From contig JAKOVH010000030.1 in assembly GCA_029782145.1 (NCBI GenBank), positions 372,001 to 436,000 on the forward strand: 64,000 nt of DNA, in the 5' to 3' direction. Of this stretch, positions 1 through 64,000 are shown in pieces. The first letter of the stretch is position 1. Every line of letters starts with the position of its first letter. Under the pieces are notes generated by a model, which worked only from the letters and a program-made list of their open reading frames with translations, had not been told where the DNA came from and made no database searches. The translations under genes were made by a program, and so were the position numbers. Source of the DNA: Actinomycetes bacterium. GTDB lineage: Bacteria; Actinomycetota; Acidimicrobiia; Acidimicrobiales; Acidimicrobilacustridaceae.

Positions 1-1
1 C

Positions 2-439
2 GCCGACCTGGTGGGCGCCATGCGGGGCGCGGTCGAGCTGTCGGTCGACTACGCCAAGGAGCGGCGCCAGTACGGCACGGCCATCGGCTCGTTCCAGGCC
101 GTGCAGCACCTGCTCGCCGACGCCCACGTGCTCGCCGAGGGGTCGCGCAGCGTCGCCCTCCACGCGGCCTGGGCGGTCGACGCGCTGGCGCCCCGCGACG
201 CCCTCGCCGCGGCGGCGGTCGCCAAGGCCTACTGCGCCCGCGCCGCCCGCACGGTGGGCGAGACGGCCATCCAGGTCCACGGCGGCATCGGCAACACCTG
301 GGAGTGCCTGGCCCACGTGTTCGTGCGCCGCGCCCTGCTCGCCACCGACGTGCTCGGGGGCGAGGGCCCCAACCTCACGCGAGTGCTGGCCCACCACGGT
401 GTGGGCGACCAGACGGGAGCTGGCGATGGACTTCGGTGA
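2..439 (+). CDS. Acyl-CoA dehydrogenase, C-terminal part (5' end outside the window)
   Basis: The frame is open from base 2 and reads into the alpha-helical C-terminal domain of an acyl-CoA dehydrogenase; the N-terminal and beta domains lie upstream of the window. Visible family motifs are RRQYGTAIGSFQAVQH (flavin and dimer contacts) and HGGIGNTWE near the end, whose Glu is the likely catalytic base in this subgroup. The stop codon overlaps the next acyl-CoA dehydrogenase by 14 bp. Adjacent dehydrogenase genes of this kind often encode alpha2-beta2 enzymes acting on steroid or other bulky acyl-CoAs; this one would be the base-carrying subunit. Substrate unknown. Confidence 0.88.
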   Translation, partial: ADLVGAMRGAVELSVDYAKERRQYGTAIGSFQAVQHLLADAHVLAEGSRSVALHAAWAVDALAPRDALAAAAVAKAYCARAARTVGETAIQVHGGIGNTWECLAHVFVRRALLATDVLGGEGPNLTRVLAHHGVGDQTGAGDGLR

Positions 440-1556
440 CTCTCCGGCCGAGGCGGAGTTCCGCCAGCGGTTCCGGGCGTGGCTGGTCGACAACAACCCC
501 GGCCTGCCCGCCTCCTCCACCGACGACGACTACTGGGCCGGCCAGGCCGCCTGGCACCAGTCGCTCTACGACGCCGGCTTCTTCGGCCTGTCGTGGCCGA
601 CGGAGGTGGGCGGCCACGGCCTGCCCAGCGTCTACGACGCCATCCTCGACGAGGAGCTCGCCGCCGCCGGCGCCCCGCCCCGCCCGGGCCTGGGCTACCT
701 GGTGCACGGCATCCTCGAGCACGCCAACGACGACATCAAGGCCCGCTTCCTGCCCGGCCTGGTGAACGGCCGCGACCGCTGGTGCCAGGGGTTCAGCGAG
801 CCCGACGCCGGCTCCGACCTGGCGTCGCTGCGCACCCGCGCCGAGCGCGACGGCGACGAGTACGTGATCACCGGGCACAAGGTCTGGACCAGCTACTCCG
901 ACGACGCCGACTGGTGCCTGGTGCTGGCCCGCACCGACCACGAGGTGCCGCGCCACAAGGGCATCTCGGCGTTCGCGGTGGCGATGGACCAGCCCGGCAT
1001 CGAGCAGCGCCCGCTCAAGATGATCAACGGCATCACCAAGGAGTTCGGCGAGGTCGTCTTCGACGGGGCACGCGTGCCAGCCGCCAACATGATCGGCGAG
1101 CCCGGCGACGGCTGGCCGCTCGCCATGACGGTGGTGAGCCACGAGCGCGAGCCCGGCGAGCTGGGCTACGTGGCCCGCTACCGCAAGCTGGCCAAGGAGC
1201 TCACCGCCGCGGTGAAGGCCGACCCGACGGCCTACGACGCCGAGCAGGTCCGCCAGCTCGGCTGGGCGATCGTGGAGACCGAGATGCTGCGCCACCACGT
1301 GTCGCGCCGGCTGTCCGACCGCCTCGACGGCATCACCCACGGCCCCGAGGGCTCGGTCGACAAGCTGCTCATGACCTGGACCGAGCAAACGGTGGGGCAC
1401 GCCGCGCTCGGCATCGGCGGCGCCGACCACACCGGCGACGGCGACGACACCTGGCTGAAGGTGTACCTCTACAGCCGGGCCCAGAGCGTCATGGGCGGCA
1501 CCTCGCAGATCCAACGCAACCTCATCGCCCGGCGCATCCTGGGCCTGCCGGCGTGA
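426..1556 (+). CDS. Acyl-CoA dehydrogenase
   Basis: A 376-residue FAD acyl-CoA dehydrogenase with all three domains: an N-terminal helical domain, a middle beta domain with FSEPDAGSDLASL and TGHKVWTSY, and a C-terminal helical domain ending GGTSQIQRNLIARRILGLP. The ATG at 426 was chosen because GGGAGC lies just upstream; an in-frame GTG at 399 is less likely. At the place where medium-chain dehydrogenases carry the catalytic Glu (YEGTSQ) there is a Gly (GGTSQ), so the partner encoded just upstream, which keeps a Glu in GNTWE, may supply the base. The gene overlaps both neighbours, consistent with translational coupling. Confidence 0.9.
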   Translation: MDFGDSPAEAEFRQRFRAWLVDNNPGLPASSTDDDYWAGQAAWHQSLYDAGFFGLSWPTEVGGHGLPSVYDAILDEELAAAGAPPRPGLGYLVHGILEHANDDIKARFLPGLVNGRDRWCQGFSEPDAGSDLASLRTRAERDGDEYVITGHKVWTSYSDDADWCLVLARTDHEVPRHKGISAFAVAMDQPGIEQRPLKMINGITKEFGEVVFDGARVPAANMIGEPGDGWPLAMTVVSHEREPGELGYVARYRKLAKELTAAVKADPTAYDAEQVRQLGWAIVETEMLRHHVSRRLSDRLDGITHGPEGSVDKLLMTWTEQTVGHAALGIGGADHTGDGDDTWLKVYLYSRAQSVMGGTSQIQRNLIARRILGLPA

Positions 1557-1969
1557 GCGAGACCGCCGGTCGTCTCGTGGTCGAGGACCAGCTGGCGGTG
1601 CAGCGGGTGCTCGCCGAGTACTGCCACCGCATGGACGCCGGCGACTTCGAGGCGGTGGTCGAGCTGTTCACCCCGGACGGCACCTTCTCGTTCGGCCGGC
1701 GGTCCGCCACGGGCCGCGACGCGCTGGTGGCCTGGTTCGGCGAGAACCACCCGCCCGAGCAGCGCGGCCTGCACGCCACGACCGACCTGGTCGTCGACCT
1801 CGACGACGACGGCCGGGCCCGGGCGGTGTCCAGTTACCTGTTCGTGCGCTGGATCGACGGGGCGCTCGTCACCGAGACGGCGGGCCGCTACCACGACGTG
1901 CTCGTGCGCGGCGACGGCGGTTGGCTCATCGAGCACCGGGAGGCCCGGATGCTGCGCCCGCCGCGGTGA
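1553..1969 (+). CDS. SnoaL-like (NTF2-fold) protein
   Basis: A 138-residue NTF2-fold protein. The pattern LAEYCHRMDAGDFEAVVELF followed by FTPDGTF is typical of SnoaL-like cyclases, dehydratases and isomerases. The GTG start overlaps the preceding stop in a GTGA arrangement, so it is translated with the dehydrogenase pair. A related 132-residue protein follows the second dehydrogenase pair at 5022, which suggests a working link with these dehydrogenases, perhaps hydration/dehydration of the enoyl-CoA product or accessory binding. No catalytic residues can be assigned with confidence. Confidence 0.8.
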   Translation: MSETAGRLVVEDQLAVQRVLAEYCHRMDAGDFEAVVELFTPDGTFSFGRRSATGRDALVAWFGENHPPEQRGLHATTDLVVDLDDDGRARAVSSYLFVRWIDGALVTETAGRYHDVLVRGDGGWLIEHREARMLRPPR

Positions 1970-2033
1970 CGCCCGATGGTGCCCGGCGAGGCAGCAGCGA
2001 CGATCTGTCGACCGACGAGACGGAGGAACAGCG

Positions 2034-2828
2034 ATGGCTGACGGTGTGACCGAGCGGGGGCCCAACGGCGAGCTGGTGGTCGAGGCCAGGGGACCGGTGC
2101 GGATCGTGACGCTCAACCGGCCCGCCGCCCTCAACGCCGCCAACGACGTGCTGCACGGCGAGCTGGCCCGCGTCTGGCCCGAGCTCGACGCCGACCCCGA
2201 GGTCCGCGCCATCGTGCTCACCGGCGCCGGCGACGCCTTCTCGGCCGGTGGCGACCTCAACCTGCTCGACCGCATGGTGGTCGACACCGAGCTGCGGGCC
2301 GCCGTCATGGCCGAGGGCGTCGACATCGTTCGCGGCATGACCGCCGTGCGGGTGCCGATCATCGCGGCCGTGAACGGGCCGGCCGTGGGCCTGGGGTGCA
2401 GCCTGGCGTCGATGAGCGACCTCGTGGTGGTCGACGAGCGGGCCTACTTCGCCGACCCCCACGTGGCCCTGGGCCTCGTGGCCGCCGACGGCGGCGCGCT
2501 GGTGTGGCCGCTGCTCACCAGCCTGCTGCGGGCCAAGGAGTACATCCTGCTCGGCGAGCGGCTGCCCGCCGAGACGGCGGTGCAGCTCGGGTTGGCCAAC
2601 CGGGTCGCGCCGGCCGGCACGTCGGTGGAGGTCGCCCTCGAGCTGGCCGAGCGCATGGCCGCCCTGCCGCCCCAGTCCGTGCGTGAGTCGAAGGCCGTCC
2701 TGAACGACGCGCTGCGCCGAGCGGTGGCCACGGTGCTCGACCCGGCCATCGAGGCGGAGACGGCGTCGTTCGACGAGGAGGCGTTCCAGGCCAACCTGGC
2801 CCGCATGCTGCGGCGCTCCGAGGGCTGA
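2034..2828 (+). CDS. Enoyl-CoA hydratase/isomerase (crotonase) family protein
   Basis: A 264-residue crotonase-fold protein with the oxyanion-hole segments DAFSAGGDLNLL and NGPAVGLG. A GGAGG ribosome site lies at 2022-2026 before the ATG. The two Glu residues that activate water in classical hydratases (positions 144 and 164 of the rat enzyme) align here with Ser (GCSLA) and His (ADPHV), while an Asp occurs in the following VAADGG loop. Hydration by the classical mechanism is therefore uncertain; isomerase, thioesterase or another crotonase reaction is possible. It lies between two dehydrogenase/SnoaL modules in one gene run. Confidence 0.86.
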   Translation: MADGVTERGPNGELVVEARGPVRIVTLNRPAALNAANDVLHGELARVWPELDADPEVRAIVLTGAGDAFSAGGDLNLLDRMVVDTELRAAVMAEGVDIVRGMTAVRVPIIAAVNGPAVGLGCSLASMSDLVVVDERAYFADPHVALGLVAADGGALVWPLLTSLLRAKEYILLGERLPAETAVQLGLANRVAPAGTSVEVALELAERMAALPPQSVRESKAVLNDALRRAVATVLDPAIEAETASFDEEAFQANLARMLRRSEG

Positions 2829-2834
2829 GCCACG

Positions 2835-3863
2835 GTGGCCGCGGCATCGACCGCCACTGCCTCCGCGGACGAGATCCGCCAGCTGCGCGACGCGCTGCGC
2901 GGCATGCTCGGCACCGCCGAGCAGGGCGCGCCGCCGGCGCCCGATGCCGGGTGGCGCAGTGGCTGGCCGGCGCTGGCCGAGATGGGCGTCACCTCCTTCT
3001 GCGTCGGCGAGGAGAAGGGCGGCTTCGGCCTCGACGTGCGGGCGGCGGCGGCCACGGCCTCCGAGCTCGGGGCGGCCCTGCACGCCAGCCCCTACGCCGG
3101 CCTGGTCGCGGCCACGCGGGCCCTGTCGGCGAGCGACGACCCGGTGGCCGCCGAGGTGCTGCCCGCGGTGCTCGCCGGCGAGCGGGTCGCCGCCTTCGGG
3201 CGGATCGATCACAGCGGGCGGGTCGCCCGGGTGGTCGACGGCGCGCCCGACGCGGACCTGCTGGTGCTCGCCCGCCCCGGCGACGACGAGCTGGTGCTGC
3301 TCACCGACGGGGCCGCGTGGAGCGTCGACACCTCCCTCGAGGGCTTCGACGTGTCCCGCACCTGCGGCGACGTCACCGTCGACCCGAGCCTCGCTCGGCC
3401 GCTGGGCGCCGATCCGGTGGCCGTGCAGCTGCACCGGCTGCTCCTCGCCGCCGACGCCGTGGGCTGCGTCCGGCGGATGGTCGACCGGACGGTGGCCTAC
3501 GCCGGCGAGCGCGTCGCCTTCGGGCGGCCCATCGGCGGCTTCCAGGCCGTGCAGCACCGCCTGGCCGACCACGCCGTGCGCGCCCGGGGCATGGCCCTCG
3601 CCGTCGACGAGGCCGCCGGGTCGGTGGCGTCGGCCTCACCCGGCGCGGCCCGTGCCGTGGCGGTGGCCGAGGTGGCGGTCAGCGCCAGCGCCACCCGAGT
3701 CCTGCACGACCTGCTGCAGCTCACCGGCGCCATCGGCTTCACGTGGGAGTACGGCCTGCACTTCTTCGAGCGCCGGGTGCACCACGACGCCCGGCTGGCC
3801 GCCAACCCGCGGGCCGCGGTGCGGGCGTTGGCCACGATCGAGGGGTGGACCGGTGCGCGCTGA
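2835..3863 (+). CDS. Acyl-CoA dehydrogenase, base-carrying subunit type
   Basis: A 342-residue divergent acyl-CoA dehydrogenase starting at GTG, 6 bp after the crotonase stop. The N-terminal and middle domains are short and poorly conserved (the middle domain lacks the usual SEP.AGSD motif), but the C-terminal domain is typical: ERVAFGRPIGGFQAVQH and GAIGFTWEYGLHFFERR with the probable base Glu. This is the pattern of the regulatory-looking or base-carrying partner in heteromeric dehydrogenases. It overlaps the next dehydrogenase gene by 11 bp, so the two products are probably made together. Confidence 0.86.
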   Translation: MAAASTATASADEIRQLRDALRGMLGTAEQGAPPAPDAGWRSGWPALAEMGVTSFCVGEEKGGFGLDVRAAAATASELGAALHASPYAGLVAATRALSASDDPVAAEVLPAVLAGERVAAFGRIDHSGRVARVVDGAPDADLLVLARPGDDELVLLTDGAAWSVDTSLEGFDVSRTCGDVTVDPSLARPLGADPVAVQLHRLLLAADAVGCVRRMVDRTVAYAGERVAFGRPIGGFQAVQHRLADHAVRARGMALAVDEAAGSVASASPGAARAVAVAEVAVSASATRVLHDLLQLTGAIGFTWEYGLHFFERRVHHDARLAANPRAAVRALATIEGWTGAR

Positions 3864-5025
3864 CGCCGAGGTCGAGGCCTTCCGGGCCGAGGTGCGCGCC
3901 TTCATCGCCGAGCACGGGCCCGCGCTGCGCGCCGAGGGCCTGCGGGTGCCACGCGACGCCGACGAGGAGCGCCGCATCCGCGCCTGGCTCGGTTCGCTCT
4001 ACGAGGCGGGCTACCTCGGTGGCGGCTGGCCCGAGGAGTGGGGCGGTCGGCCGGACCACCTGCCCGTGCACGACCTGGTGGTGATGGAGGAGCTGATCCG
4101 CGCCCGCGCCTACCGCCCGCTCGACCAGGTCATGCTGGCCGCCCACGAGATCATCGAGTTCGGCAGCGACGACCAGAAGCGCGAGCTGCTGCCGAAGATC
4201 CGCTCGGGCGAGCACGTCTGGTGCCAGCTGTTCAGCGAGCCCGACGCGGGCAGCGACCTGGCGTCGCTGCGCACCAGGGCCGAGCCGGTCGACGGCGGCT
4301 TCGTCGTCACCGGCCAGAAGATCTGGAGCACCGACGCCCAGTGGGCCGACATGGGCGTGCTGCTCGCCCGCACCGATCCCACGGTCGACCGCCACGCCGG
4401 CATCACCGCCTTCGTGGTGCCGATGGGCCTGCCCGGCATCGAGGTGCGGCCCATCCGGGAGATGACCGGCGACGCCGAGTTCTGCGAGGTCTTCCTCGAC
4501 GAGGTCCGCCTCGGCTCCGAGCACGTGCTGGGCGAGGTCGACGACGGCTGGCGGGTGGTGACCTCGGGCCTGGCCTCCGAGCGGGCCTTCGTCGGCGCCA
4601 ACGCCCTGCAGCTCGAGATGATGTTCGCCGACCTCGTGGCGCTCGCCCGCGCCGCCCGCCTGCCCGACGGCAGCGCCGCCATCGACCACGAGGACGTGCA
4701 GGCCCAGCTGGCCGTGGCCCTGGCCCGGGTGGAGGAGGCCAACCTCATCACCCGCGACACCGTCGAGCGCATCCTCGTCGACGACGAGCACCCGAGCGAC
4801 GGGCCCGTGGCCAAGCTGAGCTACACCGAGACCAACGTGGCGCTGTGCGAGGCGGCCCTCGAGCTGCTGGCCGGCGCCGCCACGATCGGCGAGGAGGGCC
4901 GCGAGGTGGCCGAACGGTGGCGGCACGACTTCTTGTGGAGCCGGGCGCTCACCATCTCCGGTGGCGCGTCGGAGATCATGCGGGGCCTCATCGGCCGCCA
5001 GCTGCTGGGGCTCCCGCGGGCATGA
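3853..5025 (+). CDS. Acyl-CoA dehydrogenase
   Basis: A 390-residue acyl-CoA dehydrogenase. The GTG at 3853 overlaps the end of the preceding dehydrogenase. Family motifs are FSEPDAGSDLASLRTRAEP, VVTGQKIWST and the C-terminal SGGASEIMRGLIGRQLLGLP. As in the protein at 426, the residue aligned with the medium-chain catalytic Glu is Gly, so it probably pairs with the GFTWE subunit at 2835. Its middle-domain motifs are intact, so it should bind FAD and acyl-CoA. Substrate unknown; the genes downstream (P450 remnant, DUF35/thiolase pair) fit sterol-like or branched acyl chains. Confidence 0.9.
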   Translation: MRADAEVEAFRAEVRAFIAEHGPALRAEGLRVPRDADEERRIRAWLGSLYEAGYLGGGWPEEWGGRPDHLPVHDLVVMEELIRARAYRPLDQVMLAAHEIIEFGSDDQKRELLPKIRSGEHVWCQLFSEPDAGSDLASLRTRAEPVDGGFVVTGQKIWSTDAQWADMGVLLARTDPTVDRHAGITAFVVPMGLPGIEVRPIREMTGDAEFCEVFLDEVRLGSEHVLGEVDDGWRVVTSGLASERAFVGANALQLEMMFADLVALARAARLPDGSAAIDHEDVQAQLAVALARVEEANLITRDTVERILVDDEHPSDGPVAKLSYTETNVALCEAALELLAGAATIGEEGREVAERWRHDFLWSRALTISGGASEIMRGLIGRQLLGLPRA

Positions 5026-5420
5026 GCGGCCTGCCCACCCCGGCCGACGACATCGCCATCCGCGACCTGCTGGCCCGCTACTGCCTGCTGCTGGACCTCG
5101 ACGACGTCGAGGGCTGGGTCGCCCTGTTCACCGCCGATGCCGCCTACGAGGTCTACGGCCGCACCTTCGACGGTCACGACGGCCTGCGCCGCATGGCCAC
5201 CGGTGCGCCGGGAGGGCTCCATCTCGGCGGGCCCCCCGTGATCGAGGTCGACGGCGACCGAGCCTCCACGTTGCGCAACCTGCTCTTCGTCGAGCGCACC
5301 ACCGGCGAGGCCCGCCACGCCGTCTACGACGACGACCTGGTGCGCACCCCCGACGGCTGGCGCATCGCCCGCACCCGCTGCCGCTTCATCGTGGCCGACG
5401 GCCTCAGCGACCGCCCGTAG
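5022..5420 (+). CDS. SnoaL-like (NTF2-fold) protein
   Basis: A 132-residue NTF2-fold protein whose ATG overlaps the preceding stop (ATGA). The segment IRDLLARYCLLLDLDDVEGW followed by VALFTADAAYEV matches the SnoaL-like pattern and resembles the protein at 1553, so each paired-dehydrogenase module ends with one such gene. It ends 7 bp from the convergent P450 remnant. Role inferred only from the fold and position. Confidence 0.8.
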   Translation: MSGLPTPADDIAIRDLLARYCLLLDLDDVEGWVALFTADAAYEVYGRTFDGHDGLRRMATGAPGGLHLGGPPVIEVDGDRASTLRNLLFVERTTGEARHAVYDDDLVRTPDGWRIARTRCRFIVADGLSDRP

Positions 5421-5427
5421 CGCCGCC

Positions 5428-6072
5428 TCAGCCGGCCACCACCGGCAGCCGCTCCCAGCCCCGCACGTTCGGGGTGTGGGCCTGCTTGGCGCCGTCCCAG
5501 TCGACCTCCCAGTCGGGGAAGCGGTTCAGCACCTCGTCGAGGGCCACCCGACCCTCGAGGCGGGCCAGCGCTGCGCCCAGGCAGAAGTGCAGGCCGTAGC
5601 CGAAGCTCTGGTGGTGGTCGATGTCGCGGTGGACGTCGAAGCGGTCGGCGTCGACGAAGTGGCGCTCGTCGCGGTTGGCCGAGCCGTTGAGCAGCACCAT
5701 GATCGTGCCCTCGGGCAGGCTCTGGCCGTGGTGCTCGACGGGCCGCGAGGTCACCCGGGCCTGCACGGGAGACGAGGCCTCGTAGCGCAGGACCTCCTCG
5801 ATGGCGCCGGGCACGAGCGACCGGTCGGCCGCCACCTCACGGCGCTGGTCGGGGTGCTCGCCCAGCAGCTTGCCGGTCCAGCCGATGAGGCGGGTCGTGG
5901 TCTCGTTGCCCGCCCCGGCGAGCAGCATCACGTAGGTGAGCACCTCGTCGTTGCTCAGCCGCCGGGTGACGCCCGTGTCGTCGACGAGCTCGGCCTCGAG
6001 CAGCTCGGTCATGAGGTCGTGCACGTCGTGGGCCGGCGGGTCCTCCATGAGGATGAGGCCGGCGGTCAGCAT
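5428..6072 (-). pseudogene. Truncated cytochrome P450 (C-terminal half)
   Basis: From the ATG at 6072 this reads 214 residues of P450, about half the usual 400. It keeps the I-helix oxygen-binding segment (LLAGAGNETTTRLIG), the ExxR motif (EEVLRYE) and the heme-thiolate loop (FGYGLHFCLGAALAR). The N-terminal half (helices A to about H) is missing: only some 135 bp separate the start from a divergent gene and no P450 sequence is visible there. The first residues, LILMEDPPAHDVHDLMTELL, look like the B'/C-region DPP.H motif joined directly to the pre-I-helix region, so an internal in-frame deletion is possible. The product could not fold as a normal P450. Confidence 0.72.
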
Positions 6073-6207
6073 CGGGCGCCTGCGCTCGGCTCCGTGCGTC
6101 GGCTGTGGCTGCGGACTGTAGCTGCGCCCCGACCATGCGACCTGACGTCGACGTCGACATCGGAAATGGCCTACTGTCCGGGTGCCGGCGCACTTGGAGG
6201 TACCGCC

Positions 6208-6636
6208 TTGGCCCAGATCGCGTTCGCCCCCGATGTCTTCACCTGGCCCGCCGACGAGCCCAGGCTGATCGGGGGTCGCTGCACCAGCTGCGGCACCGTC
6301 ACCTTCCCGGTGTGGCCGTCGTGCGCCCGCTGCGGCTCGACCGAGGTGGAGCAGCACCTCCTCCCGCGGCGGGGCACGTTGTGGACCTTCACCACCCAGG
6401 AGTTCCTGCCCAAGGAGCCCTACGCCGGCGGCGAGACCGCCGAGACGTTCCGGCCCTACGGCATCGGCCTGGTGCAGCTCGACGACGAGGTGCGGGTCGA
6501 GGCCCGGCTCACCGAGAGCGACCCCGCCACGCTGCGCATCGGGATGGAGATGGAGCTGGTCGTCGTGCCGTTCCGCACCGACGACGACGGCACCGAGGTC
6601 ATGGTCTACGCGTTCGCGCCGGTGGAGGGGAGCTGA
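6208..6636 (+). CDS. DUF35 OB-fold zinc-ribbon protein (thiolase partner)
   Basis: A 142-residue DUF35 protein: an N-terminal rubredoxin-like zinc ribbon (CTSC and CARC, 12 residues apart) followed by an OB-fold. The TTG start at 6208 is chosen because GGAGG lies 7 nt upstream (6196-6200) and no ATG or GTG fits. In sterol side-chain pathways DUF35 proteins or domains bind thiolase-fold enzymes (for example ChsH2 with Ltp2). The stop is followed one base later by such a thiolase-like gene, so a two-protein complex is likely. Confidence 0.85.
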   Translation: MAQIAFAPDVFTWPADEPRLIGGRCTSCGTVTFPVWPSCARCGSTEVEQHLLPRRGTLWTFTTQEFLPKEPYAGGETAETFRPYGIGLVQLDDEVRVEARLTESDPATLRIGMEMELVVVPFRTDDDGTEVMVYAFAPVEGS

Positions 6637-6637
6637 C

Positions 6638-7783
6638 ATGGTCGACGTCGCCATCATCGGGGTCGGGCTGCACCCCTTCGGCCGGTTCGGCCCGAAGTCG
6701 GCCATCGACATGGGCGCCGACGCCATCCGGGCGGCCCTCGCCGACGCCGGCGTGCAGTGGGCCGACGTGCAGTTCGCCTTCGGCGGCAGCTTCGAGGTCG
6801 ACAACCCCGACGCCGTCACCAGCCGCCTGGGGCTCACCGGCATCCCCTTCATGGACGTCTACAACGGCTGCGCCACCGCGGCCACGGCGCTGTCGCTCAC
6901 GGCCGACGCCATCCGCTCGGGCCAGTACGACCTCGGCGTCGCCGTCGGCATGGACAAGCACGAGCCCGGCGCCTTCACGTCCGACCCCGTCGACTACGCG
7001 GCGCCGCCCTGGTACGGCGAGATCGGCCACTTCCTCACCACGAAGTTCTTCGCCATGAAGATCAACCGGTACATGCACGACCACGGGATCTCGGATCGCA
7101 CCCTTGCCCGGGTGGCGGCGAAGAACTACCGCAACGGCGTGCTCAACCCCAACGCCTTCCGGCGCAAGCCCATCAGCGAGGACGACATCCTCGCCTCGCG
7201 GATGCTCAACTACCCGCTCACCCAGTACATGTTCTGCTCGCCCGACGAGGGGGCGGCGGCAGTCGTGCTGTGCCGGGCCGACATCGCCCATCGCTACACC
7301 TCCACGCCCGTGTACCTGCGGGCCTCCACCGTGCGCACCCGCCGCTTCGGCGCCTTCGAGGTGCACGCCTCGTGGGCGGCGGTCGAGCAGGACGCCGCGC
7401 CCACCGTCTACGCGTCGAAGGCGGCCTACGAGCAGGCCGGGATCGGCCCCGACGACGTCGACGTCATCCAGCTGCAGGACACCGACGCCGGCGCCGAGGT
7501 CATCCACATGGCCGAGAACGGCTTCTGCGCCGACGGCGACCAGGAGCAGCTGCTCGCCGACGGGGCCACCGAGATCGGCGGACCGCTGCCGGTCAACACC
7601 GACGGCGGCCTGATCGCCAACGGCGAGCCCATCGGCGCGTCTGGCCTGCGCCAGGTGCACGAGCTGGTCCTCCAGCTGCGGGGGCAGGCCGGCGAGCGGC
7701 AGGTGCCGGGCAACCCGCGGGTCGGCTACGCCCAGCTCTACGGCGCACCCGGCACGGCGGGCGTGTCGATCGTGTCGCTGTAG
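6638..7783 (+). CDS. Thiolase-like protein (lipid-transfer/aldolase type)
   Basis: A 381-residue thiolase-superfamily protein. The N-terminal nucleophile region reads VYNGCATAATAL with Cys in the expected place. The C-terminal half has QLQDTDAGAEVIH and a G-rich loop (IGASGLRQVHEL) in place of the usual GGG(I/V)A thiolase motif. This belongs to the non-decarboxylating lipid-transfer-protein/aldolase branch that works with DUF35 partners, for example retro-aldol or thiolytic cleavage of side-chain beta-oxidation intermediates. Starts one base after the DUF35 stop. Whether it acts as a thiolase or an aldolase cannot be settled from sequence alone. Confidence 0.84.
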   Translation: MVDVAIIGVGLHPFGRFGPKSAIDMGADAIRAALADAGVQWADVQFAFGGSFEVDNPDAVTSRLGLTGIPFMDVYNGCATAATALSLTADAIRSGQYDLGVAVGMDKHEPGAFTSDPVDYAAPPWYGEIGHFLTTKFFAMKINRYMHDHGISDRTLARVAAKNYRNGVLNPNAFRRKPISEDDILASRMLNYPLTQYMFCSPDEGAAAVVLCRADIAHRYTSTPVYLRASTVRTRRFGAFEVHASWAAVEQDAAPTVYASKAAYEQAGIGPDDVDVIQLQDTDAGAEVIHMAENGFCADGDQEQLLADGATEIGGPLPVNTDGGLIANGEPIGASGLRQVHELVLQLRGQAGERQVPGNPRVGYAQLYGAPGTAGVSIVSL

Positions 7784-7821
7784 GTTCGCGCCGCCCGCAC
7801 ACCAGCAGAGAGGGAGATCAC

Positions 7822-8595
7822 ATGGAGCTCGCGGGGAGTTCTGCCATCGTCACCGGCGGCGCCGGCGGGCTGGGAGCCGCGACCGTGCGCCATCTCGCCG
7901 GCCTCGGCGTGGGCGTGGCGGCGTTCGACCGCGACCTCCAGGGCGCCCAGCGCCTGGCCGATGAGCTGGGCGACCGGGTGGTGGCCGTGGGCGGAGACGT
8001 CACCGCCGACGCCGACGTGCAGGCCGCCATCGAGGCGGCGCAGTCGCTCGGCACGCTGTCGATCGTGGTGAACGTCGCCGGCGGGGGAGTGCGCGGCGCC
8101 GGCCGCACCCTCGACCGCGACGGCTCGCCCCACGACATGGAGGCGTTCGTCGGCACCATGGCCATGAACGCCTTCGGCACGTTCAACGTCACCCGCCTGG
8201 CCGCCGCCACGATGGCGGGAAACGAGCCCGACGACGACGGCCAGCGCGGCGTGGTGGTCAACACCGGCTCGCTCGCCGGCCTGGAGGGCCAGACCGGCCA
8301 GGTGGCCTACGCCGCGGCCAAGGCCGCCATCCTCGGCATGAGCCTCCCTCTGGCCCGCGACCTCGCGGCCGTCGGCATCCGGGTGTGCGCCATCGCTCCC
8401 GGCACCATGGGCACGCCGATGATGCTGAGCGCCCCCGACGAGCTGAAGGACCGGCTGGTGTCGAGCATCGTGTTCCCCAAGCGGATGGGCCGGCCCGAGG
8501 AGTTCGCCCTGCTCGTCGAGTCGATCGTGCGCAACCCGTACCTGAACGGCGAGAACTTCCGCCTCGACGGCGCCCTGCGCTTCCCGCCCAAGTAG
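7822..8595 (+). CDS. Short-chain dehydrogenase, HSD10-like (3-hydroxyacyl-CoA dehydrogenase type 2)
   Basis: A 257-residue SDR with TGGAGGLG (residues 11-18, NAD binding), NVAGG and the YAAAK catalytic pair. The stretches EGQTGQVAYAAAKAA, LPLARDLAAVGIRV and IAPGTMGTP closely follow mitochondrial HSD17B10, an NAD-dependent dehydrogenase of straight and branched 3-hydroxyacyl-CoAs and hydroxysteroids. The ATG at 7822 follows an AGGGAG site. Together with the dehydrogenases, crotonase and thiolase-like protein it would complete a beta-oxidation set. Confidence 0.88.
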   Translation: MELAGSSAIVTGGAGGLGAATVRHLAGLGVGVAAFDRDLQGAQRLADELGDRVVAVGGDVTADADVQAAIEAAQSLGTLSIVVNVAGGGVRGAGRTLDRDGSPHDMEAFVGTMAMNAFGTFNVTRLAAATMAGNEPDDDGQRGVVVNTGSLAGLEGQTGQVAYAAAKAAILGMSLPLARDLAAVGIRVCAIAPGTMGTPMMLSAPDELKDRLVSSIVFPKRMGRPEEFALLVESIVRNPYLNGENFRLDGALRFPPK

Positions 8596-8611
8596 GCCGT
8601 CGGGCGAGCGG

Positions 8612-8634
8612 TCGCCGGGCTCCGCGCCCGGCGA
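8612..8634 (+). terminator. Hairpin after the SDR gene
   Basis: A 9-bp stem (TCGCCGGGC / GCCCGGCGA) with the loop TCCGC starts 17 nt after the SDR stop. There is no T-run, as is common in GC-rich actinobacteria. Probably ends the 6208-8595 transcript. Confidence 0.45.
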
Positions 8635-8743
8635 TCGGAGGCAGGAATGCCGCTCCGTGCGGTCGATCTGCCTCGGGTCCTGCTGCCCTGCGGTCCCCGG
8701 GCAGGTCTGCGCCGGAAAAGTCAGGAAAAGACTGACGTTCTCG

Positions 8744-8773
8744 TTGCAGCACGAGCGCGTCTGCGGCTATCAT
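8744..8773 (+). promoter_or_regulatory. Leaderless-type promoter of the first DUF222/HNH gene
   Basis: TTGCAG (8744-8749) and TATCAT (8768-8773) are separated by 18 bp, a good housekeeping-type promoter in a locally AT-richer stretch. The ATG at 8781 is 7 nt after the -10 box, so transcription should begin at or next to the start codon. Confidence 0.65.
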
Positions 8774-8780
8774 CGAACCC

Positions 8781-10406
8781 ATGTTCACCATCGGTGCCGA
8801 CCCGGTCTGTGTGGTCCCCGAGCAGCGGGGTGGGGTGGCGCCTCGGCTCCTCGAGCAGGTCTCTCGGATGGCAGACGAGGCCCTGACGGAGCGGGCCCGT
8901 GAGCTGGCTGGGGAGATCTCGGCGGCGGAGGCGAACCTGGCGGCGGTGATGGCCGAGGTCGAGCGGCGGGGGATCCATTCGCGCTGGCAGTGCCACACGG
9001 TGGAGCGCTTCGCCGGGTGGCACTGTGAGATGAACCCGTCGCGGACCAAGGCGTTGGTGGCGGTGGGTCGCTCGATGGGGGACTTGCCGGTGCTGGCCGA
9101 AGCGGTCGCTGATGGCACGTTGAGCTTCGACAAGGCCAAGGCCGTGGCCAAGGTGGCAGCGCCCGACACCGAGGGTGCGTTGGTGGAGTTGGCGGTGCAC
9201 GCCACGGTGGCGCAGACCCAGCGGATCTGCGGGGCGTGGCGCAAGGTCGACACCCGAGACGCCGCCGAACAGCCCGGCGACGACGCCGTCATCGTGACCG
9301 ACGATCCGCGGCCGACGGTGGTGGTGTTCCGTGACGACGACGGGATCGAGATCACCTGCCGGTTCGACCACGTGCGTGGCGAGCTGGTGCTGGCCTCGAT
9401 CGACGCCGAAGCCCGCCAGGCCCGTCGAGAACGCGAGGCCGCGGCGGTGGTGGACCCGGCGCACGCCAACGACCCGCACGGGCGGCCGGCGTGCGAGGAG
9501 GACCGGCCGATCGAGAAGCTCTCGACTGCCGAGTGGCGGGCCGAGGGGCTGCTGCGCCTGGCCGAACGCTCCGCCGCGGAGGTGCCCGAAGGTGTGCAGG
9601 CGTCGGGGTTCGCCACGACCGTGGTGGTCCACGTCGGCATCGACACCCTCTACGGCCCCGACCTGCCCGACCCCGCCCAGCGAGACGGCGAGGGAACCTG
9701 CGAGCGGCGCGACGGGCACGGCGATCCGCCGCCCGAACGAGCGGAGGGGCGGCCGTCGCCCCGACTCGAGATGGCCGAGCTGGAACCGGCCGGGGTGCGG
9801 GTGCGTCGTGACGTGGCCCGCTGGTTGGCCTGCGACGCCGGGCTGCTCACCGTGATCGACGACATCGACGGCAACCCGCTGCACCTCGGGAAACGGACCA
9901 GCTCGGTGCCGGCGTCGTTGCGGCGGGCGGTGATGGCCCGTCACCGGCACTGCGCCTGGCCCGGCTGCACCGCCACCGCGGTGCAGATGCACCACCTGCA
10001 CCACCGCAGAGCCGGCGGCCACGACGACGTCGAAGCTCTCGTCCCCGAGTGCTTCGCCCACCACCGCACCATCCACCTCCACGGGGTGTGGATCACCATC
10101 GACGACCACGGCGGGTTCCACCACTGGCGAGCCGACGGCACCGAGATCCTCGCCAACCCCCACACCGGGCGCGCACCGGGCCCCGACGCCCTCACCGCAC
10201 CCGACACGCTGGCCCAGCGGCGCCTCGCCCTCGGTGCCGACCCGGCCGAGACCGCCCGCCAACCCCGCTGGCACGGCGACGTGCTCCTGCTCGGCGACGC
10301 CATCGATGCCGTGCTCGCCCGCCGCCACCTCGCCCTGCGCCGCACCCAACCCACCAAAGCCCCACCCGCCCCCCGCTACGGGCCCACACCACCCAACCCC
10401 AACTGA
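8781..10406 (+). CDS. DUF222 and HNH endonuclease domain protein
   Basis: A 541-residue protein of the 13E12-repeat/DUF222 family that is expanded in actinobacteria. Residues about 25-330 form the DUF222 region. The C-terminal HNH motif includes CAWPGCTATAVQMHHLHHRR, with paired Cys and His that would bind Zn and a metal, followed by ECFAHHRTIH. The tail after residue 450 is low-complexity and Pro-rich. The function of these proteins is unclear (nuclease, possibly linked to mobile DNA or phage response). It stands alone behind its own promoter. A second family member lies at 49857. Confidence 0.87.
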   Translation: MFTIGADPVCVVPEQRGGVAPRLLEQVSRMADEALTERARELAGEISAAEANLAAVMAEVERRGIHSRWQCHTVERFAGWHCEMNPSRTKALVAVGRSMGDLPVLAEAVADGTLSFDKAKAVAKVAAPDTEGALVELAVHATVAQTQRICGAWRKVDTRDAAEQPGDDAVIVTDDPRPTVVVFRDDDGIEITCRFDHVRGELVLASIDAEARQARREREAAAVVDPAHANDPHGRPACEEDRPIEKLSTAEWRAEGLLRLAERSAAEVPEGVQASGFATTVVVHVGIDTLYGPDLPDPAQRDGEGTCERRDGHGDPPPERAEGRPSPRLEMAELEPAGVRVRRDVARWLACDAGLLTVIDDIDGNPLHLGKRTSSVPASLRRAVMARHRHCAWPGCTATAVQMHHLHHRRAGGHDDVEALVPECFAHHRTIHLHGVWITIDDHGGFHHWRADGTEILANPHTGRAPGPDALTAPDTLAQRRLALGADPAETARQPRWHGDVLLLGDAIDAVLARRHLALRRTQPTKAPPAPRYGPTPPNPN

Positions 10407-10496
10407 GGGACCACACGCCCAGCGGCTCGAGCGAGCTCGCTCCGAGGTGGCACACTGCGAACGGCTCGGGGGAGCCTGGCGCCGAGGGGGACGACC

Positions 10497-10964
10497 ATGA
10501 CGCAGGTGCGGTTCAACCACATGGAGCTCACCGTGCCCAAGGGGGCGCTGGACGACGAGCTGCGAGCCGATCTCGCCGCGTTCTACGGCGGGGTGCTCGG
10601 CTGGCAGACGATGGACGTCGAGATCGTCGGGGGCACCCAGTTCCTCATGCGCCCCGACGAGGGCCAGTTCGTGCTGGTCGCCGAGAGCTCCAAGCCCATG
10701 TCGTCGCCCGGGTACGACCACCTCGGCCTGCTGTGCGACACCCGCGCCGAGGTCGACGAGCTGCTCGAGCAGTGCCGGCGCTGGCAGGAGAAGGACGACC
10801 GGTTGCTGCTCAAGACCTACGACGACCTCGACACCGGCAACCTCGTCGTGCACGCCTTCTACGTGAAGTACCTGCTGCCCATCTGGTTCGACGTGCAGTG
10901 CATGGAGCACCGACCCGGCACCGGTCCGGACCGGGTCTGGCGCTACGTCGAGGCGACCGGCTGA
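10497..10964 (+). CDS. VOC (glyoxalase/dioxygenase fold) family protein
   Basis: A 155-residue single-subunit VOC protein: FNHMELTVP and GYDHLGLLC open the two beta-alpha-beta-beta-beta modules, each with a His in the usual metal-ligand place. Possible roles are a lyase, epimerase, dioxygenase or binding protein; the sequence does not decide. The ATG follows a GAGGGGGAC site. A perfect 14-nt palindrome (GAGCGAGCTCGCTC, 10429-10442) lies about 55 nt upstream and may be an operator or the end of the preceding transcript. Confidence 0.75.
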   Translation: MTQVRFNHMELTVPKGALDDELRADLAAFYGGVLGWQTMDVEIVGGTQFLMRPDEGQFVLVAESSKPMSSPGYDHLGLLCDTRAEVDELLEQCRRWQEKDDRLLLKTYDDLDTGNLVVHAFYVKYLLPIWFDVQCMEHRPGTGPDRVWRYVEATG

Positions 10965-11049
10965 GGGTCGTGGCGCCCCCGCGGCGGGCCGGGTGGCACC
11001 ATGGGCGGCTGCGGCGGTCGGACGGATCGCCACCGACGAGGGGGCACCG

Positions 11050-11832
11050 TTGCTCGACATCCGTGACGCCGACCGGATCCGCACCATCACGCTCGACCGG
11101 CCCGATGCCCTGAACGCCTTCAACGAGGCGCTCTACGACGCCACCACCGAGGCGCTCATGGCCGCCGCCGACGACCCGTCGGTGGCCGTCGTGGTCATCA
11201 CCGGCAACGGGCGGGCCTTCTCCGCCGGCACCGACGTGGTGGAGATGGCCCAGCGCAACAGCGGCACGGTCGAGAGCGGCGTGCACGGGTTCCCCGGCAT
11301 GGTCGACCAGCTGGTGGCGTTCCCGAAGCCGCTCATCTGCGCGGTGAACGGCCTCGCCCTCGGCATCGGCGCCACCATGCTGGCCCTCTCCGACCTGGTG
11401 TTCATGTCGAGCGAGGCGCGGGTGCGCTGCCCGTTCACCGACCTGGCCGTCGCCCCGGAAGCGGCCAGCAGCTTCACGTTCCCGATGCTGCTGGGCCGCC
11501 ACAACGCCACCTGGGCGCTGATGAGCTCCGAGTGGCTCTCGGCCGACGACTGCAAGGAGATGGGCCTGGCGTGGCGCGTGTGCCCGCCCGACGAGCTGCT
11601 CGACGAGACGCACCGCCACGCCCGGGTGCTGGCGTCGAAGTCGATCTCGTCGCTGGTCGAGTGCAAGCGGGCCATCGTCGACGCCCTCCAGGAGCCCATC
11701 GCCGCCGCTCGCTCGCGTGAGAACGCCGCCTTCCAGCGCCTCCTCGGCCGGCCCGCCAACATCGAGGCGCTCACTGCGCTGGCCGAACGCCGGCCGCCCG
11801 ACTTCGTGGCCATCGACCTGGCCGAGGCCTGA
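11050..11832 (+). CDS. Enoyl-CoA delta isomerase (ECI2-like crotonase)
   Basis: A 260-residue crotonase-fold protein. The oxyanion-hole segment is AFSAGTDVVEM, and the stretch CPFTDLAVAPEAASSFTFP matches the catalytic PEG.SS.TFP region of ECI2/PECI-type delta3,delta2-enoyl-CoA isomerases, whose Glu moves the double bond of unsaturated fatty acyl-CoAs. The TTG at 11050 is preferred because GAGGGG lies 6 nt upstream and homologues begin at this point; an in-frame GTG at 10993 would add 19 unconserved residues. Confidence 0.82.
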   Translation: MLDIRDADRIRTITLDRPDALNAFNEALYDATTEALMAAADDPSVAVVVITGNGRAFSAGTDVVEMAQRNSGTVESGVHGFPGMVDQLVAFPKPLICAVNGLALGIGATMLALSDLVFMSSEARVRCPFTDLAVAPEAASSFTFPMLLGRHNATWALMSSEWLSADDCKEMGLAWRVCPPDELLDETHRHARVLASKSISSLVECKRAIVDALQEPIAAARSRENAAFQRLLGRPANIEALTALAERRPPDFVAIDLAEA

Positions 11833-11871
11833 GCGGGCGGGCCACACCAGCGAACGGGGTAGGGGCGGGAC

Positions 11872-13686
11872 ATGGCAGCCCGGAGGACCACCGCGACGGC
11901 GAAGAAGGCCGCGGCAGCACCTCTGGCGACGAAGGGCGCAGCGAAGAAGGCTGCGGCGAAGACGGGCACGGCCGAGAAGGCTCTGGCCAAGAAGAGCGCG
12001 CCGAAGAAGGCCACGGCGAGGAAAGCCGCAGCGAGGAAGGCGACGGCGAAGAAGGCCCCGGCGACGACAGCGGTCACCGAGAAGAGGGCGTCGCTCGAGC
12101 GCTACCACGCCATGCGGGACTTCCAGCGCACCCCCGAGCCGAGCGGCGAGGCGCCCGGCGTGGCGGCCGACGGCACCAGGCGGTTCGTGGTGCAGCGGCA
12201 CCGGGCCCGGCGGCTGCACTACGACGTGCGCCTCGAGATCGACGGGGTGCTGGTGAGCTGGGCCGTCCCCAAGGGCCCCACGCTCGACCCCGACGCCCGC
12301 CACATGGCCGTGCACGTCGAGGACCATCCCCTCGAGTACGCCGACTTCGAGGGCGTGATCCCGAAGGGCGAGTACGGCGGCGGCGACGTCATCGTGTGGG
12401 ACCGCGGCACCTGGGAGCCCCACGGCACGGACGACCCGGCCGCCGCCGTGCGGGAGGGCTCGCTGCACGTCGACCTCCACGGCGAGAAGCTGCGGGGCCG
12501 GTTCGTGTTCGTGCGCCGGGGCCGGCCCGACGCGGACGGCAAGGAGCAGTGGCTGCTGCTGCACAAGCACGACGAGGCGGCCGTGGCGGGCTGGGACCCG
12601 GAGGACCACCCGCGGTCGGTGAAGAGCGGTCGCACCAACGACGAGGTGGCGGCCGCCCCCGCGGCGGTGTGGCGCAGCGACGCCCCTGCCGACGAGGCGG
12701 AGGTCGCGCTGGGGGCGCCCGTCGAGGTGCCCACGTGGGAGGGCCCGACCGCCGACGAGCTGGCCGCCCTGGACGAGCTCGGCGCCAAGGGCACCTGGGT
12801 GGTCGCCGGCCGCGAGGTCGCCCTCACCAACCTCGACAAGGTGCTGTTCCCCGGGCGGGACGGCGAGGCGCCGGTGACCAAGCGCGACCTGGTGCGCTAC
12901 CACGCCCGGGTGGCTCCCCACCTGCTGCGCTACCTCCACGACCGCCCGGTGAACCTGCACCGGTTCCCCAACGGTGTGGAGCGACCGGGGTTCTGGCACA
13001 AGGAGGTGCCGTCCCACGCCCCGAGGTGGATGACCACGTGGCACAACGACCGGGCCGACCCCGGCGAGACCCAGTGGTACTTCGTCGTCGACCAGGTGGC
13101 GGCGCTCCCGTGGCTCGCCAACTACGGGGCGGTCGAGCTGCACCCGTGGACGTCCCGGGCGAGCGATCCTCGCCGGCCCACGTGGGCGCTCATCGACATC
13201 GACCCCGGCACCCGCACCACCTTCGACGAGGCGCTTGTCCTGGCGCGCCTCTACCGGGCGGCCCTCGAGCACCTGCAGGTCACGGCCCGGCCCAAGGTGA
13301 CCGGCAAGCGGGGCATCCAGATCTGGATCCCGGTGACGCCCCGGTACTCGTTCGACCAGACCCGCGACTGGGTGGAGAAGGTGAGCCGGGCCGTCGGGCG
13401 CACGGTGCCGGAGCTGGTGAGCTGGCGCTGGCACAAGACCGAGCGGGAGGGCCTGGCCCGGCTCGACTACACCCAGAACGCCGTCAACAAGACCCTGGTT
13501 TCGCCGTTCAGCGCCCGCCCGGCACCCGGTGCGCCGGTGTCGGTGCCCATCGAGTGGGACGAGCTCGACGACCCCGACCTCACCCCCGACCGCTGGACCA
13601 TCCGCACCGTGCTCGACCGCCTGGCCGAGGCCGGCGACCCGCTCGCCCCGCTCGTGGGCGCGGCCCAGGACCTCCCCGAGCTGTGA
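11872..13686 (+). CDS. LigD-like phosphoesterase-polymerase fusion with a Lys/Ala-rich tail, no ligase domain
   Basis: A 604-residue protein in three parts. Residues 1-72 are almost only A, K, T and R, like a histone H1 or HupB C-terminal tail, and should bind DNA. Residues 104-225 are the LigD 3'-phosphoesterase domain (FVVQRHRARRLHYDVRLE, SWAVPKGP, HPLEYADFEGVIPKGEYGGG). Residues 285-600 are the LigD/primase-like polymerase domain (LTNLDKVLFP, RPVNLHRFPNG, WALIDIDPG with the metal-binding Asp pair, KRGIQIWIPV). No ATP-dependent ligase domain and no Ku gene is in the window. Likely role: end processing and gap filling in non-homologous end joining with a separate ligase. AGGGGCGGG precedes the ATG. 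Confidence 0.88.
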   Translation: MAARRTTATAKKAAAAPLATKGAAKKAAAKTGTAEKALAKKSAPKKATARKAAARKATAKKAPATTAVTEKRASLERYHAMRDFQRTPEPSGEAPGVAADGTRRFVVQRHRARRLHYDVRLEIDGVLVSWAVPKGPTLDPDARHMAVHVEDHPLEYADFEGVIPKGEYGGGDVIVWDRGTWEPHGTDDPAAAVREGSLHVDLHGEKLRGRFVFVRRGRPDADGKEQWLLLHKHDEAAVAGWDPEDHPRSVKSGRTNDEVAAAPAAVWRSDAPADEAEVALGAPVEVPTWEGPTADELAALDELGAKGTWVVAGREVALTNLDKVLFPGRDGEAPVTKRDLVRYHARVAPHLLRYLHDRPVNLHRFPNGVERPGFWHKEVPSHAPRWMTTWHNDRADPGETQWYFVVDQVAALPWLANYGAVELHPWTSRASDPRRPTWALIDIDPGTRTTFDEALVLARLYRAALEHLQVTARPKVTGKRGIQIWIPVTPRYSFDQTRDWVEKVSRAVGRTVPELVSWRWHKTEREGLARLDYTQNAVNKTLVSPFSARPAPGAPVSVPIEWDELDDPDLTPDRWTIRTVLDRLAEAGDPLAPLVGAAQDLPEL

Positions 13687-13731
13687 GGCGTGCCGGCCCC
13701 GCCGACTGGCGAGGCGTGGTCCGGTCCTGGC

Positions 13732-13737
13732 TAGGGT
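13732..13737 (+). promoter_or_regulatory. -10 box of surE, leaderless arrangement
   Basis: TAGGGT with 6 nt before the ATG of surE at 13744. No clear -35 element is visible. Confidence 0.5.
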
Positions 13738-13743
13738 CGGCAG

Positions 13744-14643
13744 ATGGCTCGCCTGCTGGTCACCAACGACGACGGCATCCACGGACCGGGGCTGCACGCC
13801 CTGGCCGGTGCCCTGGCGGCCGCCGGGCACGAGCTGGTGGTGGTGGCGCCCGACCACGACGCCAGCGGCACGTCGGCGTCGGTGGGACGCATCGAGCTCT
13901 CGGCCCCGTTGCCCGTGCAGCGCGCCGAGCTCCCCGGGTGCCCCGAGGTCGAGTCGTGGGCGCTGGCCGGGCCGCCGGCGATGTGCGTGCTGGCCGGTGT
14001 GCTCGGCGCCTTCGGCGGTGAGTTCGACGCAGTGGTGTCCGGCATCAACGCCGGCGCCAACACCGGCCGGGCGATCCTGCACTCCGGCACCGTCGGGGCG
14101 GCGCTCACCGCCCAGAACTTCGGCCTGCGCGCCCTGGCCGTGAGCCTGGCCGAGCAGCCCCGCTGGAGCTGGGGCGTGGCCGCCCGGCTGGCGGCGGGGG
14201 TCACCGAGCGGCTCCTCGAGGCGCCGCCACGCGTGACGCTCAACCTCAACGTGCCCGCGGTCGGCGCGGGGGAGGAGCCTCCGCTGCGCTGGGCCCGCCT
14301 CGGGACCTTCGGCTCCGTGCGCGCCGCGGTCACGGGGGTCGACGAGGGTCGGCTCCAGTTCGAGCTGCTCGCCGTCGACGAGGAGCTGCGCTCCGACACC
14401 GACACCGCGCTGCTGCGCAAGGGCATCGCCACGCTCACCGCGCTCGGCGGCATCTCCGAGGTGTGGGCGGTCCCGCCCGACGGCGTTGCCGATCCGGCCG
14501 ACGCCGACGCAGGGGCGGTCAGCGGCCCGCCGGGGGGCCTCACCGTCGAGGCCCACGCCGCTCCGGGCGACGACCTGTCACCGGCCCAGCTGTTCGCCGA
14601 CCCCGCCGTGGCCGAGCACCTGCACCCGCGGCCGCGGGACTGA
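13744..14643 (+). CDS. surE: 5'/3'-nucleotidase SurE
   Basis: A 299-residue SurE. LVTNDDGIHGPGL carries the metal-binding Asp pair at the N-terminus, PDHDASGTSASV gives the conserved Ser region, and VSGINAGANTG the second metal-binding Asn. SurE removes phosphate from nucleoside 5'- and 3'-monophosphates and is cytoplasmic. It is longer than the usual 250-260 residues, mainly at the C-terminus. It appears to have its own leaderless promoter and is closed by a hairpin shared with the convergent TetR gene. Confidence 0.93.
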   Translation: MARLLVTNDDGIHGPGLHALAGALAAAGHELVVVAPDHDASGTSASVGRIELSAPLPVQRAELPGCPEVESWALAGPPAMCVLAGVLGAFGGEFDAVVSGINAGANTGRAILHSGTVGAALTAQNFGLRALAVSLAEQPRWSWGVAARLAAGVTERLLEAPPRVTLNLNVPAVGAGEEPPLRWARLGTFGSVRAAVTGVDEGRLQFELLAVDEELRSDTDTALLRKGIATLTALGGISEVWAVPPDGVADPADADAGAVSGPPGGLTVEAHAAPGDDLSPAQLFADPAVAEHLHPRPRD

Positions 14644-14661
14644 CCGGACCCCGCCCGGTCA
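14641..14661. terminator. Shared hairpin between convergent surE and tetR
   Basis: TGACCGG (14641-14647) and CCGGTCA (14655-14661) form a 7-bp stem with a 7-nt loop. The outer ends of the stem are the stop codons of both genes, so one short hairpin can serve both directions. No T-run. Confidence 0.5.
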
Positions 14662-15291
14662 GGCGGGAGGCAGCTCGCCGAAGAGCACGACGTAGACCGC
14701 TTCACGCGTGTAGCGGTCCCACGGGGCGGGGTCGACGGCGTCGCCCTGGATGTCGAGCAGGCTCCGGCCGAAGAACAGCCCGAAGAGCCAGCCGACGCAC
14801 AGCTCGAGGTCGAGATCGGCCCGCAGCCACCCCTGGCGCTGTGGTGCCTCGAGCAGGGCGGCGGTTCGCTTCCAGGCCGACCGCTGCAGTCGAGCCACCT
14901 CCTCTTGGAGGTCGGGGCGCCCGTAGGTCGCGCCGAGGACGTTCGCCCGGATGGCCCGGTCGAGCGACGGCGCCGAGACCACCTCGAGGATCCAGTCGAA
15001 GACCGCCACCATGCCGGCGCGGTCGTCGACCTCGTCGATGGCGCGGGCGAAGGCGTCGAGGGTCTCGTCCATCGTGCGAGCCAGGCGGGCGACGTGGGCG
15101 GCCTGGACCAGGCCTTCGCGGTTGCCGAAGTGGTGGTACAGCACCGGGATGGTGACGCCCGCCTCGGCGACCACGGCGTCGACCCGCAGGCCGGCCTCGC
15201 CCTCGGCGTCCATGGAGCGGATGGCCGCGTCGAGGAGACGCTGCGCCGTGGGGTGGCGCGGGACGAGGGAGGCGGGACCCTTCGCGGCCAT
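14659..15291 (-). CDS. TetR family regulator
   Basis: A 210-residue TetR protein: the N-terminal helix-turn-helix has VVAEAGVTIPVLYHHFGNRE, followed by a helical ligand-binding domain. Two starts are possible. GTG at 15300 has AGGAG 7 nt upstream. ATG at 15291 lies 7 nt after a TAGGGT box, the spacing of the other leaderless genes here, and is preferred. The target is not obvious: its neighbours are surE (convergent) and tRNA-Cys, so it may act on its own promoter or elsewhere. Confidence 0.85.
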   Translation of the reverse strand: MAAKGPASLVPRHPTAQRLLDAAIRSMDAEGEAGLRVDAVVAEAGVTIPVLYHHFGNREGLVQAAHVARLARTMDETLDAFARAIDEVDDRAGMVAVFDWILEVVSAPSLDRAIRANVLGATYGRPDLQEEVARLQRSAWKRTAALLEAPQRQGWLRADLDLELCVGWLFGLFFGRSLLDIQGDAVDPAPWDRYTREAVYVVLFGELPPA

Positions 15292-15298
15292 CGAGGTC

Positions 15299-15304
15299 AC
15301 CCTA
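15299..15304 (-). promoter_or_regulatory. -10 box of tetR, leaderless arrangement
   Basis: TAGGGT on the minus strand, 7 nt before the ATG at 15291. It overlaps the alternative GTG start, which argues for the ATG. Confidence 0.45.
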
Positions 15305-15413
15305 GGACTCCTGTTCGGGAAGGCGGACGGGCGTGGCGAGCGCAGCCTAGAGGCCCACGAGACGTCCAGCAGTGAACACGCACAGTGGCATCAGTGGGCG
15401 GGTGGCCCGGACA

Positions 15414-15443
15414 GGGCCTGACCAGGCTGCGCTGGTCAGGCCC
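15414..15443 (-). terminator. Terminator of tRNA-Cys
   Basis: A perfect 12-bp stem (GGGCCTGACCAG / CTGGTCAGGCCC) with the 6-nt loop GCTGCG, 3 nt beyond the 3' end of tRNA-Cys. It may also help 3'-end processing. No T-run. Confidence 0.7.
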
Positions 15444-15446
15444 CGG

Positions 15447-15518
15447 AGGCGGCGCCGGGAATCGAACCCGGGTACAGGGCTTTGCAGGCCCTTGCCTCAG
15501 CCACTCGGCCACGCCGCC
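15447..15518 (-). tRNA. tRNA-Cys(GCA)
   Basis: Read on the minus strand, the cloverleaf has the acceptor stem GGCGGCG/CGCCGCC, an anticodon loop CTGCAAA with anticodon GCA, and a T arm containing GGGTTCGATTCCC. The extra loop is short. The 3' CCA is not encoded (T then CC, followed by G). A -10 box lies 10 nt upstream. Confidence 0.95.
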
Positions 15519-15528
15519 GGGGCCGCTC

Positions 15529-15534
15529 ACCATA
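15529..15534 (-). promoter_or_regulatory. -10 box of tRNA-Cys
   Basis: TATGGT on the minus strand ends 10 nt before the first base of the mature tRNA. A -35 element is not obvious. Confidence 0.4.
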
Positions 15535-15587
15535 GCGCCTGGCCGGTAGGGCACCGGGAGGCAGGAGAGGCGCGCCGGGGCCGCCGG

Positions 15588-15974
15588 TCAGGGGCGCGGC
15601 GCGGGATCGTCGAGCCGCGGCGCGACCGTGAAGCCGAGCGCGGCGGCCGCTCCGGCGCTGGCGACGGTGGCCGTGGCGCGCAGCACGCCCAGCCGGCGGG
15701 CGCCGAGCACGGCCGACAGGGCATCGGCGAGGTCACCCACGGCGGCCAGCCGCACCCATCCCTCGACGGGCTCGCCGTGCTCGAGGGCTCGGAGCGCGCC
15801 GGCGCCGAGGGCCAGGTCCCGAGCCCCGAGGCCCCGGATCGCGAGCTTCACCCTCGGGTCGTCGGCGACGTCGCCGATCCAGCGCCGGCCGGCAGCGCCG
15901 GGGGCGGCGAGCAGGACCGCACCGATGACGACCCGGACGGCGGCGAGGGTGCGGGCGAGCTGGCGTTCATCCAC
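15588..15974 (-). CDS. Small hydrophobic membrane protein (DUF4267-like)
   Basis: A 128-residue protein with three or four hydrophobic segments (AAVRVVIGAVLLAAPGAAG, GARDLALGAGALRAL, LAAVGDLADALSAVLGA, VASAGAAAALGFTV), an arrangement like DUF4267 proteins of unknown function. The GTG at 15974 was chosen: TAGAAC lies 7 nt upstream. That box overlaps the stop codon of the deacetylase gene, so the gene could be read both from that transcript and from its own start. Confidence 0.65.
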   Translation of the reverse strand: MDERQLARTLAAVRVVIGAVLLAAPGAAGRRWIGDVADDPRVKLAIRGLGARDLALGAGALRALEHGEPVEGWVRLAAVGDLADALSAVLGARRLGVLRATATVASAGAAAALGFTVAPRLDDPAPRP

Positions 15975-15984
15975 GGGCACGGTT

Positions 15985-16818
15985 CTACCCGTTGGGCGGC
16001 GGCAGGTACGCCTCGAGGGGCGCGAACGACAAGCCGGCCTGCTGGGCCTGGCTCCAGAGCTCGACCAGGTTGTCGTAGAGGTCGTCCCTGAAGTGGGACA
16101 GCACGATGTCGCCCGGCCGCAGGTGGTCGCCGCTCTGCGTCTGCACCATGCCGTCGTTGAGGGCCACCCGCCACGTGACCACGGCGTTGGCCCCGCACTG
16201 GGCGGCCGCCCGCTTCGTCGTGTCGTCGTAGGCGCCGTAGGGCGGACGGAACAGGTGGCCGTGGCCACCGATCACCTGGTCGATCACCGTGTTCATCCCG
16301 CAGACCTGGGCCTTCTGGTCGCCGAGGCGCATGCCCTTGAGCTTGGGGTGGCTCACGGTGTGCGACTCGATGGGGTCACCCATGGCGGTGAACTGCACGA
16401 AGTAGGCGGGGTCGGCCTTCAACGGCCCGGCGTTCAGGAACAACGTGGCGGGGATGCGGTGCTCGGCGAGGAACTGCGGCACGCGGGGGTCGCGCACCAT
16501 CCCGTCGTCGATGGTGAGGAAGATCACCGGGTCGGTGGTGGCCACCCTGGACACGACCGGCGCGGCGCCGCGGCTCGGCCCCACGGGCGCCGCGGGCGTG
16601 ATCGGGTAGCTCGGTGGGGGTGACACCGTGGTGGTCGAGCTCGAGCTCGTGCTGGTCGGGTCGGGCGCCGGCGGGACCTCCGGCGCGACGTCCGGTGCCG
16701 CGGTGCTCTTCGAGGGGGCGGCGCCGGCCGCGGCGTGCGACGTGGAGCAGCCGGCCAGGGCGCTCAGCACCACGAGCACCACGGCGAGGAGCGACCGAGG
16801 GTGGGGGCGGGCGGCCAT
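15985..16818 (-). CDS. Polysaccharide deacetylase (NodB fold), predicted lipoprotein
   Basis: A 277-residue exported protein. The N-terminus is a lipoprotein signal ending in LSALAGCS (lipobox Cys), followed by about 50 residues rich in Pro, Ser and Thr that would act as a wall linker. The NodB domain has FLTIDDG (catalytic base and metal Asp), HTVSH (metal His pair), RPPYGAYD and a late LSHF. It would deacetylate peptidoglycan or another wall polysaccharide at the outer face of the membrane. The ATG at 16818 starts the signal peptide cleanly; a GTG at 16830 is possible. TACCGT lies 10 nt upstream. Confidence 0.87.
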   Translation of the reverse strand: MAARPHPRSLLAVVLVVLSALAGCSTSHAAAGAAPSKSTAAPDVAPEVPPAPDPTSTSSSSTTTVSPPPSYPITPAAPVGPSRGAAPVVSRVATTDPVIFLTIDDGMVRDPRVPQFLAEHRIPATLFLNAGPLKADPAYFVQFTAMGDPIESHTVSHPKLKGMRLGDQKAQVCGMNTVIDQVIGGHGHLFRPPYGAYDDTTKRAAAQCGANAVVTWRVALNDGMVQTQSGDHLRPGDIVLSHFRDDLYDNLVELWSQAQQAGLSFAPLEAYLPPPNG

Positions 16819-16882
16819 CGCGCCGTCCACGGTAGGGCACGCCGCCGGGGCCGAGCCATGCGGAGGGGTCGACGGAGCCTGC

Positions 16883-16888
16883 TAGGGT
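16883..16888 (+). promoter_or_regulatory. -10 box upstream of tRNA-Val
   Basis: TAGGGT, 34 nt before the first base of the tRNA, giving a 5' leader of about 27 nt that RNase P would remove. Confidence 0.4.
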
Positions 16889-16922
16889 CGTGCACCGCCG
16901 TCGGCCCCGCGCTGGCGCCCGA

Positions 16923-17000
16923 GGACCCGTAGCTCAGTCTGGCTAGAGCGCTTCCTTGACACGGAAGAGGTCGCTGGTTCAAGTCCAGTCGGGTCCACCA
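16923..17000 (+). tRNA. tRNA-Val(GAC)
   Basis: The acceptor stem GGACCCG pairs with CGGGTCC. The anticodon stem-loop is CTTCC-TTGACAC-GGAAG with anticodon GAC, and the T arm contains CTGGTTCAAGTCCAG. CCA is encoded at 16998-17000. A strong palindrome follows 7 nt later. Confidence 0.96.
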
Positions 17001-17006
17001 CCGTCG

Positions 17007-17032
17007 TCGTGCCCGCCCCGGGGCGGGCACGA
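17007..17032 (+). terminator. Terminator of tRNA-Val
   Basis: A perfect 26-nt palindrome with 13-nt arms (TCGTGCCCGCCCC / GGGGCGGGCACGA) directly after the tRNA. As RNA it folds into a long GC-rich hairpin with a minimal loop. No T-run follows. Confidence 0.65.
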
Positions 17033-17114
17033 GCCGCGTCCGGGGTGCGCATCCGCGGGATCGCTCGCCCGGGCCCGCCGTTGCCCGCCGCCGTGACAGG
17101 AGCCCGCCGAGTCG

Positions 17115-18389
17115 ATGTGGTCGCTGTTCCGCCGCAACGGCCAGTTCCGCCGGCTCTTCGGCGCCCAACTCGTCAGCTACGCCGGCGACTGGTTCGCCAC
17201 CGTCGCGGCCATCGGGCTGCTGCTCGACACCACCGGCTCGGACCTGCTCGCCTCGCTCTTCTGGGTCGCCCAGAGCCTGCCCACGTTCGTGATGGCGCCC
17301 ATCGCCGGGCCGGTGGCCGACCGGTTCGACCGCCGCACCATCCTCGTCGTGACGTCGTTCGCCCAGGCCGGCGTGGCCCTGCTGTTCCTGCTCGCCGGGG
17401 CCGGCCTGCCGTGGATGGTGTTCGTCGCCCAAGGCGGCGTCACCGCCCTCGGGTCGTTCTTCGGCCCGGCATCCCAGGCCGGCGTGGCCAACCTCGTCGA
17501 CGACGACGACCTCCCGACGGCCACGGCCATGATGTCGGCCACGTGGGGCGCCATGCTCGCGGTGGGCGCCGCCCTCGGCGCCGGCTTCACCGTCCTGTTC
17601 GGCCGCGACGCAGCCTTCCTCGCCGATGCCGGCAGCTTCGTGGTGGCCGGCCTGCTGCTCGTCACCATCCGCACGCCGATGCAGGCCGAGCGCCGCGACG
17701 GCCGGGCGCCCGAGCGCATGCGGCCGCTGCGAGACACCGCCGAAGCGCTGCGCTACGCCCGCCGGCACAGCTCGATCATGGCGCTCATGGGCTCCCACGT
17801 CGGCTTCGCGCTGGGCAGCGGCATCGTCGGCATGCTCGCCGTCCTGGCCGACGAGCGCTGGCACGCCGGCGACGGCGGCACCGGCGTGCTCCTCACCGCC
17901 CGGGGCATCGGCGTGCTGCTCGGCCCGCTGCTCGTCCAGCGCCTGGCGCGCCGGGGCATCCACGGCGTGCTGCTCGCCGCCGGCCTCGCCTGCATCGGCT
18001 ACGGCGTCTTCTACCTCGGGGTGGCCGCCAGCCCGTGGATCGGCCTGGCCTTCGGGCTGGTGCTGCTCGCCCACCTCGGGGGCGGCGCCCAGTGGACCCT
18101 CACCACCTACGGCCTGCAGCTGTCCACGCCCGACGAGCTGCGGGGGCGGGTGTTCGCCGCCGCCTTCGCCCTGGTGACCCTCTCGATGAGCGTCTCGCTG
18201 CTCGCCGCCGGCATCCTCGGCGGGGTCATCGGGCCGGGCTGGACCATCGCGGTGATCGCCTCGGTGAACGTGCTGTGGGGAACGACGTTCCTCGTCGTCA
18301 CCCGGCGGGTGCGCGGCGAAGCCGACGCCGAGGCGCGGCTGGTGGCGCGCGCCCACACGGTGGTGAGCGAGCTCGAACCGCGGGCCTGA
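17115..18389 (+). CDS. MFS transporter (MFS_3/EntS-like)
   Basis: A 424-residue membrane protein with 10-12 predicted transmembrane helices. The loop VADRFDRRTILV is the MFS A-motif between helices 2 and 3. It lacks a signal peptide and has a polar C-terminal tail, as in the MFS_3 group of drug and siderophore exporters. A related protein is encoded at 61867. AGGAG at 17098 is rather far from the ATG (12 nt). No regulator gene is adjacent. Substrate unknown. Confidence 0.85.
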   Translation: MWSLFRRNGQFRRLFGAQLVSYAGDWFATVAAIGLLLDTTGSDLLASLFWVAQSLPTFVMAPIAGPVADRFDRRTILVVTSFAQAGVALLFLLAGAGLPWMVFVAQGGVTALGSFFGPASQAGVANLVDDDDLPTATAMMSATWGAMLAVGAALGAGFTVLFGRDAAFLADAGSFVVAGLLLVTIRTPMQAERRDGRAPERMRPLRDTAEALRYARRHSSIMALMGSHVGFALGSGIVGMLAVLADERWHAGDGGTGVLLTARGIGVLLGPLLVQRLARRGIHGVLLAAGLACIGYGVFYLGVAASPWIGLAFGLVLLAHLGGGAQWTLTTYGLQLSTPDELRGRVFAAAFALVTLSMSVSLLAAGILGGVIGPGWTIAVIASVNVLWGTTFLVVTRRVRGEADAEARLVARAHTVVSELEPRA

Positions 18390-18408
18390 GCCGCGCCCGA
18401 CCGCCCCG

Positions 18409-18434
18409 CCGCCGGGCCGGGCATCGGCCGGCGG
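18409..18434 (+). terminator. Hairpin after the MFS gene
   Basis: CCGCC-G-GGCC pairs with GGCC-GGCGG (9 bp with one bulged G) around a 7-nt loop, 19 nt after the stop. No T-run. Confidence 0.4.
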
Positions 18435-18478
18435 AAGGGGCGTGCGGGAGGGTGCCCGGCCCCGGCCGAGGTCGTGGT

Positions 18479-18484
18479 TAGCGT
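18479..18484 (+). promoter_or_regulatory. -10 box of the anchored hypothetical gene
   Basis: TAGCGT with 9 nt before the ATG at 18494, so the mRNA would have little or no leader. Confidence 0.45.
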
Positions 18485-18493
18485 TGTGGACCC

Positions 18494-18994
18494 ATGGCCG
18501 ACCACGCTCCCGCCCCCCGAGCGCGCACGGTGCCGCGCGGTGTGGTGTGGACCGCGGTGGTGCTCGTGGTGGTGGCCGGCGCGCTGGTGGCCGGGTGGTG
18601 GTTCGAGCGTGAGGACTCGCGCTCGGCGTCGGCCGCGCCCGCCCGGCCGGAGGCGTTCTGCACCACGGCCGGGGAGATGCGGGCCGTCGGGGAGCTCACC
18701 GTCGCCGTCGGTGAGGACGCCTCGGCGCTGGTGAAGGTGCGCGACGGCCTCACCCAGCTCGCGGCCGCCGGCCCGCCCGCGCCGATCCGGGACGACCTGG
18801 GCCAGCTCACCGAAGCCCTCGACGCCGCCATCGCCGAGGTGCAGGGCGCGTCAGCCGACGACCCGCAGGCCCTGGCGAAGGTCATCGCCGTGCTCGACGA
18901 GCGGCTGGGCCCCCTCGACGACGCCTCCGCTCGGGTGAACGCCTACACCGAGCGGTGGTGCGGGATGCCGCTCAACCAGGCGCCGACGGGCTGA
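18494..18994 (+). CDS. Hypothetical protein with an N-terminal membrane anchor
   Basis: A 166-residue protein not assigned to a family. Residues about 17-38 are one hydrophobic helix (VVWTAVVLVVVAGALVAGWW) after a short basic N-terminus, so it is probably anchored with the rest outside. The outer part is predicted helical, has one Cys near residue 56 and another near residue 156 (possible disulfide), and no catalytic motif. Its last 23 bp overlap the end of the convergent oxidoreductase gene. Confidence 0.65.
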   Translation: MADHAPAPRARTVPRGVVWTAVVLVVVAGALVAGWWFEREDSRSASAAPARPEAFCTTAGEMRAVGELTVAVGEDASALVKVRDGLTQLAAAGPPAPIRDDLGQLTEALDAAIAEVQGASADDPQALAKVIAVLDERLGPLDDASARVNAYTERWCGMPLNQAPTG

Positions 18995-21299
18995 CGGGCC
19001 CCGCCGCCGCGCTCACCGCCCTGACCGTCACCGGGATGCCGTTGAGCACGGCGTTGCCCGACAGCGGGTCCATCAGCTCGTGGTCGGTGAGCACGTTGGT
19101 GTTCACCCCGGGCCGCTGGCCGGCGACGGTGAACGGGGCGCCGGGGCGGTCGTGGCCCCAGCCGTGGGGCAGGCTGACGACGCCTCGGCTCACCGAGTCG
19201 GTGACCTCCACCATGGCGACGAGGCAGCCGACCCGGGAGCGCACCTCGGCCGACCCACCGTCGACCAGCCCGAGCCGGTGGGCGTCGTCGGGGTGGACCT
19301 GCAGCGTGCAGCGGAACCGGCCCCGGGCCAGCACGTCGACGTTGTGCATCCACGAGTTGTTGGAGCGCAGGTGGCGCCGGCCGACGAGCAGCAGCCCGTC
19401 GGGGTCGGCGAGCGGGCCGGCGAGGGCGGTGCGCAGCCGGGCCAGGTCGGCCAGCACCGCCGTGGGCGCCAGCTCGACGGTGCCCGACGGGGTGCGCAGG
19501 GCGGCCGGCAGGCGCGGCACGAGCGGCCCCAGGTCGATCCCGTGGGGCGACGCGGCCAGCACGTCGAGCGACAGGCCGCCGGGCACCGTGCCGAACCAGT
19601 CGCCGTAGGCGCCGGTGCGGATCATCACGTCGACCAGGTGGTCCGGCGTCGTGCGCGCCGGGTCGGCGGTCACCAGTGCGAGGAGCTGCTCGACCGAGCG
19701 GTCGGCGACAGGGGAGTCGGGCGCCTCGACCGCGGCCCGCAGCGCGCCCTCGAGCAGGAGCCGGTCGAGCACGGCCGGGTCCGAGCCCGCGTCGGGGCCC
19801 GTGGCGATGAGGGCCAGGCGGCCGAGGATCTCGTGCTCCTGGGGGCCCACGGCCGGGAACAGGGGCGGTGACCACGCGGCCGTGTTGCGCACGGCCATGT
19901 TGTAGAAGGCCAGGTGGTACTCGCTGCGCTCGAGGGGTGAGGGCGGCGGCAGGATCACGTCGGCGAACCGGGTCGTCTCGTTGCGGTAGGGGTCGACGCT
20001 GACCATGAGCTCGAGCTGCCCGAGTGCCTGCTCGAGCGCGGCGGCGTTGGGCGTCGAGAGGACGGGGTTGCCGGCCACGGTGACCAGGGCACGGATCTGC
20101 CCGTCGCCCGGGGTCGTGATCTCCTCGGCCAGGGCGGCCACCGGCAGCTCCCCTCGCACCTCGGGGTAGCCGCGCACGCGGCTGTGGCGGCGTCCGATCG
20201 TGAAGCCCCGGCCCTTCCCGGGGCCCGGCCCTCGGTCGTGCGCCGGGGTGGAGAACATGGCGCCGCCGGGCCGGTCGAGGTTGCCGGTGAGGGCGTTGAG
20301 CACGTCGACCGCCCAGGCCGCGATGGTGCCGAACGCGACGGTGTGGGTGCCGATGCGGCCGTACACCGCGGCGGTGGGCGCGGCGGCGAGCTCGCGGGCC
20401 AGCGCCTTCGTGGTCTCGGGATCGATGCCGGTGACGGGCGCGACCGCCTCGGGTGTGAACGGGGCGACCGCCGCCGCCACCTCGTCGACCCCCGAGACGA
20501 TCGGTGCCAGCGCGCCCAGCTCGACGCGGCCCTCCGAGAACAGGACCTGCACCATGGCCACCAGCAGGTGGGCGTCGGTGCCCGGCCGGATGGGGACCCA
20601 CTGGTCGGCGTGCTGCGCCGTCGTGGTGCGCCGCGGGTCGACCACGACCACCTTGCCGCCGCGGGCCCGGATCGCCTCGAGGCGGCCGGGGAAGTCGGGC
20701 GCGGTGCACAAGCTGCCGTTGGACTCGTAGGGGTTGGCGCCGAGGATCAGCAGGTGGTCGGTGCGGTCGAGGTCGGGCACCGGGATGAGCAGGGGGTTGC
20801 CGAACAGGTAGCCGCTCGAGACGTGCTTGGGCATCTGGTCGACGGTCGAGGCCGAGTAGACGTTGGTGGTGCCGAGCGCCTTGATCAGCGGGCCGTTGAA
20901 CAGCGTGGGTCCGAGCGAGTGGATGCTCGGGTTGCCGAGGTAGACGGCGACGGCGTCGCGGCCGTGGCGGTCGATCACCCCCCGCAGGCGCTCCTCGACG
21001 ACGGCGAAGGCGTCGTCCCAGCCGACCTCCTCCCACGAGGCCGAGCCCGGGTCGGAGCCGCGGCGCAGCAGCGGTCGGCGCAGCCGGTCGGGGTCGGCGT
21101 GGAGGCGGTGCAGGGCCGAGCCCTTGGGGCAGATGAAGCCCCGGGAGAACGGGTCGTCGCGGTCGCCGCGGATCCGCACGACGGTGTCGTCGCGCACCGT
21201 CAGCTCCAGGCCGCAGCCCGCCTCGCACAGCGGGCAGGTGCGGTGGTGCAGCACCTCCTGTGGTGGTGTCCCGGCCTCGGCTGCACTGGTCGTGTCCAC
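18972..21299 (-). CDS. Molybdopterin oxidoreductase (DMSO reductase family, formate dehydrogenase-like)
   Basis: A 775-residue molybdenum enzyme. C22, C25, C29 and C57 (CPLCEAGC and later CPKG) would bind an N-terminal [4Fe-4S] cluster. Molybdopterin-binding segments follow (GANPYESNGSL, VVVDPRRTTTAQHAD, GNLDRPGGAMF), and the C-terminal dinucleotide-binding domain has SNNSWMHN and LPHGWGHD. There is no twin-arginine signal, so it is cytoplasmic. The GTG at 21299 follows GGGGGGA. Aligned with E. coli FdhF from the Asn-Val pair, the selenocysteine position is Asp154. No partner subunit gene is adjacent; the natural electron acceptor is unknown. Confidence 0.85.
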   Translation of the reverse strand: MDTTSAAEAGTPPQEVLHHRTCPLCEAGCGLELTVRDDTVVRIRGDRDDPFSRGFICPKGSALHRLHADPDRLRRPLLRRGSDPGSASWEEVGWDDAFAVVEERLRGVIDRHGRDAVAVYLGNPSIHSLGPTLFNGPLIKALGTTNVYSASTVDQMPKHVSSGYLFGNPLLIPVPDLDRTDHLLILGANPYESNGSLCTAPDFPGRLEAIRARGGKVVVVDPRRTTTAQHADQWVPIRPGTDAHLLVAMVQVLFSEGRVELGALAPIVSGVDEVAAAVAPFTPEAVAPVTGIDPETTKALARELAAAPTAAVYGRIGTHTVAFGTIAAWAVDVLNALTGNLDRPGGAMFSTPAHDRGPGPGKGRGFTIGRRHSRVRGYPEVRGELPVAALAEEITTPGDGQIRALVTVAGNPVLSTPNAAALEQALGQLELMVSVDPYRNETTRFADVILPPPSPLERSEYHLAFYNMAVRNTAAWSPPLFPAVGPQEHEILGRLALIATGPDAGSDPAVLDRLLLEGALRAAVEAPDSPVADRSVEQLLALVTADPARTTPDHLVDVMIRTGAYGDWFGTVPGGLSLDVLAASPHGIDLGPLVPRLPAALRTPSGTVELAPTAVLADLARLRTALAGPLADPDGLLLVGRRHLRSNNSWMHNVDVLARGRFRCTLQVHPDDAHRLGLVDGGSAEVRSRVGCLVAMVEVTDSVSRGVVSLPHGWGHDRPGAPFTVAGQRPGVNTNVLTDHELMDPLSGNAVLNGIPVTVRAVSAAAGPVSPSAPG

Positions 21300-21371
21300 G
21301 GATCCCCCCGTTCGGTGACCGCCTGGGCCCGTCCGCGATGGTAGGCCTGCCGGTGCCTCCGGCCGGGGGCC

Positions 21372-21377
21372 TAGGCT
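21372..21377 (+). promoter_or_regulatory. -10 box of the acetyltransferase gene, leaderless arrangement
   Basis: TAGGCT, 7 nt before the ATG at 21385. It lies in the 85-bp space shared with the divergent molybdopterin enzyme. Confidence 0.5.
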
Positions 21378-21384
21378 CGGCGCC

Positions 21385-24159
21385 ATGCCCACACCGCCCG
21401 AGCCGGCCGTGGCCTCCGACCCGGCTCCGGGCTATCCCGCCCGCTGGGAGTTCGACGCCGTGCTCACCGACGGCGGCACCGTGCACGTGCGACCGGTCCG
21501 GCCCGGCGACGCGGAGGCCGTCGACGCCTTCCACTCCCGCCAGTCGCGCGAGACCATCTACTTCCGCTACTTCAGCCCGCTGCCCCGGCTGTCCAAGCGC
21601 GAGCTCGACCGGATCGTCAACGTCGACTACGCCACCCGGATGGCCCTCGTGGCCGTGCTCGGCGACGACATCGTCGGCATCGCCAGCTACGACATGTGGC
21701 CGGACCGCAACGAGGCCGAGGTGGCCTTCATCGTCGACGACGAGCACCAGGGCCGGGGCCTGGCCACCGTGCTCTTGGAGTACCTCGCCGTCGCCGCCCG
21801 GGAGAACGGCCTCGACGGGCTCACCGCCACGGTGCTGCCCCACAACCGGCGCATGCTGGGCGTCTTCCACGACGCCGGGTTCCAGGTGTCGAGCGTGTTC
21901 GAGGAGGGCGTGATCGAGGTGCGCCTCGGCATCGAGCCCACCGAGCACGCCCGCCAGCTCATCGAGCAGCGCGAGCGCCGGTCGGAAGCGGCCTCGGTCA
22001 GCCGCCTGCTCTCACCCGGCTCCATCGCCGTGATCGGCGCCGGGCGGGAGCGGGGCGGCATCGGCCACGAGGTGTTCCGCAACCTGGTGGCCGGGGGCTT
22101 CGAGGGGCCCGTCTACCCGGTGAACCCCGCCGGCGGGCACGTGGCCAGCGTGCGCGCCTACACCAGCGTGCTCGACATCCCCGACCAGGTCGACCTCGCC
22201 GTCGTCGCCGTGCCCGCCGCCGGGGTCCTCGAGGTCGTGGAGGAGTGCGGTCGCAAGCGGGTGGGCGGGCTCATCGTGGTCAGCGCCGGGTTCGACCGGC
22301 TCCCCGACGGCACCGAGGAGCGCATCGTCGAGCGCGCCCACGCCACGGGCATGCGGGTCATCGGCCCGGAGTCGATGGGCGTCATCAACACCGCCCCCGG
22401 CGTGTCGCTGGTGGCCGCCTTCGGCGACATCACGGTGGAGCCGGGCAACGTCGGGTTCCTCACCCAGTCGGGCACGATCGGCGTCGCCGCCCTCGACCAC
22501 GCCCACCGCCTCGGGGTCGGCTTCTCGAGCTTCGTCGACGTCGGCTCGAAGATCGACGTGTCCGGCAACGACCTGCTGCAGTGGTGGGCCGACGACGAGC
22601 GAACCACGGTCATCGCCCTGCACCTGCAGTCGTTCGGCAACCCTCGCAAGTTCACCCGCATCGCCCGCGAGCTCGCCCGGCGCAAGCCGGTCGTGGCGGT
22701 CAAGGCCGGCCTCACCCGACCGGTGGCAGGGGGGCCGGTGGCCGGCCCCGTCGGCGCGACCGCGGTGGGGGCCGACGCCACCGACGCGGCGGTCGACGCC
22801 ATGCTCGCCCAGAACGGCGTGATCCGGGTCGACACCCCCACGCAGCTGTTCGACGTCGCCCGCGTGCTGTCGACCCAGCCGGTGCCGGCCGGCCGGCGGG
22901 TGGCCGTCGTCTCCAACGCCCGAGGCGCGTCGGTGCTCGCCGTCGACGCCTGCATCGGCGCCGGGCTCGAGACGCCCGAGCCGTCGGCGGCCACCGTCGA
23001 GGCGCTGGCCTCGTCGGTGCCGGCCGGGGCGCGGGTGTCCAACCCCCTCGAGCTCACGTGGGAGGCGGGGCCGGAGCACTACCGCGCCGCGGTGGCCGCC
23101 GTGCTCGCCGACGACGTCTTCGACGCCGTGCTGGTGCTCTACGCCGCGCCGGTCCAGCCCTCGCCGGGCGCGGTGGCGGACGCGGTGGGCGACGCCCTGG
23201 CGGGCGCCACCAAGCCGGTCGTGGCCACGTTCCTCGGCTCCGAGCCCGGCGACGAGATCGACGGCGTCCGGCCCGGGGTGCCCGTCTTCCGCTTCCCGAG
23301 CGAGGGCGCCCGGGTGCTCGGGCGCCTCGCCGCCTACGGCGAGTGGCTCGCCCGGCCGGCGGGGTCGCTGCCGCCGCCCGAGGCGCTCGACCTCGACCTC
23401 GACGCGGTGCGAGAGCAGGTGGAGGCGATCCTGTCGGCCGACCCCGACGGCCGCACGCTGCACCACGGTGAGGCCTCCGGCCTGCTCGCCGCGGCGGGGC
23501 TGCCCGCCTGCCCCACGGTGGTGGTGCACGGTGCCGAGGAGGCCGTGGCCGCGGCCGATGCCGTGGGCTACCCGGTCGTGCTCAAGGCGAGCGGGATCGA
23601 CCGCTACCACCGGGGCGAGGTCGGCGGCGTCGCCCTCGACCTCCACGACGAGCGAGCGGTGCGCGCCGCCTTCGGCCGCATGGCGGCCACGCTCGGTGCG
23701 GCCATGGAACCGGCGATCGTCCAGAAGGCGGCAGCCGCCGGTGCCGACGTGTTCGTCGCCGGCCAGCAGCACCCGGCGTTCGGGGGCGTGGTGAGCCTGG
23801 GCCTCGGAGGCGCGGCGGTCGCCGCCAACACGGCGCTGCCCGTGCGGGTGCTGCCGCTCTCCGACACCGACGCGGCCGAGCTGGTGGCGGTGTCGCCGGT
23901 CCGCAACCTGCTCGCCGACGAGGGCGCCGACGGCGACCGCCGGGCGGCGACGCGCGCCCTCGAGCTGCTCCTCGTGCGCCTCGCCGCCGTGCTCGAGCAC
24001 GTCCCCGAGCTGGCGGCGGTGGTGGCCAACCCGGTGATCGTGGGCGCCGGTGGGGCGTCGTTCACCGACGTCAGGGTCCGGGTGGCCCCGTTCCGGCTCC
24101 CGACCGCGCCCGAGGTGCGACGCCTCGACTGGGCCGCCGTCCTGCCGATGGGGCTCTGA
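21385..24159 (+). CDS. GNAT acetyltransferase fused to an ADP-forming acyl-CoA synthetase-like protein (Pat-type)
   Basis: A 924-residue fusion. Residues about 25-185 are a GNAT domain (VHVRPVRPGDAEAV, DDEHQGRGLATVLLEYL for acetyl-CoA binding). From about residue 205 come a CoA-binding Rossmann domain (SPGSIAVIGAGRERGGIG), succinyl-CoA-ligase-like domains (FLTQSGTIGV) and a C-terminal ATP-grasp domain. The GNAT-first order matches actinobacterial Pat enzymes that acetylate Lys in acyl-CoA synthetases. The His phosphorylated in true ADP-forming synthetases (SHTG) is not present; the aligned stretch reads ATAVGADATDAA. So the large domain probably senses ligand rather than catalysing. An AMP-forming synthetase gene follows 5 nt later. 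Confidence 0.87.
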   Translation: MPTPPEPAVASDPAPGYPARWEFDAVLTDGGTVHVRPVRPGDAEAVDAFHSRQSRETIYFRYFSPLPRLSKRELDRIVNVDYATRMALVAVLGDDIVGIASYDMWPDRNEAEVAFIVDDEHQGRGLATVLLEYLAVAARENGLDGLTATVLPHNRRMLGVFHDAGFQVSSVFEEGVIEVRLGIEPTEHARQLIEQRERRSEAASVSRLLSPGSIAVIGAGRERGGIGHEVFRNLVAGGFEGPVYPVNPAGGHVASVRAYTSVLDIPDQVDLAVVAVPAAGVLEVVEECGRKRVGGLIVVSAGFDRLPDGTEERIVERAHATGMRVIGPESMGVINTAPGVSLVAAFGDITVEPGNVGFLTQSGTIGVAALDHAHRLGVGFSSFVDVGSKIDVSGNDLLQWWADDERTTVIALHLQSFGNPRKFTRIARELARRKPVVAVKAGLTRPVAGGPVAGPVGATAVGADATDAAVDAMLAQNGVIRVDTPTQLFDVARVLSTQPVPAGRRVAVVSNARGASVLAVDACIGAGLETPEPSAATVEALASSVPAGARVSNPLELTWEAGPEHYRAAVAAVLADDVFDAVLVLYAAPVQPSPGAVADAVGDALAGATKPVVATFLGSEPGDEIDGVRPGVPVFRFPSEGARVLGRLAAYGEWLARPAGSLPPPEALDLDLDAVREQVEAILSADPDGRTLHHGEASGLLAAAGLPACPTVVVHGAEEAVAAADAVGYPVVLKASGIDRYHRGEVGGVALDLHDERAVRAAFGRMAATLGAAMEPAIVQKAAAAGADVFVAGQQHPAFGGVVSLGLGGAAVAANTALPVRVLPLSDTDAAELVAVSPVRNLLADEGADGDRRAATRALELLLVRLAAVLEHVPELAAVVANPVIVGAGGASFTDVRVRVAPFRLPTAPEVRRLDWAAVLPMGL

Positions 24160-24164
24160 GGGCG

Positions 24165-25811
24165 GTGACCGCCGTACCCGTCCCGCCGTCGTTCGCGCTG
24201 GCCGACCTCTACGAGGCCGTGTGCGACGCCATGCCCGGCGCCGAGGCCGTGGTGGCCGGCGCTCACGGCAAGGTGGTGAGCCGGCTCACGTTCGTCGAGC
24301 TCGACCGGAGGGCCAACCGGTTCGCCAACGCGCTCGCGTCACTCGGCGTGGGCGCCGGTGACCGGGTCGGTGTCCACCTGCGCAACCACCCCGAGCACAT
24401 CGAGGTCGTGCTCGGCGCCTTCAAGCTGCGGGCGGTGCCCCTCAACGTCAACTTCCGCTACACGCCCGAGGAGCTCGCCTACCTCGTCACCGACAGCGCC
24501 ATGTCGGCCGTGGTCACCGAGCCCGACCTGGCGCCGGTCGCGCGGGAGGCCGCCCACCTGGCGGGACGGGCCGACCTGGTCGTGGTGGAGCGCGGCGACG
24601 ACTACGAGGCGATGCTGGCCGCTGCTCCCGACGGCCGCCCCGCCGTGGGCGAGCGCACGGGCGACGACCTCTACGTCCTCTACACCGGCGGCACGACCGG
24701 GTCGCCCAAGGGCGTCATGTGGCGCCAGCACGACATCTACATGGCGAGCTTCGGCGGGCGCGGTGCGCCCAAGCGGGGCCTGCCGGCGATCACCGAGCCC
24801 GTCGAGGTGGTGCGCCGGGCCCTCGCCGGGGCGCCGGTGCTGCGGCGCCTCCCGCTCTGCCCGCTCATGCACGGCGCCGCCGGGTGGACGGCGTGGCAGT
24901 CGCTGCTCGGCGGCGGTGCGGTGATCCTCGACACCGACGTCCACCTCGACCCGGCCGCGGCGTGGCAGCTCACCCGGGACGCCGAGGCGGACCTCGTCAT
25001 GGTGGTGGGCGACGCGGTGGCCCGGCCCCTGGCCGACGCCCTGGCCGCGGCGCGAGCCGCCGATCCGTCCGCGCTGGCGCTGCCCCGCCTGCAGCTCATC
25101 GCCTCGGGCGGCGCGGTGCTGTCCCCGTCGGTGAAGGCCCAGCTGCGCGAGCTGCTGCCGGACGTCACGATCCTCGACAGCTTCGGCTCCTCCGAGACCG
25201 GGAGCCAGGGCCGGCTCACCCCCGGCCCCGACGGTGGCCCGCCCCGCCTGGTCGGCGACGGCAGCACCACCGTGCTCGACGGCTCCTTCCACGTCGTCCC
25301 GGCCGACGGGCGCACGGTGGGCAAGCTGGCGCAGCGGGGCCACGTGCCGCTCGGCTACTGGGGCGACGCCGAGCGCACGGCCCTCACGTTCCCGGTGGTC
25401 GACGGCGTGCGCTGGGCGGTGTCGGGCGACGACGCCGTGATCGAGCCCGACGGCACCGTCCGGGTGCTCGGTCGGGGATCGGCCAGCATCAACACCGGCG
25501 GCGAGAAGGTCTTCCCCGAGGAGGTCGAGGGCGTGCTGAAGGCGCACCCCGCGGTGTTCGACGCCCTCGTGGTGGGTGTCCCCGACGAGCGCTTCGGCCA
25601 GCGGGTGAGCGCGGTGGTGGCCGTGCGGGAGGGCGTCGCCCCGCCGGCGCCCGACGAGCTGGCCGCCCACGCTCGCGCCCACCTGGCCGGCTACAAGGTG
25701 CCCCGGTGCTGGGTGCTCAGCGACCACGTCGCCCGGTCCGCGTCGGGCAAGCCCGACTACCGCTGGGCCCGTGACGCTGTCCTGGCCTCCACCGAACCCC
25801 AGAGGAGCTGA
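24165..25811 (+). CDS. AMP-forming acyl-CoA synthetase
   Basis: A 548-residue ANL-family enzyme. It has the phosphate loop YTGGTTGSPKGVMW, the A5-like DSFGSSETGSQG, an A8 hinge region (LGRGSASINTGGEKVFPEEVE) and a C-terminal SASGKPDYRWAR with the catalytic A10 Lys. It would activate a fatty or other carboxylic acid to its CoA thioester. The GTG start is 5 nt after the acetyltransferase stop, so the two are co-transcribed; the A10 Lys is the residue that Pat enzymes acetylate to switch such enzymes off. Confidence 0.9.
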   Translation: MTAVPVPPSFALADLYEAVCDAMPGAEAVVAGAHGKVVSRLTFVELDRRANRFANALASLGVGAGDRVGVHLRNHPEHIEVVLGAFKLRAVPLNVNFRYTPEELAYLVTDSAMSAVVTEPDLAPVAREAAHLAGRADLVVVERGDDYEAMLAAAPDGRPAVGERTGDDLYVLYTGGTTGSPKGVMWRQHDIYMASFGGRGAPKRGLPAITEPVEVVRRALAGAPVLRRLPLCPLMHGAAGWTAWQSLLGGGAVILDTDVHLDPAAAWQLTRDAEADLVMVVGDAVARPLADALAAARAADPSALALPRLQLIASGGAVLSPSVKAQLRELLPDVTILDSFGSSETGSQGRLTPGPDGGPPRLVGDGSTTVLDGSFHVVPADGRTVGKLAQRGHVPLGYWGDAERTALTFPVVDGVRWAVSGDDAVIEPDGTVRVLGRGSASINTGGEKVFPEEVEGVLKAHPAVFDALVVGVPDERFGQRVSAVVAVREGVAPPAPDELAAHARAHLAGYKVPRCWVLSDHVARSASGKPDYRWARDAVLASTEPQRS

Positions 25812-25819
25812 CGAGCGAG

Positions 25820-26818
25820 ATGCGCGCGGTCGTGCTCGAGTCCCACGGCGGCACCGAGGTGCTGCAGGTCACCGACGTGGCCGAACCGGTCGCCGGCCCC
25901 GAGGAGGTGCTGGTCGACGTGGTCGCCACCGCCTTGAACCGGGCCGACCTCCTCCAGCGCCGGGGCCTGTACCCCAGCCCACCCCTTGCCGGCTTCCCGC
26001 CACCGGCCCTGGACATCCCCGGCATGGAGTTCGCCGGCCGGGTGGCGGCGGTGGGCGATCGGGTGGCCGACGTGGCGGTCGGCGACCAGGTGATGGGCAT
26101 CGTCGGCGGTGGCGCCTACGCCGAGCGCCTGGTGGTCCACGAACGGCAGGTGATGCGGGTGCCGTCGGGCGTCGCCGTCGCCGACGCGGCCGCCATCCCC
26201 GAGGTGTGGATCACCGCGTTCGACGCGCTCGTGGTGCAGGGCGGGCTGACCTCCGGGCGCACGGCGCTCGTCCACGCCGGCGGGTCGGGGGTGGGCACGG
26301 CGGCCATCCAGCTCGCCAGGGCGATGGGGGCCCGGGTGGTGGTCACCGCGTCGGCCGGGAAGGTCGACGCGTGCCGGGCGCTCGGCGCCGACCTCGCCGT
26401 CGACTACGCCGCACAGGACTTCGTGGAGGAGTGCCGCTCGTTCACCCGAGGCGCAGGCGTCGACGTGGTGCTCGACGTGGTCGGCGGCGACTACGTCGAC
26501 CGGAACGTGGCGGCGCTGCGGGTGGGTGGCACCATCGTGCTCGTCGGCGTGATGGGTGGCGGGCGCACCGAGGTCAACGTGGGTGCGCTGCTGCCCAAGC
26601 GGGCCACCCTCGTCGGCACCGTGCTGCGGGCCCGGCCGCTCGAGGAGAAGATCGCCATCAGCCGCCGCTTCGCCGCCGAGGTGCTGGCGCTGTTCGACGC
26701 CGGCCTCGTTCGCCCGGTGATCGACTCCCGCTTCCCGCTCGAGCAGATCGCCGCCGCCCACGACCGCATGGAGTCGAACGCCAACGTCGGCAAGATCGTG
26801 GTCGACGTGCAGCCCTGA
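25820..26818 (+). CDS. NAD(P)H:quinone oxidoreductase, PIG3-like (zinc-free MDR)
   Basis: A 332-residue medium-chain dehydrogenase/reductase without the zinc-binding Cys cluster. NRADLLQRRGLYPSPPL and IPGMEFAGRV are typical of the PIG3/QOR group, and HAGGSGVGTAAIQLA is the NADPH-binding loop. It reduces quinones or enoyl-type carbonyls. It follows the synthetase gene by 8 nt and probably belongs to the same transcript. Confidence 0.87.
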   Translation: MRAVVLESHGGTEVLQVTDVAEPVAGPEEVLVDVVATALNRADLLQRRGLYPSPPLAGFPPPALDIPGMEFAGRVAAVGDRVADVAVGDQVMGIVGGGAYAERLVVHERQVMRVPSGVAVADAAAIPEVWITAFDALVVQGGLTSGRTALVHAGGSGVGTAAIQLARAMGARVVVTASAGKVDACRALGADLAVDYAAQDFVEECRSFTRGAGVDVVLDVVGGDYVDRNVAALRVGGTIVLVGVMGGGRTEVNVGALLPKRATLVGTVLRARPLEEKIAISRRFAAEVLALFDAGLVRPVIDSRFPLEQIAAAHDRMESNANVGKIVVDVQP

Positions 26819-26872
26819 CCGATGCCAGCCGCGCTCCGCGGCGAGCATGCGACTTTCCGTCAACCTCTGCTC

Positions 26873-26878
26873 TACAGT
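26873..26878 (+). promoter_or_regulatory. -10 box of the metalloprotease gene, leaderless arrangement
   Basis: TACAGT, 7 nt before the ATG at 26886, in a local AT-richer patch. Confidence 0.5.
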
Positions 26879-26885
26879 TCGCCCC

Positions 26886-27968
26886 ATGGCGGGTGACGAT
26901 CGGGACGGCGAGGATCCTTTCGCGCAGCTGCGCTTGGACGAGGACTTCGTCCGCAGTGCGTCGGTGGCCGAGCAGAGCGCGGCCGACCGCGTGGCGCGCC
27001 TCCAGCGCATCGACGCGGAGCATCGGCGGTTGCGGGAGGAGCGGCAGGCACAGCGAACGAGCGCGAGAGCGCGCTGGGGAGTGCGCCGGAGGGCGGCAAG
27101 GGACGCCCGGAGGATGAGCGGTCGCGGCGGCCGGCGCGAACGGTGGACGCGCCGTGCCACCGTCGTGGGTGTCCTGGTGGCCCTCGCCGGGCTGGCGGCG
27201 TGGAACCTCGCACAGGGAGACGACGCGCGCGCCTCCGCACCGGGTCTCGGACGGCTCTGGGGCGACGGCACCAGCGACTCCTACGCGGGAGGGCGACCGC
27301 ACCCGCCCGCCGGTGTGGAGGCGGCGGCCGATCCGATCGGGGAGCCGGCGCCGCTGGTCTCGAGATCCGACGCCTACCGGTTCGTCCAGACCCAGCCCGG
27401 CGCGGACGCCCCCGTCGCCTACGACCCGTGCCGCCCGATCCACGTGGTGCTCAACGAGCGGACTGCGCCGCTGGGCGGCGACCTCATCGTGCAGGAGGCC
27501 TTGGCCGCTGCCAGTCGGGCGACCGGGCTGCAGTTCGTGGTCGACGGCCCGACCGACGAGGCGCCCAGCGAGGCCAGGGAGCCGTACCAGCCCGAGCGCT
27601 ACCCGGGCCGGTGGGCCCCCGTGCTGATCGCGTGGAGCGACCCGACCGAGACGCCACGGCTCGCCGGTGACGTCGCTGGGCTGGGCGGCAGCAGCTGGCT
27701 GCAGCGCGACGGACGGGCCGTCTACGTCTCCGGGTCGGTCGAGCTCGACGGGCCGGACCTCCAGGTCATCCTGGCCCGGCCTGGTGGCCGGGACGAGGTT
27801 CGGGCTGTGGTCGAGCACGAGCTCGCTCACGTGCTCGGCCTGGACCACGTGAACGACCCCTCGCAGCTGATGAACCCCGAGGGGGCGCCGGGGGTCACCT
27901 CCTACGCGGACGGCGACCTCACCGGCCTGTCCGAGCTGGGCCAGGGCCGCTGCTTCCCCGACATCTGA
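26886..27968 (+). CDS. Membrane-anchored matrixin-like zinc metalloprotease
   Basis: A 360-residue protein. Residues 1-80 are charged and predicted helical, with dense Arg; residues about 84-103 (TVVGVLVALAGLAAWNLAQG) form one membrane span; the rest is outside. The C-terminal domain ends with HELAHVLGLDHVND, which matches the HExxHxxGxxH zinc motif of matrixins and related metzincins, and QLMNP supplies the Met-turn Met. An Arg-rich inner tail of this length is unusual. The ATG at 26886 fits the -10 box; an upstream ATG at 26847 would precede it. Confidence 0.8.
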   Translation: MAGDDRDGEDPFAQLRLDEDFVRSASVAEQSAADRVARLQRIDAEHRRLREERQAQRTSARARWGVRRRAARDARRMSGRGGRRERWTRRATVVGVLVALAGLAAWNLAQGDDARASAPGLGRLWGDGTSDSYAGGRPHPPAGVEAAADPIGEPAPLVSRSDAYRFVQTQPGADAPVAYDPCRPIHVVLNERTAPLGGDLIVQEALAAASRATGLQFVVDGPTDEAPSEAREPYQPERYPGRWAPVLIAWSDPTETPRLAGDVAGLGGSSWLQRDGRAVYVSGSVELDGPDLQVILARPGGRDEVRAVVEHELAHVLGLDHVNDPSQLMNPEGAPGVTSYADGDLTGLSELGQGRCFPDI

Positions 27969-28022
27969 ACGACTCCGACCACTGGTGCGCCGCCCTCGCT
28001 CGCGGGGCCGCAAGGTGGGGTG

Positions 28023-28880
28023 TCAGGTCGGGGTGGCGGCCCGGCGGCTGCAGAGGGCCTCGAGCAGGTCGTCCTCGAAGTGGCCTCGCACGAGGGTGAC
28101 GGCCTGGCCGCTGAGCAGGACCCGGTCGTCGCGCAGCGCCACCTTGAGCACCCCGCCGCGCGGCGACGCCTGCTGGGCGAGGAAGTCGGTGGACGACAGC
28201 CGCTCGGCCCAGAACGGGGCGAGCGTGGTGTGGGCCGAGCCGGTGACGTGGTCCTCCGGGATGCCGACGGCCGGGGCGAAGAACCGCGACACGAAGTCGT
28301 GCAGCCTGTCGCCGACGGCGGTGACGATCACCCCGCGCGACACCTCGGGCACGGCGGCCAGCCGGGACGGGCAGGGCTGCACGGCCCGCACGTCGTCGGC
28401 GGTGGGCACCTCGACGAGCCAGTCCGAGCGGCCCCTGGCCACCGACAGCACGCTGTCGAGGCCGAGGGCGTCGAGCAGGCCCTCCGGGGCGGCCGCCTCC
28501 ACCGGAGGGTCGGCCGGGAAGTCGAGCTGGATCCAGCCGTCCGGGAGGGCCTTGGCGGTGAGGGTGCCGGAGAGGGTCACGAAGTCGAGCGAGGTGGCCT
28601 CGATGCCGACGTCGGTGAGCAGGTGGTGGGCCGCCGCCAGGGTGGCGTGGCCGCAGAGCTCGACCTCGCACACCGGCGAGAACCACCGCAGCCGCCAGGT
28701 GGTGCGGTCGCCGTTGGTGCCGACGGGCTCGAGGAAGGCGGTCTCGGGCTGGTTGGCCTCGGCCGCGACGGCCTGGAGCCACTCGTCGTCGGCGGGGCCG
28801 TCGAGCAGGCAGATGGCCGCGGGGTTCCCCGCGAAGGGGCGGTCGGTGAAGGCGTCGACCAGCGCCACGGGAAGGCCCAT
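28023..28880 (-). CDS. PhzF family epimerase/isomerase
   Basis: A 285-residue PhzF-fold protein. DRPFAGNPAAICLLDG and ANQPETAFL carry the conserved Glu acid/base, CGHATLAAAHHLL lies in the first barrel, and GSAHTTLAPFWAERL mirrors it in the second. PhzF proteins move double bonds or epimerise small acids; the substrate is unknown outside phenazine makers and no phenazine genes are here. It starts 5 nt after the citrate synthase stop, with GGAGG within that gene's end, so it is co-transcribed. Confidence 0.88.
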   Translation of the reverse strand: MGLPVALVDAFTDRPFAGNPAAICLLDGPADDEWLQAVAAEANQPETAFLEPVGTNGDRTTWRLRWFSPVCEVELCGHATLAAAHHLLTDVGIEATSLDFVTLSGTLTAKALPDGWIQLDFPADPPVEAAAPEGLLDALGLDSVLSVARGRSDWLVEVPTADDVRAVQPCPSRLAAVPEVSRGVIVTAVGDRLHDFVSRFFAPAVGIPEDHVTGSAHTTLAPFWAERLSSTDFLAQQASPRGGVLKVALRDDRVLLSGQAVTLVRGHFEDDLLEALCSRRAATPT

Positions 28881-28885
28881 GGGGG

Positions 28886-30154
<1,269 letters not shown>

Positions 30155-30217
30155 TGAAGCTCCAAAGGTCTCGTGGGGGTCCGACCACCTCTCGGCGACG
30201 TCGTCACCGCGGATTGG

Positions 30218-30223
30218 AGCCTA
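30218..30223 (-). promoter_or_regulatory. Candidate -10 box of citrate synthase
   Basis: TAGGCT on the minus strand, about 63 nt before the gltA start, giving a leader with a Shine-Dalgarno site. No convincing -35 element. Confidence 0.3.
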
Positions 30224-30308
30224 GTGGCCCTAGACAGCGGTCCGTACCCGCTGGGACCGAGCAACGGGAGGCGGGCCACGGATCGCGATCCGGATCGGAT
30301 CGAGCGGG

Positions 30309-31718
30309 TCACAGCGGGGTGTTGTCGTGGGCGCGGGGGCCGAGCCGCTCCCGCTTGTCCTCCAGCACGGCGAGGGCCGCGGCCAGCTCCCGCCGGGTGT
30401 CGGCGGGGTCGATCACGGCGTCGACGAAGCCTCGCTCCGCGGCGATGTAGGGGTTCAGCAGGCGCTCCTCGTAGGCCCGTTCGAGCTCGGCCCGCTCGTC
30501 GGCGCCCGCCCGGCGATGCAGGATCTCGACGGCGCCCTTGGCCCCCATCACCGCGATCTCGGCCGACGGCCACGCCAGCGCCAGGTCGTTGCCCATGCGC
30601 TTGGAGTCCATGACGATGTAGGCGCCGCCGTAGCTCTTGCGCAGCGTGACGTTGACCCGGGGGACCGTCGCCCGGGCGTAGGCGAAGGCCATCTGGGCGC
30701 CGTGGCGGATCATGCCCCGCCACTCGAGGTCCTTGCCCGGGTAGAAGCCGGGCGTGTCGACGAGGGTGACGAGCGGGATGTTGAAGGCGTCGCAGAACGC
30801 CACGAACCGGGCGCCCTTCTGCGAGGCGGGGATGTCGAGGGTGCCGGCCAGCGCGCACGGCTGGTTGGCCACGAAGCCGACGGGGCGCCCGTCGACCGAC
30901 CCGAACGCGGTGACGAGGTTGGGCGCCCACGACGCCTTCACCTCCAGCAGCTCGCCGTCGTCGGCCAGGGCCCGGATCACGCTGCGCACGTCGTAGCTGC
31001 CGGTGGGCGAGGCGGGGATGACGTCGCCGACCTCCGGCGTGGGGCGATCGGCCGGGTCGTCGGTGGGCATGCGGGGCGGCAGCTCGTCGTTGTGGGCCGG
31101 GAGGTAGTCGAACAGCGAGGCGACCACCGAGCGGGCCTCGTCGATGTGGTCGACGACGACGGACGCCACGCCGCTGTGGCGGGCGTGGGCCGCCGAACCG
31201 CCGAGCTCGCCCTTGGCGATGGGCACCCCGGTGAACTCGCGCACCATGTGCGGGCCGCTCACGAAGGCGTAGGCCTCGCTCGTCATGACCACGTGGTCGG
31301 CGAGGCCGAGCAGGAGGGCCGGGCCCGACACCGCCGGGCCGTCGACGGCCATCACGGTGGGCACCACGCCGGAGCAGTCGCTGAGGGCCTTGGCCGCCAG
31401 CCCCCACCCGTGGAGGGCGGCGAGGCCCTCGCCGATGTCGGCGCCGCTCGACGACAGCTCGACGACCACGGGCAGGCGCTCGTCGAGGGCGGCTCGGGCC
31501 GCCTCGGCGATGGTCTCGCCGTCGCGGGGGGACAGGGCCCCGGCCCGCTCGGTGCGCCCGACCCGCACCTGCACCACCGAGCGGGGCCCGTGGACCGTGT
31601 CGAGGGTGTCGATCTCGGCCTGCACGACCCCCGGCACCTTGGCCCGCAGCTGCACGATGCGCCCGACGCCCGGCGCCCGCCGGGGGCTGGTCGGTGTGGG
31701 GGGAGGGGAGAGGGCCAT
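30309..31718 (-). CDS. Acyl-CoA carboxylase beta (carboxyltransferase) subunit
   Basis: A 469-residue AccD/PccB-type carboxyltransferase with two crotonase-fold halves: VDGPAVSGPALLLGLADHVV in the first, and VDTPGFYPGKDLEWRGMIRHG with KSYGGAYIVMDSKRMGNDL in the second, where acyl-CoA and carboxybiotin bind. It is shorter than the usual 510-550 residues, mainly at the N-terminus, and begins with a Pro-rich stretch. No biotin carboxylase/carrier gene is in the window, so its alpha subunit must be encoded elsewhere. It follows a LysR gene by 33 nt on the same strand. Confidence 0.87.
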   Translation of the reverse strand: MALSPPPTPTSPRRAPGVGRIVQLRAKVPGVVQAEIDTLDTVHGPRSVVQVRVGRTERAGALSPRDGETIAEAARAALDERLPVVVELSSSGADIGEGLAALHGWGLAAKALSDCSGVVPTVMAVDGPAVSGPALLLGLADHVVMTSEAYAFVSGPHMVREFTGVPIAKGELGGSAAHARHSGVASVVVDHIDEARSVVASLFDYLPAHNDELPPRMPTDDPADRPTPEVGDVIPASPTGSYDVRSVIRALADDGELLEVKASWAPNLVTAFGSVDGRPVGFVANQPCALAGTLDIPASQKGARFVAFCDAFNIPLVTLVDTPGFYPGKDLEWRGMIRHGAQMAFAYARATVPRVNVTLRKSYGGAYIVMDSKRMGNDLALAWPSAEIAVMGAKGAVEILHRRAGADERAELERAYEERLLNPYIAAERGFVDAVIDPADTRRELAAALAVLEDKRERLGPRAHDNTPL

Positions 31719-31751
31719 CGCCGGGGTGCGACCGGCGCCGGGGCCGGTGGG

Positions 31752-32669
31752 TTACGTGTCGCGCGCCGGGTGGATCCCGGGCTGGTGGGGGGCCCGCTCG
31801 GCGACGACCTGCCGGAGCACGTCGCGCAGGGCTCGAGCCGGGGCCGACAGTAACCCGTGGCGGCGGGTGCCGAGCCCCACCGATCGGCCGTGGAGGTCGT
31901 CGACGGGGACGGTGCGCCAGTCGCCCCCGAGCCACACGGGCACGGCGCTGGCCGGCACGATCGCCGCCCCGAAGCCCTCGAAGGCCATCGACGCCATGAG
32001 TCGCACGCCGTCGACCTCGGCCTTGGCGTCGAGGCGGTAGCCCCGCTCGGCGAACAGCGCCTCGAGCTGGGAGCGGAACGGCCGCCCCCGCGGCTCGAGC
32101 AGCAGGGGCTGCCCGTCGAGGTCGGCGAGCGAGACGTGGCTGAGCTCGAAGAAGGGGTGCCCCGAGGGCACGATGAGGATGCGGTCCTCGTCGAACAGCG
32201 GCTCGGTGGCGATCGCGGGGTCGGTGACGGGCAGGGTCATCACGGCCATGTCGATCGCCCCGGACTCGAGCTGCAGCTGCAGCGCCGACGTGGTGGCGTC
32301 GTGGACCACGACCCGCACCCGGGGATGGCGCCGGGCCATGGTCTCGACCAGCACCGGGACCACCCACCGGGCGGTGGTGCCGATGAGGCCGATGCGCCCG
32401 GTGCCGGCCACGACGTCGCGCACCGACGCCACGTCGGCGACCAGGGCGTCGAGCTCGGCCTGGACGCGCCGGGCCCGCTCGACGACCACCGCCCCCTCCT
32501 CGGTGAGCTGGCCCGAGGCGCGGTCGATCAGGGTGACCCCGAGCTCGCGCTCGAGGCGGGCCACGTGGGTCGAGACGTTGGACTGCACCGTGTGCAGCGC
32601 CCGGGCGGCGGCCGAGAAGCCGCCGTGGTCGACCACCGCGAGCACGGCGTTGAGCTGGCGGAGGTCCAT
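31752..32669 (-). CDS. LysR family regulator
   Basis: A 305-residue LysR protein. Residues 1-60 are the winged helix (MDLRQLNAVLAVVDHGGFSA, ALHTVQSNVSTHVARLE) and residues 88-300 the two-lobed effector domain (IDMAVMTLPV, FGAAIVPASAV). The carboxylase beta gene lies directly downstream on the same strand, so it is either part of the same transcript or a target. The 6C RNA promoter lies 35 nt from its start in the opposite direction. Confidence 0.88.
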   Translation of the reverse strand: MDLRQLNAVLAVVDHGGFSAAARALHTVQSNVSTHVARLERELGVTLIDRASGQLTEEGAVVVERARRVQAELDALVADVASVRDVVAGTGRIGLIGTTARWVVPVLVETMARRHPRVRVVVHDATTSALQLQLESGAIDMAVMTLPVTDPAIATEPLFDEDRILIVPSGHPFFELSHVSLADLDGQPLLLEPRGRPFRSQLEALFAERGYRLDAKAEVDGVRLMASMAFEGFGAAIVPASAVPVWLGGDWRTVPVDDLHGRSVGLGTRRHGLLSAPARALRDVLRQVVAERAPHQPGIHPARDT

Positions 32670-32703
32670 CGCTCGTCATGATGGCACGTATCGCAAACAA
32701 CTG

Positions 32704-32733
32704 TTGGACCGATCGCTGGTCGTCCCCGATACT
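32704..32733 (+). promoter_or_regulatory. Promoter of the 6C RNA
   Basis: TTGGAC (32704-32709) and GATACT (32728-32733) with an 18-bp spacer, in an AT-richer stretch. Transcription would begin near 32740. Confidence 0.65.
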
Positions 32734-32739
32734 GAGACC

Positions 32740-32870
32740 CACATACGACGAGGCCACGGTGGATCCCCCCTCCCCGCAGCCTCGCTTGAGGGAAGTCGAG
32801 ATCGGTCCCCCCTCGGTCTCCACCCTCTTCCCGGAGCCGGCTCTCCCCCCGAGCCGGCTCCGGCCGTTTT
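32740..32870 (+). ncRNA. 6C small RNA
   Basis: A non-coding transcript of about 130 nt with two hairpins that each show a TCCCCCC loop. Hairpin 1 (32750-32783) has GAGGC/GCCTC at its base and GGA closing against TCC around C6 at 32765-32770. Hairpin 2 (32798-32820) has an 8-bp stem GAGATCGG/TCGGTCTC (with G-T pairs) around C6 at 32807-32812. GGTGGA and TCCACC can also pair over the whole. This double six-C architecture defines the actinobacterial 6C RNA family, whose C-rich loops are thought to pair with G-rich mRNA regions. A promoter and a strong terminator frame it. Confidence 0.85.
32831..32870 (+). terminator. Rho-independent terminator of the 6C RNA
   Basis: A perfect 13-bp stem (CCGGAGCCGGCTC / GAGCCGGCTCCGG), loop TCCCCCC, then CCGTTTT. 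It is the only clear stem-plus-T-run terminator in the window, and its loop is a third six-C loop. Confidence 0.85.
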
Positions 32871-32918
32871 CCGGCGGGCCCCGACATGGGCCCCCGTCAT
32901 GCGCCCACCCCGACGGCC

Positions 32919-32924
32919 TAGGGT
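32919..32924 (+). promoter_or_regulatory. -10 box of the DUF849 gene, leaderless arrangement
   Basis: TAGGGT, 6 nt before the ATG at 32931 and 48 nt after the 6C terminator, so this gene does not depend on the RNA's transcript. Confidence 0.5.
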
Positions 32925-32930
32925 GCGCCC

Positions 32931-33806
32931 ATGCAACGGGGGCCAGTGATCATCGAGGCGGCCATCAACGGCATCACCCAGAAGGCCGCCAACCCGCACG
33001 TGCCGCGCACGGCCGAGGAGATCGCCGCCGACGCGCTGGCGTGCTTCGAGGCGGGCGCCGCCATCGTCCACAACCACGTCGACGTGCACGGCGACCCGCG
33101 CCTGGTGGCCGACGCCTACCTCGACGCGTGGGCCCCGGTGTTCGAGGCCCGTCCCGACGCGCTCATCTACCCCACCGCCAACGCCGGGCCGGACGGCCTC
33201 ACCTTCGACCACCTGCACCTGCTCGCCGAGTCGGGGAAGCTGCGGGTGAGCCTGTGCGACCCTGGCTCGGTCGACCTGGGCGGCGTCGACGACCAGGGGG
33301 TGCCCCGCGGGTCGTTCGTCTACGCCAACAGCTTCGACTCCATCGCCGCCCAGTTCACCCAGGCCGAGGCCGACCGGGTCGGCCCCAGCCTGGCCATCTA
33401 CGAGCCGGGCTTCCTGCGGGCGACGCTGGCGTGGTGGCGGGCCGGGCGCCTGCCGGCGGGGTCGATGATCAAGTTCTACCTGTCGACCGACCGGGGCTAC
33501 ATGGGGGCGCCGTTCGGCCTCCCGCCGACGCGCCTGGCCCTCGACGCCTACCTCGAGGCGCTCGGCGACTGCCCGGTGCCGTGGGCGGTGTCGGTCGTGG
33601 GCGGCGACGTGGTCGAGTCCGGCCTCGCCGAGTACGCGGTGGAGAAGGGCGGCCACATCCACCTGGGCCTGGAGTTCTTCGCCGGCGACCGCACGCCCTC
33701 CAACGCCGAGCTGGTTGGCGAGGCGGTGGCGGTGTGCGAGCGCCTCGGCGTGCCGGTGGCCAGCTGCGACGAGGCCGCCGAGATCCTCGAGCTGCCCCGC
33801 CGCTGA
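32931..33806 (+). CDS. Beta-keto acid cleavage enzyme (BKACE, DUF849)
   Basis: A 291-residue TIM-barrel protein of the DUF849/BKACE family. These zinc enzymes cleave a beta-keto acid with acetyl-CoA to give acetoacetate and a CoA ester, as 3-keto-5-aminohexanoate cleavage enzyme does in lysine fermentation. The N-terminal IIEAAINGITQKA, the zinc pair HNH in AAIVHNHVDVHGD, and the later VVGGDVVESGLAEYAVEKGG fit. The substrate cannot be read from sequence. It stands alone between the 6C RNA and a hairpin that includes its own stop codon. Confidence 0.84.
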   Translation: MQRGPVIIEAAINGITQKAANPHVPRTAEEIAADALACFEAGAAIVHNHVDVHGDPRLVADAYLDAWAPVFEARPDALIYPTANAGPDGLTFDHLHLLAESGKLRVSLCDPGSVDLGGVDDQGVPRGSFVYANSFDSIAAQFTQAEADRVGPSLAIYEPGFLRATLAWWRAGRLPAGSMIKFYLSTDRGYMGAPFGLPPTRLALDAYLEALGDCPVPWAVSVVGGDVVESGLAEYAVEKGGHIHLGLEFFAGDRTPSNAELVGEAVAVCERLGVPVASCDEAAEILELPRR

Positions 33807-33823
33807 CGGTGCCAGCGGCGGGG
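33795..33823. terminator. Hairpin over the BKACE stop codon
   Basis: A perfect 11-bp stem (CCCCGCCGCTG / CAGCGGCGGGG) with a 7-nt loop. The first arm contains the last codons and part of the TGA. It lies between convergent genes and can serve both directions. Confidence 0.6.
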
Positions 33824-33830
33824 AGCCGGG

Positions 33831-35132
33831 TCAGAGCTCGTGCTTGGGCGACCCCGGGGCCTCCGACCGGCACACGTTCATCAGGTGCGTCGGCCACTGG
33901 TCCGGCGGCACCATGAAGTAGGTGCCGTCGGAGCAGGCCAGCGCCGGGTTCTCCTCGGAGAACACCCCGCCCTTGGTGTTGTCGTAGCCGGGCACGGTCC
34001 AGACGTGGACCATCCACTGGGTGGTGTCCATCAGCGTGGCGCCGACCGCGTCGCACTGCTCCTTGGTGATGGGGAGGTCGGCGCCGAGCGGGGCGTCGAC
34101 GCCGTCGGGCCCGAACTTCACGCAGACGTTGGAGTGCGTGTGCCAGACGTCGTTGGTGCCGACGAAGCCCACCGGCTCCACCGCGCTCATCGAGTAGTAC
34201 ATGAACCCGGCGACCTTCGAGTCCGGCTCGTTGCCGTCGTAGATGATCGACAGCGGGTGGCGGAGGTCCTCGTCGTCGATGACCCCGTCGGCGTTGAGCT
34301 CCTGCGCCGTGCTCTTGGTGTAGTGGGCGCCGAGGCCGGGGGAGTAGGGCCCGGCCCGCTTGTAGCCGGCGGCCTCGGCCGAGGCCACGGTGGGGTACTG
34401 GGCCGCGACCTGGCGGGTGATCTCGAGCTGCCGGTCGAGCTCGGCCTGGGTGGCTGGGTCCTGTGCGTGCCAGGCGATGGCGTGGTGGTGGCCGTTGCCG
34501 AGCAGGTAGAAGCCGAGGTCGTCCTTGCCGTGGGCGTGGGCTGCGCCGCTGGCGTCGGCGTGGGCGTGGTTGCTGGCGCTGGGCGAGGTGACCGCCACCC
34601 CGCTCGCGACCAGCGCGGCGAGGGGGATCAGCGACGCCATCACGAGCACAGGCGTCTTCCATCCGGCGGTGAGGCGGGGCCGCACCAGCGCGAGCAGCGC
34701 GACTGCGGCGGCGACGCCCTCGAGCACGACGCAGGTCACGTCGACGAACGTGGCGTCCTCGATGATGTACTCGTTGGGGCCGAACGGCATGCCCTTGTTG
34801 CGGGTCCACCACCAGCCGCCGATGAACACGACCGAGCTCACCAGCGCCACCGCCGCCATCCAGCGCCGGGGCCGGAGGACCAGGCCGACGGCCAGGGCGA
34901 ACTGCAGCACCGCGGCGCCCAGGAAGGCCAGGCCCTCCGGGCCCCACTCGCCCATGTGGCCGGGCACCATGGCCAGGTGGATCACCCCGGCGCCGACCAG
35001 GCAGGCCGCCAGCAGGTAGGCGAGGAACGGCGCGATGCCGCCGTCGTGGGTGGGGGCGGCACCGGGTCGAGGTGCCTCGGGTGGCAGGTCGTCGGCGGTC
35101 GGTGCGACGTAGGGGTCCAGCAGGTCGGTCAT
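33831..35132 (-). CDS. Two-domain membrane protein: four-helix membrane part plus a His-rich outer domain
   Basis: A 433-residue protein not assigned to a named family. After a Pro-rich start come about five hydrophobic segments (LAYLLAACLVGAGVIHLAMV, VLQFALAVGLVL, AVALVSSVVFIGGWWW, GVAAAVALLALV, VLVMASLIPLAALVASGVAV). A His-rich linker follows (NHAHADASGAAHAHG, GNGHHHAIAWH), then about 200 residues outside, with HTHSN, four Cys and several Trp. The His clusters suggest binding of a metal, perhaps Cu or Zn. GGAG lies 6 nt before the ATG at 35132. A TACAGT box and an inverted repeat lie upstream. Confidence 0.72.
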   Translation of the reverse strand: MTDLLDPYVAPTADDLPPEAPRPGAAPTHDGGIAPFLAYLLAACLVGAGVIHLAMVPGHMGEWGPEGLAFLGAAVLQFALAVGLVLRPRRWMAAVALVSSVVFIGGWWWTRNKGMPFGPNEYIIEDATFVDVTCVVLEGVAAAVALLALVRPRLTAGWKTPVLVMASLIPLAALVASGVAVTSPSASNHAHADASGAAHAHGKDDLGFYLLGNGHHHAIAWHAQDPATQAELDRQLEITRQVAAQYPTVASAEAAGYKRAGPYSPGLGAHYTKSTAQELNADGVIDDEDLRHPLSIIYDGNEPDSKVAGFMYYSMSAVEPVGFVGTNDVWHTHSNVCVKFGPDGVDAPLGADLPITKEQCDAVGATLMDTTQWMVHVWTVPGYDNTKGGVFSEENPALACSDGTYFMVPPDQWPTHLMNVCRSEAPGSPKHEL

Positions 35133-35148
35133 CGTGCACTCCGAGTCT

Positions 35149-35171
35149 GTGACGAGCGTCACGAAACTGTA
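35149..35171 (-). promoter_or_regulatory. Promoter and candidate operator of the His-rich membrane protein
   Basis: TACAGT (minus strand, 35171-35166) is a -10 box. Four nt further on, GTGACG-N2-CGTCAC (35149-35162) is an inverted repeat that would cover the transcription start, a typical repressor position. Confidence 0.5.
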
Positions 35172-35259
35172 GCCGAGGCGCCGGAGGTGCCCCCGTGGGC
35201 GCTCGGTGGTGCGCCCTCGGACGCGTCGATGGCCCCAGCTCGGTGGGGGCCTCGCCGGC

Positions 35260-35276
35260 GGGGGCGGGCGGGCGGG
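35260..35276 (+). other. G-quadruplex-type motif
   Basis: Four G-runs with single-C loops (G5-C-G3-C-G3-C-G3) on the plus strand, in the 175-bp space after aconitase. It may affect transcription end or replication; in this GC-rich DNA it may also be chance. Confidence 0.35.
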
Positions 35277-35307
35277 CCGGCGGCGGGCGCCGCAGGACGG
35301 GGCGGGC

Positions 35308-37584
35308 TCAGGCGGCCCCGCGCTGGCGGATGATGTTGAGGGCGCCGCCGGCGCGGAACCAGCCGATCTGCTCGTCGTTCATGGTGTGCAGGCCCTCGAA
35401 GTCGACGGTGGTGCCGTCGGGCTTGACGATCTGGCACCGCACCGGCACGTCGGGGGCGAGGTCGGCCAGGCCGAGCACGTTGATGCGGTCGTCCTGGCCG
35501 ATCTGGTCGTAGACCGACGGGTCGGCGAAGGTGAGCGGCAGCACGCCCTGCTTCTTGAGGTTGGTCTCGTGGATGCGGGCGAAGCTGCGGGTGAGCACCA
35601 CCTTGGCGCCGCGGAACCGGGGCTCCATGGCGGCGTGCTCGCGCGACGAGCCCTCGCCGTAGTTCTCGTCGCCGATGGCGATCCACGGCTGGCCGGCCTC
35701 GTGGTAGTGCCTGGCGATCTCGGGGAACGTCTTGGTCGTGCCGTCGAGCTGGTCCTTGCCCATGCCGACCTCGTCGGTGAAGGCGTTGACGGCGCCGATG
35801 AACAGGTTGCCCGAGATGTTCTCGAGGTGGCCCCGGTACTTCAGCCACGGGCCGGCCGCCGAGATGTGGTCGGTGGTGCACTTGCCCTTGGCCTTCATGA
35901 GGATCGGCAGACCGAGGAAGTCGTTGCCGTCCCAGGCGGGGAACGGCTCGAGGAGCTGGAGCCGGTCGGAGTCGGGCGACACCTTGACGTCGACGCCCGA
36001 GCCGTCGGCCGGCGGGGCGATGAAGCCGCTCTCGCCGGGCGTGAACCCCTTGCCCGGCAGCTCCTCGCCCACCGGGACGCTGATGCGCACCTGCTGGCCG
36101 TCGGTGTTGGTGAGGGTGTCGGTGGTCGGGTCGAAGTCGACCCGACCGGCGAGGGCCAGGGCCACGACCGTCTCGGGCGAGGTGACGAACGCCAGGGTGG
36201 AGGCCAGCCCGTCGTTGCGCTTCGGGAAGTTGCGGTTGTAGGAGGTGACGATGACGTTGGGCTGCCCCTCCTGCACGTCGCTGCGCGACCACTGGCCGAT
36301 GCACGGGCCGCAGGCGTTGGCCAGCACGGTGGCGCCGATGCGCTCGAGGTCGGCGAGCAGGCCGTCGCGCTCGATGGTGGCCCGCACCTGCTCGGAGCCG
36401 GGCGTGACGAGCAGGGGGGCCTTGGCCCCGATGCCGTTGTCGGCCGCCCACCGGGCGATCGAGGCGGCCCGGCTGATGTCCTCGTAGGACGAGTTGGTGC
36501 ACGAGCCGATCAGGGCCGAGGAGATCTCCACCGGCCAGCCCTCGGCCTCGGCCTCGGCGCCCAGCTCGCTCACCTTGCGCGCCCGGTCGGGGGTGTGGGG
36601 GCCGTTGATGAGCGGCTTCAGGCTCGACAGGTCGATCTCGATGACCTCGTCGAAGAAGCGCTGCGGGTCGGCCAGGATCTCGTCGTCGGCCCGCAGGTCG
36701 TGGGCCACGGCGTCGGCGGCGTCGGCCACGTCCTCGCGGCCCGTGCTCTTGAGGTAGCGGCCCATGGCGGCGTCGTAGGGGAACAGCGAGGTGGTGGCGC
36801 CGATCTCCGCGCCCATGTTGCAGATGGTGGCCTTGCCGGTGCAGGAGATGGAGTCGGCGCCGGGGCCGAAGTACTCGACGATGGCGCCGGTGCCGCCCTT
36901 CACGGTGAGGATGCGGGCGACCTCGAGGATGACGTCCTTGGGGGCCGACCAGCCGCTCAGCTCACCGGTGAGCTCGACGCCGATGAGCTTCGGCCAGCGC
37001 ACGTTGAACGGGTAGCCGGTCATGACGTCGACCGCGTCGGCACCGCCCACGCCGATGGCGACCATGCCCAGCCCGCCGGCGTTCGGGGTGTGGCTGTCGG
37101 TGCCGATCATCATCCCGCCCGGGAAGGCGTACTGCTCGAGCACGACCTGGTGGATGATGCCGCTGCCCGGCTTCCAGAACCCGATGCCGTACTTGGCCGA
37201 CACCGACTCGAGGAAGTCGTAGACCTCGGCGTTGGTCTCGACCGCGTTGCGCAGGTCGATGCGGCCCTCGCTCTTGGCCTGGATGAGGTGGTCGCAGTGC
37301 ACGGTGGAGGGCACGGCCACCTGGGGTAGGCCGGCGGTCATGAACTGCAGCAGGGCCATCTGGGCGGTGGCGTCCTGCATGGCGACCCGGTCGGGGTCGA
37401 GGTCGGCGTAGCTGCGGCCCCGCTCGAGCTCCTGGTTGCGGGGGTCGCGCAGGTGGTTGACCAGCACCTTCTCGGCGAAGGTCAGCGGGCGACCGAGGCG
37501 CTCCCGGCCCAGCGCCACCCGCTCGGAGAGGCGGCCGTAGACGCCGTTGATGAGCTCGATGGGGGTGTTGGCGGCGACTGCCAT
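35308..37584 (-). CDS. acn: Aconitate hydratase (mitochondrial type)
   Basis: A 758-residue aconitase, the length of the mitochondrial-type group and shorter than AcnA/IRP1 proteins (about 890). The cluster ligands are Cys in [11 protein letters not shown] and the pair in [10 protein letters not shown]. Substrate residues lie in [16 protein letters not shown] and [17 protein letters not shown]. It interconverts citrate and isocitrate through a [4Fe-4S] cluster. The ATG at 37584 gives the expected N-terminus. A GntR gene is divergent, 121 bp away, and may control it. Confidence 0.95.
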
Positions 37585-37689
37585 GTCGATCTGCCTTTCT
37601 GCGGTTCGGCCCGGAGCCGGCGGCCGGTTGAGGGAGCGGCCGGTGGAGGGACGGCCGGCCGGCGGCGCTTGCTGCCACCGGCGTATGTA

Positions 37690-37707
37690 GACAAGTATAG
37701 GACAAGT
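37690..37707. promoter_or_regulatory. Candidate GntR operator between aconitase and the GntR gene
   Basis: GACAAGT occurs twice (37690-37696 and 37701-37707), exactly 11 bp or one helical turn apart, around TATAGG (37696-37701), which may be the -10 box of the GntR gene 4 nt before its GTG. On the minus strand the repeat reads ACTTGTC, similar to half-sites of HutC-type GntR proteins. Confidence 0.45.
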
Positions 37708-38437
37708 GCGCCAGACCCGGTACCAGAACATCGCGGACGAGCTGCGCCGGCGACTCGAGTCGGGCGACCTCGGCTCGTCACGGCTGCTGCCCAGCGAGGC
37801 CGACCTCTCCGAACAGTACGCGGCCAGCCGGGTCACGGTCCGACGAGCGCTCGAGGTGCTGCGCGAGGAGGGCCTCGTCGACTCCCGGCAGGGCTTCGGG
37901 TGGTTCGTGGCCACCGACCCGCTGCGCCAGACCCTCGGCCGGCTCGGGACCATCGAGCGCCAGCTCGCCGACGAGGGCGTGGTGTCGACCCGGCGCATCC
38001 TCGACTTCCGGTTCGTGTCGGCCCCGCCCCGGGCCCGCCAGGTGCTGGGGTGCGACACCGTGCTGCGGGTGCGGCGGCTGAACCTCGCCGACGGCGAGCC
38101 CTTCGCGCTCGTCACGGTCTGGTGCCCCGAGCAGCTGGGGGCCGAGCTGAGCCGGGCCGACGTAGAGCGCTCGCCGTTCTACGAGCTGCTCGCCGTGCCG
38201 CTGGGAGGCGCCACCCAGACCATCGGCGCGGCCGCCGCCTCGGGCTCCGACGCCGACCTGCTGCACGTGCCCGTCGGCTCGCCCCTGCTGCGCTGCGAGC
38301 GCATCACCCGCTCGGTCGAGGGTGATCCCGTGCTCGTGTCCGAGCACCTCTTCCCCGGCCACCTCACGGTGTTCGAGGTCGACCTGCCCCACGTCGAGGC
38401 GTCGATCGCCCCGAGCGGGCTGCGGTTGGTCGAGTAG
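37706..38437 (+). CDS. GntR family regulator (HutC/UTRA type)
   Basis: A 243-residue regulator. Residues 5-70 are the GntR winged helix ([48 protein letters not shown]). Residues 90-240 are a UTRA effector domain of the HutC type. It is divergent from aconitase, so it may control aconitase and itself. In other actinobacteria aconitase is controlled by a TetR protein, AcnR, so GntR control would be a different solution. No ligand can be named. Confidence 0.87.
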
Positions 38438-38467
38438 CCCGTCAGCGGGCGGCGCCCTCGACGGCCG

Positions 38468-39169
38468 TCAACCCGGTTCGGTCGTGGTCGTCGTCGTGGT
38501 CGACAAGCGGTCGATGAGGTCCTGGACCAGGTTGGGGTTGGCGATGAACACCACCAGCCACACGACCGAGATGGCCGTGCCGAGGATGCCGAGCACCAGG
38601 CCGGTCACCGCGAGGCCGTCGCCTCGGAGCGTGCCAGCGGCGGCGCGGATGCGTCGCCGTGACGCCAGGGCGAGGCCGATGGCCACGGGGCCGAGGATCA
38701 CGCCGGCGATGCCAGCGAGTCCGCAGACGCCGGCGAGGATGCCGCACACGAGGGCCCCGATGGCCATGCCGTCGTTGCGGGCCGGTGCCCACGGGGCGCC
38801 CTGGCCCCATCCCTGCGACGGCACGCCGGGGGGCGGCGCCGGCGAGAGCTGGGGTCCCTGCTGGGTGGGCCCGGTGGGTCCCGGCCACGCCGGGTTGTCC
38901 GGAGGTGGCGATGGGTGCTGCGCGCCGGGCCATGCAGGGTTGGTGCCGGTCGGCTGCGGCGGTTGCGCACCGGGCCAGGCCGGGTTGTCCGACGGCGGTC
39001 GCGAGGGGGGCGACCCCGGCCACGGGGGTGGGGTGGCACCGCCCGGCTCGTCGCTCGGGAACGGCGGCGGGTAGTCGTCGGGCGTCGGGTTCGCGGGCGG
39101 GCGGTCCTCCGGCGGGAGGGGGTTGCCCCACGGGTCGCGGGGGATGTCGTCGCCGGTGGTGTCGCTCAT
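38468..39169 (-). CDS. Proline-rich DUF4190 membrane protein
   Basis: A 233-residue protein. The first 130 residues are Pro-, Gly- and Trp-rich, with three copies of NPAWPG spaced 16 residues apart. Residues about 133-215 hold two membrane spans separated by a basic loop (LASRRRIRAA), the DUF4190 pattern. A run of Thr follows at the C-terminus. Proteins like this are common in actinobacterial envelopes, but their role is unknown. It is followed by nothing on its own strand for 30 bp before the convergent GntR gene. Confidence 0.78.
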   Translation of the reverse strand: MSDTTGDDIPRDPWGNPLPPEDRPPANPTPDDYPPPFPSDEPGGATPPPWPGSPPSRPPSDNPAWPGAQPPQPTGTNPAWPGAQHPSPPPDNPAWPGPTGPTQQGPQLSPAPPPGVPSQGWGQGAPWAPARNDGMAIGALVCGILAGVCGLAGIAGVILGPVAIGLALASRRRIRAAAGTLRGDGLAVTGLVLGILGTAISVVWLVVFIANPNLVQDLIDRLSTTTTTTTEPG

Positions 39170-39181
39170 CTCGCGGCGAGG

Positions 39182-39685
39182 CTACCGGCTGGCGGCGTCG
39201 GTGCTCCGACGCCCCCGCAGCAGGTGCAGCACGCCCATCCCCGCCCCCGTCGCGCCGAGGACGACGAGCAGGTCGAGGGCCGTCGGGCGCACGGGTCGGT
39301 CGGCGGCGAGGGCCACCGCGGCCAGCGCCATCAGTCCGACGTTGCGCACGATCTCGACCCCCGACAGGGGCACCTTCGACGCCGTCCCGAAGCACGCGCA
39401 CGGCGCCCGGACCCCGGCCCGCAGGCGCCCGACGAGGAAGGTGGTGAAGAAGGCGAGCGTCGCCAGGGCGGCGATCGCCCCACCGGCCGGCACGATCAAC
39501 AGCAGCGCGGCGACCGACAGCTCGGCGAGGGGCACGATGCGGGCGAACACCTCGGGCGACGGCAGGCCCAGCCGGTCGAAGTCGTCGACGGTGGTGCGCA
39601 GGTCGCGCAGCTTGGCCGCCCCGGCCACCGCGAACACGGCGGCGACCACCACCGCCGCCGCGTAGCCGATCCCCGAGGCCGTCAT
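39182..39685 (-). CDS. MauE/DoxX-family membrane protein
   Basis: A 167-residue protein with four membrane segments. KLRDLRTTVDDF and the CACFG motif in the second loop are typical of the MauE group, which assists disulfide or quinone-cofactor maturation of exported proteins. In other actinobacteria such genes pair with thioredoxin-like exported proteins; none is seen here. It lies 12 nt upstream of the DUF4190 gene on the same strand. Confidence 0.8.
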   Translation of the reverse strand: MTASGIGYAAAVVVAAVFAVAGAAKLRDLRTTVDDFDRLGLPSPEVFARIVPLAELSVAALLLIVPAGGAIAALATLAFFTTFLVGRLRAGVRAPCACFGTASKVPLSGVEIVRNVGLMALAAVALAADRPVRPTALDLLVVLGATGAGMGVLHLLRGRRSTDAASR

Positions 39686-39723
39686 GCCCGCCAGTCAACC
39701 AGCCCCACGCCCTCCCCCTTCGC

Positions 39724-39816
39724 TGGCTCGATCGGTGGCCTCATGAGGTGATGGATCGAGCCACCCCATCTTTCGCTGGCTCGATCGGTGGCCTCATGAG
39801 GTGATGGATCGAGCCA
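39724..39816. repeat. Palindromic repeat, locus A: two 40-nt copies, 53-bp period
   Basis: Copies lie at 39724-39763 and 39777-39816. Each has 10-bp inverted ends (TGGCTCGATC / GATCGAGCCA) around a 20-nt middle that itself contains the palindrome CCTCATGAGG. The 13-nt spacer between copies is not shared with locus B. It lies just downstream of gltB, where it could act as a terminator or RNA-stability element. See the second locus at 58302. Confidence 0.85.
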
Positions 39817-39824
39817 GCGGTGTG

Positions 39825-42800
39825 TCAGGCGGTGGCGACGCGGCGGGCGGCGGTGGCGACGAGGGTCTCGGCGCGGGTGCGGGGCACGACGTGCCAGAGC
39901 TGCTCGGTCGAGGCGTCCCAGTCGGCCAGCAGGCGTGCCGCCCGACCGGAGCCGGTGAGCGCGGCGTGGCGCTCGACCAGCCAGCGCAGCTCGGCCAGGT
40001 CCTCGTGCTCCGGGCGCAGCACCGCCACCAGGTCGGGGTTCACCCGGGTGAGGACCCGTTCGACCTCGGGATCCCACACGAAGGCCTGCCCACCCGTCAT
40101 GCCGGCGCCGAGGTTGTAGCCGATGCGGCCGAGGACCACGACGGTGCCACCGGTCATGTACTCGCAGCAGTGGTCACCGACCGCCTCGACCACCGCCACC
40201 GCTCCGGAGTTGCGCACCGCGAAGCGCTCACCCACCGCACCGGCGACGAAGAGCTCGCCACCGGTGGCGCCGTAGAGGCAGGTGTTGCCGGCCAGCACGG
40301 TGGACGACCCCCGACCACCGTCGGCGCCGAGGGTGGCGTCGTCGGCGGGAGGGCGAACGACGATGAGCCCGCCTCCCATGCCCTTGCCGACGTAGTCGTT
40401 CGCCTCGCCGACGAGGTCCATCTCGACGCCGGCGGCGAGGAACGCGCCGAAGCTCTGGCCGGCGGCCCCGTCGAAGCGCACCCGTGCCGAGCCGCGGGGC
40501 GCCTCGGCGCCGAACTCGAGGGCGATGGCACCCGAGAGGGCAGCGCCGACCGAGCGCTCGGCGTTGGTGATGGGATAGGCGAGCTCGGCCCGCTCGCGGT
40601 CCCAGATCACCCGGAAGGCGTCGGCGAGCAGCTGGTCGCCCAGCGCCGAGCGCGGGTCTTGGAGGCCGACCCGCTCGACGAAGTGCCGGGGCTCGTCGGC
40701 GTGCTCGGGCGGGGCGAGCAGGAACGCCAGGTCGAAGGCGTCGGACCGGGGGTCGCCGGTGCGGCGCTGGCGCAGCAGGTCGACCCGGCCGATCAGCTCG
40801 TCGAGGGTGCGGGCGCCCATCGCGGCCAGGTGCTCGCGGACCTCCTCGGCCACGAACATGAAGTAGGCGGCGACGCCCTCCGGGGTGCCCGAGAAGTTGG
40901 CCCGCAGGTGCGGCCGCTGGGTGGCCACGCCGGGCTTGCAGGTGTCGCGGTGGCAGGCCCGCAGCATGATGCAGCCCTCGGCGATCATCGCCGCCGTGCC
41001 GAAGCTGTACTCGTCGGCACCGAGCAGGGCGGCCACGAGGACGTGGCGGCCCGTCTTGAAGCCACCGTCGACGCGTAGCCGCACCCGGCCCCGCAGGCCG
41101 TTGTCGACCAGCGCCCGCTGGGTGTCGGCCAGGCCGATCTCCCACGGCATGCCGGCGTGCTTGATCGACGACAGCGGCGAGGCGCCGGTGCCGCCGTTGC
41201 CCCCGGAGATGTGGACCACGTCGGCCAGAGCCTTCACCACACCGGCGGCGATGGTGCCCACGTTCTCGGTGGCCACCAGCTTGACGGAGACCTGGGCGGC
41301 GTTCACCTGCTTGAGGTCGTAGATGAGCTGGGCCAGATCCTCGATGGAGTAGATGTCGTGGTGGGGCGGCGGGGAGATGAGGCCCACCCCGGGCTGGGTG
41401 TGCCGGAGCCGGGCGATCTCGGCCGACACCTTGTGCCCGGGCAGCTGGCCGCCCTCGCCGGGCTTGGACCCCTGGGCCATCTTGATCTGGATCTCGTCGG
41501 CGTGGGCAAGGTACTCGGGCGTCACGCCGAAGCGGCCGGAGGCCACCTGCTTGATGCGCGAGTTCTTGTCGTCGCGGCCCCGGCCCCGGGTGCGGAACCG
41601 AGCCGGGTCCTCGCCGCCCTCGCCGCAGTTCGACCTGCCGCCGATCAGGTTCATCGCCTGGGCGAGGGTCTCGTGGGCCTCCTTGGAGAGCGACCCGTGC
41701 GACATGGCGCCGGTGGAGAACCGGCGGGCGATCCCGCTGGCCGGCTCCACCTCGTCGAGGGGCACGGGCGGGCCGAGCGCCGTCCACTCGAGCAGGTCGT
41801 TGAGCTCGGTCGGGGGCCGCTCGGTGACCAACCCGACGAAGGTCCGGTACCGGTCGTAGTCCTCGCCGGCGATGGCGCGCTGCAGCAGGTGGGCGGCGGC
41901 CTGGTCGACGGCCAGCGGGTCGCGCTCGGACACCGGCGGCGTCTCCTGCACCAGGGTGAGGTCGTTGAGGGCCTGGGTGACCTCCTTGGAGTGGGCGTGG
42001 TACTCGCCGCCCCGGCGCACCCGGTAGAAGCCGGGCGAGTCGAGGTCGGCCTCCCGGCCGGGAGGGAAGGCGGCCGCGTGGCGGGCGAACGCGTCGTCGC
42101 CGAGGACGTCCCAGCCCACCCCGCCCACGACGCTCGAGGCGCCGGTGAAGCACACGTCGACCACCTCGTCGGCGAGCCCGACGACCTCGAACAGCTGGGC
42201 GCCGCGGTAGGAGTCGATGGTCGAGACGCCCATCTTCGACAGGATCTTGAGCACACCCGCCTCGATCGCCGCCCGGAACCGCTCCTGGGCGTCGGAGCTG
42301 ACGAGGTCGCCCGTCTCGGCCTCGTCGGCCTCGGCCGCCACCGCCTGCAGCGCGAGGCGGGGGCACACGGCGTCGGCCCCGAAGCCCACCAGGGCGGCCA
42401 CCGAGTGGGTGTCGCGCACGTCGTCGGCCACCACGACCAGGCTCGTGTCGGACCGCCGCCGGCTGGCGATGAGCCGCTGGTGGACCGCGCCGAGGGCGAG
42501 CAGCGACGGGACCGGCACGCGCTCCGCGGTGAGCGCACCGGGGTCGAGCACGACGATGCCGGCGCCCTCGGCCACGGCCGCGTCGGCGGCCGCGGCGACC
42601 GCGTCCACCGCAGCGCGCAGCCCCGACGGCCCGTCGGCGACCGCGCAGCTCGTGTCGAGCACCGCCACCGGGAACGGGCTGCCGCCCGGTGCCTCGAGGG
42701 CCTCGATCGCCGACGGGTAGACGAAGAACGACTCCAGGGCCAGCAGCCGGGCGGCGTCGGGTGCCTCGGCCAGCAACGGGGCCCGAGGCCCGAGCAGCGT

Positions 42801-44351
42801 GCGCAGGCTCATGACCAGCCGCTCCCGCAGCGGGTCGATCGGCGGGTTGGTGACCTGGGCGAAGCGCTGCCGCAGGTAGTGGGCCACGGGGCGGGGCCGC
42901 CCCGCCATCGGCGGCAGGGGAGAGTCGTCGCCCATGGCGAAGGTGGGCTCGTAGGCGTCGGCGGCCATGGGCTTGACGACCATGGCCAGCTCCTCCTTCG
43001 TGAAGCCGTGGGCCGCCTGACGGCGCACCAGGTCGGTGGGCGTCTCGGCCACCGGCTCGCCTGCCGCGGTGGGCGCGAACCCCTCGAAGGCCCACTGCGC
43101 GTAGGGCGCGGCCGCCGCGAGGTGCTCCTTCACCGCGCTGTTGCGCACCACCCCGAAGCGCGGGCTCACCACCAGCATGTGGCCGGGGCCCAGCCGTCCC
43201 CGATCGACCGTGCCGTGGCCGGTGGTGTCGACGGCGCCCATCTCCGAGGCGCACACGACGAGCCCGTCCTCGCAGACGGCGTAGCGCAGCGGCCGCAGGC
43301 CGTTGCGGTCGAGCACGGCCCCGACCCGCGTGCCGTCGGTGAAGATCACGCCGGCCGGACCGTCCCACGGCTCCATGAGCGCCGAGTGGTACTCGTAGAA
43401 CCCGCGCACCTCGGGGTCGAGGTCGCGGGTCTCCTCCCACGCCTCGGGCACGAGCATGGCCATGGCGTGGGAGAGGTGGCGACCGCCGCGCAGCAACAGC
43501 TCGGCGGCCTCGTCGAGCTTGCCCGAGTCGCTCGCCTCGGGCTCGAGCACCGGGCGGAACAGCTCCTCCGCCCCGAGCCCCACCTCGCTGGTGCCGAGCC
43601 GGCCCCGGGCCCGCATGCGGTTCTCGTTGCCGCCGATGGTGTTGATCTCGCCGTTGTGGCACAGCAGGCGGAACGGCTGGGCCCGCTCCCAGGTGGGCAG
43701 CGTGTTGGTGCTGAAGCGCTGGTGGAAGATGGCCAGCGGCGCGTCGAAGCGGTCGTCGGCGAGGTCGAGGAAGAACCCGGCGAGGGCGTCGGCGGCCACC
43801 AGGCCCTTGTGGACGATGGTGAGGAACGAGCACGACACGACGTAGGTGCCGGTGGTCGTGGCCTCGATCCGCCGCCGCATCCGGTACGTGCGCCGCTCGA
43901 GGTCCTCCGCCCGCGGGTCGCCCAGGTGGGAGCTCGTCGACGCCGCGGCGGGCTCGGCGAGCACCCGCTCGGTGGCCGCCGCCGGACGCAGGAGCGCCTG
44001 GACGATGCGGGGCCGGGTGCGCGCCGCCAGCTCGCCGAGGGCGGACTCGTCGGTGGGCGGGGTCCGCCAGCCGGTGACCTCGAGGCCCTCGGCGGCCGCG
44101 GCCGCCTCGACCTCGGCGGTCGGGTCGTCGCCGCGCACGAACAGCATGGCGACCCCCGTGCCCTCTCCGTAGACGGCGGCGGGGATGGTGGTGAGCAAGC
44201 CGGTGCCGTCGGACGTGCGGGCGTCGGCGGCCACCGCGCCGCGGTGCTTGACGTTGGCGAGGCCCTCGAGGGCGGCGGTGACGATGGATCGGGAGGGTCG
44301 CCCGTGGGCATCGGCGACGAAGCCGATGCCGCACGCGTCGAGCTCACGCAT
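39825..44351 (-). CDS. gltB: Glutamate synthase large subunit
   Basis: A protein of about 1508 residues. DACGIGF near the N-terminus carries the Cys that becomes the glutaminase nucleophile after removal of a short leader. The central domain is followed by the FMN-binding synthase domain, with the [3Fe-4S] motif C-X5-C-X4-C (CIMLRACHRDTC), and a C-terminal beta-helix with repeated Gly motifs. It makes two glutamates from glutamine and 2-oxoglutarate. The start is uncertain: ATG 44351 has GGAG 6 nt upstream; ATG 44408 and GTG 44429 would lengthen the leader. No gltD is adjacent, unlike most bacteria. Confidence 0.92.
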   Translation of the reverse strand: MRELDACGIGFVADAHGRPSRSIVTAALEGLANVKHRGAVAADARTSDGTGLLTTIPAAVYGEGTGVAMLFVRGDDPTAEVEAAAAAEGLEVTGWRTPPTDESALGELAARTRPRIVQALLRPAAATERVLAEPAAASTSSHLGDPRAEDLERRTYRMRRRIEATTTGTYVVSCSFLTIVHKGLVAADALAGFFLDLADDRFDAPLAIFHQRFSTNTLPTWERAQPFRLLCHNGEINTIGGNENRMRARGRLGTSEVGLGAEELFRPVLEPEASDSGKLDEAAELLLRGGRHLSHAMAMLVPEAWEETRDLDPEVRGFYEYHSALMEPWDGPAGVIFTDGTRVGAVLDRNGLRPLRYAVCEDGLVVCASEMGAVDTTGHGTVDRGRLGPGHMLVVSPRFGVVRNSAVKEHLAAAAPYAQWAFEGFAPTAAGEPVAETPTDLVRRQAAHGFTKEELAMVVKPMAADAYEPTFAMGDDSPLPPMAGRPRPVAHYLRQRFAQVTNPPIDPLRERLVMSLRTLLGPRAPLLAEAPDAARLLALESFFVYPSAIEALEAPGGSPFPVAVLDTSCAVADGPSGLRAAVDAVAAAADAAVAEGAGIVVLDPGALTAERVPVPSLLALGAVHQRLIASRRRSDTSLVVVADDVRDTHSVAALVGFGADAVCPRLALQAVAAEADEAETGDLVSSDAQERFRAAIEAGVLKILSKMGVSTIDSYRGAQLFEVVGLADEVVDVCFTGASSVVGGVGWDVLGDDAFARHAAAFPPGREADLDSPGFYRVRRGGEYHAHSKEVTQALNDLTLVQETPPVSERDPLAVDQAAAHLLQRAIAGEDYDRYRTFVGLVTERPPTELNDLLEWTALGPPVPLDEVEPASGIARRFSTGAMSHGSLSKEAHETLAQAMNLIGGRSNCGEGGEDPARFRTRGRGRDDKNSRIKQVASGRFGVTPEYLAHADEIQIKMAQGSKPGEGGQLPGHKVSAEIARLRHTQPGVGLISPPPHHDIYSIEDLAQLIYDLKQVNAAQVSVKLVATENVGTIAAGVVKALADVVHISGGNGGTGASPLSSIKHAGMPWEIGLADTQRALVDNGLRGRVRLRVDGGFKTGRHVLVAALLGADEYSFGTAAMIAEGCIMLRACHRDTCKPGVATQRPHLRANFSGTPEGVAAYFMFVAEEVREHLAAMGARTLDELIGRVDLLRQRRTGDPRSDAFDLAFLLAPPEHADEPRHFVERVGLQDPRSALGDQLLADAFRVIWDRERAELAYPITNAERSVGAALSGAIALEFGAEAPRGSARVRFDGAAGQSFGAFLAAGVEMDLVGEANDYVGKGMGGGLIVVRPPADDATLGADGGRGSSTVLAGNTCLYGATGGELFVAGAVGERFAVRNSGAVAVVEAVGDHCCEYMTGGTVVVLGRIGYNLGAGMTGGQAFVWDPEVERVLTRVNPDLVAVLRPEHEDLAELRWLVERHAALTGSGRAARLLADWDASTEQLWHVVPRTRAETLVATAARRVATA

Positions 44352-44462
44352 TGAGTGCTCCGGGGCTCGGTGGAGTCGGCAGGTGGTGCCGCTCGACCGG
44401 GGGTCCATCGCCGTTGGTGGGCGAGGCACCGTTGCCCCTGCATCCCCGGTCAGGCGCCGATC

Positions 44463-44468
44463 ACCTTA
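44463..44468 (-). promoter_or_regulatory. Candidate -10 box of gltB
   Basis: TAAGGT on the minus strand, about 110 nt before the ATG at 44351. It allows any of the possible gltB starts. Confidence 0.35.
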
Positions 44469-44513
44469 CCGCCGGCTGACGCTCGCCACGCCGAGCGATG
44501 GCAGATGCCGCCG

Positions 44514-44519
44514 TAGGAT
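44514..44519 (+). promoter_or_regulatory. -10 box of the class II aldolase gene, with a normal leader
   Basis: TAGGAT, 29 nt before the ATG at 44549. AGGGGG at 44536-44541 is a good ribosome site, so this gene has an ordinary leader, unlike many in the window. Confidence 0.45.
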
Positions 44520-44548
44520 GCGCAGACACGTCACCAGGGGGTGAGCGA

Positions 44549-45331
44549 ATGACGGCGACGAACGAGGAGGCCGCGCCCCGGCGCGGCGGTCTGGATGCGT
44601 GGGCCCCGTCGGTGATGCCGCCGGTTCCTGATCTCACCGACGAGCAGGCGATGGCCTGCGCCTTCCGCATCCTCGCCCACGGCGGGTTCTCCGAGAACAT
44701 GGCCGGCCACATCACCTGGCAGCGCCCGGGCCACGAGCACATGCTCGTCAACCCGTGGGGGCTGTGGTGGGAGGAGATCACCGCCTCGGACCTGTGCACC
44801 GTCGACGCCGACGCCAACATCGTGGCCGGTCGCTGGGACGTCACGCCCGCCATCCACATCCACACCGAGCTGCACCGCCGCCGGCCCGACGCCCGGGTGG
44901 TGATCCACAACCACCCCTACTGGGTGAGCGTGATGGCGGCGGTGGGCGTGCTGCCCGACATCGTCCACCAGAACGGCTCGATGTTCTCCGGCGACCTGAG
45001 CTTCGTGCACGAGTACACGGGCGAGGTCGACTCCGCCGAGCTCGGTGCCGACCTGGCCACCATGATCGGCGACGCCAAGGTCGTGTTCCTGGCCAGCCAC
45101 GGCATCATCGTCACGGGCGAGACGCTGAAGGACGCGGTCTACCGGGCCGCCACCGTCGAGCGGCTGTGCAAGCTCGCCTACGACGTGCACGTCATGGGGG
45201 CCGAGCCGCTCGCCATCTCGCCGCGCTTCATGGCGGGCATGAAGGCGTCGCAGCTGGAGCGGGCCGTCGATCCCTTCTGGGACGGCGCCGTGCGCCTGCT
45301 GCTGCGCCGCGAGCCCGACGTGCTCGACTGA
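44549..45331 (+). CDS. Class II aldolase/adducin family protein
   Basis: A 260-residue class II aldolase-fold protein. The zinc site is visible: HIHTELHRRRPDARVVIHNH followed by PYW, and a later ASHGIIV. The family covers fuculose-phosphate-type aldolases, decarboxylases and dehydratases that form enediolates from small oxo-acids. The ATG at 44549 follows AGGGGG. An amidohydrolase and an SDR follow on the same strand, suggesting a short catabolic route, but the substrate is unknown. Confidence 0.84.
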   Translation: MTATNEEAAPRRGGLDAWAPSVMPPVPDLTDEQAMACAFRILAHGGFSENMAGHITWQRPGHEHMLVNPWGLWWEEITASDLCTVDADANIVAGRWDVTPAIHIHTELHRRRPDARVVIHNHPYWVSVMAAVGVLPDIVHQNGSMFSGDLSFVHEYTGEVDSAELGADLATMIGDAKVVFLASHGIIVTGETLKDAVYRAATVERLCKLAYDVHVMGAEPLAISPRFMAGMKASQLERAVDPFWDGAVRLLLRREPDVLD

Positions 45332-45388
45332 CGGCACACCCACGACCTGCGGCACCCGACGCATCCGACGACGAGGGGGGACGAAGCG

Positions 45389-46648
45389 ATGCGCACCTTG
45401 GACGACCTGGCCAACGACCCGAACTTCACCACCGCCAGGCGGGGTGCCGAGCGCACCGTCACCCTGCTGCCCGACCCACCGAGATCCGACCGCAGCCTGC
45501 TGGTCATCTCCGCCGACGACCACGTGGTGGAGCCTCCCGACACCTTCGAGGGCCGCATGCCGGCGCGCTTCGGCGACCGGGCCCCGCACGTCGTGGAGAA
45601 GGACGACGGCAGCGAGGTGTGGGTCTACGACGGCCAGGAGCTGCCCAACATCGGGTTCAACGCCCTCGTGGGCCGGCCGGTGGAGGAGTACGGCAGCGAG
45701 CCGGTGCGCTTCGACCAGATGCGCCGGGGCGCGTGGGACATCCACGAGCGGGTGCGCGACATGGACCTCAACGGCGTCTACGCGTCGTTGAACTTCCCGT
45801 CGTTCCTGCCCGGGTTCGCCGGCCAGCGCCTGCAGCTGCTGACGAAGGACCACGACCTCGCCCTCGCCGCCGTGCGGGCCTGGAACGACTGGCACCTCGA
45901 GGCCTGGCACGGGCCCCACCCCGACCGCATCATCCCGTGCCAGATCCCGTGGCTGCTCGACCCGCAGCTCGGCGCGGAGATGATCCGGGAGAACGCCGAG
46001 CGCGGGTTCACCTCGGTGACCTTCCCCGAATCGCCCACGCCCCACGGGCTGCCGAGCCTGCACTCCGAGCACTGGGACCCGTTCATGGCGGCGTGCGCCG
46101 AGACGGGCACCGTCATCAACCTCCACGTGGGCTCCTCGGGCGCCTCGCCGACCACCACCGACGACGCCCCACCCGACGTCACCGGCGTGCTGTTCTTCGC
46201 CTACGCCATGTTCGCCGCGGTCGACTGGCTCTACAGCGGTTACCCGACGAAGCATCCCGACCTGAAGATCTGCCTGTCCGAGGGCGGCATCGGGTGGGTG
46301 GCCGGCCTCGTCGACCGCCTCGACCACATGGAGACCTACAACTCCATGTACGGGACCTGGACCGACGAGCTGCGCCCCTCGGAGGTGTTCCGCCGCAACT
46401 TCTGGTTCTGCGCCATCGAGGACCCGTCGTCGTTCCGCCAGCGCGACGTGATCGGCGTGGAGAACATCATGATCGAGCAGGACTACCCGCACATCGACTC
46501 CACCTGGCCCCGCACCCAGCAGCTCACGGTCGAGGCCATGGCGGGCATCCCCACCGACGACGTCGAGCGCATCTGCTGGCGCAACGCCGCCGAGCTGTAC
46601 CGCCACCCGGTGCCGGCGCTGGTGCAGGAGGACCCGGATGCCTACTGA
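45389..46648 (+). CDS. Amidohydrolase family 2 protein
   Basis: A 419-residue TIM-barrel metal enzyme. The family signature ISADDHVVEPPDTF lies near residue 40, where D-x-H replaces the HxH of other amidohydrolases. INLHVGSSG carries a barrel His, and EQDYPHIDSTWP a late Asp and His. Such proteins are often decarboxylases or hydrolases of aromatic or ring-opened acids. GGGGGGAC stands before the ATG. Its end overlaps the following SDR gene by 11 bp. Confidence 0.85.
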   Translation: MRTLDDLANDPNFTTARRGAERTVTLLPDPPRSDRSLLVISADDHVVEPPDTFEGRMPARFGDRAPHVVEKDDGSEVWVYDGQELPNIGFNALVGRPVEEYGSEPVRFDQMRRGAWDIHERVRDMDLNGVYASLNFPSFLPGFAGQRLQLLTKDHDLALAAVRAWNDWHLEAWHGPHPDRIIPCQIPWLLDPQLGAEMIRENAERGFTSVTFPESPTPHGLPSLHSEHWDPFMAACAETGTVINLHVGSSGASPTTTDDAPPDVTGVLFFAYAMFAAVDWLYSGYPTKHPDLKICLSEGGIGWVAGLVDRLDHMETYNSMYGTWTDELRPSEVFRRNFWFCAIEDPSSFRQRDVIGVENIMIEQDYPHIDSTWPRTQQLTVEAMAGIPTDDVERICWRNAAELYRHPVPALVQEDPDAY

Positions 46649-47543
46649 TCCCACCGGTGCCGAGATCGCGAAGGGCTCCGTCGCGCCGTCCGTCGACCTG
46701 TCGGGCGAGGTCGCCGTCGTCACCGGCGCCAGCCGTAGCATCGGCAAGGGCATCGCCCTCGAGCTCGGCGCCGCCGGGGCGACCGTGTACGTCACCGGCC
46801 GCACCGTCGACCCGGGCGCGCTGCCCGGCACCATCGGTGAGACGGCCGCCCAGATCGACGCCCTCGGCGGCCGCGGCGTGGCGGTGGCGTGCGACCACCA
46901 GGACGACGAGCAGGTGCGAGCCCTCTTCGAGCGCGTCCGCGCCGAGCAGGGCCGCCTCGACATCCTCGTGAACAACGTCTTCCCCGCGCCGGTGCTCGCC
47001 CCCTGGCTGGGCAAGAAGTACTGGGAGATGCCCGTCGAGGCGTGGGACGAGATCATCGGGGTCGGCACCCGCTCGCACTACGTGGCCTCGGTGCTCGGCA
47101 CGCCGTTGCTGTTCGCCGCGGGTGGCGGGCTGATCGTGAACGTCTCGTCGTCGGGGGCGGTCACCTACGCCCACAACGTCGTCTACGGCGTGGGCAAGGC
47201 GGCCGTCGACAAGATGACCGCCGACATGGCGGTCGAGCTGCGCGGCACCGGCGTCACCGTCGTGTCGCTGTGGCCGGGCCTGGTGCGCAACGAGATGCTC
47301 GACGCGGCGGCCGTGCGCGACGGCGACGAGGTCTACATCGAGCTGCCCGGCGAGGGCCGCTTCGACCTGACCGGTGCGGAGTCGCCCCGCTTCCTGGGCC
47401 GGGCCGTGGTGGCGCTGGCCGGTGACAGTGAGCTGGCCGAGCGGGCCGGCAAGCCGTTCACCTCGGCCGGCCTGGCGCGCCAGCTCGGGTTCACCGACCT
47501 CGACGGTCGCATCCCCGAGGTGCTCCTCCGACACGACGTCTGA
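46638..47543 (+). CDS. Short-chain dehydrogenase, DHRS1-like
   Basis: A 301-residue SDR. TGASRSIGKGIALELGAAGA binds the cofactor, NNVFPAP replaces the usual NNAG, and YGVGKAAVDKMTADMAVELR with VSLWPGLVRNE closely matches animal and bacterial DHRS1 proteins, NADPH-dependent carbonyl reductases. It overlaps the amidohydrolase gene, so they are translated together. Actual substrate unknown. Confidence 0.87.
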   Translation: MPTDPTGAEIAKGSVAPSVDLSGEVAVVTGASRSIGKGIALELGAAGATVYVTGRTVDPGALPGTIGETAAQIDALGGRGVAVACDHQDDEQVRALFERVRAEQGRLDILVNNVFPAPVLAPWLGKKYWEMPVEAWDEIIGVGTRSHYVASVLGTPLLFAAGGGLIVNVSSSGAVTYAHNVVYGVGKAAVDKMTADMAVELRGTGVTVVSLWPGLVRNEMLDAAAVRDGDEVYIELPGEGRFDLTGAESPRFLGRAVVALAGDSELAERAGKPFTSAGLARQLGFTDLDGRIPEVLLRHDV

Positions 47544-47566
47544 GCGGCGCGTGGCACAGTCGCGGG

Positions 47567-48148
47567 ATGGGCTCGGCACTCGACGACGGTGAGCGGGTCC
47601 ACCCCGAGAGCCTGGACGAGTGGCGGGCGTGGCTGGCCGCCAACCACGCACGGGACGCGGGCGTGTGGCTCGTGAGCTGGCGGCGCCGGACCGGGCGGGA
47701 GGCGTTCCCGTACGACGCCGCCGTCGAGGAGGCCCTCTGCGTGGGGTGGATCGACAGCATCGCCCGGCCGATCGACCAAGACCGGTCGATGATCTGGTTC
47801 GCGCCCCGGAAGCGAGGCAGCGTGTGGGCCCGGTCCAACCGGGAGCGCATCGAACGTCTCGAGGGCGAGGGGCGCCTGCTCCCGGCCGGCCGTGCCGTCG
47901 TCGAGCGGGCGAGGGCCGACGGGTCGTGGTCGGTGCTGATCCCCGCCGAGCAGGGAGTCGTGCCCGACGACCTCGCCGCCGCGCTCGACGCCACGCCCGG
48001 CGCCCGTGAGGGGTGGGAGGCGGGCACGCCGTCGTCGCGCCGCATGGCGCTCGAGCAGGTCATCGTGGTCAAGCGACCCGAGACGCGGGCGCGGCGCATC
48101 GCGGCGGTCGTCGAGCGCTGCGCCCGGGGCGAGCGACCGGGCGGCTGA
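47567..48148 (+). CDS. YdeI/OmpD-associated family protein
   Basis: A 193-residue protein of the YdeI family. ESLDEWRAWLAANHAR, VEEALCVGWIDSIARPIDQD and FAPRKRGSVWARSNRERIER are its hallmarks. In enterics YdeI is linked to resistance to cationic peptides; in actinobacteria the role is unknown. CACAGT lies 6 nt before the ATG, a weak version of the leaderless box. Confidence 0.85.
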   Translation: MGSALDDGERVHPESLDEWRAWLAANHARDAGVWLVSWRRRTGREAFPYDAAVEEALCVGWIDSIARPIDQDRSMIWFAPRKRGSVWARSNRERIERLEGEGRLLPAGRAVVERARADGSWSVLIPAEQGVVPDDLAAALDATPGAREGWEAGTPSSRRMALEQVIVVKRPETRARRIAAVVERCARGERPGG

Positions 48149-48155
48149 GCGACGT

Positions 48156-48180
48156 CCGGCTCCCCCCTGTCAGGAGCCGG
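48156..48180 (+). terminator. Hairpin after the YdeI gene
   Basis: An 8-bp stem (CCGGCTCC / GGAGCCGG) with a 9-nt loop, 8 nt after the stop. No T-run. Confidence 0.5.
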
Positions 48181-48201
48181 GCGAGGCCGGCGCGGCGCCA
48201 C

Positions 48202-48207
48202 TAGCGT
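48202..48207 (+). promoter_or_regulatory. -10 box of the PNPOx-like gene, leaderless arrangement
   Basis: TAGCGT, 7 nt before the ATG at 48215. Confidence 0.5.
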
Positions 48208-48214
48208 CGGGGCC

Positions 48215-48724
48215 ATGGGCGAGCCGAGAGCCGAAGCTCCGGCCATGCAGGACTACGGCGTCGGGGGGCCGGGGTGGTCGCCGCTGCCGTGGTCGTGGGC
48301 GGCCGAGCGCCTGGTGCCGAACCGCAACTACTGGGTGGTGACCGCGTCCGCGGACGCACGCCCGCACGCGCTGCCGGTGTGGGGCGTGTGGGACGACGAC
48401 GTGCAGCGGTTCTGCTTCTCCTGCAGCCCCGACGCCCGCAAGGCGCGCAACCTGGCCGAGAACCCGCAGGTCGTCGTCGCCGTCGACGACACGGTCGAGT
48501 GCGTCTCGGTGGAGGGGCGGGCGCGCGTCCTCGAGCCGTCAGCGCCTGGTCGCGAGCGCTGGATCGATCGTTACCTGGCGAAGTACCAGCCGCTGTCGGC
48601 GGCCCTGACGGCGGAGTTCGTGCGCTCGCACCTCGTCGTGGAGGTCGTTCCGGAGCGGGCGTTCGGCATCATCGAGCGCGACGACGAGTTCGCCGAGCGC
48701 GCCACCCGTTGGGTGTTCGGATGA
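48215..48724 (+). CDS. Pyridoxamine 5'-phosphate oxidase-fold protein
   Basis: A 169-residue split-barrel flavin or F420-binding protein. WVVTASADARPHALPVWGVW and FSCSPDARKARNLAENPQVV are typical of the actinobacterial PNPOx-like/FDOR families, which use FMN or F420; the sequence does not decide which. It overlaps the next gene by 4 bp. Confidence 0.84.
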   Translation: MGEPRAEAPAMQDYGVGGPGWSPLPWSWAAERLVPNRNYWVVTASADARPHALPVWGVWDDDVQRFCFSCSPDARKARNLAENPQVVVAVDDTVECVSVEGRARVLEPSAPGRERWIDRYLAKYQPLSAALTAEFVRSHLVVEVVPERAFGIIERDDEFAERATRWVFG

Positions 48725-49188
48725 GCGGCGGGACCCGTCGCGACGGCGGGCCGGACGCCGGAGCGGTCGACGCTGCTCTGGCCCTCGTGCGATCGGCGTA
48801 CGAGTGCCTGGGCCGAGCCGACCTCGACGGCTTCCTCGCACTCCTCGCCGACGGCGTCGTGCTCACCCAGGACCCCGCCCTGCCGTGGGGTGGGCGCTTC
48901 GAGGGCCACGACGGGGTCGCCACCTTCGCCATCACCCTCGCCTCGACGATCGAGTCGAAGGTGACGGTGGAGGCCATGTTCGCCGCCGGCGAGCAGGTGG
49001 TGCAGTACGGGCGCACGCGCGGGACCGTGCGGGCGACCGGGGCGCCGTTCGACATCCCCGAGTGCCACGTCTGGACGGTCCGGGACGGTCGAGCGGTGGA
49101 GATGGCGTTCTTCATCGACACCCAGGCGATGCTCGACGCCCTGCGGCACGAGGCGGCCGACGACGATGGGAGACCGGCCGCCCGCTGA
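48721..49188 (+). CDS. SnoaL-like (NTF2-fold) protein
   Basis: A 155-residue NTF2-fold protein; LVRSAYECLGRADLDGFLAL and the later ECHVWTVRDGRAVEMAFFID match the SnoaL-like ketosteroid-isomerase group. The ATG overlaps the preceding stop (ATGA), so it is coupled to the PNPOx-like protein. Different from the two SnoaL genes at 1553 and 5022. Function unknown. Confidence 0.8.
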   Translation: MSGGTRRDGGPDAGAVDAALALVRSAYECLGRADLDGFLALLADGVVLTQDPALPWGGRFEGHDGVATFAITLASTIESKVTVEAMFAAGEQVVQYGRTRGTVRATGAPFDIPECHVWTVRDGRAVEMAFFIDTQAMLDALRHEAADDDGRPAAR

Positions 49189-49235
49189 CCGCTTCTGCCG
49201 CGGAGGATGGGGCCGGGATCGAGACGGAGGCCACC

Positions 49236-49739
49236 ATGGACACCGAGCGGACCGACCTGCTGGCGGCGGTGGCGAAGCACCGGGCGTTCCTGCGCCAGAC
49301 CCTCGAGGGCGTCAGCGATGCCGACGCCGGTCGGCGCACGACCGTCAGCGAGCTGTGCCTCGGAGGCATCGTCAAGCACGTGGCGGACACCGAGGCGACC
49401 TGGAGAACGTTCATCGAGCGAGGAGCGGATGCCTTCCCGGCGTGGGACGACCCCGAGGCGTTCCAGCGGCGGCTCGACACCTTCCGCATGGGGCCGGGCG
49501 ACACGGTCGAGTCGGTGCTCGACGCCTACGCCGAGGTGGCCCAACGCACCGACGAGCTCGTCGGTTCGCTCCCGTCGCTCGACGCCGTGCACCCGTTGCC
49601 GGAGGCGCCGTGGTTCGAGCAGGGCGCCGGCTGGTCGGCCCGACGGGTGCTCCTCCACATCCTGGCCGAGACGGCGCAGCACGCCGGCCACGCTGACATC
49701 GTGCGTGAGGCCCTCGACGGCGCCAAGACCATGGGCTGA
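49236..49739 (+). CDS. DinB-like four-helix protein
   Basis: A 167-residue DinB/mycothiol-transferase-like protein. LAAVAKHRAFLRQTLEGVSD, GGIVKHVADTEATW and HILAETAQHAGHADIVRE place three His in the usual metal-binding spots. Actinobacterial members include mycothiol S-transferases. GGAGG at 49226-49230 before the ATG. A hairpin follows directly. Confidence 0.84.
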   Translation: MDTERTDLLAAVAKHRAFLRQTLEGVSDADAGRRTTVSELCLGGIVKHVADTEATWRTFIERGADAFPAWDDPEAFQRRLDTFRMGPGDTVESVLDAYAEVAQRTDELVGSLPSLDAVHPLPEAPWFEQGAGWSARRVLLHILAETAQHAGHADIVREALDGAKTMG

Positions 49740-49741
49740 CG

Positions 49742-49761
49742 GCTGACGACGCGACGTCAGC
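49742..49761 (+). terminator. Hairpin after the DinB-like gene
   Basis: A 7-bp stem (GCTGACG / CGTCAGC) with a 6-nt loop, immediately after the stop. No T-run. Confidence 0.4.
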
Positions 49762-49843
49762 TGTCGCGGTCGCCGACGACCCAACGGGTGACGGCCAGCT
49801 CGACGAGAGCGATGGCTCCGGGAGGGCTGTCGTACCCCCTGAG

Positions 49844-49849
49844 TAGCGT
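49844..49849 (+). promoter_or_regulatory. -10 box of the second DUF222/HNH gene, leaderless arrangement
   Basis: TAGCGT, 7 nt before the ATG at 49857. This spacing is the same as for the first DUF222 gene at 8781. Confidence 0.5.
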
Positions 49850-49856
49850 CTTGCGC

Positions 49857-51248
49857 ATGGGTTCGGGGGTGTTGGATCGGGCAGCGAGCGGTGGCTTCGT
49901 GGCTGCCGCGGTGCGTCCGGTGGCGGAGGTGGCGGCTGAGCTCAGGTCGTTGGTGTACGAGCTCGATCCGCTGCAGGTCTCGGCGCGGGATTGCATGGAG
50001 CTGGTCGAGCTGTTCTCCACCATGGAGCACCTGGCCTCAGCGCAGGTGGCGTTGTGCGCTCGGCGGGTGGCCGAGGCCGAGCGGTTGTGGCGTTCCAAGG
50101 GGCATCGCAGCGCCGCTCACTGGCTCGCGATGGTGACGGGGATGACGGTGGGCCAGGCCGTGGCGTTGCTGCGGACGGCTGAAGCGGTGCAGGAGGCGCC
50201 GCAGACCACCGAGTCGCTGCTGGCCGGGGAGCTGTCCACGCAACAGGCGCTGCCGGCCGCGGAGGCGGAGAGGGTCGATGCCGATGCGGCGGGCGAGCTG
50301 ATCGAGAAGGCCAAGGGCGGCTCGGCGTCGGTGAAGGACCTGCAGGAGGAGTCGACGCGCATCGTGGCGGCGGCGTCGGGTGAGTCCGACGCGCAGAAGG
50401 CCGAGCGCATCCGCCGCAAGCGGTCGTTGCGGGTTGGCACCAACCCCGATGGTTCGGGGTGGGGTCGCTGGTCCAGCCTGCCGGCAGCCGATCAGGCTCG
50501 ACTGGTGGCGTTGCTCGAGCAGCAGGCCAGCCAGATCTTCACCGAGGCCAGGGCCGCCGGAGTGCGGGAGTCCCACGACGCCTACATGGCTGACGCTCTG
50601 ACCGCCCTCGCCGAGCACGCCGCCGGGTCGCCTGGCGCCGCACGAGATGATGGCCCTGCCGAGGAAGGGGACGGCGGTGCGGTCGAGGCCACCCGGTGGG
50701 ACTTCACCAAGGTGATCGTGCGGGTCGACGCCAGCGCTCTCGAACGCGGCGAGCTGGCACGCGGTGAGGTGTGCGAGATCGCCGGGCACGGCCCCGTGCC
50801 GGTGGCCACGGTGCGGGAGATGATCGCCGGCGGAGCGTTCGTCGCGGCGCTGTCCACGAAAGGCACCGAGATCGACAGAGTCGTGCACCTCGGCCGCCGG
50901 CCCACCGCCCTGCAGAAGACGGTGCTGGACTGGCATGCCGGCGGCACCTGTTCGATCGAGGGCTGTAACGGCACGGCCAGGTTGGAGATCGACCACGTGG
51001 CCGACTGGGCCGACACGCACGTCACCCGCATCCAGGATCTCGCTCCGCTGTGCGGGCACCACCACGACCTCAAGACCCACAAAGGCTTCCGGCTCGGCCC
51101 CCGCCTGCCCAACGGCCGACGCCGGCTCATCCCGCCCGAGGGGGTCGACCCGCCCGGGGTCATCGACTGGCGGCCGGCCGCCGACGCGGCGATCCACTGC
51201 GACCGATGGGACGCCGCCGCACAGGGCGACCTCTTCGACACCGGTTAG
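49857..51248 (+). CDS. DUF222 and HNH endonuclease domain protein
   Basis: A 463-residue member of the same family as the protein at 8781. DUF222 occupies the first 300 residues (LVELFSTMEHLASAQVALCA, AAHWLAMVTGMTVGQAVALL) and the HNH motif reads CSIEGCNGTARLEIDHVADW, ending LCGHHHDLKTH. The two proteins are clearly different in sequence, so they are not a recent duplication. The ATG at 49857 fits the -10 box; an earlier in-frame start at 49788 would lie upstream of it. Confidence 0.86.
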   Translation: MGSGVLDRAASGGFVAAAVRPVAEVAAELRSLVYELDPLQVSARDCMELVELFSTMEHLASAQVALCARRVAEAERLWRSKGHRSAAHWLAMVTGMTVGQAVALLRTAEAVQEAPQTTESLLAGELSTQQALPAAEAERVDADAAGELIEKAKGGSASVKDLQEESTRIVAAASGESDAQKAERIRRKRSLRVGTNPDGSGWGRWSSLPAADQARLVALLEQQASQIFTEARAAGVRESHDAYMADALTALAEHAAGSPGAARDDGPAEEGDGGAVEATRWDFTKVIVRVDASALERGELARGEVCEIAGHGPVPVATVREMIAGGAFVAALSTKGTEIDRVVHLGRRPTALQKTVLDWHAGGTCSIEGCNGTARLEIDHVADWADTHVTRIQDLAPLCGHHHDLKTHKGFRLGPRLPNGRRRLIPPEGVDPPGVIDWRPAADAAIHCDRWDAAAQGDLFDTG

Positions 51249-51376
51249 CCGGCGAATGGTCGTCGATCCGTAGGACGTGCGCTCCTCGGGCCGCCAGGTG
51301 GCGTCCCGTGGAGCCGACGCGCCCTCCGGCTCCCGCAGTCGTCGCACGTGGCGCCCGCCACGCCGGAATCCGCCGG

Positions 51377-52375
51377 TTACAGCTCGGGCCAGGCCCGCTT
51401 GGGGCGGCGCCGACCGGGCTTGCGGTCGCCGAGCGCCCAGGTGCGGCGCCACGCACCGGCACCCGGGCCCTGCAACGACGGCGTCTGCCCGGCGGCAGCA
51501 CGCCGGCGCGCCTGCCACCAGTCGGAGGCCGCCTCGTCGGCCAGCTCGGCCACCGCCGTCTCGATGCGGGCGGCGAGCCGGCGGGAGTCCTCGCCGTCCT
51601 CGGCCACGACGGGCCGGCCGAAGGTCACGGTGGTGGGTGTGCGGCGGGGCACGTTCTTGCCCTTGCGGAGGATCCGGCCCGTGCCCTCCACGTGCACCGG
51701 CACCACCGGCACCCCGCAGCGCGAGGAGAGGTAGGCGGCACCACCCCGGAAGGCCTGGCCCCAGCCGTCGGGGGACCGGCCGCCCTCGGGGAAGATGAGC
51801 ATGCTCCAGCCGTCGGCGAGCAGCTCGGCGGCCTGGTCGGCCGACGTCCGCGTGACCTTCGTGCGCTCGATGGGGATGGCGCCGATCACCAGCGCGGACA
51901 GCGTGGACGTGACCCGGTTGCCGAAGAAGTAGTCGGCGGCCGCACCGATGAACAGGTGGTGGCGCCACGGCTCGGGGATGACCGACAGCAGCAGCGGCGT
52001 GTCGACGTGGCTGTGGTGGTTGGCGGCGAACACGACCGGCCCGTCGATGTCGTCGAGTCGGTCGAGGCCCTTCACCGTCGGCGTGGCCAGCAGGTCCATG
52101 GCCGGGCGGACCACGCCTTCCACCAGCAGCACCCGGGCGGCACGGGCGGGGTAGGAGCGGGCCCACTCCGTGTCGTAGTTGGCGCCGACCTTGCTCTCCA
52201 CCGGCAGCGGCTCGACGCCGTCAGGGACGGTGGGCGGGCGGAGGGTCGCGGGCGTCAGCTTGCGGCCGAGGGCCATGGCGCCGGCCTTCCCGGCGGAGGC
52301 GACGACGGCCTTGTTCACGGGCAGGCGCTTGACCAGCTCGGTGCCCTGCTTGGAGGTGACGGGGATGCGGCTCAT
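51377..52375 (-). CDS. 1-acyl-sn-glycerol-3-phosphate acyltransferase (PlsC family)
   Basis: A 332-residue PlsC-family acyltransferase. The catalytic NHHSHVDTPLL (NHx4D) lies near residue 120, and IFPEGGRSPDGWGQ binds the phosphate of the acceptor. It transfers an acyl chain from acyl-CoA to lysophosphatidate or a similar alcohol at the membrane face. It is the last gene of a four-gene run that begins with an acyl reductase, so wax or unusual ether/ester lipids are possible end products. A 60-residue basic C-terminal tail is extra. Confidence 0.87.
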   Translation of the reverse strand: MSRIPVTSKQGTELVKRLPVNKAVVASAGKAGAMALGRKLTPATLRPPTVPDGVEPLPVESKVGANYDTEWARSYPARAARVLLVEGVVRPAMDLLATPTVKGLDRLDDIDGPVVFAANHHSHVDTPLLLSVIPEPWRHHLFIGAAADYFFGNRVTSTLSALVIGAIPIERTKVTRTSADQAAELLADGWSMLIFPEGGRSPDGWGQAFRGGAAYLSSRCGVPVVPVHVEGTGRILRKGKNVPRRTPTTVTFGRPVVAEDGEDSRRLAARIETAVAELADEAASDWWQARRRAAAGQTPSLQGPGAGAWRRTWALGDRKPGRRRPKRAWPEL

Positions 52376-52405
52376 CGTTGTCGCTCGCTCGCTCGCTCGG
52401 CCCGG

Positions 52406-54001
52406 TCAGGAGACGTCGGCCATGAGGATCGGCGGGTTGTGCAGGTGGGTGATGGTGGCGTCGCGGCCCACCACGTCGCTCGCCATCTCCAGCGCGTCCT
52501 GCAGGGTGGAGGCCGGCTTGAAGCCCAGCCGCCGCACCGCCCGCGTGTCGCCGCCGACGATGATGACCTGGCCCAGGTGCTGCAGGGCGTGGGCGCACCA
52601 GTACCACATGTAGAACGGGTGCACGCCGTGGTAGGCGTAGCTGGTGCGGTAGAGGTGCCGGTACCACTCGTCCTCGGCGAAGCCCTTCTCGAACTCGGCC
52701 TCGATGCGGATCGGGTCGGTGGTCTCGGCCAGCACCTGCTCGAAGAAGTCGATGTAGCTCGGGTGGTGGACCGGGTGGAACTCCCACGGGGTGGGGTGGC
52801 TCATGATGAGCACGCCGCCGTCGCGCACCGGCGGCTTGCCCCGGTAGAGGTTGAAGAAGTACCCGAGCCCGAGGCAGGCCACGAGGATCGGGTTGAGGAT
52901 CGAGTTCACGTTGTAGGGGCTGATGTAGGGCAGCCCCATGGTGAGGATGTCGGTCTGCCCCTCGACCGGCACCAGGTGCTGGGCGTAGACGTTGGCCGTC
53001 GTCACCTCGTGCACCGCCTCGACCTCGCCGGCCTGCACCGAGGTCATGGCGTGGGGGGCCTGCCAGCTCTGGAAGATCGACCGGCGGGTGCGCTGGGGCA
53101 GCCGGTCGAGCCCGGCCTTCATGGCGGTGAAGGAGATGCGGTCCTTCACGTTCCACTCCCACTCGCGCTTCTGCAGCACGCTCATGGGCCCCTCGGTGCC
53201 GAACACGTCGTTGTTCATGGTCGTCTCGATCTGGAAGACCTTGACGCCCGAGTCGCGCAGCACCTTGCCCATCCGCCAGTTGGCCGAGTGCAGCTCGGAG
53301 TGGTGCCGGTCCATGAAGCTCTTCGAGTGCCGCATGGTGTGGACGTTGTGGTGGTGGCGCAGCGAGCGATACGAGGCCAGGCCGGTCGCGGTGGACTTCC
53401 ACCCGCCGTCCATCGACACGAGGTTGATGTTGACGTAGACGATGAGGTCGCTCTCGGCGGCCCGCTTGTTGATCTCGACCTCCTCGCCCTTCTCGGTGGT
53501 GCCGATGAAGAGGAGGTTGTCGGGGTCCTCGGCGTCGTGGTTGACGAGCAGGCCGTGGGGGGCGAAGGCGTCGTAGACCCGGTCGCCGACGGCGTGGCGC
53601 AGCTCGGCTTCGGTCATGCGCCGGTGGAGGGCCAGGGCGGCGACGAGCTGCACGTCGTCGACGCCGGCGGCCGCGGCCAGGTCGAGCACCGCCTCGATGA
53701 CCCGCTGGCGGATGTCGGGCCGCTTCATCGGGGGCAGCGGCAGCGAGATGTCGTCGAAGGCGATGGTGAGCTTCATGCCCGGCTTCAGCAGCGCGGCCAG
53801 GGGCTCGGAGTCGCCGATGGGGTTGGCCAGCGCGTCGCGGATCGCCTGGTCGGGGTTCTTGAGCGCCTCCAGTGGCTCGGCCGGGTAGATCACCCGGCTC
53901 CGGCCGGCGGGGAGGCGCTCGAGGCGGAAGCCCTCACCGTGGTGGAAGAGGATCGGCGGCGTCGAGCGGTCGACGTCGAGCACGAAGCCTGGTCTAGGCA
54001 C
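52406..54001 (-). CDS. LarA-like protein (nickel-pincer lactate racemase superfamily)
   Basis: A 531-residue protein. The N-terminal domain shows the DUF2088/LarA pattern: FDDISLPLPPMKRPDIR, ALALHRRMTEAELRHAVG and LLVNHDAEDPDNLLFIGTT. Compared with Lactobacillus LarA, H126, K202 (GGWK) and H218 keep the exact spacing of His108, Lys184 (which holds the nickel pincer) and His200 (a nickel ligand); the second catalytic base, His174, has no His counterpart. The C-terminal 230 residues do not resemble classical LarA. The GTG at 54001 overlaps the upstream dehydrogenase gene by 8 bp. No larB, larC or larE is in the window. Confidence 0.76.
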   Translation of the reverse strand: MPRPGFVLDVDRSTPPILFHHGEGFRLERLPAGRSRVIYPAEPLEALKNPDQAIRDALANPIGDSEPLAALLKPGMKLTIAFDDISLPLPPMKRPDIRQRVIEAVLDLAAAAGVDDVQLVAALALHRRMTEAELRHAVGDRVYDAFAPHGLLVNHDAEDPDNLLFIGTTEKGEEVEINKRAAESDLIVYVNINLVSMDGGWKSTATGLASYRSLRHHHNVHTMRHSKSFMDRHHSELHSANWRMGKVLRDSGVKVFQIETTMNNDVFGTEGPMSVLQKREWEWNVKDRISFTAMKAGLDRLPQRTRRSIFQSWQAPHAMTSVQAGEVEAVHEVTTANVYAQHLVPVEGQTDILTMGLPYISPYNVNSILNPILVACLGLGYFFNLYRGKPPVRDGGVLIMSHPTPWEFHPVHHPSYIDFFEQVLAETTDPIRIEAEFEKGFAEDEWYRHLYRTSYAYHGVHPFYMWYWCAHALQHLGQVIIVGGDTRAVRRLGFKPASTLQDALEMASDVVGRDATITHLHNPPILMADVS

Positions 54002-55211
54002 GGTTCCGTTCCTTCTCGTTGCGGAGGTCGAAGGCGATGCGCACCGCACCCCGGGCGCCGGCGTGGGCGGCGTGGGCGATGGCGTCCTCGTAGCGGGCGA
54101 GGGGGTAGGTGGCGCTGACCAGGCGACCGAGGTCGGCGGCGGCCACCAGCTCGAACGCGAGGTCGAAGGTCCGGCGCCGGTCGCCGTTGGGCAGCGTCTC
54201 GGTGCCGTAGGCGTAGGCGCCGGCGAGGGCGATCTCGCGCTGCCACAGCCCGGTGAGGTCGACGTGCACGTGGCCGGGCATGCCCACCATGGTGATGCGG
54301 CCCCTGGGGCGGACCACGGCGAGCGACTGGGCGAGCGACGCCTCGCTGCCGACGCAGTCGACGACGTGGTCGGCGCCGCCGGTGAGTCGCACGATGTCGC
54401 CGTCGCCCAGGGCCATGGAGCCGGTGGTCCGGCGCACGGCGCGGGCCACCTCGCCGGGCTCGACCACCGTGTCGGCGCCGAGCTGGCGGGCCAACGTGCG
54501 CTGGTGGGGGTGCTTGGCCACGGCGAGGATCGTGCAGTCGCGCCCGAAGCGGCGCAGGGCGGCGATGGTGAGCAGGCCGAGAGCGCCCGAGCCGAGCACC
54601 ACCACCAGCTCGCCGGGCTGGACGTCGGCGGCGAGCGCCCCGTGCACCGCGCAGGCGGTGGGCTCGACCATCACCGCCGCCTCGTCGGTCCAGTCGGCCG
54701 GCACGGGGTGGAGCTGCGACGTGTGGGCGACCATGCGGGTCGACCAGCCGCCGCCGGTGTCGCAGCAGAAGCCGCTCTGCAGGCCGGGCTCGATGCGGCC
54801 GAAGGCGATGAGCTCGCAGTTGCCGAGGTCGCCCCGGCCGCAGGCGGCGCACACCGGGTCGATGCCGCGGGTGGCGCAGCCGAGGACCGGCTCGACGACG
54901 ATGCGGCCCGCCGGCACGTCGCCCGCCGCAACGGGCAGGTCGGCCACCACCTCGTGGCCGGGCACGAACGGGAACGAGACGATCGGCTCGAAGTAGCGGG
55001 AGCTGTGACCGTCGATGGTGGACAGGTCCGAGCCGCAGATGCCCGAGAGCCGGGGGAGGACCTCGACCCAGCCGGGGCCGGGCAGCTCGGGCGGGTCGAT
55101 CGACCGCAGCCGCAGTGGGCCGACCTTGGCGCCGGCGCCGGCGGCCAGCCGGCCGGCGACGGTGGCCGCCGCGAAGCGGGGCACGTTGCGCTCGAAGCGG
55201 AGGGCCTTCAC
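53994..55211 (-). CDS. Zinc-dependent alcohol dehydrogenase (MDR family)
   Basis: A 405-residue medium-chain dehydrogenase. Catalytic-zinc residues lie in LSGICGSDL and VPGHEVV, and a variant structural zinc site in CAACGRGDLGNC. VVLGSGALGLLTIAAL binds the nicotinamide cofactor. It would interconvert an alcohol and an aldehyde or ketone. It overlaps both neighbouring genes (4 bp and 8 bp), so it belongs firmly to this operon and may act on the product of the acyl reductase. Confidence 0.88.
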   Translation of the reverse strand: MKALRFERNVPRFAAATVAGRLAAGAGAKVGPLRLRSIDPPELPGPGWVEVLPRLSGICGSDLSTIDGHSSRYFEPIVSFPFVPGHEVVADLPVAAGDVPAGRIVVEPVLGCATRGIDPVCAACGRGDLGNCELIAFGRIEPGLQSGFCCDTGGGWSTRMVAHTSQLHPVPADWTDEAAVMVEPTACAVHGALAADVQPGELVVVLGSGALGLLTIAALRRFGRDCTILAVAKHPHQRTLARQLGADTVVEPGEVARAVRRTTGSMALGDGDIVRLTGGADHVVDCVGSEASLAQSLAVVRPRGRITMVGMPGHVHVDLTGLWQREIALAGAYAYGTETLPNGDRRRTFDLAFELVAAADLGRLVSATYPLARYEDAIAHAAHAGARGAVRIAFDLRNEKERNRA

Positions 55212-57565
55212 GCCACGCCGTCCGGGACGAGGGGGTTGGCCAGGCCGCCGGAGCGGGTGCGGCGGGGCCCGATGGGCACGAGGGTGCGGGGGGCGCCCGG
55301 CGCCTTGGAGAAGTGCTCGACCAGCCAGCCCCGCTTGCGGGCCAGGGCGGCGAGGCGGGTCTCGGGGTTGACCGCCACCGGGAACCCGACCGCCTCGAGC
55401 ATCGGCAGATCGGAGGTGGAGTCGGCGTAGGCGACGGTCTCCCGCAGGTCGAGGCCGTGGGCCGCGGCGTAGTCCATGAGGGCCTGGGCCCGGCTCTCAC
55501 CGGTGGGCGGCACGTCGGTGAGCTGCCCGTCGTAGGCGCCCCGGGTGACGCCCATCTCGGCGGCGACGATGTCGTCGAAGAGCGGCTCGAGCGGCTTCAC
55601 CACGAAGTCCAGGGCGCCGGTGATGAGCACGGTGCGGTGGCCGGCTCGGCGGTGCTCGCGCACGCGGCGGATGGCGGCCGGGAACGACTTGGCGATGATG
55701 AGCCGGCTGAACATCTCGGCGGAGTCCTCGGCGATCTGCTCGACCGGGGCGCCGTCGTAGCGGCGGTAGAAGAGGCGCAGGAAGTCGCTGCGGTCCTTGC
55801 GGTCGAGGGCGAGCAGCGACGGCCCCTCGGCCAGGGTCTGCAGCACGAACCGCAGGCGCTCGTCGGGCGGCAGCCGACGGGTGGCCAGGAAGGCGTAGCT
55901 GGCCACCACGTTGGAGGCGATGAGGGTGTTCTCGAGGTCGAAGGCGGCGAGCTGGCGCTCGGGGGCGAGGACCTGCTTCCGCAGCCGCTCCTCACGGGTG
56001 GGGCCGGTGCGGCCCCCCGGGGTGGTGCGCACGCGGGCCTGCTGGACGACCGACGGGAGGAACACGTCGGTGGTGAAGCTGTCCCAGTCGATGACGCGCG
56101 GGTCGAAGCAGAAGTCGCGCTGGTCGTCGGGGGTCTGCGCGTCCCACAGGGCGAGCAGCCGGTCGAGGCCGTACACCGCCTCGCACTCGGCGTAGGCGCC
56201 GTAGAGCTCGACGTAGCCGAGGGCCTGCTCGGCCTCCTCCCGCTTGGACTCGAGCGACGCGCTCCACTCGGCCTGCTTGCCTCGCAGCGGCAGCTGGGCG
56301 AGCACGCCCTCGACCCGGGTGAGGGTCTTCTGCGCCCGCTGGAGCTGGCCCTGCACCCGGCCCCGGCCGGGGAAGGACCACTTGCGCACCACGATGGGCT
56401 GGCCCTTGGCGTCGTAGAGCGGGTGCTCGAGGAACCAGTCGCTCACCAGGTCGACGAGGCGCTTGTAGCGCAACGGGTTCTGCGACCCCGAGGCCACCTG
56501 CACGACCTCGATGTCGGGCTCGGGGCCCTTGGCCGCCACGGCGATGATGGCCGCGCTCACCAGGTCGACGGGGATGACGTCGACGATGCCCTCGGGCACG
56601 CCGGGGAACTCCTTCAGCAGGCCCCGGGCGAAGCTGATGATGACCGGGTCGGCCATGCGGAAGCCGCGGATCCAGCCCGGTCGGGGCTCGGCCAGCGCCG
56701 TCTCGATGATCGACGGGCGCACGATGCTCACCGGCACGGCGCCCTTGTTGTCGGCGAGGGCCCGCTCACCGAGGGCCTTGGTGTAGGCGTAGGCGTCGGG
56801 CCATCCGAGAGAGGCCGCCCGGGCCCGGCCGCCCTCGACCATGCGGTCGGCCACCCAGCGGCTGCGCAGCTGCTCGGTCTTCTCCGAGAGCAGCGGGCCG
56901 CCGGCGGCGCCGAGCTCCTTGCGGGCCTGGGCCCGGAAGTCGGCGAGCATCTCGGGGGTGCGGCTGCGGGCCTCGGCGTCGCGGCGGGCCCGGCGGGCGC
57001 CCTCGACCTCCTGGCGCCAGTCGACGTCGACGAAGAACGGGCTCTCGTCGACGAGCTGCTCGGGCGCCGACCCCCGACGGTTGCCGGCCACGTAGCAGGT
57101 CGACACGGCGACCAGGTGCGGGGTGACGCCCAAGTCGTCGAGGACGTGGGCGATGCGAGTCGGGCCCAGGAGGTTGACCTCGACGGCGGTGTCGAGCGGG
57201 GAGTCGAAGCTCACCGTGGCCGCCGAGTGGATGACGATGTCGCAGCTCGCCAGGGTGGCCCGGCCCTGCTCGTCGAGGCCGAGCCCGTCGCGGCCGACGT
57301 CGCCGGCCACCGCGGTGATGCGGCGGGCGGCCATCTCGGCGAACCCGTCCTTGCCCAGCTCGGTCCGCAACCGGTCGAAGGCGTCGTTCTTCAGGATCTC
57401 CCGGGCCACGCGCTGGTCGACGCTGGAGCGCTTGCCCGGGCGGATCAGCAGCACGATCTCGCAGTCCGGGACGCTGCGCAGCAACCGCTCGAGCAGGTTG
57501 GTGCCGAGGAAGCCGGTGGTGCCGGTGATGAAGATGCGCTTGCCGGCGAGCGCCTCACGGATCAC
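55208..57565 (-). CDS. Fatty acyl reductase (SDR) fused to a HAD-type phosphatase
   Basis: A 785-residue fusion. Residues 1-380 are an extended SDR like fatty acyl-CoA reductases: TGTTGFLGTNLLERLL (NADPH), HSAATVSFD, and Y259/K263 of the YxxxK pair. Residues 400-500 are a linker with helical segments. Residues 538-755 form a HAD-IB domain with the nucleophile loop FDLENTL (D543), where the second Asp of DxD is Glu545, then ITGALDFV and YADSTSDLPM. It would reduce acyl-CoA to aldehyde or alcohol while the HAD part removes a phosphate. The GTG at 57565 is 6 nt after TAGACA. First gene of the operon. Confidence 0.87.
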   Translation of the reverse strand: MIREALAGKRIFITGTTGFLGTNLLERLLRSVPDCEIVLLIRPGKRSSVDQRVAREILKNDAFDRLRTELGKDGFAEMAARRITAVAGDVGRDGLGLDEQGRATLASCDIVIHSAATVSFDSPLDTAVEVNLLGPTRIAHVLDDLGVTPHLVAVSTCYVAGNRRGSAPEQLVDESPFFVDVDWRQEVEGARRARRDAEARSRTPEMLADFRAQARKELGAAGGPLLSEKTEQLRSRWVADRMVEGGRARAASLGWPDAYAYTKALGERALADNKGAVPVSIVRPSIIETALAEPRPGWIRGFRMADPVIISFARGLLKEFPGVPEGIVDVIPVDLVSAAIIAVAAKGPEPDIEVVQVASGSQNPLRYKRLVDLVSDWFLEHPLYDAKGQPIVVRKWSFPGRGRVQGQLQRAQKTLTRVEGVLAQLPLRGKQAEWSASLESKREEAEQALGYVELYGAYAECEAVYGLDRLLALWDAQTPDDQRDFCFDPRVIDWDSFTTDVFLPSVVQQARVRTTPGGRTGPTREERLRKQVLAPERQLAAFDLENTLIASNVVASYAFLATRRLPPDERLRFVLQTLAEGPSLLALDRKDRSDFLRLFYRRYDGAPVEQIAEDSAEMFSRLIIAKSFPAAIRRVREHRRAGHRTVLITGALDFVVKPLEPLFDDIVAAEMGVTRGAYDGQLTDVPPTGESRAQALMDYAAAHGLDLRETVAYADSTSDLPMLEAVGFPVAVNPETRLAALARKRGWLVEHFSKAPGAPRTLVPIGPRRTRSGGLANPLVPDGVA

Positions 57566-57571
57566 GCCGAG

Positions 57572-57604
57572 TGTCTACCACTTGGTAAGTGAAGCGTCTA
57601 GCAT
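57572..57604. promoter_or_regulatory. Divergent leaderless promoters over a shared palindrome
   Basis: TACCA-CT-TGGTA (57576-57587) is an inverted repeat. It overlaps the -10 box TAGACA of the acyl reductase gene (57577-57572, minus) and the -35 place of the TetR gene, whose -10 box TAGCAT is at 57599-57604. Start codons lie 6 and 7 nt beyond the two -10 boxes. A repressor bound here would block both promoters. Confidence 0.6.
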
Positions 57605-57611
57605 CGCCGCC

Positions 57612-58280
57612 GTGGCCACCAGCGGCGGCGCCGGAACACCGGCGGGCACGACGATCGAGCGCCCCGGGGGGCGGGCCGCTCGTGGCCGCGAGACCGATGA
57701 TCGCATCCTCGCCGCCGCCCTGCAGTCGTTCGGCACCAAGGGCTACGAGGCCACCTCGCTCGACCAGCTGGCCGGCGAGCTGGGGGTCACCAAGCAGACG
57801 ATCCTCTACCACCACTCGTCCAAGGCCGCCCTGCTCGACGCCGTGATCGACCGGGCCACCGCCGACCTCACCGCCACCTTCGACGAGGCGCTCCGCGGCG
57901 CCGGTCCCGGTTGGGAGCGGGTGGAGGCGCTGGTGCGCTCGGTGTTCCGCCTGGCCCTGCGCCGCCCGGAGCTGCTCGGGCTGGTGCGAGAGGTGAGCCG
58001 CCTGGGCGCGCCGGCCTCGACCCGGGTGGCCGAGAACCTCGAGCCGATGGTGCGGCGGGCTCGGGCGTTCCTCGCCGCCGAGATGGACGCCGGCCGCATG
58101 CGCCGCAGCGACCCCGCCCTGGTGCTGGTGTCGGCCTACTCCACCGTGCTGGGCGTGGCCACCGAGGTCGAGGTGCTGCGGGCGGTGGGCATCGAGCCGA
58201 GCCTGCGCGCCACGGTCGTCCGCCGTCGCGAGCTGCTGGCCTTCCTGCGCTCCGCCCTCGTCGCCCCCACCCCCTCCTGA
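57612..58280 (+). CDS. TetR family regulator, likely repressor of the lipid operon
   Basis: A 222-residue TetR protein: ILAAALQSFGTKGYEATSLD and LAGELGVTKQTILYHHSSKA form the helix-turn-helix, followed by a helical ligand domain with a TetR_C_33-like pattern. The GTG at 57612 lies 7 nt after TAGCAT. It is divergent from the acyl reductase operon and shares its palindrome, so it probably represses both itself and the operon, sensing an acyl-CoA or alcohol. Confidence 0.86.
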   Translation: MATSGGAGTPAGTTIERPGGRAARGRETDDRILAAALQSFGTKGYEATSLDQLAGELGVTKQTILYHHSSKAALLDAVIDRATADLTATFDEALRGAGPGWERVEALVRSVFRLALRRPELLGLVREVSRLGAPASTRVAENLEPMVRRARAFLAAEMDAGRMRRSDPALVLVSAYSTVLGVATEVEVLRAVGIEPSLRATVVRRRELLAFLRSALVAPTPS

Positions 58281-58301
58281 ACGCCCAGCCCCCCACATGG
58301 G

Positions 58302-58447
58302 TGGCTCGATCGGTGATCTGATGAGGTGATGGATCGAGCCAGCGGTCGCATGGGTGGCTCGATCGGTGACCTGATGAGGTGATGGATCGAGCCAGCGGTC
58401 GCACGGGTGGCTCGATCGGTGACCTGATGAGGTGATGGATCGAGCCA
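58302..58447. repeat. Palindromic repeat, locus B: three 40-nt copies, 53-bp period
   Basis: Copies lie at 58302-58341, 58355-58394 and 58408-58447, with the same 10-bp inverted ends (TGGCTCGATC / GATCGAGCCA) as locus A at 39724. The middle differs by two to three bases from locus A. Spacers of 13 nt are nearly identical to each other (GCGGTCGC then ATGGG or ACGGG) but not to locus A. It lies between convergent tetR and SMP-30 genes. Confidence 0.87.
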
Positions 58448-58461
58448 GCGGAGTGGCGCGG

Positions 58462-59325
58462 TCAGGCGTGGCCGGGGGCGGGCGTCTCGACCCGCACCGC
58501 CTCGATGCGGCCGGTGCGCTCGCGGATGGTGCGCACGGGGTTCGAGGTGGTCGACGTGCAGATGTAGAGCGTCCTGCCGTCGCTGCCGCCGAGGGCGCAG
58601 GCGTAGGCGGCGTGGTCGCCGGTGGGGATCCACTCCACGGCGCCGGCGCCCGGGACGACCCGCATCACCCCCTTCAGCACCGGGTCGGCGACCCACATGG
58701 CGCCGGCGGCGTCGAGCGTGGTGCCGTCGGGGAAGTTGGGGCGCACGTCGGCCCAGACCCGCGGGTGGGCGGCGGAGCCGTCGGGCAGCAGGTCGTAGGC
58801 CGACAGGCGTTGGCCGTAGGTCTCGGCCACCACCAGCGTCGGGCACTCCGGCCCGTCGACGATCTCGGCGCCGTTGGGGAACAGCAGCCGGTCGACGACC
58901 ACCCACGACTCGCCGTCGGGCTCGACGCACACGAGCGGCCCGCCTGCCGGCTCCTCGCCGGCGTCGACGTCGTAGCCGAACCCGCCCACGTAGGCCCGCC
59001 CGTCCGGGGCGACCACCAGGTCGTTCCACGGGTGGGGCGAGAACCGGGACAGGTCGCACAGCTCGACCAGGCCGGCCGGGTCGTGGCGCAGCAGCTTGCG
59101 GCCCAGCATCGACACGACGAGCAGCCGGCCCTCGGGCGTCCAGCCCAGCCCGCCCGGGCGGCCGTCGACGGCGAGCACCGGCTCGGCCTGGCCGCCCTCG
59201 GCCATGGCCCACACTCGGCCGTCGTGGGAGTCGGAGAACCACAGGCGGCCGTCGCGCCAGCGGGCGCAGTCGGGGAACGCCAGGCGGTCGAGCAGGACCG
59301 TCGTCTCGGATGTGTCGGTGCTCAT
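58462..59325 (-). CDS. SMP-30/gluconolactonase-like protein
   Basis: A 287-residue six-bladed propeller protein of the SMP-30/regucalcin group. FPDCARWRDGRLWFSDSHDG gives the first metal-binding Glu-like region, PWNDLVVAPDGRAYVGGFGY the Asn-Asp pair, and FPDGTTLDAAGAMWVAD the later Asp. It would hydrolyse a sugar or other lactone. Its start overlaps the end of ddl by 4 bp, an odd pairing that suggests only shared transcription. Confidence 0.85.
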   Translation of the reverse strand: MSTDTSETTVLLDRLAFPDCARWRDGRLWFSDSHDGRVWAMAEGGQAEPVLAVDGRPGGLGWTPEGRLLVVSMLGRKLLRHDPAGLVELCDLSRFSPHPWNDLVVAPDGRAYVGGFGYDVDAGEEPAGGPLVCVEPDGESWVVVDRLLFPNGAEIVDGPECPTLVVAETYGQRLSAYDLLPDGSAAHPRVWADVRPNFPDGTTLDAAGAMWVADPVLKGVMRVVPGAGAVEWIPTGDHAAYACALGGSDGRTLYICTSTTSNPVRTIRERTGRIEAVRVETPAPGHA

Positions 59326-60470
59326 CGGCGTCGCTGCACCTGCTCGTGTCGCTCGAGGGCCAGTCCGACCAGCTCGTCGATGAGCGCCCGGTAGGGCAGC
59401 CCGCTGGCCTGCCACAACATCGGGTACATCGAGATAGGAGTGAAGCCCGGAGTGGTGTTCAGCTCGTTGAGCAGGAACCCCCGTCCGCCCTCCTCGTAGA
59501 GGAAGTCGACGCGGGCCATGCCCTCGGCCCGGTAGGCGCGGAAGGCCCGGCAGGCCAGCGCCCTCACCTCCTCGGCGGCCTCGGGGGCGAGAGGGGCCGG
59601 CACCCGCAGGTCGGCCACGCCGTCGGCGTACTTGTCGTCGTAGTCGTAGAAGTCGGCGCCCGGCACGATCTCGCCCGGCACCGACGCCCGGGGGGAGGTG
59701 GTGTGGCCGAGCACGGCGACCTCGATCTCCCGGGCCGTGACGCCCTCCTCGACCACCAGCCACTCGTCGTGGTCGAGGGCCGTGGCCAGGCCGGCCCGCA
59801 GCTCGGCTGCGTCCTGAGCCTTGGACACACCGATCGACGAGCCCATGTTCGCCGGCTTGACGAACATCGGGAACGGCAGCGCGCCCACCAGCTCGGCCAC
59901 CGCGGCGTCGTCGATGGTGTCGGGGTCGACCGGGCCGGGCTTGTCGGCGATCAGCGGGTCGAGCAGCTCGGAGCGGTGCAGGCCCTGCCAGCGCGTCTGG
60001 GCGAACCCGGTGGCCTCTGCCATCTGCTTGGCCGCCACCTTGTCCATCGCCAGCGCCGAGCCGAGCACGCCCGACCCCACGTAGGGCACACCGGCCACCT
60101 CGAGCAGGCCCTGCACCGTGCCGTCCTCGCCCATGGGGCCGTGCAGCAGCGGCAGCACGACCACGCGGCCGGCGCCCTCGCCGAGCGCCGGGAGCGGGTC
60201 GAGCGCCGGTCCCTCCACCGCCAACGCCTCGGGGAGCGCCTGCGGCCCGGCGGCCAGCGCGGCCACGGCGCCTTCGGCGAGGACCCACTGGCCTCGACGG
60301 GTGATGCCGACGGGAAGGATCTCGTAGCGCTCGGGATCGGCCGCGGCCAGGACGTGGCGGGCGGTGACCCGCGAGACGTCGTGCTCGGCCGACTGCCCGC
60401 CGAAGAGCACGACGAGGCGGACTCGGCCCCCGTGGGAGCCGGGGGGCGACGTCGTGGCCGGCGTGGTCAT
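59322..60470 (-). CDS. ddl: D-alanine--D-alanine ligase
   Basis: A 382-residue ATP-grasp ligase. VVLFGGQSAEHDVS opens the protein; FVKPANMGSSIGVSK, EIEVAVLGH and LNELNTTPGFTPISMYP are the family's ATP and D-Ala sites. It makes D-Ala-D-Ala, which MurF, encoded by the divergent gene, adds to the peptidoglycan precursor. TPISMYP is the pattern of ligases that use D-Ala rather than D-lactate. TACCGT lies 8 nt before the ATG. Confidence 0.95.
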   Translation of the reverse strand: MTTPATTSPPGSHGGRVRLVVLFGGQSAEHDVSRVTARHVLAAADPERYEILPVGITRRGQWVLAEGAVAALAAGPQALPEALAVEGPALDPLPALGEGAGRVVVLPLLHGPMGEDGTVQGLLEVAGVPYVGSGVLGSALAMDKVAAKQMAEATGFAQTRWQGLHRSELLDPLIADKPGPVDPDTIDDAAVAELVGALPFPMFVKPANMGSSIGVSKAQDAAELRAGLATALDHDEWLVVEEGVTAREIEVAVLGHTTSPRASVPGEIVPGADFYDYDDKYADGVADLRVPAPLAPEAAEEVRALACRAFRAYRAEGMARVDFLYEEGGRGFLLNELNTTPGFTPISMYPMLWQASGLPYRALIDELVGLALERHEQVQRRR

Positions 60471-60478
60471 CGACTGCG

Positions 60479-60484
60479 ACGGTA
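60479..60484 (-). promoter_or_regulatory. -10 box of ddl, leaderless arrangement
   Basis: TACCGT on the minus strand, 8 nt before the ATG at 60470. Confidence 0.45.
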
Positions 60485-60556
60485 GCCCGCGCCACCGGCG
60501 GCCCCGGAGCACGCCGACGAGCCGGGGGTCACCCCGGCGCTGCGGCCGTCGGCCGG

Positions 60557-60562
60557 TACGGT
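60557..60562 (+). promoter_or_regulatory. -10 box of murF, leaderless arrangement
   Basis: TACGGT, 7 nt before the GTG at 60570. An in-frame GTG at 60561 overlaps the box, so 60570 is the better start. A 7-bp hairpin (GCCGGGG-GTCA-CCCCGGC, 60521-60538) lies between the two divergent promoters. Confidence 0.5.
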
Positions 60563-60569
60563 GGCCGCC

Positions 60570-61877
60570 GTGAAGTTCCTCGCCTCGGAGATCGCCCGCG
60601 CCGTGGGCGGCACCCTGGTGGGCCCCGACGTGGAGGTCCAGGGGGCGGCCATCGACTCCCGCGTGGTGAGGCCGGGTCAGCTGTTCATCCCCGTGCGCGA
60701 CGTCCGCGACGGCCACGACTTCATCGGCGCGGCGCGCGATGCCGGCGCGGCGGCCACCCTCACCGCCCGGGAGCCCGAGCCGGGCATCACGTCGATCGTG
60801 GTGCCCGACACGGCCGCGGCGTTCACCACCCTCGGCGCCTACGCCCGCTCCCGGCTCGACGAGCGGGTGGTCGGGATCACCGGCTCGGTCGGCAAGACCT
60901 CCACCAAGGACCTCGCCGCCGCGGTGCTGGGCCGCCGCCACGTGGTGACCGCGAGCGAGAGGAGCTTCAACAACGAGCTCGGCGTGCCCCTCACCCTGGT
61001 GAACGCCCACGAGGGCACGGACGTGGCGGTGATCGAGATGGGGGCGCGGGGCGCCGGGCACATCGCCTGGCTGTGCGAGATCGCCCAGCCCACCATCGCG
61101 GTGGTCACGTCGGTCGAGCTGGTGCACGCCGAGCTCATGGGCGACCTCGACGCCATCGCCCGGGCCAAGGGCGAGCTCCCGGCGTCGCTGCCCGCCCACG
61201 GGGTGGCGGTGCTGAACGCCGGCAACGAGCGGGTGGCCGCGATGGCGTCGACGACCTCGGCCCGCACGGTGCTCTACGGCCTCGACCACGGCGACGTGCG
61301 GGCCACGGGCGTGGAGCTCGGCCCTGACCTGCGGGCACGGTTCCGGCTCGAGTCGCCGTGGGGGAGCACCGACGTGCACCTCGGGGTGCGCGGCGTGCAC
61401 CACGTCGGCAACGCGCTCGCCGCCGCCACCGTGGCCCTGCTGTGCGACGTCCCCATCGACGAGGTCGGGGCGGGTCTCGAGCTCGGGGAGCTGTCGCCGT
61501 GGCGCATGGACCTGCAGACAGCCCCGAGCGGCGCCCGGGTCCTCAACGACGCCTACAACGCCGGCCCGGCCTCGATGGAGGCGGCGCTGCGGGCGCTCGC
61601 CCACCTCGACGCGGCCCGCCACCACGCCGTGCTCGGCCCCATGGCCGAGCTGGGGGAGGACGGCCCGGCCGAGCACCGGCGGATCGCCGCCCTCGCCGGG
61701 GAGCTCGGCGTGCACCTGGTGGTGGTCGGGTCCGCCGACTACGGCCCGGCGCCCGTCCACGACGTCGACGAGGCCGTCGCCGCGCTGGGCGAGCTGGGCG
61801 CCGACGACGCGGTGCTGGTGAAGGGCAGCCGGGTCGCCGGCCTCGAGCGGGTGGCCGAGCGCCTGCTCAGCCGCTGA
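60570..61877 (+). CDS. murF: UDP-MurNAc-tripeptide--D-Ala-D-Ala ligase (MurF)
   Basis: A 435-residue Mur ligase. The N-terminal substrate domain (IDSRVVRPGQLFIPV) is followed by the ATP loop GITGSVGKTSTKD, SFNNELGVPLTL, EMGARGAGHI and a C-terminal domain with NDAYNAGPASMEAAL. It adds D-Ala-D-Ala to the cytoplasmic peptidoglycan precursor. It stands head to head with ddl rather than in a dcw-type cluster. Its end overlaps the convergent MFS gene by 11 bp. Confidence 0.94.
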   Translation: MKFLASEIARAVGGTLVGPDVEVQGAAIDSRVVRPGQLFIPVRDVRDGHDFIGAARDAGAAATLTAREPEPGITSIVVPDTAAAFTTLGAYARSRLDERVVGITGSVGKTSTKDLAAAVLGRRHVVTASERSFNNELGVPLTLVNAHEGTDVAVIEMGARGAGHIAWLCEIAQPTIAVVTSVELVHAELMGDLDAIARAKGELPASLPAHGVAVLNAGNERVAAMASTTSARTVLYGLDHGDVRATGVELGPDLRARFRLESPWGSTDVHLGVRGVHHVGNALAAATVALLCDVPIDEVGAGLELGELSPWRMDLQTAPSGARVLNDAYNAGPASMEAALRALAHLDAARHHAVLGPMAELGEDGPAEHRRIAALAGELGVHLVVVGSADYGPAPVHDVDEAVAALGELGADDAVLVKGSRVAGLERVAERLLSR

Positions 61878-63213
61878 CCGGGGCGGTCGCCGCTCCCGCC
61901 CGGCGCAGCTCGGGCGGGCGCAGGTCGCAGTACCAGGCGAGCAGCACGGCCACGGCGGCCCCGGCCAGCACCACGGCGGTGACCGACGTGTACCCCACCA
62001 CCCAGCCGGCGACGAGGCCACCGATGGGCACGGTGCCGCCGAACGACATCACCCACACCGCGCTGGCCCGGCCCCGCACGCGGTCGTCGAGGTTGGACTG
62101 GAACACGGTGGCGAGGGAGGTGACCGCGGCGAAGTAGAAGAAGCCGAGGACGAAGCCGACGGGGAAGGCCGGGGCCGCCGAGCGCAGCATGGCGAACGTC
62201 GCCAGGCACACCGCGAAGCCGACCAGGCTCAGCCGGACGATCTTCTCGAGCGACCGCCCGGCGAGGAAGGTGCCGATCGACAGCGCCCCCGCCACCGCCC
62301 CCAGGCCGAACACGGCGTACAGGAAGCCGTAGGTGGTGCTCTTCGAGGGCACGTCGAGGTTGGTGGAGGTGAGCACGGGCATCAGGGTGATGAAGCCCAT
62401 GCAGAAGAAGGAGAACACGAACACCGTGGTGACGGCCCGACGCACCACCGGCGAGTGGCGGATGTAGGAGAACCCGCCGAGGAAGCGGCGCAGCGGCCCC
62501 TCGTCGCCCGTTGTGCGTGGCACCGGCGGCACCGTCACCCGGGTGATGGCGACCATGATGGCGACGTAGGTGACGGCGTTGCCGAGGAACACCCACGAGG
62601 GCCCCACCAGCGCGTACAGCACGCCGCCGATGGCGGGCCCGATCACCCGGGAGGCGTTCATGCTCACGGAGTTGAGCGAGACCGCGCCGGCGAGGTCGCG
62701 CTTGGGCACGAGGTTGGGGGTGAGCGACAGGAACACCGGCGACTGCAGGGCGGCCCCGGTGCCGATGAAGGCGACAGCGAAGAGCAGGCCGGGTCTCGAC
62801 GGGTTCGGGCTCGCCGCGATCCAGGCCAGGAGCAACGAGCCGACCAGCTGCTCGACGTTGAGCCAGAGGATGAGCTTCTTGCGGTCGAAGGCGTCGGCGA
62901 TGGCGCCGCCCACGAGGGCGAGCAGCAGCTGGGGACCGAGGTTGGCGAAGCTGACGAGGCTCACGAACCAGGCGCTGCGGGTGATGTCGTAGGCCATCGC
63001 GGCGACGATGACGTTCTGCATCCACGTGCCGATGTTCGACGCGAACATGCCGAGGAACATCGTGCGGAAGTCGCGGTGGCGCAGGGCGGTGCGGATGGTG
63101 CCGAACTCGGCGGTGCGGTCGGCGTCGACCACCGCCTCCTCGGCCTCCTCGAGGACGAAGCTGCCTGCTCCGTCGTCGTCTGCCGGGCCCTGCCCGCTGC
63201 GCGCCACGTCCAT
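61867..63213 (-). CDS. MFS transporter (MFS_3/EntS-like)
   Basis: A 448-residue exporter with about 12 membrane helices after a 60-residue acidic N-terminal tail. IADAFDRKKLILWL is the A-motif. It resembles EntS-type siderophore and drug exporters and the protein at 17115. The ATG at 63213 is 10 nt after TACCCT, with AAGG between. A strong inverted repeat further upstream suggests repression. Substrate unknown. Confidence 0.86.
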   Translation of the reverse strand: MDVARSGQGPADDDGAGSFVLEEAEEAVVDADRTAEFGTIRTALRHRDFRTMFLGMFASNIGTWMQNVIVAAMAYDITRSAWFVSLVSFANLGPQLLLALVGGAIADAFDRKKLILWLNVEQLVGSLLLAWIAASPNPSRPGLLFAVAFIGTGAALQSPVFLSLTPNLVPKRDLAGAVSLNSVSMNASRVIGPAIGGVLYALVGPSWVFLGNAVTYVAIMVAITRVTVPPVPRTTGDEGPLRRFLGGFSYIRHSPVVRRAVTTVFVFSFFCMGFITLMPVLTSTNLDVPSKSTTYGFLYAVFGLGAVAGALSIGTFLAGRSLEKIVRLSLVGFAVCLATFAMLRSAAPAFPVGFVLGFFYFAAVTSLATVFQSNLDDRVRGRASAVWVMSFGGTVPIGGLVAGWVVGYTSVTAVVLAGAAVAVLLAWYCDLRPPELRRAGAATAPVSG

Positions 63214-63223
63214 GTCACCTTCG

Positions 63224-63268
63224 AGGGTACGGCGACCCGGGTGCCGAAGCGAAACGGAGATTCCGTTT
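63224..63268 (-). promoter_or_regulatory. Promoter and candidate operator of the MFS gene
   Basis: TACCCT (63229-63224, minus) is the -10 box. AAACGGA-GAT-TCCGTTT (63252-63268) is a perfect 7-bp inverted repeat that stands out as AT-richer and lies over the -35 place, a typical TetR-family operator. Confidence 0.55.
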
Positions 63269-63386
63269 ACGAGGGGGCGGCGCGGCGGGACGGGCGGCCC
63301 CGGTCGGGTCGGGACCGACGCCCGGCCGGCCACCGGCTCTCCGCTTGTGTGGTCGAATGCGGTCTCGGTTCGACAGGAGGTCAGCG

Positions 63387-64000
63387 GTGGGCGTGTACGA
63401 GATCGAGGGGGTGGTGCCGGTCGTGCACCCCACGGCGTTCGTGCACCCCGAGGCGGTGCTGATCGGCGACGTGCACGTGGGTGCCGGCGCGTACGTCGGC
63501 CCGCTGGCCAGCCTCCGGGGCGACTTCGGCCGCATCGAGCTCGGGGCCGGCGCCAACCTGCAGGACTGCTGCGTGATGCACAGCTTCCCGGGGGCCGGCT
63601 GCACGGTGGAGCCCGAGGGTCACGTCGGCCACGGTGCCGTGCTCCACGGCTGCACGGTGCGCTCGGGGGCCATGGTCGGCATGAACGCCGTGGTGATGGA
63701 CGGCGCCGACGTGGGGGAGCGTGCGCTCGTCGGTGCCAACGCCTTCGTGCCGGCGGGGCTCGTGGTGCCCGCCGACCACCTGGCCGCGGGCAACCCGGCC
63801 AAGGTCGTGCGCGAGCTCGACGCCGACGCCCTGGCGTGGAAGGCGAACGGCATCCGGGTCTACCAGGAGCTGGCCCGTCGCTGCCTGGCCACCCTCCGGC
63901 CGGCCGAGCCGTTGGTCGAGGCGGAGCCCGATCGTCCGTCGCTCAGCACCACGAGCGCCACGTCCGTGCCCCTCCACGAGTTCCGCCGCCGAGACCGCTG
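63387..64000 (+). CDS. Gamma carbonic anhydrase-like/PaaY-like hexapeptide protein (3' end at the window edge)
   Basis: A left-handed beta-helix protein, 204 residues visible. VHPTAFVHPEAVLIGDVHVG, LQDCCVMHSFPG, VGHGAVLHGC and GMNAVVMDGA show the hexapeptide repeat, with the His that bind zinc in gamma carbonic anhydrases and PaaY-type thioesterases. AGGAGG at 63375-63380 lies 6 nt before the GTG. The last bases are TG, so one more A would complete a stop codon at 64001. The C-terminal 60 residues are extra to the core fold. Confidence 0.84.
   Translation, partial: MGVYEIEGVVPVVHPTAFVHPEAVLIGDVHVGAGAYVGPLASLRGDFGRIELGAGANLQDCCVMHSFPGAGCTVEPEGHVGHGAVLHGCTVRSGAMVGMNAVVMDGADVGERALVGANAFVPAGLVVPADHLAAGNPAKVVRELDADALAWKANGIRVYQELARRCLATLRPAEPLVEAEPDRPSLSTTSATSVPLHEFRRRDR

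Follow-up and report, generated by a model that had tools for sequence, protein, structure and literature searches.

Introduction

The acyl-CoA dehydrogenase systems ChsE4-ChsE5, ChsE1-ChsE2 and IpdE1-IpdE2 are encoded by adjacent alpha and beta genes; the alpha chain carries a glutamate on helix G, and the beta chain has no recognisable M domain. PMC11153573 assigns the catalytic role in such dehydrogenases to the alpha subunit. Small proteins of the SnoaL/NTF2 fold include the steroid dehydratases SteC and BaiE, and the SnoaL-type steroid enzymes already known act on ring hydroxyls (PMC13101464). Hsh2 is a homologue of BaiE (PMC12175502), and SteC, BaiE and Hsh2 are precedents for SnoaL-type dehydratases in steroid metabolism. 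In LinA, the catalytic dyad is formed by H73 and D25, as given in PMC3507683.

Gene organisation of the locus

Positions 1-5420 of the window (the whole 64,000-nucleotide stretch of actinobacterial DNA that was analysed) contain two beta-alpha-SnoaL trios, at 2-1969 (module 1) and 2835-5420 (module 2), separated by a crotonase gene at 2034-2828 and with short overlaps between genes (Table 1). An earlier note had described two dehydrogenase-dehydrogenase-SnoaL trios with a crotonase between them, and we found the open reading frames and families as described there. Both alpha/SnoaL junctions are 4-nt overlaps (GTGA and ATGA). The module-1 beta gene starts upstream of the window, at an ATG at L022:13438 according to the full reading frame in L022. 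The profile for the DUF35-like gene was seeded with that gene itself and one upstream relative. Upstream of module 1 a Rieske-like ferredoxin stretch was read by eye.

Table 1. Genes of the two modules and the downstream DUF35-like and thiolase-like genes (window coordinates).
Feature	Position	Strand	Remarks
Beta-type acyl-CoA dehydrogenase, module 1, C-terminal part	1..439	+	PF00441, E 9e-25; without helix-G Glu
Alpha-type acyl-CoA dehydrogenase, module 1	426..1556	+	N, M and C domains; relatives at 60-79% in 15 loci
SnoaL1 (PF13577, SnoaL_4)	1553..1969	+	E 1e-27; Tyr23/Asp28/His74 retained
Crotonase	2034..2828	+	between the modules
Beta-type acyl-CoA dehydrogenase, module 2	2835..3863	+	GFTWE; weak N domain; M domain not found
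Alpha-type acyl-CoA dehydrogenase, module 2	3853..5025	+	helix-G Glu243 within ASER
SnoaL2 (PF13577, SnoaL_4)	5022..5420	+	E 2e-23; Tyr20/Asp25/His67 retained
DUF35-like gene	6196..6636	+	precedes thiolase-like gene; approximate start; own profile
Thiolase/lipid-transfer-like protein	6638..7783	+	76-77% conserved in G485

The two modules are not products of a recent tandem duplication, because their alpha chains are 39% identical, SnoaL1 and SnoaL2 are 31-34% identical, and each alpha has a higher-scoring paralogue that is not accompanied by SnoaL. This genome contains 15 adjacent alpha/beta pairs and one fused pair; a PF13577 gene lies beside three of these 16, and the other 13 have none. In a scan of named genomes, none of 65 more distant loci carried SnoaL beside the matched alpha gene. 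On these two counts we rejected the idea that SnoaL generally accompanies paired dehydrogenases. PF13577 genes occur at 21 places in this genome, and chance placement of two trios within 5.4 kb is unlikely, with about 0.1 expected under random SnoaL scatter by a rough estimate. Throughout, neighbouring genes were labelled with our own small profiles (seeded from the window and upstream genes) rather than with Pfam, and were counted as neighbours when on the same strand and at most 450 bases from the matched domains.

Two putative alpha2-beta2 dehydrogenases

By resemblance, each beta-alpha pair looks like an alpha2-beta2 acyl-CoA dehydrogenase, a likeness already proposed from the sequence and now supported by Pfam domains and alignments to solved structures. 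As in the ChsE and IpdE systems, each pair consists of two adjacent genes, an alpha with N, M and C domains and a beta with no intact M domain, the module-1 beta being judged from its C-terminal part by Pfam alone. Alignment to 4x28_A places the catalytic glutamate on helix G of the alpha chains, with none in the beta chains. In module-1 alpha this residue is Glu240 within SHER, and the MCAD-type base position is occupied by a glycine. The GxTWE motif of the beta chains, which the earlier note had named as the catalytic base, was rejected for this role: the helix-G glutamate of alpha aligns with that of ChsE4, and PMC11153573 assigns catalysis to alpha.

The nearest solved relatives of module 2 are ChsE4-ChsE5 and IpdE1-IpdE2, with 4x28_A and 6wy9_A/6wy8_B as the best matches for its alpha chain. 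Proline residues near the helix-E position hint at a bulky pocket. The window pairs differ from the ChsE and IpdE systems in gene order and in the SnoaL genes close by; their identity to these systems is low, and no curated family model was reached. Module-2 beta scored 126 bits against the NCBIfam IpdE2 model, under the model cut-off, and all NCBIfam names that might have served as a substrate clue for the cluster fell below their cut-offs.

SnoaL1 and SnoaL2 as candidate lyases

Pfam, predicted structures (pLDDT 90 and 91) and structure comparison all place the window SnoaLs in the NTF2/cystatin-like fold. The structure closest to the SnoaL1 model was 3ef8, annotated as a putative scytalone dehydratase (Z 19.3, rmsd 1.9, 133 aligned), with LinA (Z 18.8, rmsd 2.5, 134 aligned) and BaiE (Z 18.4, rmsd 2.2, 138 aligned) tied with it or near it. 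For the SnoaL2 model, lyases and isomerases cannot be told apart by Z score, and BaiE is not among the 50 matches listed, which excludes nothing. Both proteins have an Asp-His dyad and a tyrosine; the three residues are invariant in all six cluster SnoaLs and align with those of 3ef8. A Tyr/Asp/His set is also a feature of BaiE. Because Tyr, Asp and His are invariant and the SnoaL1 model is closest to 3ef8, we regard these proteins as enzymes and not as filler. Judged from sequence and models, dehydration of a polycyclic or branched substrate is the most likely activity of SnoaL1 and SnoaL2.

The window SnoaLs share with SteC, BaiE and Hsh2 the fold, probably the Tyr/Asp/His set, and a catabolic context with dehydrogenases and SDRs; structural alignment of SnoaL1 with BaiE chains gives 12-13% identity. 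They differ from these three in that their genes overlap acyl-CoA dehydrogenase genes. With LinA and scytalone dehydratase they have in common the fold and the position of the dyad, but substrates and pathway differ. The closest solved sequence to both SnoaLs is Rv3472 of M. tuberculosis (PDB 2chc; E 3.5e-12 for SnoaL1, 8e-13 and 9e-22 with profiles), which keeps the Tyr and His; the crystal is of a D26N variant, and the title of the entry gives the function as unknown.

Ketosteroid isomerases (KSI) use Tyr14/16, Asp38/40 and Asp99/103. They share the fold, and KSI chains appear among both the structural and the sequence matches, so that SnoaL1 and SnoaL2 could be double-bond isomerases of this kind. 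We consider this very unlikely, as the conserved Asp/His pair fits LinA-type lyases, and the KSI base Asp38/40 seems, from the match ranges, to meet non-acidic residues. A role as small subunits of a Rieske oxygenase is more improbable still. It would accord with the weak, sub-threshold hit of SnoaL1 to Ring_hydroxyl_B (E 1e-4), with Rieske alpha genes upstream of a relative in L130 and L128, and with the ferredoxin-like stretch upstream of module 1, but the PF13577 match to SnoaL1 is far stronger, and the window SnoaLs had no visible Rieske alpha neighbour, as judged without a profile search.

Neighbours of the SnoaL genes in related genomes

In all 15 loci with alpha1 relatives (60-79% identity), alpha1 is followed by a crotonase gene and not by SnoaL; in one of the loci inspected (L127) the pair is present and SnoaL was not found even at a loose threshold. 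The G485 genome has the order crotonase-ligase-SnoaL2-beta2-alpha2-SnoaL1, with alpha2 at 74% and SnoaL2 at 67% identity. Here the SnoaL2 orthologue lies elsewhere in the cluster and does not adjoin alpha, and a SnoaL1-like gene (43% identical; orthology based on cluster context and best match among 296 genomes of the class) is located behind alpha2. G533 (alpha2 74%, SnoaL2 74%) has an acyl-CoA ligase gene between alpha2 and SnoaL2, and G378 has the order beta2-alpha2-SnoaL2-ligase (SnoaL2 50%). SnoaL2 lies directly behind alpha2 in two (the window and G378) of the five loci with alpha2 of at least 48% identity. In G150 and G195 (alpha2 42-44%) a SnoaL2-like gene was not found, and G610 was left out of judgement as its contigs end too early. 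Among 12 genomes of the family of G485, the alpha2 block was found in G485 itself and in no other. Relatives of SnoaL1 in the order adjoin acyl-CoA ligases, not dehydrogenases.

The fixed SnoaL partner postulated in the earlier note does not hold for these genes: conservation of SnoaL beside related pairs is absent for module 1 (0/15) and partial for module 2 (2/5). Its further suggestion of an additional step or subunit fared unevenly: the SnoaLs are tied to such clusters, which suggests an extra step, but their partners change, which speaks against a subunit. A subunit or substrate-channelling partner of the neighbouring alpha-beta dehydrogenase would be in keeping with the 4-nt overlaps and with the observed trios, the fixed cassette described below among them, in which SnoaL adjoins alpha and not beta; since a SnoaL directly follows alpha2 in the window and G378, and another does so in G485, some link to alpha is possible. 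We nonetheless judge this role unlikely, as the window SnoaLs are found with other partners or missing in G485, G533 and the 15 alpha1 loci, most pairs have no SnoaL (13/16 in this genome and the matched alpha of 65/65 distant loci), and the complete catalytic Tyr/Asp/His set would be unneeded by a plain subunit. Because they change neighbours, the SnoaLs are probably separate pathway enzymes rather than parts of the dehydrogenases.

The window crotonase is 71% identical to that of the G485 block, which holds beta2-alpha2 and both SnoaLs, versus 54% to the crotonases that follow alpha1 elsewhere. As alpha1 elsewhere has no SnoaL and the SnoaL1-like gene of G485 follows alpha2, the genes SnoaL1-crotonase-beta2-alpha2-SnoaL2 probably form a single block set behind beta1-alpha1.

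This crotonase also bears on the idea that SnoaL is the hydratase of this turn of beta-oxidation, hydrating the enoyl-CoA product of the adjacent dehydrogenase and replacing a MaoC-type enzyme such as ChsH1-ChsH2. Hydration is dehydration chemistry in reverse, and SnoaL lies right after the dehydrogenase and ahead of the DUF35-thiolase pair, a position reminiscent of the ChsE-ChsH-Ltp2 gene order. The same block, however, already contains a crotonase conserved with it, and known SnoaL-type steroid enzymes work on ring hydroxyls; we find a hydratase role quite unlikely.

We favour, as the probable explanation, two distinct alpha2-beta2 dehydrogenases and two separate lyases in one pathway. The beta-alpha pairs would form two different enzymes in the breakdown of a bulky (polycyclic or branched) acyl-CoA, and SnoaL1 and SnoaL2 would belong to that pathway as small lyases with the NTF2 fold. 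In each, the Asp-His pair, helped by the tyrosine, would remove water next to an activating carbonyl, the hydroxyl having been set, for example, by a nearby P450. The tandem appearance would have arisen when the block came to lie behind a beta1-alpha1 pair, which elsewhere has its own crotonase directly after alpha. A plausible subunit model is thereby corrected and replaced by a testable enzyme step, and dehydratases of the SnoaL type encoded among actinobacterial acyl-CoA dehydrogenase genes would parallel SteC and BaiE.

A separate SnoaL-alpha-beta cassette

A fixed SnoaL partner was found solely for another type of cassette, outside the reach of the earlier note, with the order SnoaL-alpha-beta. 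In the named-genome scan this order was present at 14 of the 15 loci with a close alpha relative and at none of the 65 with a more distant one, and it recurred in 12/12 other loci found through a SnoaL search; we found no description of such a cassette with a degenerate SnoaL in the literature searched. In its SnoaL the lyase Asp and His are lost and replaced by Thr and Phe. Tentatively, the cassette could encode a three-part acyl-CoA dehydrogenase in which the degenerate SnoaL, recruited from a window-like lyase, has no catalytic role and is instead a third subunit or a holder of the substrate, although we think this rather doubtful. The cassette merits attention in Mycobacterium and relatives: its carriers are mycobacteria, Rhodococcus, Gordonia, Actinomadura, Parafrankia, Microthrixaceae and the present genome, which has one copy (L029) about 105 kb away.

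Layout of the two modules

The open reading frames and family matches confirmed the layout described in the earlier note, in which the order beta-alpha-SnoaL occurs twice with a crotonase gene in between. We ruled out that the modules are young copies, as alpha1 and alpha2 share 39% identity; each alpha has a better-scoring paralogue without a SnoaL elsewhere in the genome.

Coordinates of features in the window and in fetched loci (L numbers; G000 is the window's own genome, C a contig)
Feature	Position	Remarks
beta1	ends 439	starts upstream of the window, at L022:13438
alpha1	426-1556	
SnoaL1	1553-1969	PF13577, 96.9 bits (cut-off 24)
crotonase	2034-2828	between the two modules
beta2	2835-3863	
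alpha2	3853-5025	
SnoaL2	5022-5420	PF13577, 83.2 bits (cut-off 24)
Long ORF	8781-10406	
LigD-like ORF	11872-13686	
Third SnoaL cassette	L029:7408-9872 (G000:C2 ~267.4-269.9 kb), minus strand	SnoaL-alpha-beta; behind a ferredoxin-reductase-like gene
Fused pair	L035:3915-6050 (G000:C28)	single open frame, ~731 codons
SnoaL-alpha-beta cassette preceded by further genes	L130:3742-6598	
SnoaL-alpha-beta cassette preceded by further genes	L128:3538-6601	
Further SnoaL group	L221:6029-6349	
Further SnoaL group	L224:1640-1969	
Further SnoaL group	L225:8209-8532	

Catalytic base of the dehydrogenase pairs

The closest solved relatives of alpha2 were 4x28_A and the Tcur3483 chains 6wy9_A and 6wy8_B, all titled acyl-CoA dehydrogenase; we take 4x28 to be ChsE4-ChsE5 and the Tcur3483 chains to be IpdE1-IpdE2. 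Beta2 matched 13 solved chains, 6wy8_A and 4x28_D among them. A section of one study (PMC11153573) places the flavin ring, catalytic Glu and substrate site of ChsE4-ChsE5 and ChsE1-ChsE2 all in the alpha subunit, with beta contacting the ADP-ribose. In a residue alignment, NHER of ChsE4 corresponds to ASER of alpha2, which contains Glu243; Glu240 lies within SHER of alpha1. Because the alphas carry this Glu and neither beta has one at that position, we reject the proposal that the GxTWE motif of beta provides the base. We infer that both pairs assemble with alpha2-beta2 stoichiometry.

Conservation of the modules

Alpha1 was searched against 396 phylum genomes (E 1e-90; matches in 13, own genome counted), eight chosen genomes and the loci of a named-genome scan. 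At 60-79% identity, alpha1 was present in 15 loci (L110-L120, L220, L222, L125 and L127); all of them carry a crotonase 31-264 bases downstream, and none has a SnoaL behind alpha1; SnoaL1 placement is therefore peculiar to the window's genome within the loci examined. The count leaves out L121 and L128, with matches of only 42-43% (followed by a ligase in L121 and belonging to a SnoaL-alpha-beta cassette in L128), and alpha1 of genome G610 (76%), which stops at the contig end.

Close alpha2 relatives are rare, with the own and repeated genomes counted: 4/396 phylum genomes at E 1e-80, 4/296 class genomes at E 1e-100 and 1/12 genomes of the G485 family. Five loci, including the window, have alpha2 at 48% or above. 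The order is P450-beta2-alpha2-SnoaL2-ligase in G378, crotonase (71%)-ligase-SnoaL2 (67-68%)-gap-beta2 (55%)-alpha2 (74%)-SnoaL1-like (43%) in G485, and alpha2 (74-75%)-ligase-SnoaL2 (73-74%), with a divergent beta2, in G533. The G610 locus (alpha2 48%) is a short contig without SnoaL, and the best SnoaL in this 80% complete genome reaches only 33%. SnoaL2 was kept in the alpha2 neighbourhood in four of the five loci and directly behind alpha2 in two; with the absence of SnoaL behind alpha1, this leaves the suggestion that SnoaL is a subunit of its dehydrogenase pair unsupported for SnoaL1 and SnoaL2.

The window crotonase shares 71% identity with that of the G485 block, versus 54% with those behind alpha1. 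In G485, alpha1 (73%) and the alpha2 block are on separate contigs, and alpha1 is accompanied by a crotonase of its own, without a SnoaL. These arrangements are most simply read as SnoaL1-crotonase-beta2-alpha2-SnoaL2 being a single block now placed behind beta1-alpha1; we infer the direction of this rearrangement, in which the block would have arrived there as one.

SnoaL1 and SnoaL2 as putative dehydratases

Tyr20, Asp25 and His67 (SnoaL2 numbering) were invariant in all six cluster SnoaLs compared (SnoaL1, SnoaL2, two of G485, and those of G533 and G378). In alignments, all three fall on the same residue types (Tyr, Asp, His) in the putative scytalone dehydratase 3ef8; the Tyr and His also align with those of Rv3472, crystallised as the D26N variant. 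AlphaFold models of the two window SnoaLs had pLDDT values of 90.3 and 91.3. Among its best structural hits, the SnoaL1 model matched 3ef8 (Z 19.3, rmsd 1.9, 133 aligned), LinA 3s5c (Z 18.8, rmsd 2.5, 134 aligned) and BaiE 4leh (Z 18.4, rmsd 2.2, 138 aligned) near-equally, and KSI entries at Z 16.6-17.1; Z gaps below 1 are ties, and function-unknown proteins are also among the top rows. Matches of the SnoaL2 model do not discriminate. The match of the SnoaL residues to BaiE depends on the active-site numbering assumed for BaiE. An excerpt of PMC3507683 gives H73 and D25 as the LinA dyad, whose correspondence with the SnoaLs was taken from aligned ranges rather than residue by residue. SteC (12beta-OH) and BaiE (7alpha-OH) appear as steroid dehydratases of SnoaL/NTF2 type in a portion of PMC13101464, and Hsh2 as a BaiE homologue in a portion of PMC12175502. 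Based on the conserved residues, structural matches and these precedents, our best guess is that SnoaL1 and SnoaL2 are putative dehydratases; as predicted pathway enzymes, they are most likely lyases.

A conserved SnoaL-alpha-beta cassette

The window's genome has 59 PF00441 and 21 PF13577 matches. Counting fetched regions where two PF00441 matches stand near each other gave 15 adjacent pairs and one natural fusion (L035); SnoaL adjoins three of these 16, namely both modules and L029, whose SnoaL has neither the Asp nor the His found in the window SnoaLs.

A profile built from SnoaL2 and the SnoaLs of L029 and L036 matched 13 of 396 phylum genomes (E 1e-18), with SnoaL-alpha-beta order in 12/12 top loci outside the own genome; in L080 the cassette alpha is split across two frames. 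Four weaker loci comprise one beta-alpha-SnoaL (G378, L089) and three adjoining an SDR. A second scan, of named genomes, used the cassette alpha as query to avoid a SnoaL-biased count. Among the 80 loci taken from at least 595, SnoaL adjoins alpha in 14 of 15 at 56% identity or above (exception L127) and in none of 65 at 46% or below, 30 of them paired. Carriers include Actinomadura, a Microthrixaceae MAG, Rhodococcus phenolicus, Gordonia amarae, Parafrankia and several Mycobacterium species. The Tyr is kept, with Asp replaced by Thr and His by Phe, in all 14 scanned copies and in 7/7 other cassette SnoaLs aligned. From these sequences, loss of Asp and His together with a fixed place by alpha is how a non-catalytic partner would look. 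Because the same 13 of 396 genomes, mostly closely related and not 13 independent cases, hold both the cassette and an alpha1 match (only 44% in G083), the two probably serve one pathway. The degenerate SnoaL adjoining a dehydrogenase pair is a lead; the window pairs and SnoaLs are further members of two already known kinds.

The SnoaL group of L221, L224 and L225 also lacks the dyad-position Asp and His and has no dehydrogenase pair directly adjoining. In L130 and L128 (Mycobacterium, Rhodococcus), Pfam matches place Rieske oxygenase alpha and amidohydrolase genes ahead of the cassette. Within the window, the long ORF, with a CxxPGC...HHR stretch at its end, resembles an HNH (13E12/DUF222-type) protein by eye, and the LigD-like ORF, also judged by eye, has an N-terminal tail rich in Ala/Lys.

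Follow-up and report, generated by a model that had tools for sequence, protein, structure and literature searches.

Our analysis revealed a minus-strand operon at positions 51377-57565 of the window (the whole 64,000-nt stretch of DNA that was analysed) that is probably controlled by a TetR-family regulator and may well direct the synthesis of alkyl, most likely 1-O-alkyl (ether-linked), glycerolipids. It joins a fatty acyl reductase (FAR) fused to a HAD-type domain, a zinc dehydrogenase (ADH), a homologue of the nickel-pincer enzyme LarA (LarAH) and a PlsC-type acyltransferase, and all four open reading frames are open at the coordinates given here:

55208..57565, minus strand: fatty acyl reductase-HAD fusion (FAR-HAD), 785 aa, GTG start, NAD_binding_4 and HAD-IB phosphatase-like domains
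53994..55211, minus strand: zinc medium-chain alcohol/polyol dehydrogenase (ADH), 405 aa, GTG start, ADH_zinc_N and ADH_N domains, optional member
52406..54001, minus strand: LarA homologue of the LarAH14/15/16 family (LarAH), 531 aa, GTG start, NF052592
51377..52375, minus strand: PlsC-type acyltransferase, 332 aa, ATG start, PF01553
57576..57587, no strand assigned: candidate operator TACCA-CT-TGGTA (inverted repeat), 10 bp ahead of the FAR-HAD start codon
57612..58280, plus strand: divergent TetR-family regulator, about 222 aa with the start inferred by reading the sequence, PF00440 (50.7 bits)

FAR-HAD and ADH overlap by 4 bp (GTGA), ADH and LarAH overlap by 8 bp, and a 30-bp gap lies between LarAH and PlsC. 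The domain calls lie above curated cut-offs, namely NAD_binding_4 (193.7 bits) and HAD (103.2 bits) in FAR-HAD, ADH_zinc_N (score 73) in ADH, Lar_N (134.8 bits) in LarAH and Acyltransferase PF01553 (66.6 bits) in PlsC. An earlier note on this DNA had described four overlapping or closely spaced genes in one operon, which is borne out by the coordinates, the domains and the recurring gene order described below. The TetR gene and the operator belong to the same unit. The repeat TACCA-NN-TGGTA has its sole copy in the window at this site (0 expected). Of 62 orthologous intergenic regions, 50 contain it, and the divergent TetR/FAR pair recurs in most Acidimicrobiia loci. The stretch TACCANNTGGTA is a candidate target DNA for the TetR protein. 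No wider regulon was seen, since a search around larB-larC, larE and the locus of an AGPS-like protein in the window's genome turned up no copy of the motif. A scan for promoters and terminators gave nothing informative.

The combination of genes is widely conserved. Among 296 Actinomycetota genomes, all 72 with LarAH14 also carried FAR-HAD (Fisher p ~3e-60 with genomes treated as unrelated), and LarAH14 was found in 76 of the 80 genomes with FAR-HAD. Both were co-present even where they were unlinked, for example in genome G065. This near-perfect pairing of LarAH14/15/16 with one FAR suggests that the family is tied to a lipid product. A search for the same four-gene order across Actinobacteria, proposed in the earlier note as a check, recovered FAR>ADH>LarAH>PlsC in 32 whole-genome loci from 15 actinobacterial families, and the recurrence of this order is far beyond chance. 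The same note had named absence of the LarA-like gene from most relatives as the outcome that would speak against it, and the counts above show the opposite. Most of 80 named Acidimicrobiia loci keep the order FAR-(ADH)-LarAH-PlsC. However, the four-gene pathway that had been envisaged holds only in part: the operon does link the LarA-like protein to acyl reduction and to acyl transfer of the glycerolipid type, whereas ADH is dispensable. As about half of the 80 related Acidimicrobiia operons are without ADH, the core consists of FAR, LarAH and the acyltransferase. A role of ADH as an essential step was ruled out by 40 named loci that lack it and have clean junctions. In Rubrobacteraceae, a family recognised by 100% matches to plasmids, PlsY replaces PlsC and lies directly upstream of FAR in six of six genomes, giving the Rubrobacter gene set PlsY-FAR-ADH-LarAH. 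On plasmids LarAH had no match and FAR-HAD had one, in Streptomyces (35% identity, 92% coverage).

In FAR the Rossmann motif TGxxGF and the catalytic YxxxK are invariant (105 and 111 orthologues, respectively), and the nearest solved structure is a fatty acyl-CoA reductase (E 1e-56). The HAD domain scores barely above the cut-off of TIGR01490; its nucleophile Asp and DxxxD are invariant, but in DxDxT a Glu takes the place of the second Asp in 103 of 120 sequences, so that the motif mostly reads DxExT. The Cys, His and Glu zinc ligands of the catalytic site are conserved in ADH orthologues. The HX4D and PEG-R-S motifs of PlsC are invariant or nearly so (112-113 orthologues), and its nearest solved structure is a 1-acyl-G3P acyltransferase. 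In the proposed pathway the reductase domain would convert an acyl thioester to a fatty aldehyde or alcohol, and PlsC (PlsY in Rubrobacter) would load an acyl chain onto a glycerol-phosphate-type backbone. LarAH, carrying the nickel-pincer nucleotide, would move a hydride one way on a backbone or chain intermediate that bears a hydroxy or oxo group, the HAD domain might take off a phosphate, and ADH would contribute an auxiliary redox step for which other enzymes could stand in.

A putative alkyl-glycerol-phosphate operon is said to have been proposed in Rubrobacter in 2023. Rubrobacterales are reported as dominated by mixed ether/ester lipids (Sinninghe Damste et al. 2023, Syst. Appl. Microbiol. 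46:126404), which in Rubrobacter may derive from the PlsY-FAR-ADH-LarAH cluster. Because Rubrobacter belongs to an order with reported ether/ester lipids and has PlsY beside FAR, ether glycerolipids are favoured over wax. The operon might instead serve wax ester or fatty alcohol formation, with FAR making an alcohol that the acyltransferase esterifies into storage or surface wax. Fatty acyl reductases are the usual source of wax alcohols and Acidimicrobiia such as Microthrix store lipids, but the acyltransferase is PlsC, Rubrobacteraceae swap in PlsY and not a wax synthase, and no WS/DGAT gene lies within the operon, so that we regard this as unlikely and set a plain wax-ester pathway low. The earlier expectation of wax or ether/plasmalogen-like lipids is thus strengthened in its ether branch by Rubrobacter and weakened in its wax branch by PlsC/PlsY and the missing wax synthase.

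Among the closest known systems is the elb ether-lipid operon of Myxococcus xanthus (PMC9131029), in which a FAR domain likewise occurs with a HAD-type phosphatase and a PlsC-like acyltransferase for alkyl lipids. In contrast to the operon described here, elb has neither a LarA homologue nor a zinc dehydrogenase, and it includes an epimerase-type protein, ElbE, as well as an ElbD with additional acyl-CoA synthetase and carrier domains. Neither these ElbD domains nor an ElbE-type protein are encoded by the four genes, and they did not recur in the neighbourhood census; for this reason we do not file the operon as elb-type. The functions shared with elb speak for the proposed ether-lipid pathway, as does an AGPS-like protein with an HHHGVG motif that the window's genome encodes away from the operon. 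The pairing of FAR-HAD with LarAH14, the conserved gene order, the dedicated regulator and operator, and the cofactor-synthesis genes (see below) also count in its favour. The separate location of the AGPS-like gene, the missing ElbD domains and the incomplete detection of LarC (see below) are points against it.

LarAH is a full-length member of NCBIfam NF052592 'LarAH14/15/16' (895.5 bits, cut-off 740), a family without assigned function or pathway in the original survey (PMC7583248) and here tied to FAR and a glycerolipid acyltransferase. Among solved structures, those nearest to it in both sequence and fold are single-His LarA proteins of Blautia wexlerae and Streptococcus plurextorum (9q3j, 9q3k, 9q2u; PMC12611868), and the LarAH model matches 9q3k with Z 30.8 and rmsd 2.9 over 446 residues. 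They share with LarAH an Asn at the second catalytic His and keep the Lys and the Ni-binding His, but are about 25% identical to it, sit among sugar-metabolism genes and retain a Lys where the LarAH family has Ser. Specifically, Lys201 and His217 of LarAH, aligned with LarA Lys184 (cofactor) and His200 (nickel), are invariant in 118 orthologues, as are, in 117-118 orthologues, Asp82 and the first catalytic His, His125 (LarA His108). The position of the second catalytic His (LarA His174) is held by Asn192 in 118 of 118 orthologues, and an invariant Ser85 aligns with LarA Arg75, a residue that binds both the carboxylate of the substrate and the phosphate of the cofactor. Judged by these alignments, LarAH lacks both the two-His pair and the Arg75 of LarA-type 2-hydroxyacid racemases/epimerases. 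With an invariant Asn in place of the second catalytic His, racemisation by two bases is unlikely, hydride transfer in one direction is the more plausible reaction, and the earlier suggestion that the LarA-like protein epimerises a hydroxy-acyl intermediate loses ground.

LarA enzymes act on 2-hydroxy acids (PMC7583248), and together with the polyol type of ADH this might indicate a long-chain 1,2-diol (glycerol-replacing) or 2-hydroxy-lipid product, in which FAR reduces a 2-hydroxyacyl thioester, LarAH acts on a 2-hydroxy acid or rearranges a hydroxy aldehyde, and the diol receives an acyl chain from the acyltransferase. We consider this improbable: the neighbourhood census held no recurring 2-hydroxylase or chain-extension gene, PlsC and PlsY are glycerol-phosphate enzymes, and diol lipids in bearers of the cluster were not found in the literature searched. 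A group-14 enzyme from Frankia was inactive on all seven 2-hydroxy acids tried (Desguin et al. 2020, PMC7583248). This inactivity, the Asn and Ser replacements and the non-detection of LarC in 9 of 72 LarAH14 bearers (two of the nine being assemblies 96-98% complete) could also mean that LarAH is a cofactor-free pseudo-enzyme or scaffold, with catalysis by the reductase and acyltransferase only. This, too, is improbable, given the invariance of Lys201, His217, His125 and Asp82 and the cofactor binding of a related Asn-type LarA (PMC12611868). Moreover, within Acidimicrobiia LarC is confined to genomes with LarAH14 (15 of 17, versus none of 10 without LarAH14), and no other LarA homologue was detected in this class. 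The window's genome encodes LarC (433.8 bits), LarE (289.3 bits) and a LarB-type AIRC gene 172 bp before LarC. Within the proposed ether-lipid pathway it is conceivable, though doubtful, that LarAH14 catalyses a new nickel-pincer hydride transfer on a lipid intermediate, a step needed for ether lipids; examples of such an intermediate are dihydroxyacetone phosphate bearing an alkyl or acyl group and an adduct of a fatty aldehyde.

GpsA (G3P dehydrogenase) was undetected in 30 of 72 cluster genomes versus 29 of 224 others. A replacement of GpsA by the cluster was rejected, as the window's genome has GpsA and cluster-free Acidimicrobiales are also without it; the pattern is left as a lineage effect.

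The papers searched held nothing relevant on this combination of genes or on a LarA protein encoded within a lipid operon. The earlier note's view that LarA in such an operon is undescribed stands to this extent, but the finding is less new than supposed since the subfamily is catalogued (PMC7583248, NCBIfam), and the published survey of LarA gene contexts (PMC7583248) may cover the present neighbourhood. LarAH14/15/16 is a named nickel-pincer family without a known reaction, and its pairing with FAR makes the function directly testable. To our knowledge, the ether-lipid route of aerobic Actinobacteria is unsettled. A nickel-dependent step in lipid synthesis would be unexpected and, if true, LarAH14 would be the first nickel-pincer enzyme to act in the synthesis of membrane lipids, in a distinct actinobacterial ether-lipid route. 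With its own regulator and operator, the operon could serve as a genomic marker for alkyl lipids in uncultured Acidimicrobiia.

All four genes that the earlier note had claimed for the operon at 51377-57565 were found there on the minus strand, and each product scored over the curated Pfam cut-offs. A divergent regulatory gene and an inverted repeat adjoin them.

57565..55208, minus: fatty acyl reductase-HAD fusion, 785 aa, first transcribed
55211..53994, minus: zinc medium-chain dehydrogenase, 405 aa, 4-bp overlap with the reductase-HAD gene
54001..52406, minus: LarA homologue (LarAH), 531 aa, GTG start, 8-bp overlap with the dehydrogenase gene
52375..51377, minus: PlsC-type acyltransferase, 332 aa, 30-bp gap after the LarA homologue
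57576-57587: inverted repeat TACCA-NN-TGGTA, TACCACTTGGTA, between the TetR and reductase start codons
from about 57612, divergent to the operon: TetR-family gene

Over its full length the LarA homologue belongs to NCBIfam NF052592 ('NPN-dependent hydroxyacid isomerase, LarAH14/15/16 family'), scoring 895.5 bits against a cut-off of 740, and its relatives with names are Acidimicrobiia. A public record labelled Bifidobacterium breve (CAMCTY010000010.1) is probably mislabelled or contaminated, since its LarAH gene shares 90% identity with the Acidimicrobiia gene described here. Adjoining the operon is a 486-aa protein (49788-51248, plus strand) that matched no Pfam or NCBIfam family and that we take to be a 13E12-type repeat protein with an HNH-like motif at its C-terminus.

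Among 296 evenly drawn Actinomycetota genomes, 72 encoded a LarAH14-type gene over the cut-off and 80 the reductase-HAD. The complete gene order, which the earlier note had proposed to look for across Actinobacteria, recurred around LarAH14 genes in 32 fetched loci from 15 families. That note had also considered that the LarA-like gene might be absent in most relatives; instead, LarAH14 was present in 76 of the 80 reductase-HAD genomes when fragments at contig ends, which cut some loci, were included, and the reductase-HAD in all 72 LarAH14 genomes (Fisher p 2.6e-60 for whole genes, a statistic that, like our other co-occurrence tests, treats genomes without regard to phylogeny and so ignores shared ancestry). 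The pairing outlasts loss of linkage, since the two genes lie on separate contigs in one genome (G065). Distant LarA homologues (25-43% identity) did not share the operon's neighborhood. Three loci (L079, L080 and L081) represent another group of LarA proteins, which share about 42% identity with the window's LarAH and have no lipid genes in the expected order nearby.

The operon core consists of the reductase-HAD, LarAH14 and an acyltransferase, because the zinc dehydrogenase was missing from about half of the 80 named loci, and in 39 of 40 loci without it the reductase and LarA genes lay -4 to 116 bp apart. Across loci L092-L171 operons with and without it were about equally frequent and otherwise identical. 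The acyltransferase itself is exchanged in one family of the sample, f24, which is Rubrobacteraceae, as contigs from two of its genomes were 100% identical to Rubrobacter radiotolerans and R. indicoceani plasmids. PlsC was not found adjacent to LarAH in this family, and the genome's top-scoring PlsY lay immediately upstream of the reductase in six of six genomes checked. This swap of glycerol-phosphate acyltransferase families suggests that backbone acylation belongs to the pathway. Other bacteria use GpsA to build the lipid backbone; GpsA (PF07479) had no match in the nearly complete Rubrobacteraceae genomes G041, G011, G026 and G195, and plasmids of R. radiotolerans and R. indicoceani carry sn-glycerol-1-phosphate dehydrogenase genes instead.

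Catalytic residues are well conserved. TGxxGF and YxxxK of the reductase were invariant in more than 100 orthologues. The HAD domain has an invariant nucleophile Asp and DxxxD motif, but Glu replaces the second Asp of DxDxT in 103 of 120. The catalytic zinc ligands of the dehydrogenase are conserved, as are HX4D and PEG-R-S in PlsC. Invariant LarAH residues Asp82, His125, Lys201 and His217 align with LarA Asp72, His108, Lys184 and His200, of which His108 is the first catalytic base, Lys184 attaches the cofactor and His200 is a nickel ligand. Ser85 takes the position of LarA Arg75, and an invariant Asn192 that of His174, the second catalytic base. LarAH groups 14 and 15 have been described as lacking the second catalytic His, and group 17 as having Asn (PMC12611868); our profile alignment placed Asn there in the LarAH14/15/16 family as well. 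Both in sequence and in a fold comparison that used an AlphaFold model of modest confidence (mean pLDDT 69), the experimental structures nearest to LarAH were the single-histidine LarA enzymes 9q3k (Z 30.8) and 9q3j (Z 28.2). Epimerization of an intermediate, as first proposed for the LarA-like protein, thus loses ground, since the Asn192 replacement and these structures make racemization or epimerization by a two-base mechanism unlikely. More plausibly, the enzyme transfers a hydride in one direction or relays it between two groups, a reading in line with what PMC7583248 and PMC12611868 discuss.

The window's genome encodes LarC, LarE and a LarB-type gene 172 bp ahead of LarC, for nickel-pincer cofactor supply. 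Within Acidimicrobiia, LarC occurred in 15 of 17 LarAH14 genomes versus 0 of 10 without LarAH14 (p 8e-6, ignoring phylogeny), and in the whole sample in 63/72 versus 130/224; G263 and G294, both good assemblies, are exceptions to the pairing. As LarAH14 was the sole LarA homologue detected in Acidimicrobiia genomes, the cofactor genes appear to be retained for it.

The inverted repeat TACCACTTGGTA stops just before the reductase start and is the single copy of TACCA-NN-TGGTA in the 64-kb window, with none in shuffled sequence. Of 62 orthologous intergenic regions between the TetR and reductase genes, 50 contained it exactly and 57 under a relaxed pattern, with conserved arms and two variable central bases, compared with 30 of 6200 random 130-bp windows from the same loci. 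We regard it as the putative operator of a dedicated TetR-family regulator; no copy was found near larB-larC, larE or the AGPS-like locus.

That AGPS-like FAD protein, with an HHHGVG motif, is encoded elsewhere on the window's contig (L187/L188, G000:C2, about 522000) beside an FGGY-type carbohydrate kinase gene, and an animal-type alkyl-DHAP route may therefore be open to the organism. For the operon we favor a pathway to an alkyl, most likely ether-linked, glycerolipid, since acyl reduction is coupled with glycerol-phosphate-type acylation, since Rubrobacter has the cluster and mixed ether/ester polar lipids are reported to dominate in Rubrobacterales, and since FAR, HAD and acyltransferase functions also come together in the myxobacterial elb operon (PMC9131029). 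Fatty acyl reduction would here be tied to acylation of a glycerol-phosphate-type backbone, and LarAH14 might act on a hydroxy or oxo intermediate of backbone or chain, which is a guess. Rubrobacterales reportedly contain abundant 1-O-alkyl glycerols and are said to have a putative alkyl-glycerol phosphate operon similar to one in other aerobic bacteria.

Desguin et al. 2020 (PMC7583248) introduced LarAH group 14 and reported that a Frankia member had no activity on lactate, hydroxyisovalerate, hydroxyisocaproate, malate, hydroxyglutarate, phenyllactate and gluconate. As the supplement of that study tabulates gene neighbors, the association with lipid genes may already be listed there without a function; our literature search found no publication that connects LarA enzymes with the synthesis of lipids. 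The finding is no new category: it would be an operon of the aerobic ether-lipid type together with an orphan nickel-pincer enzyme.
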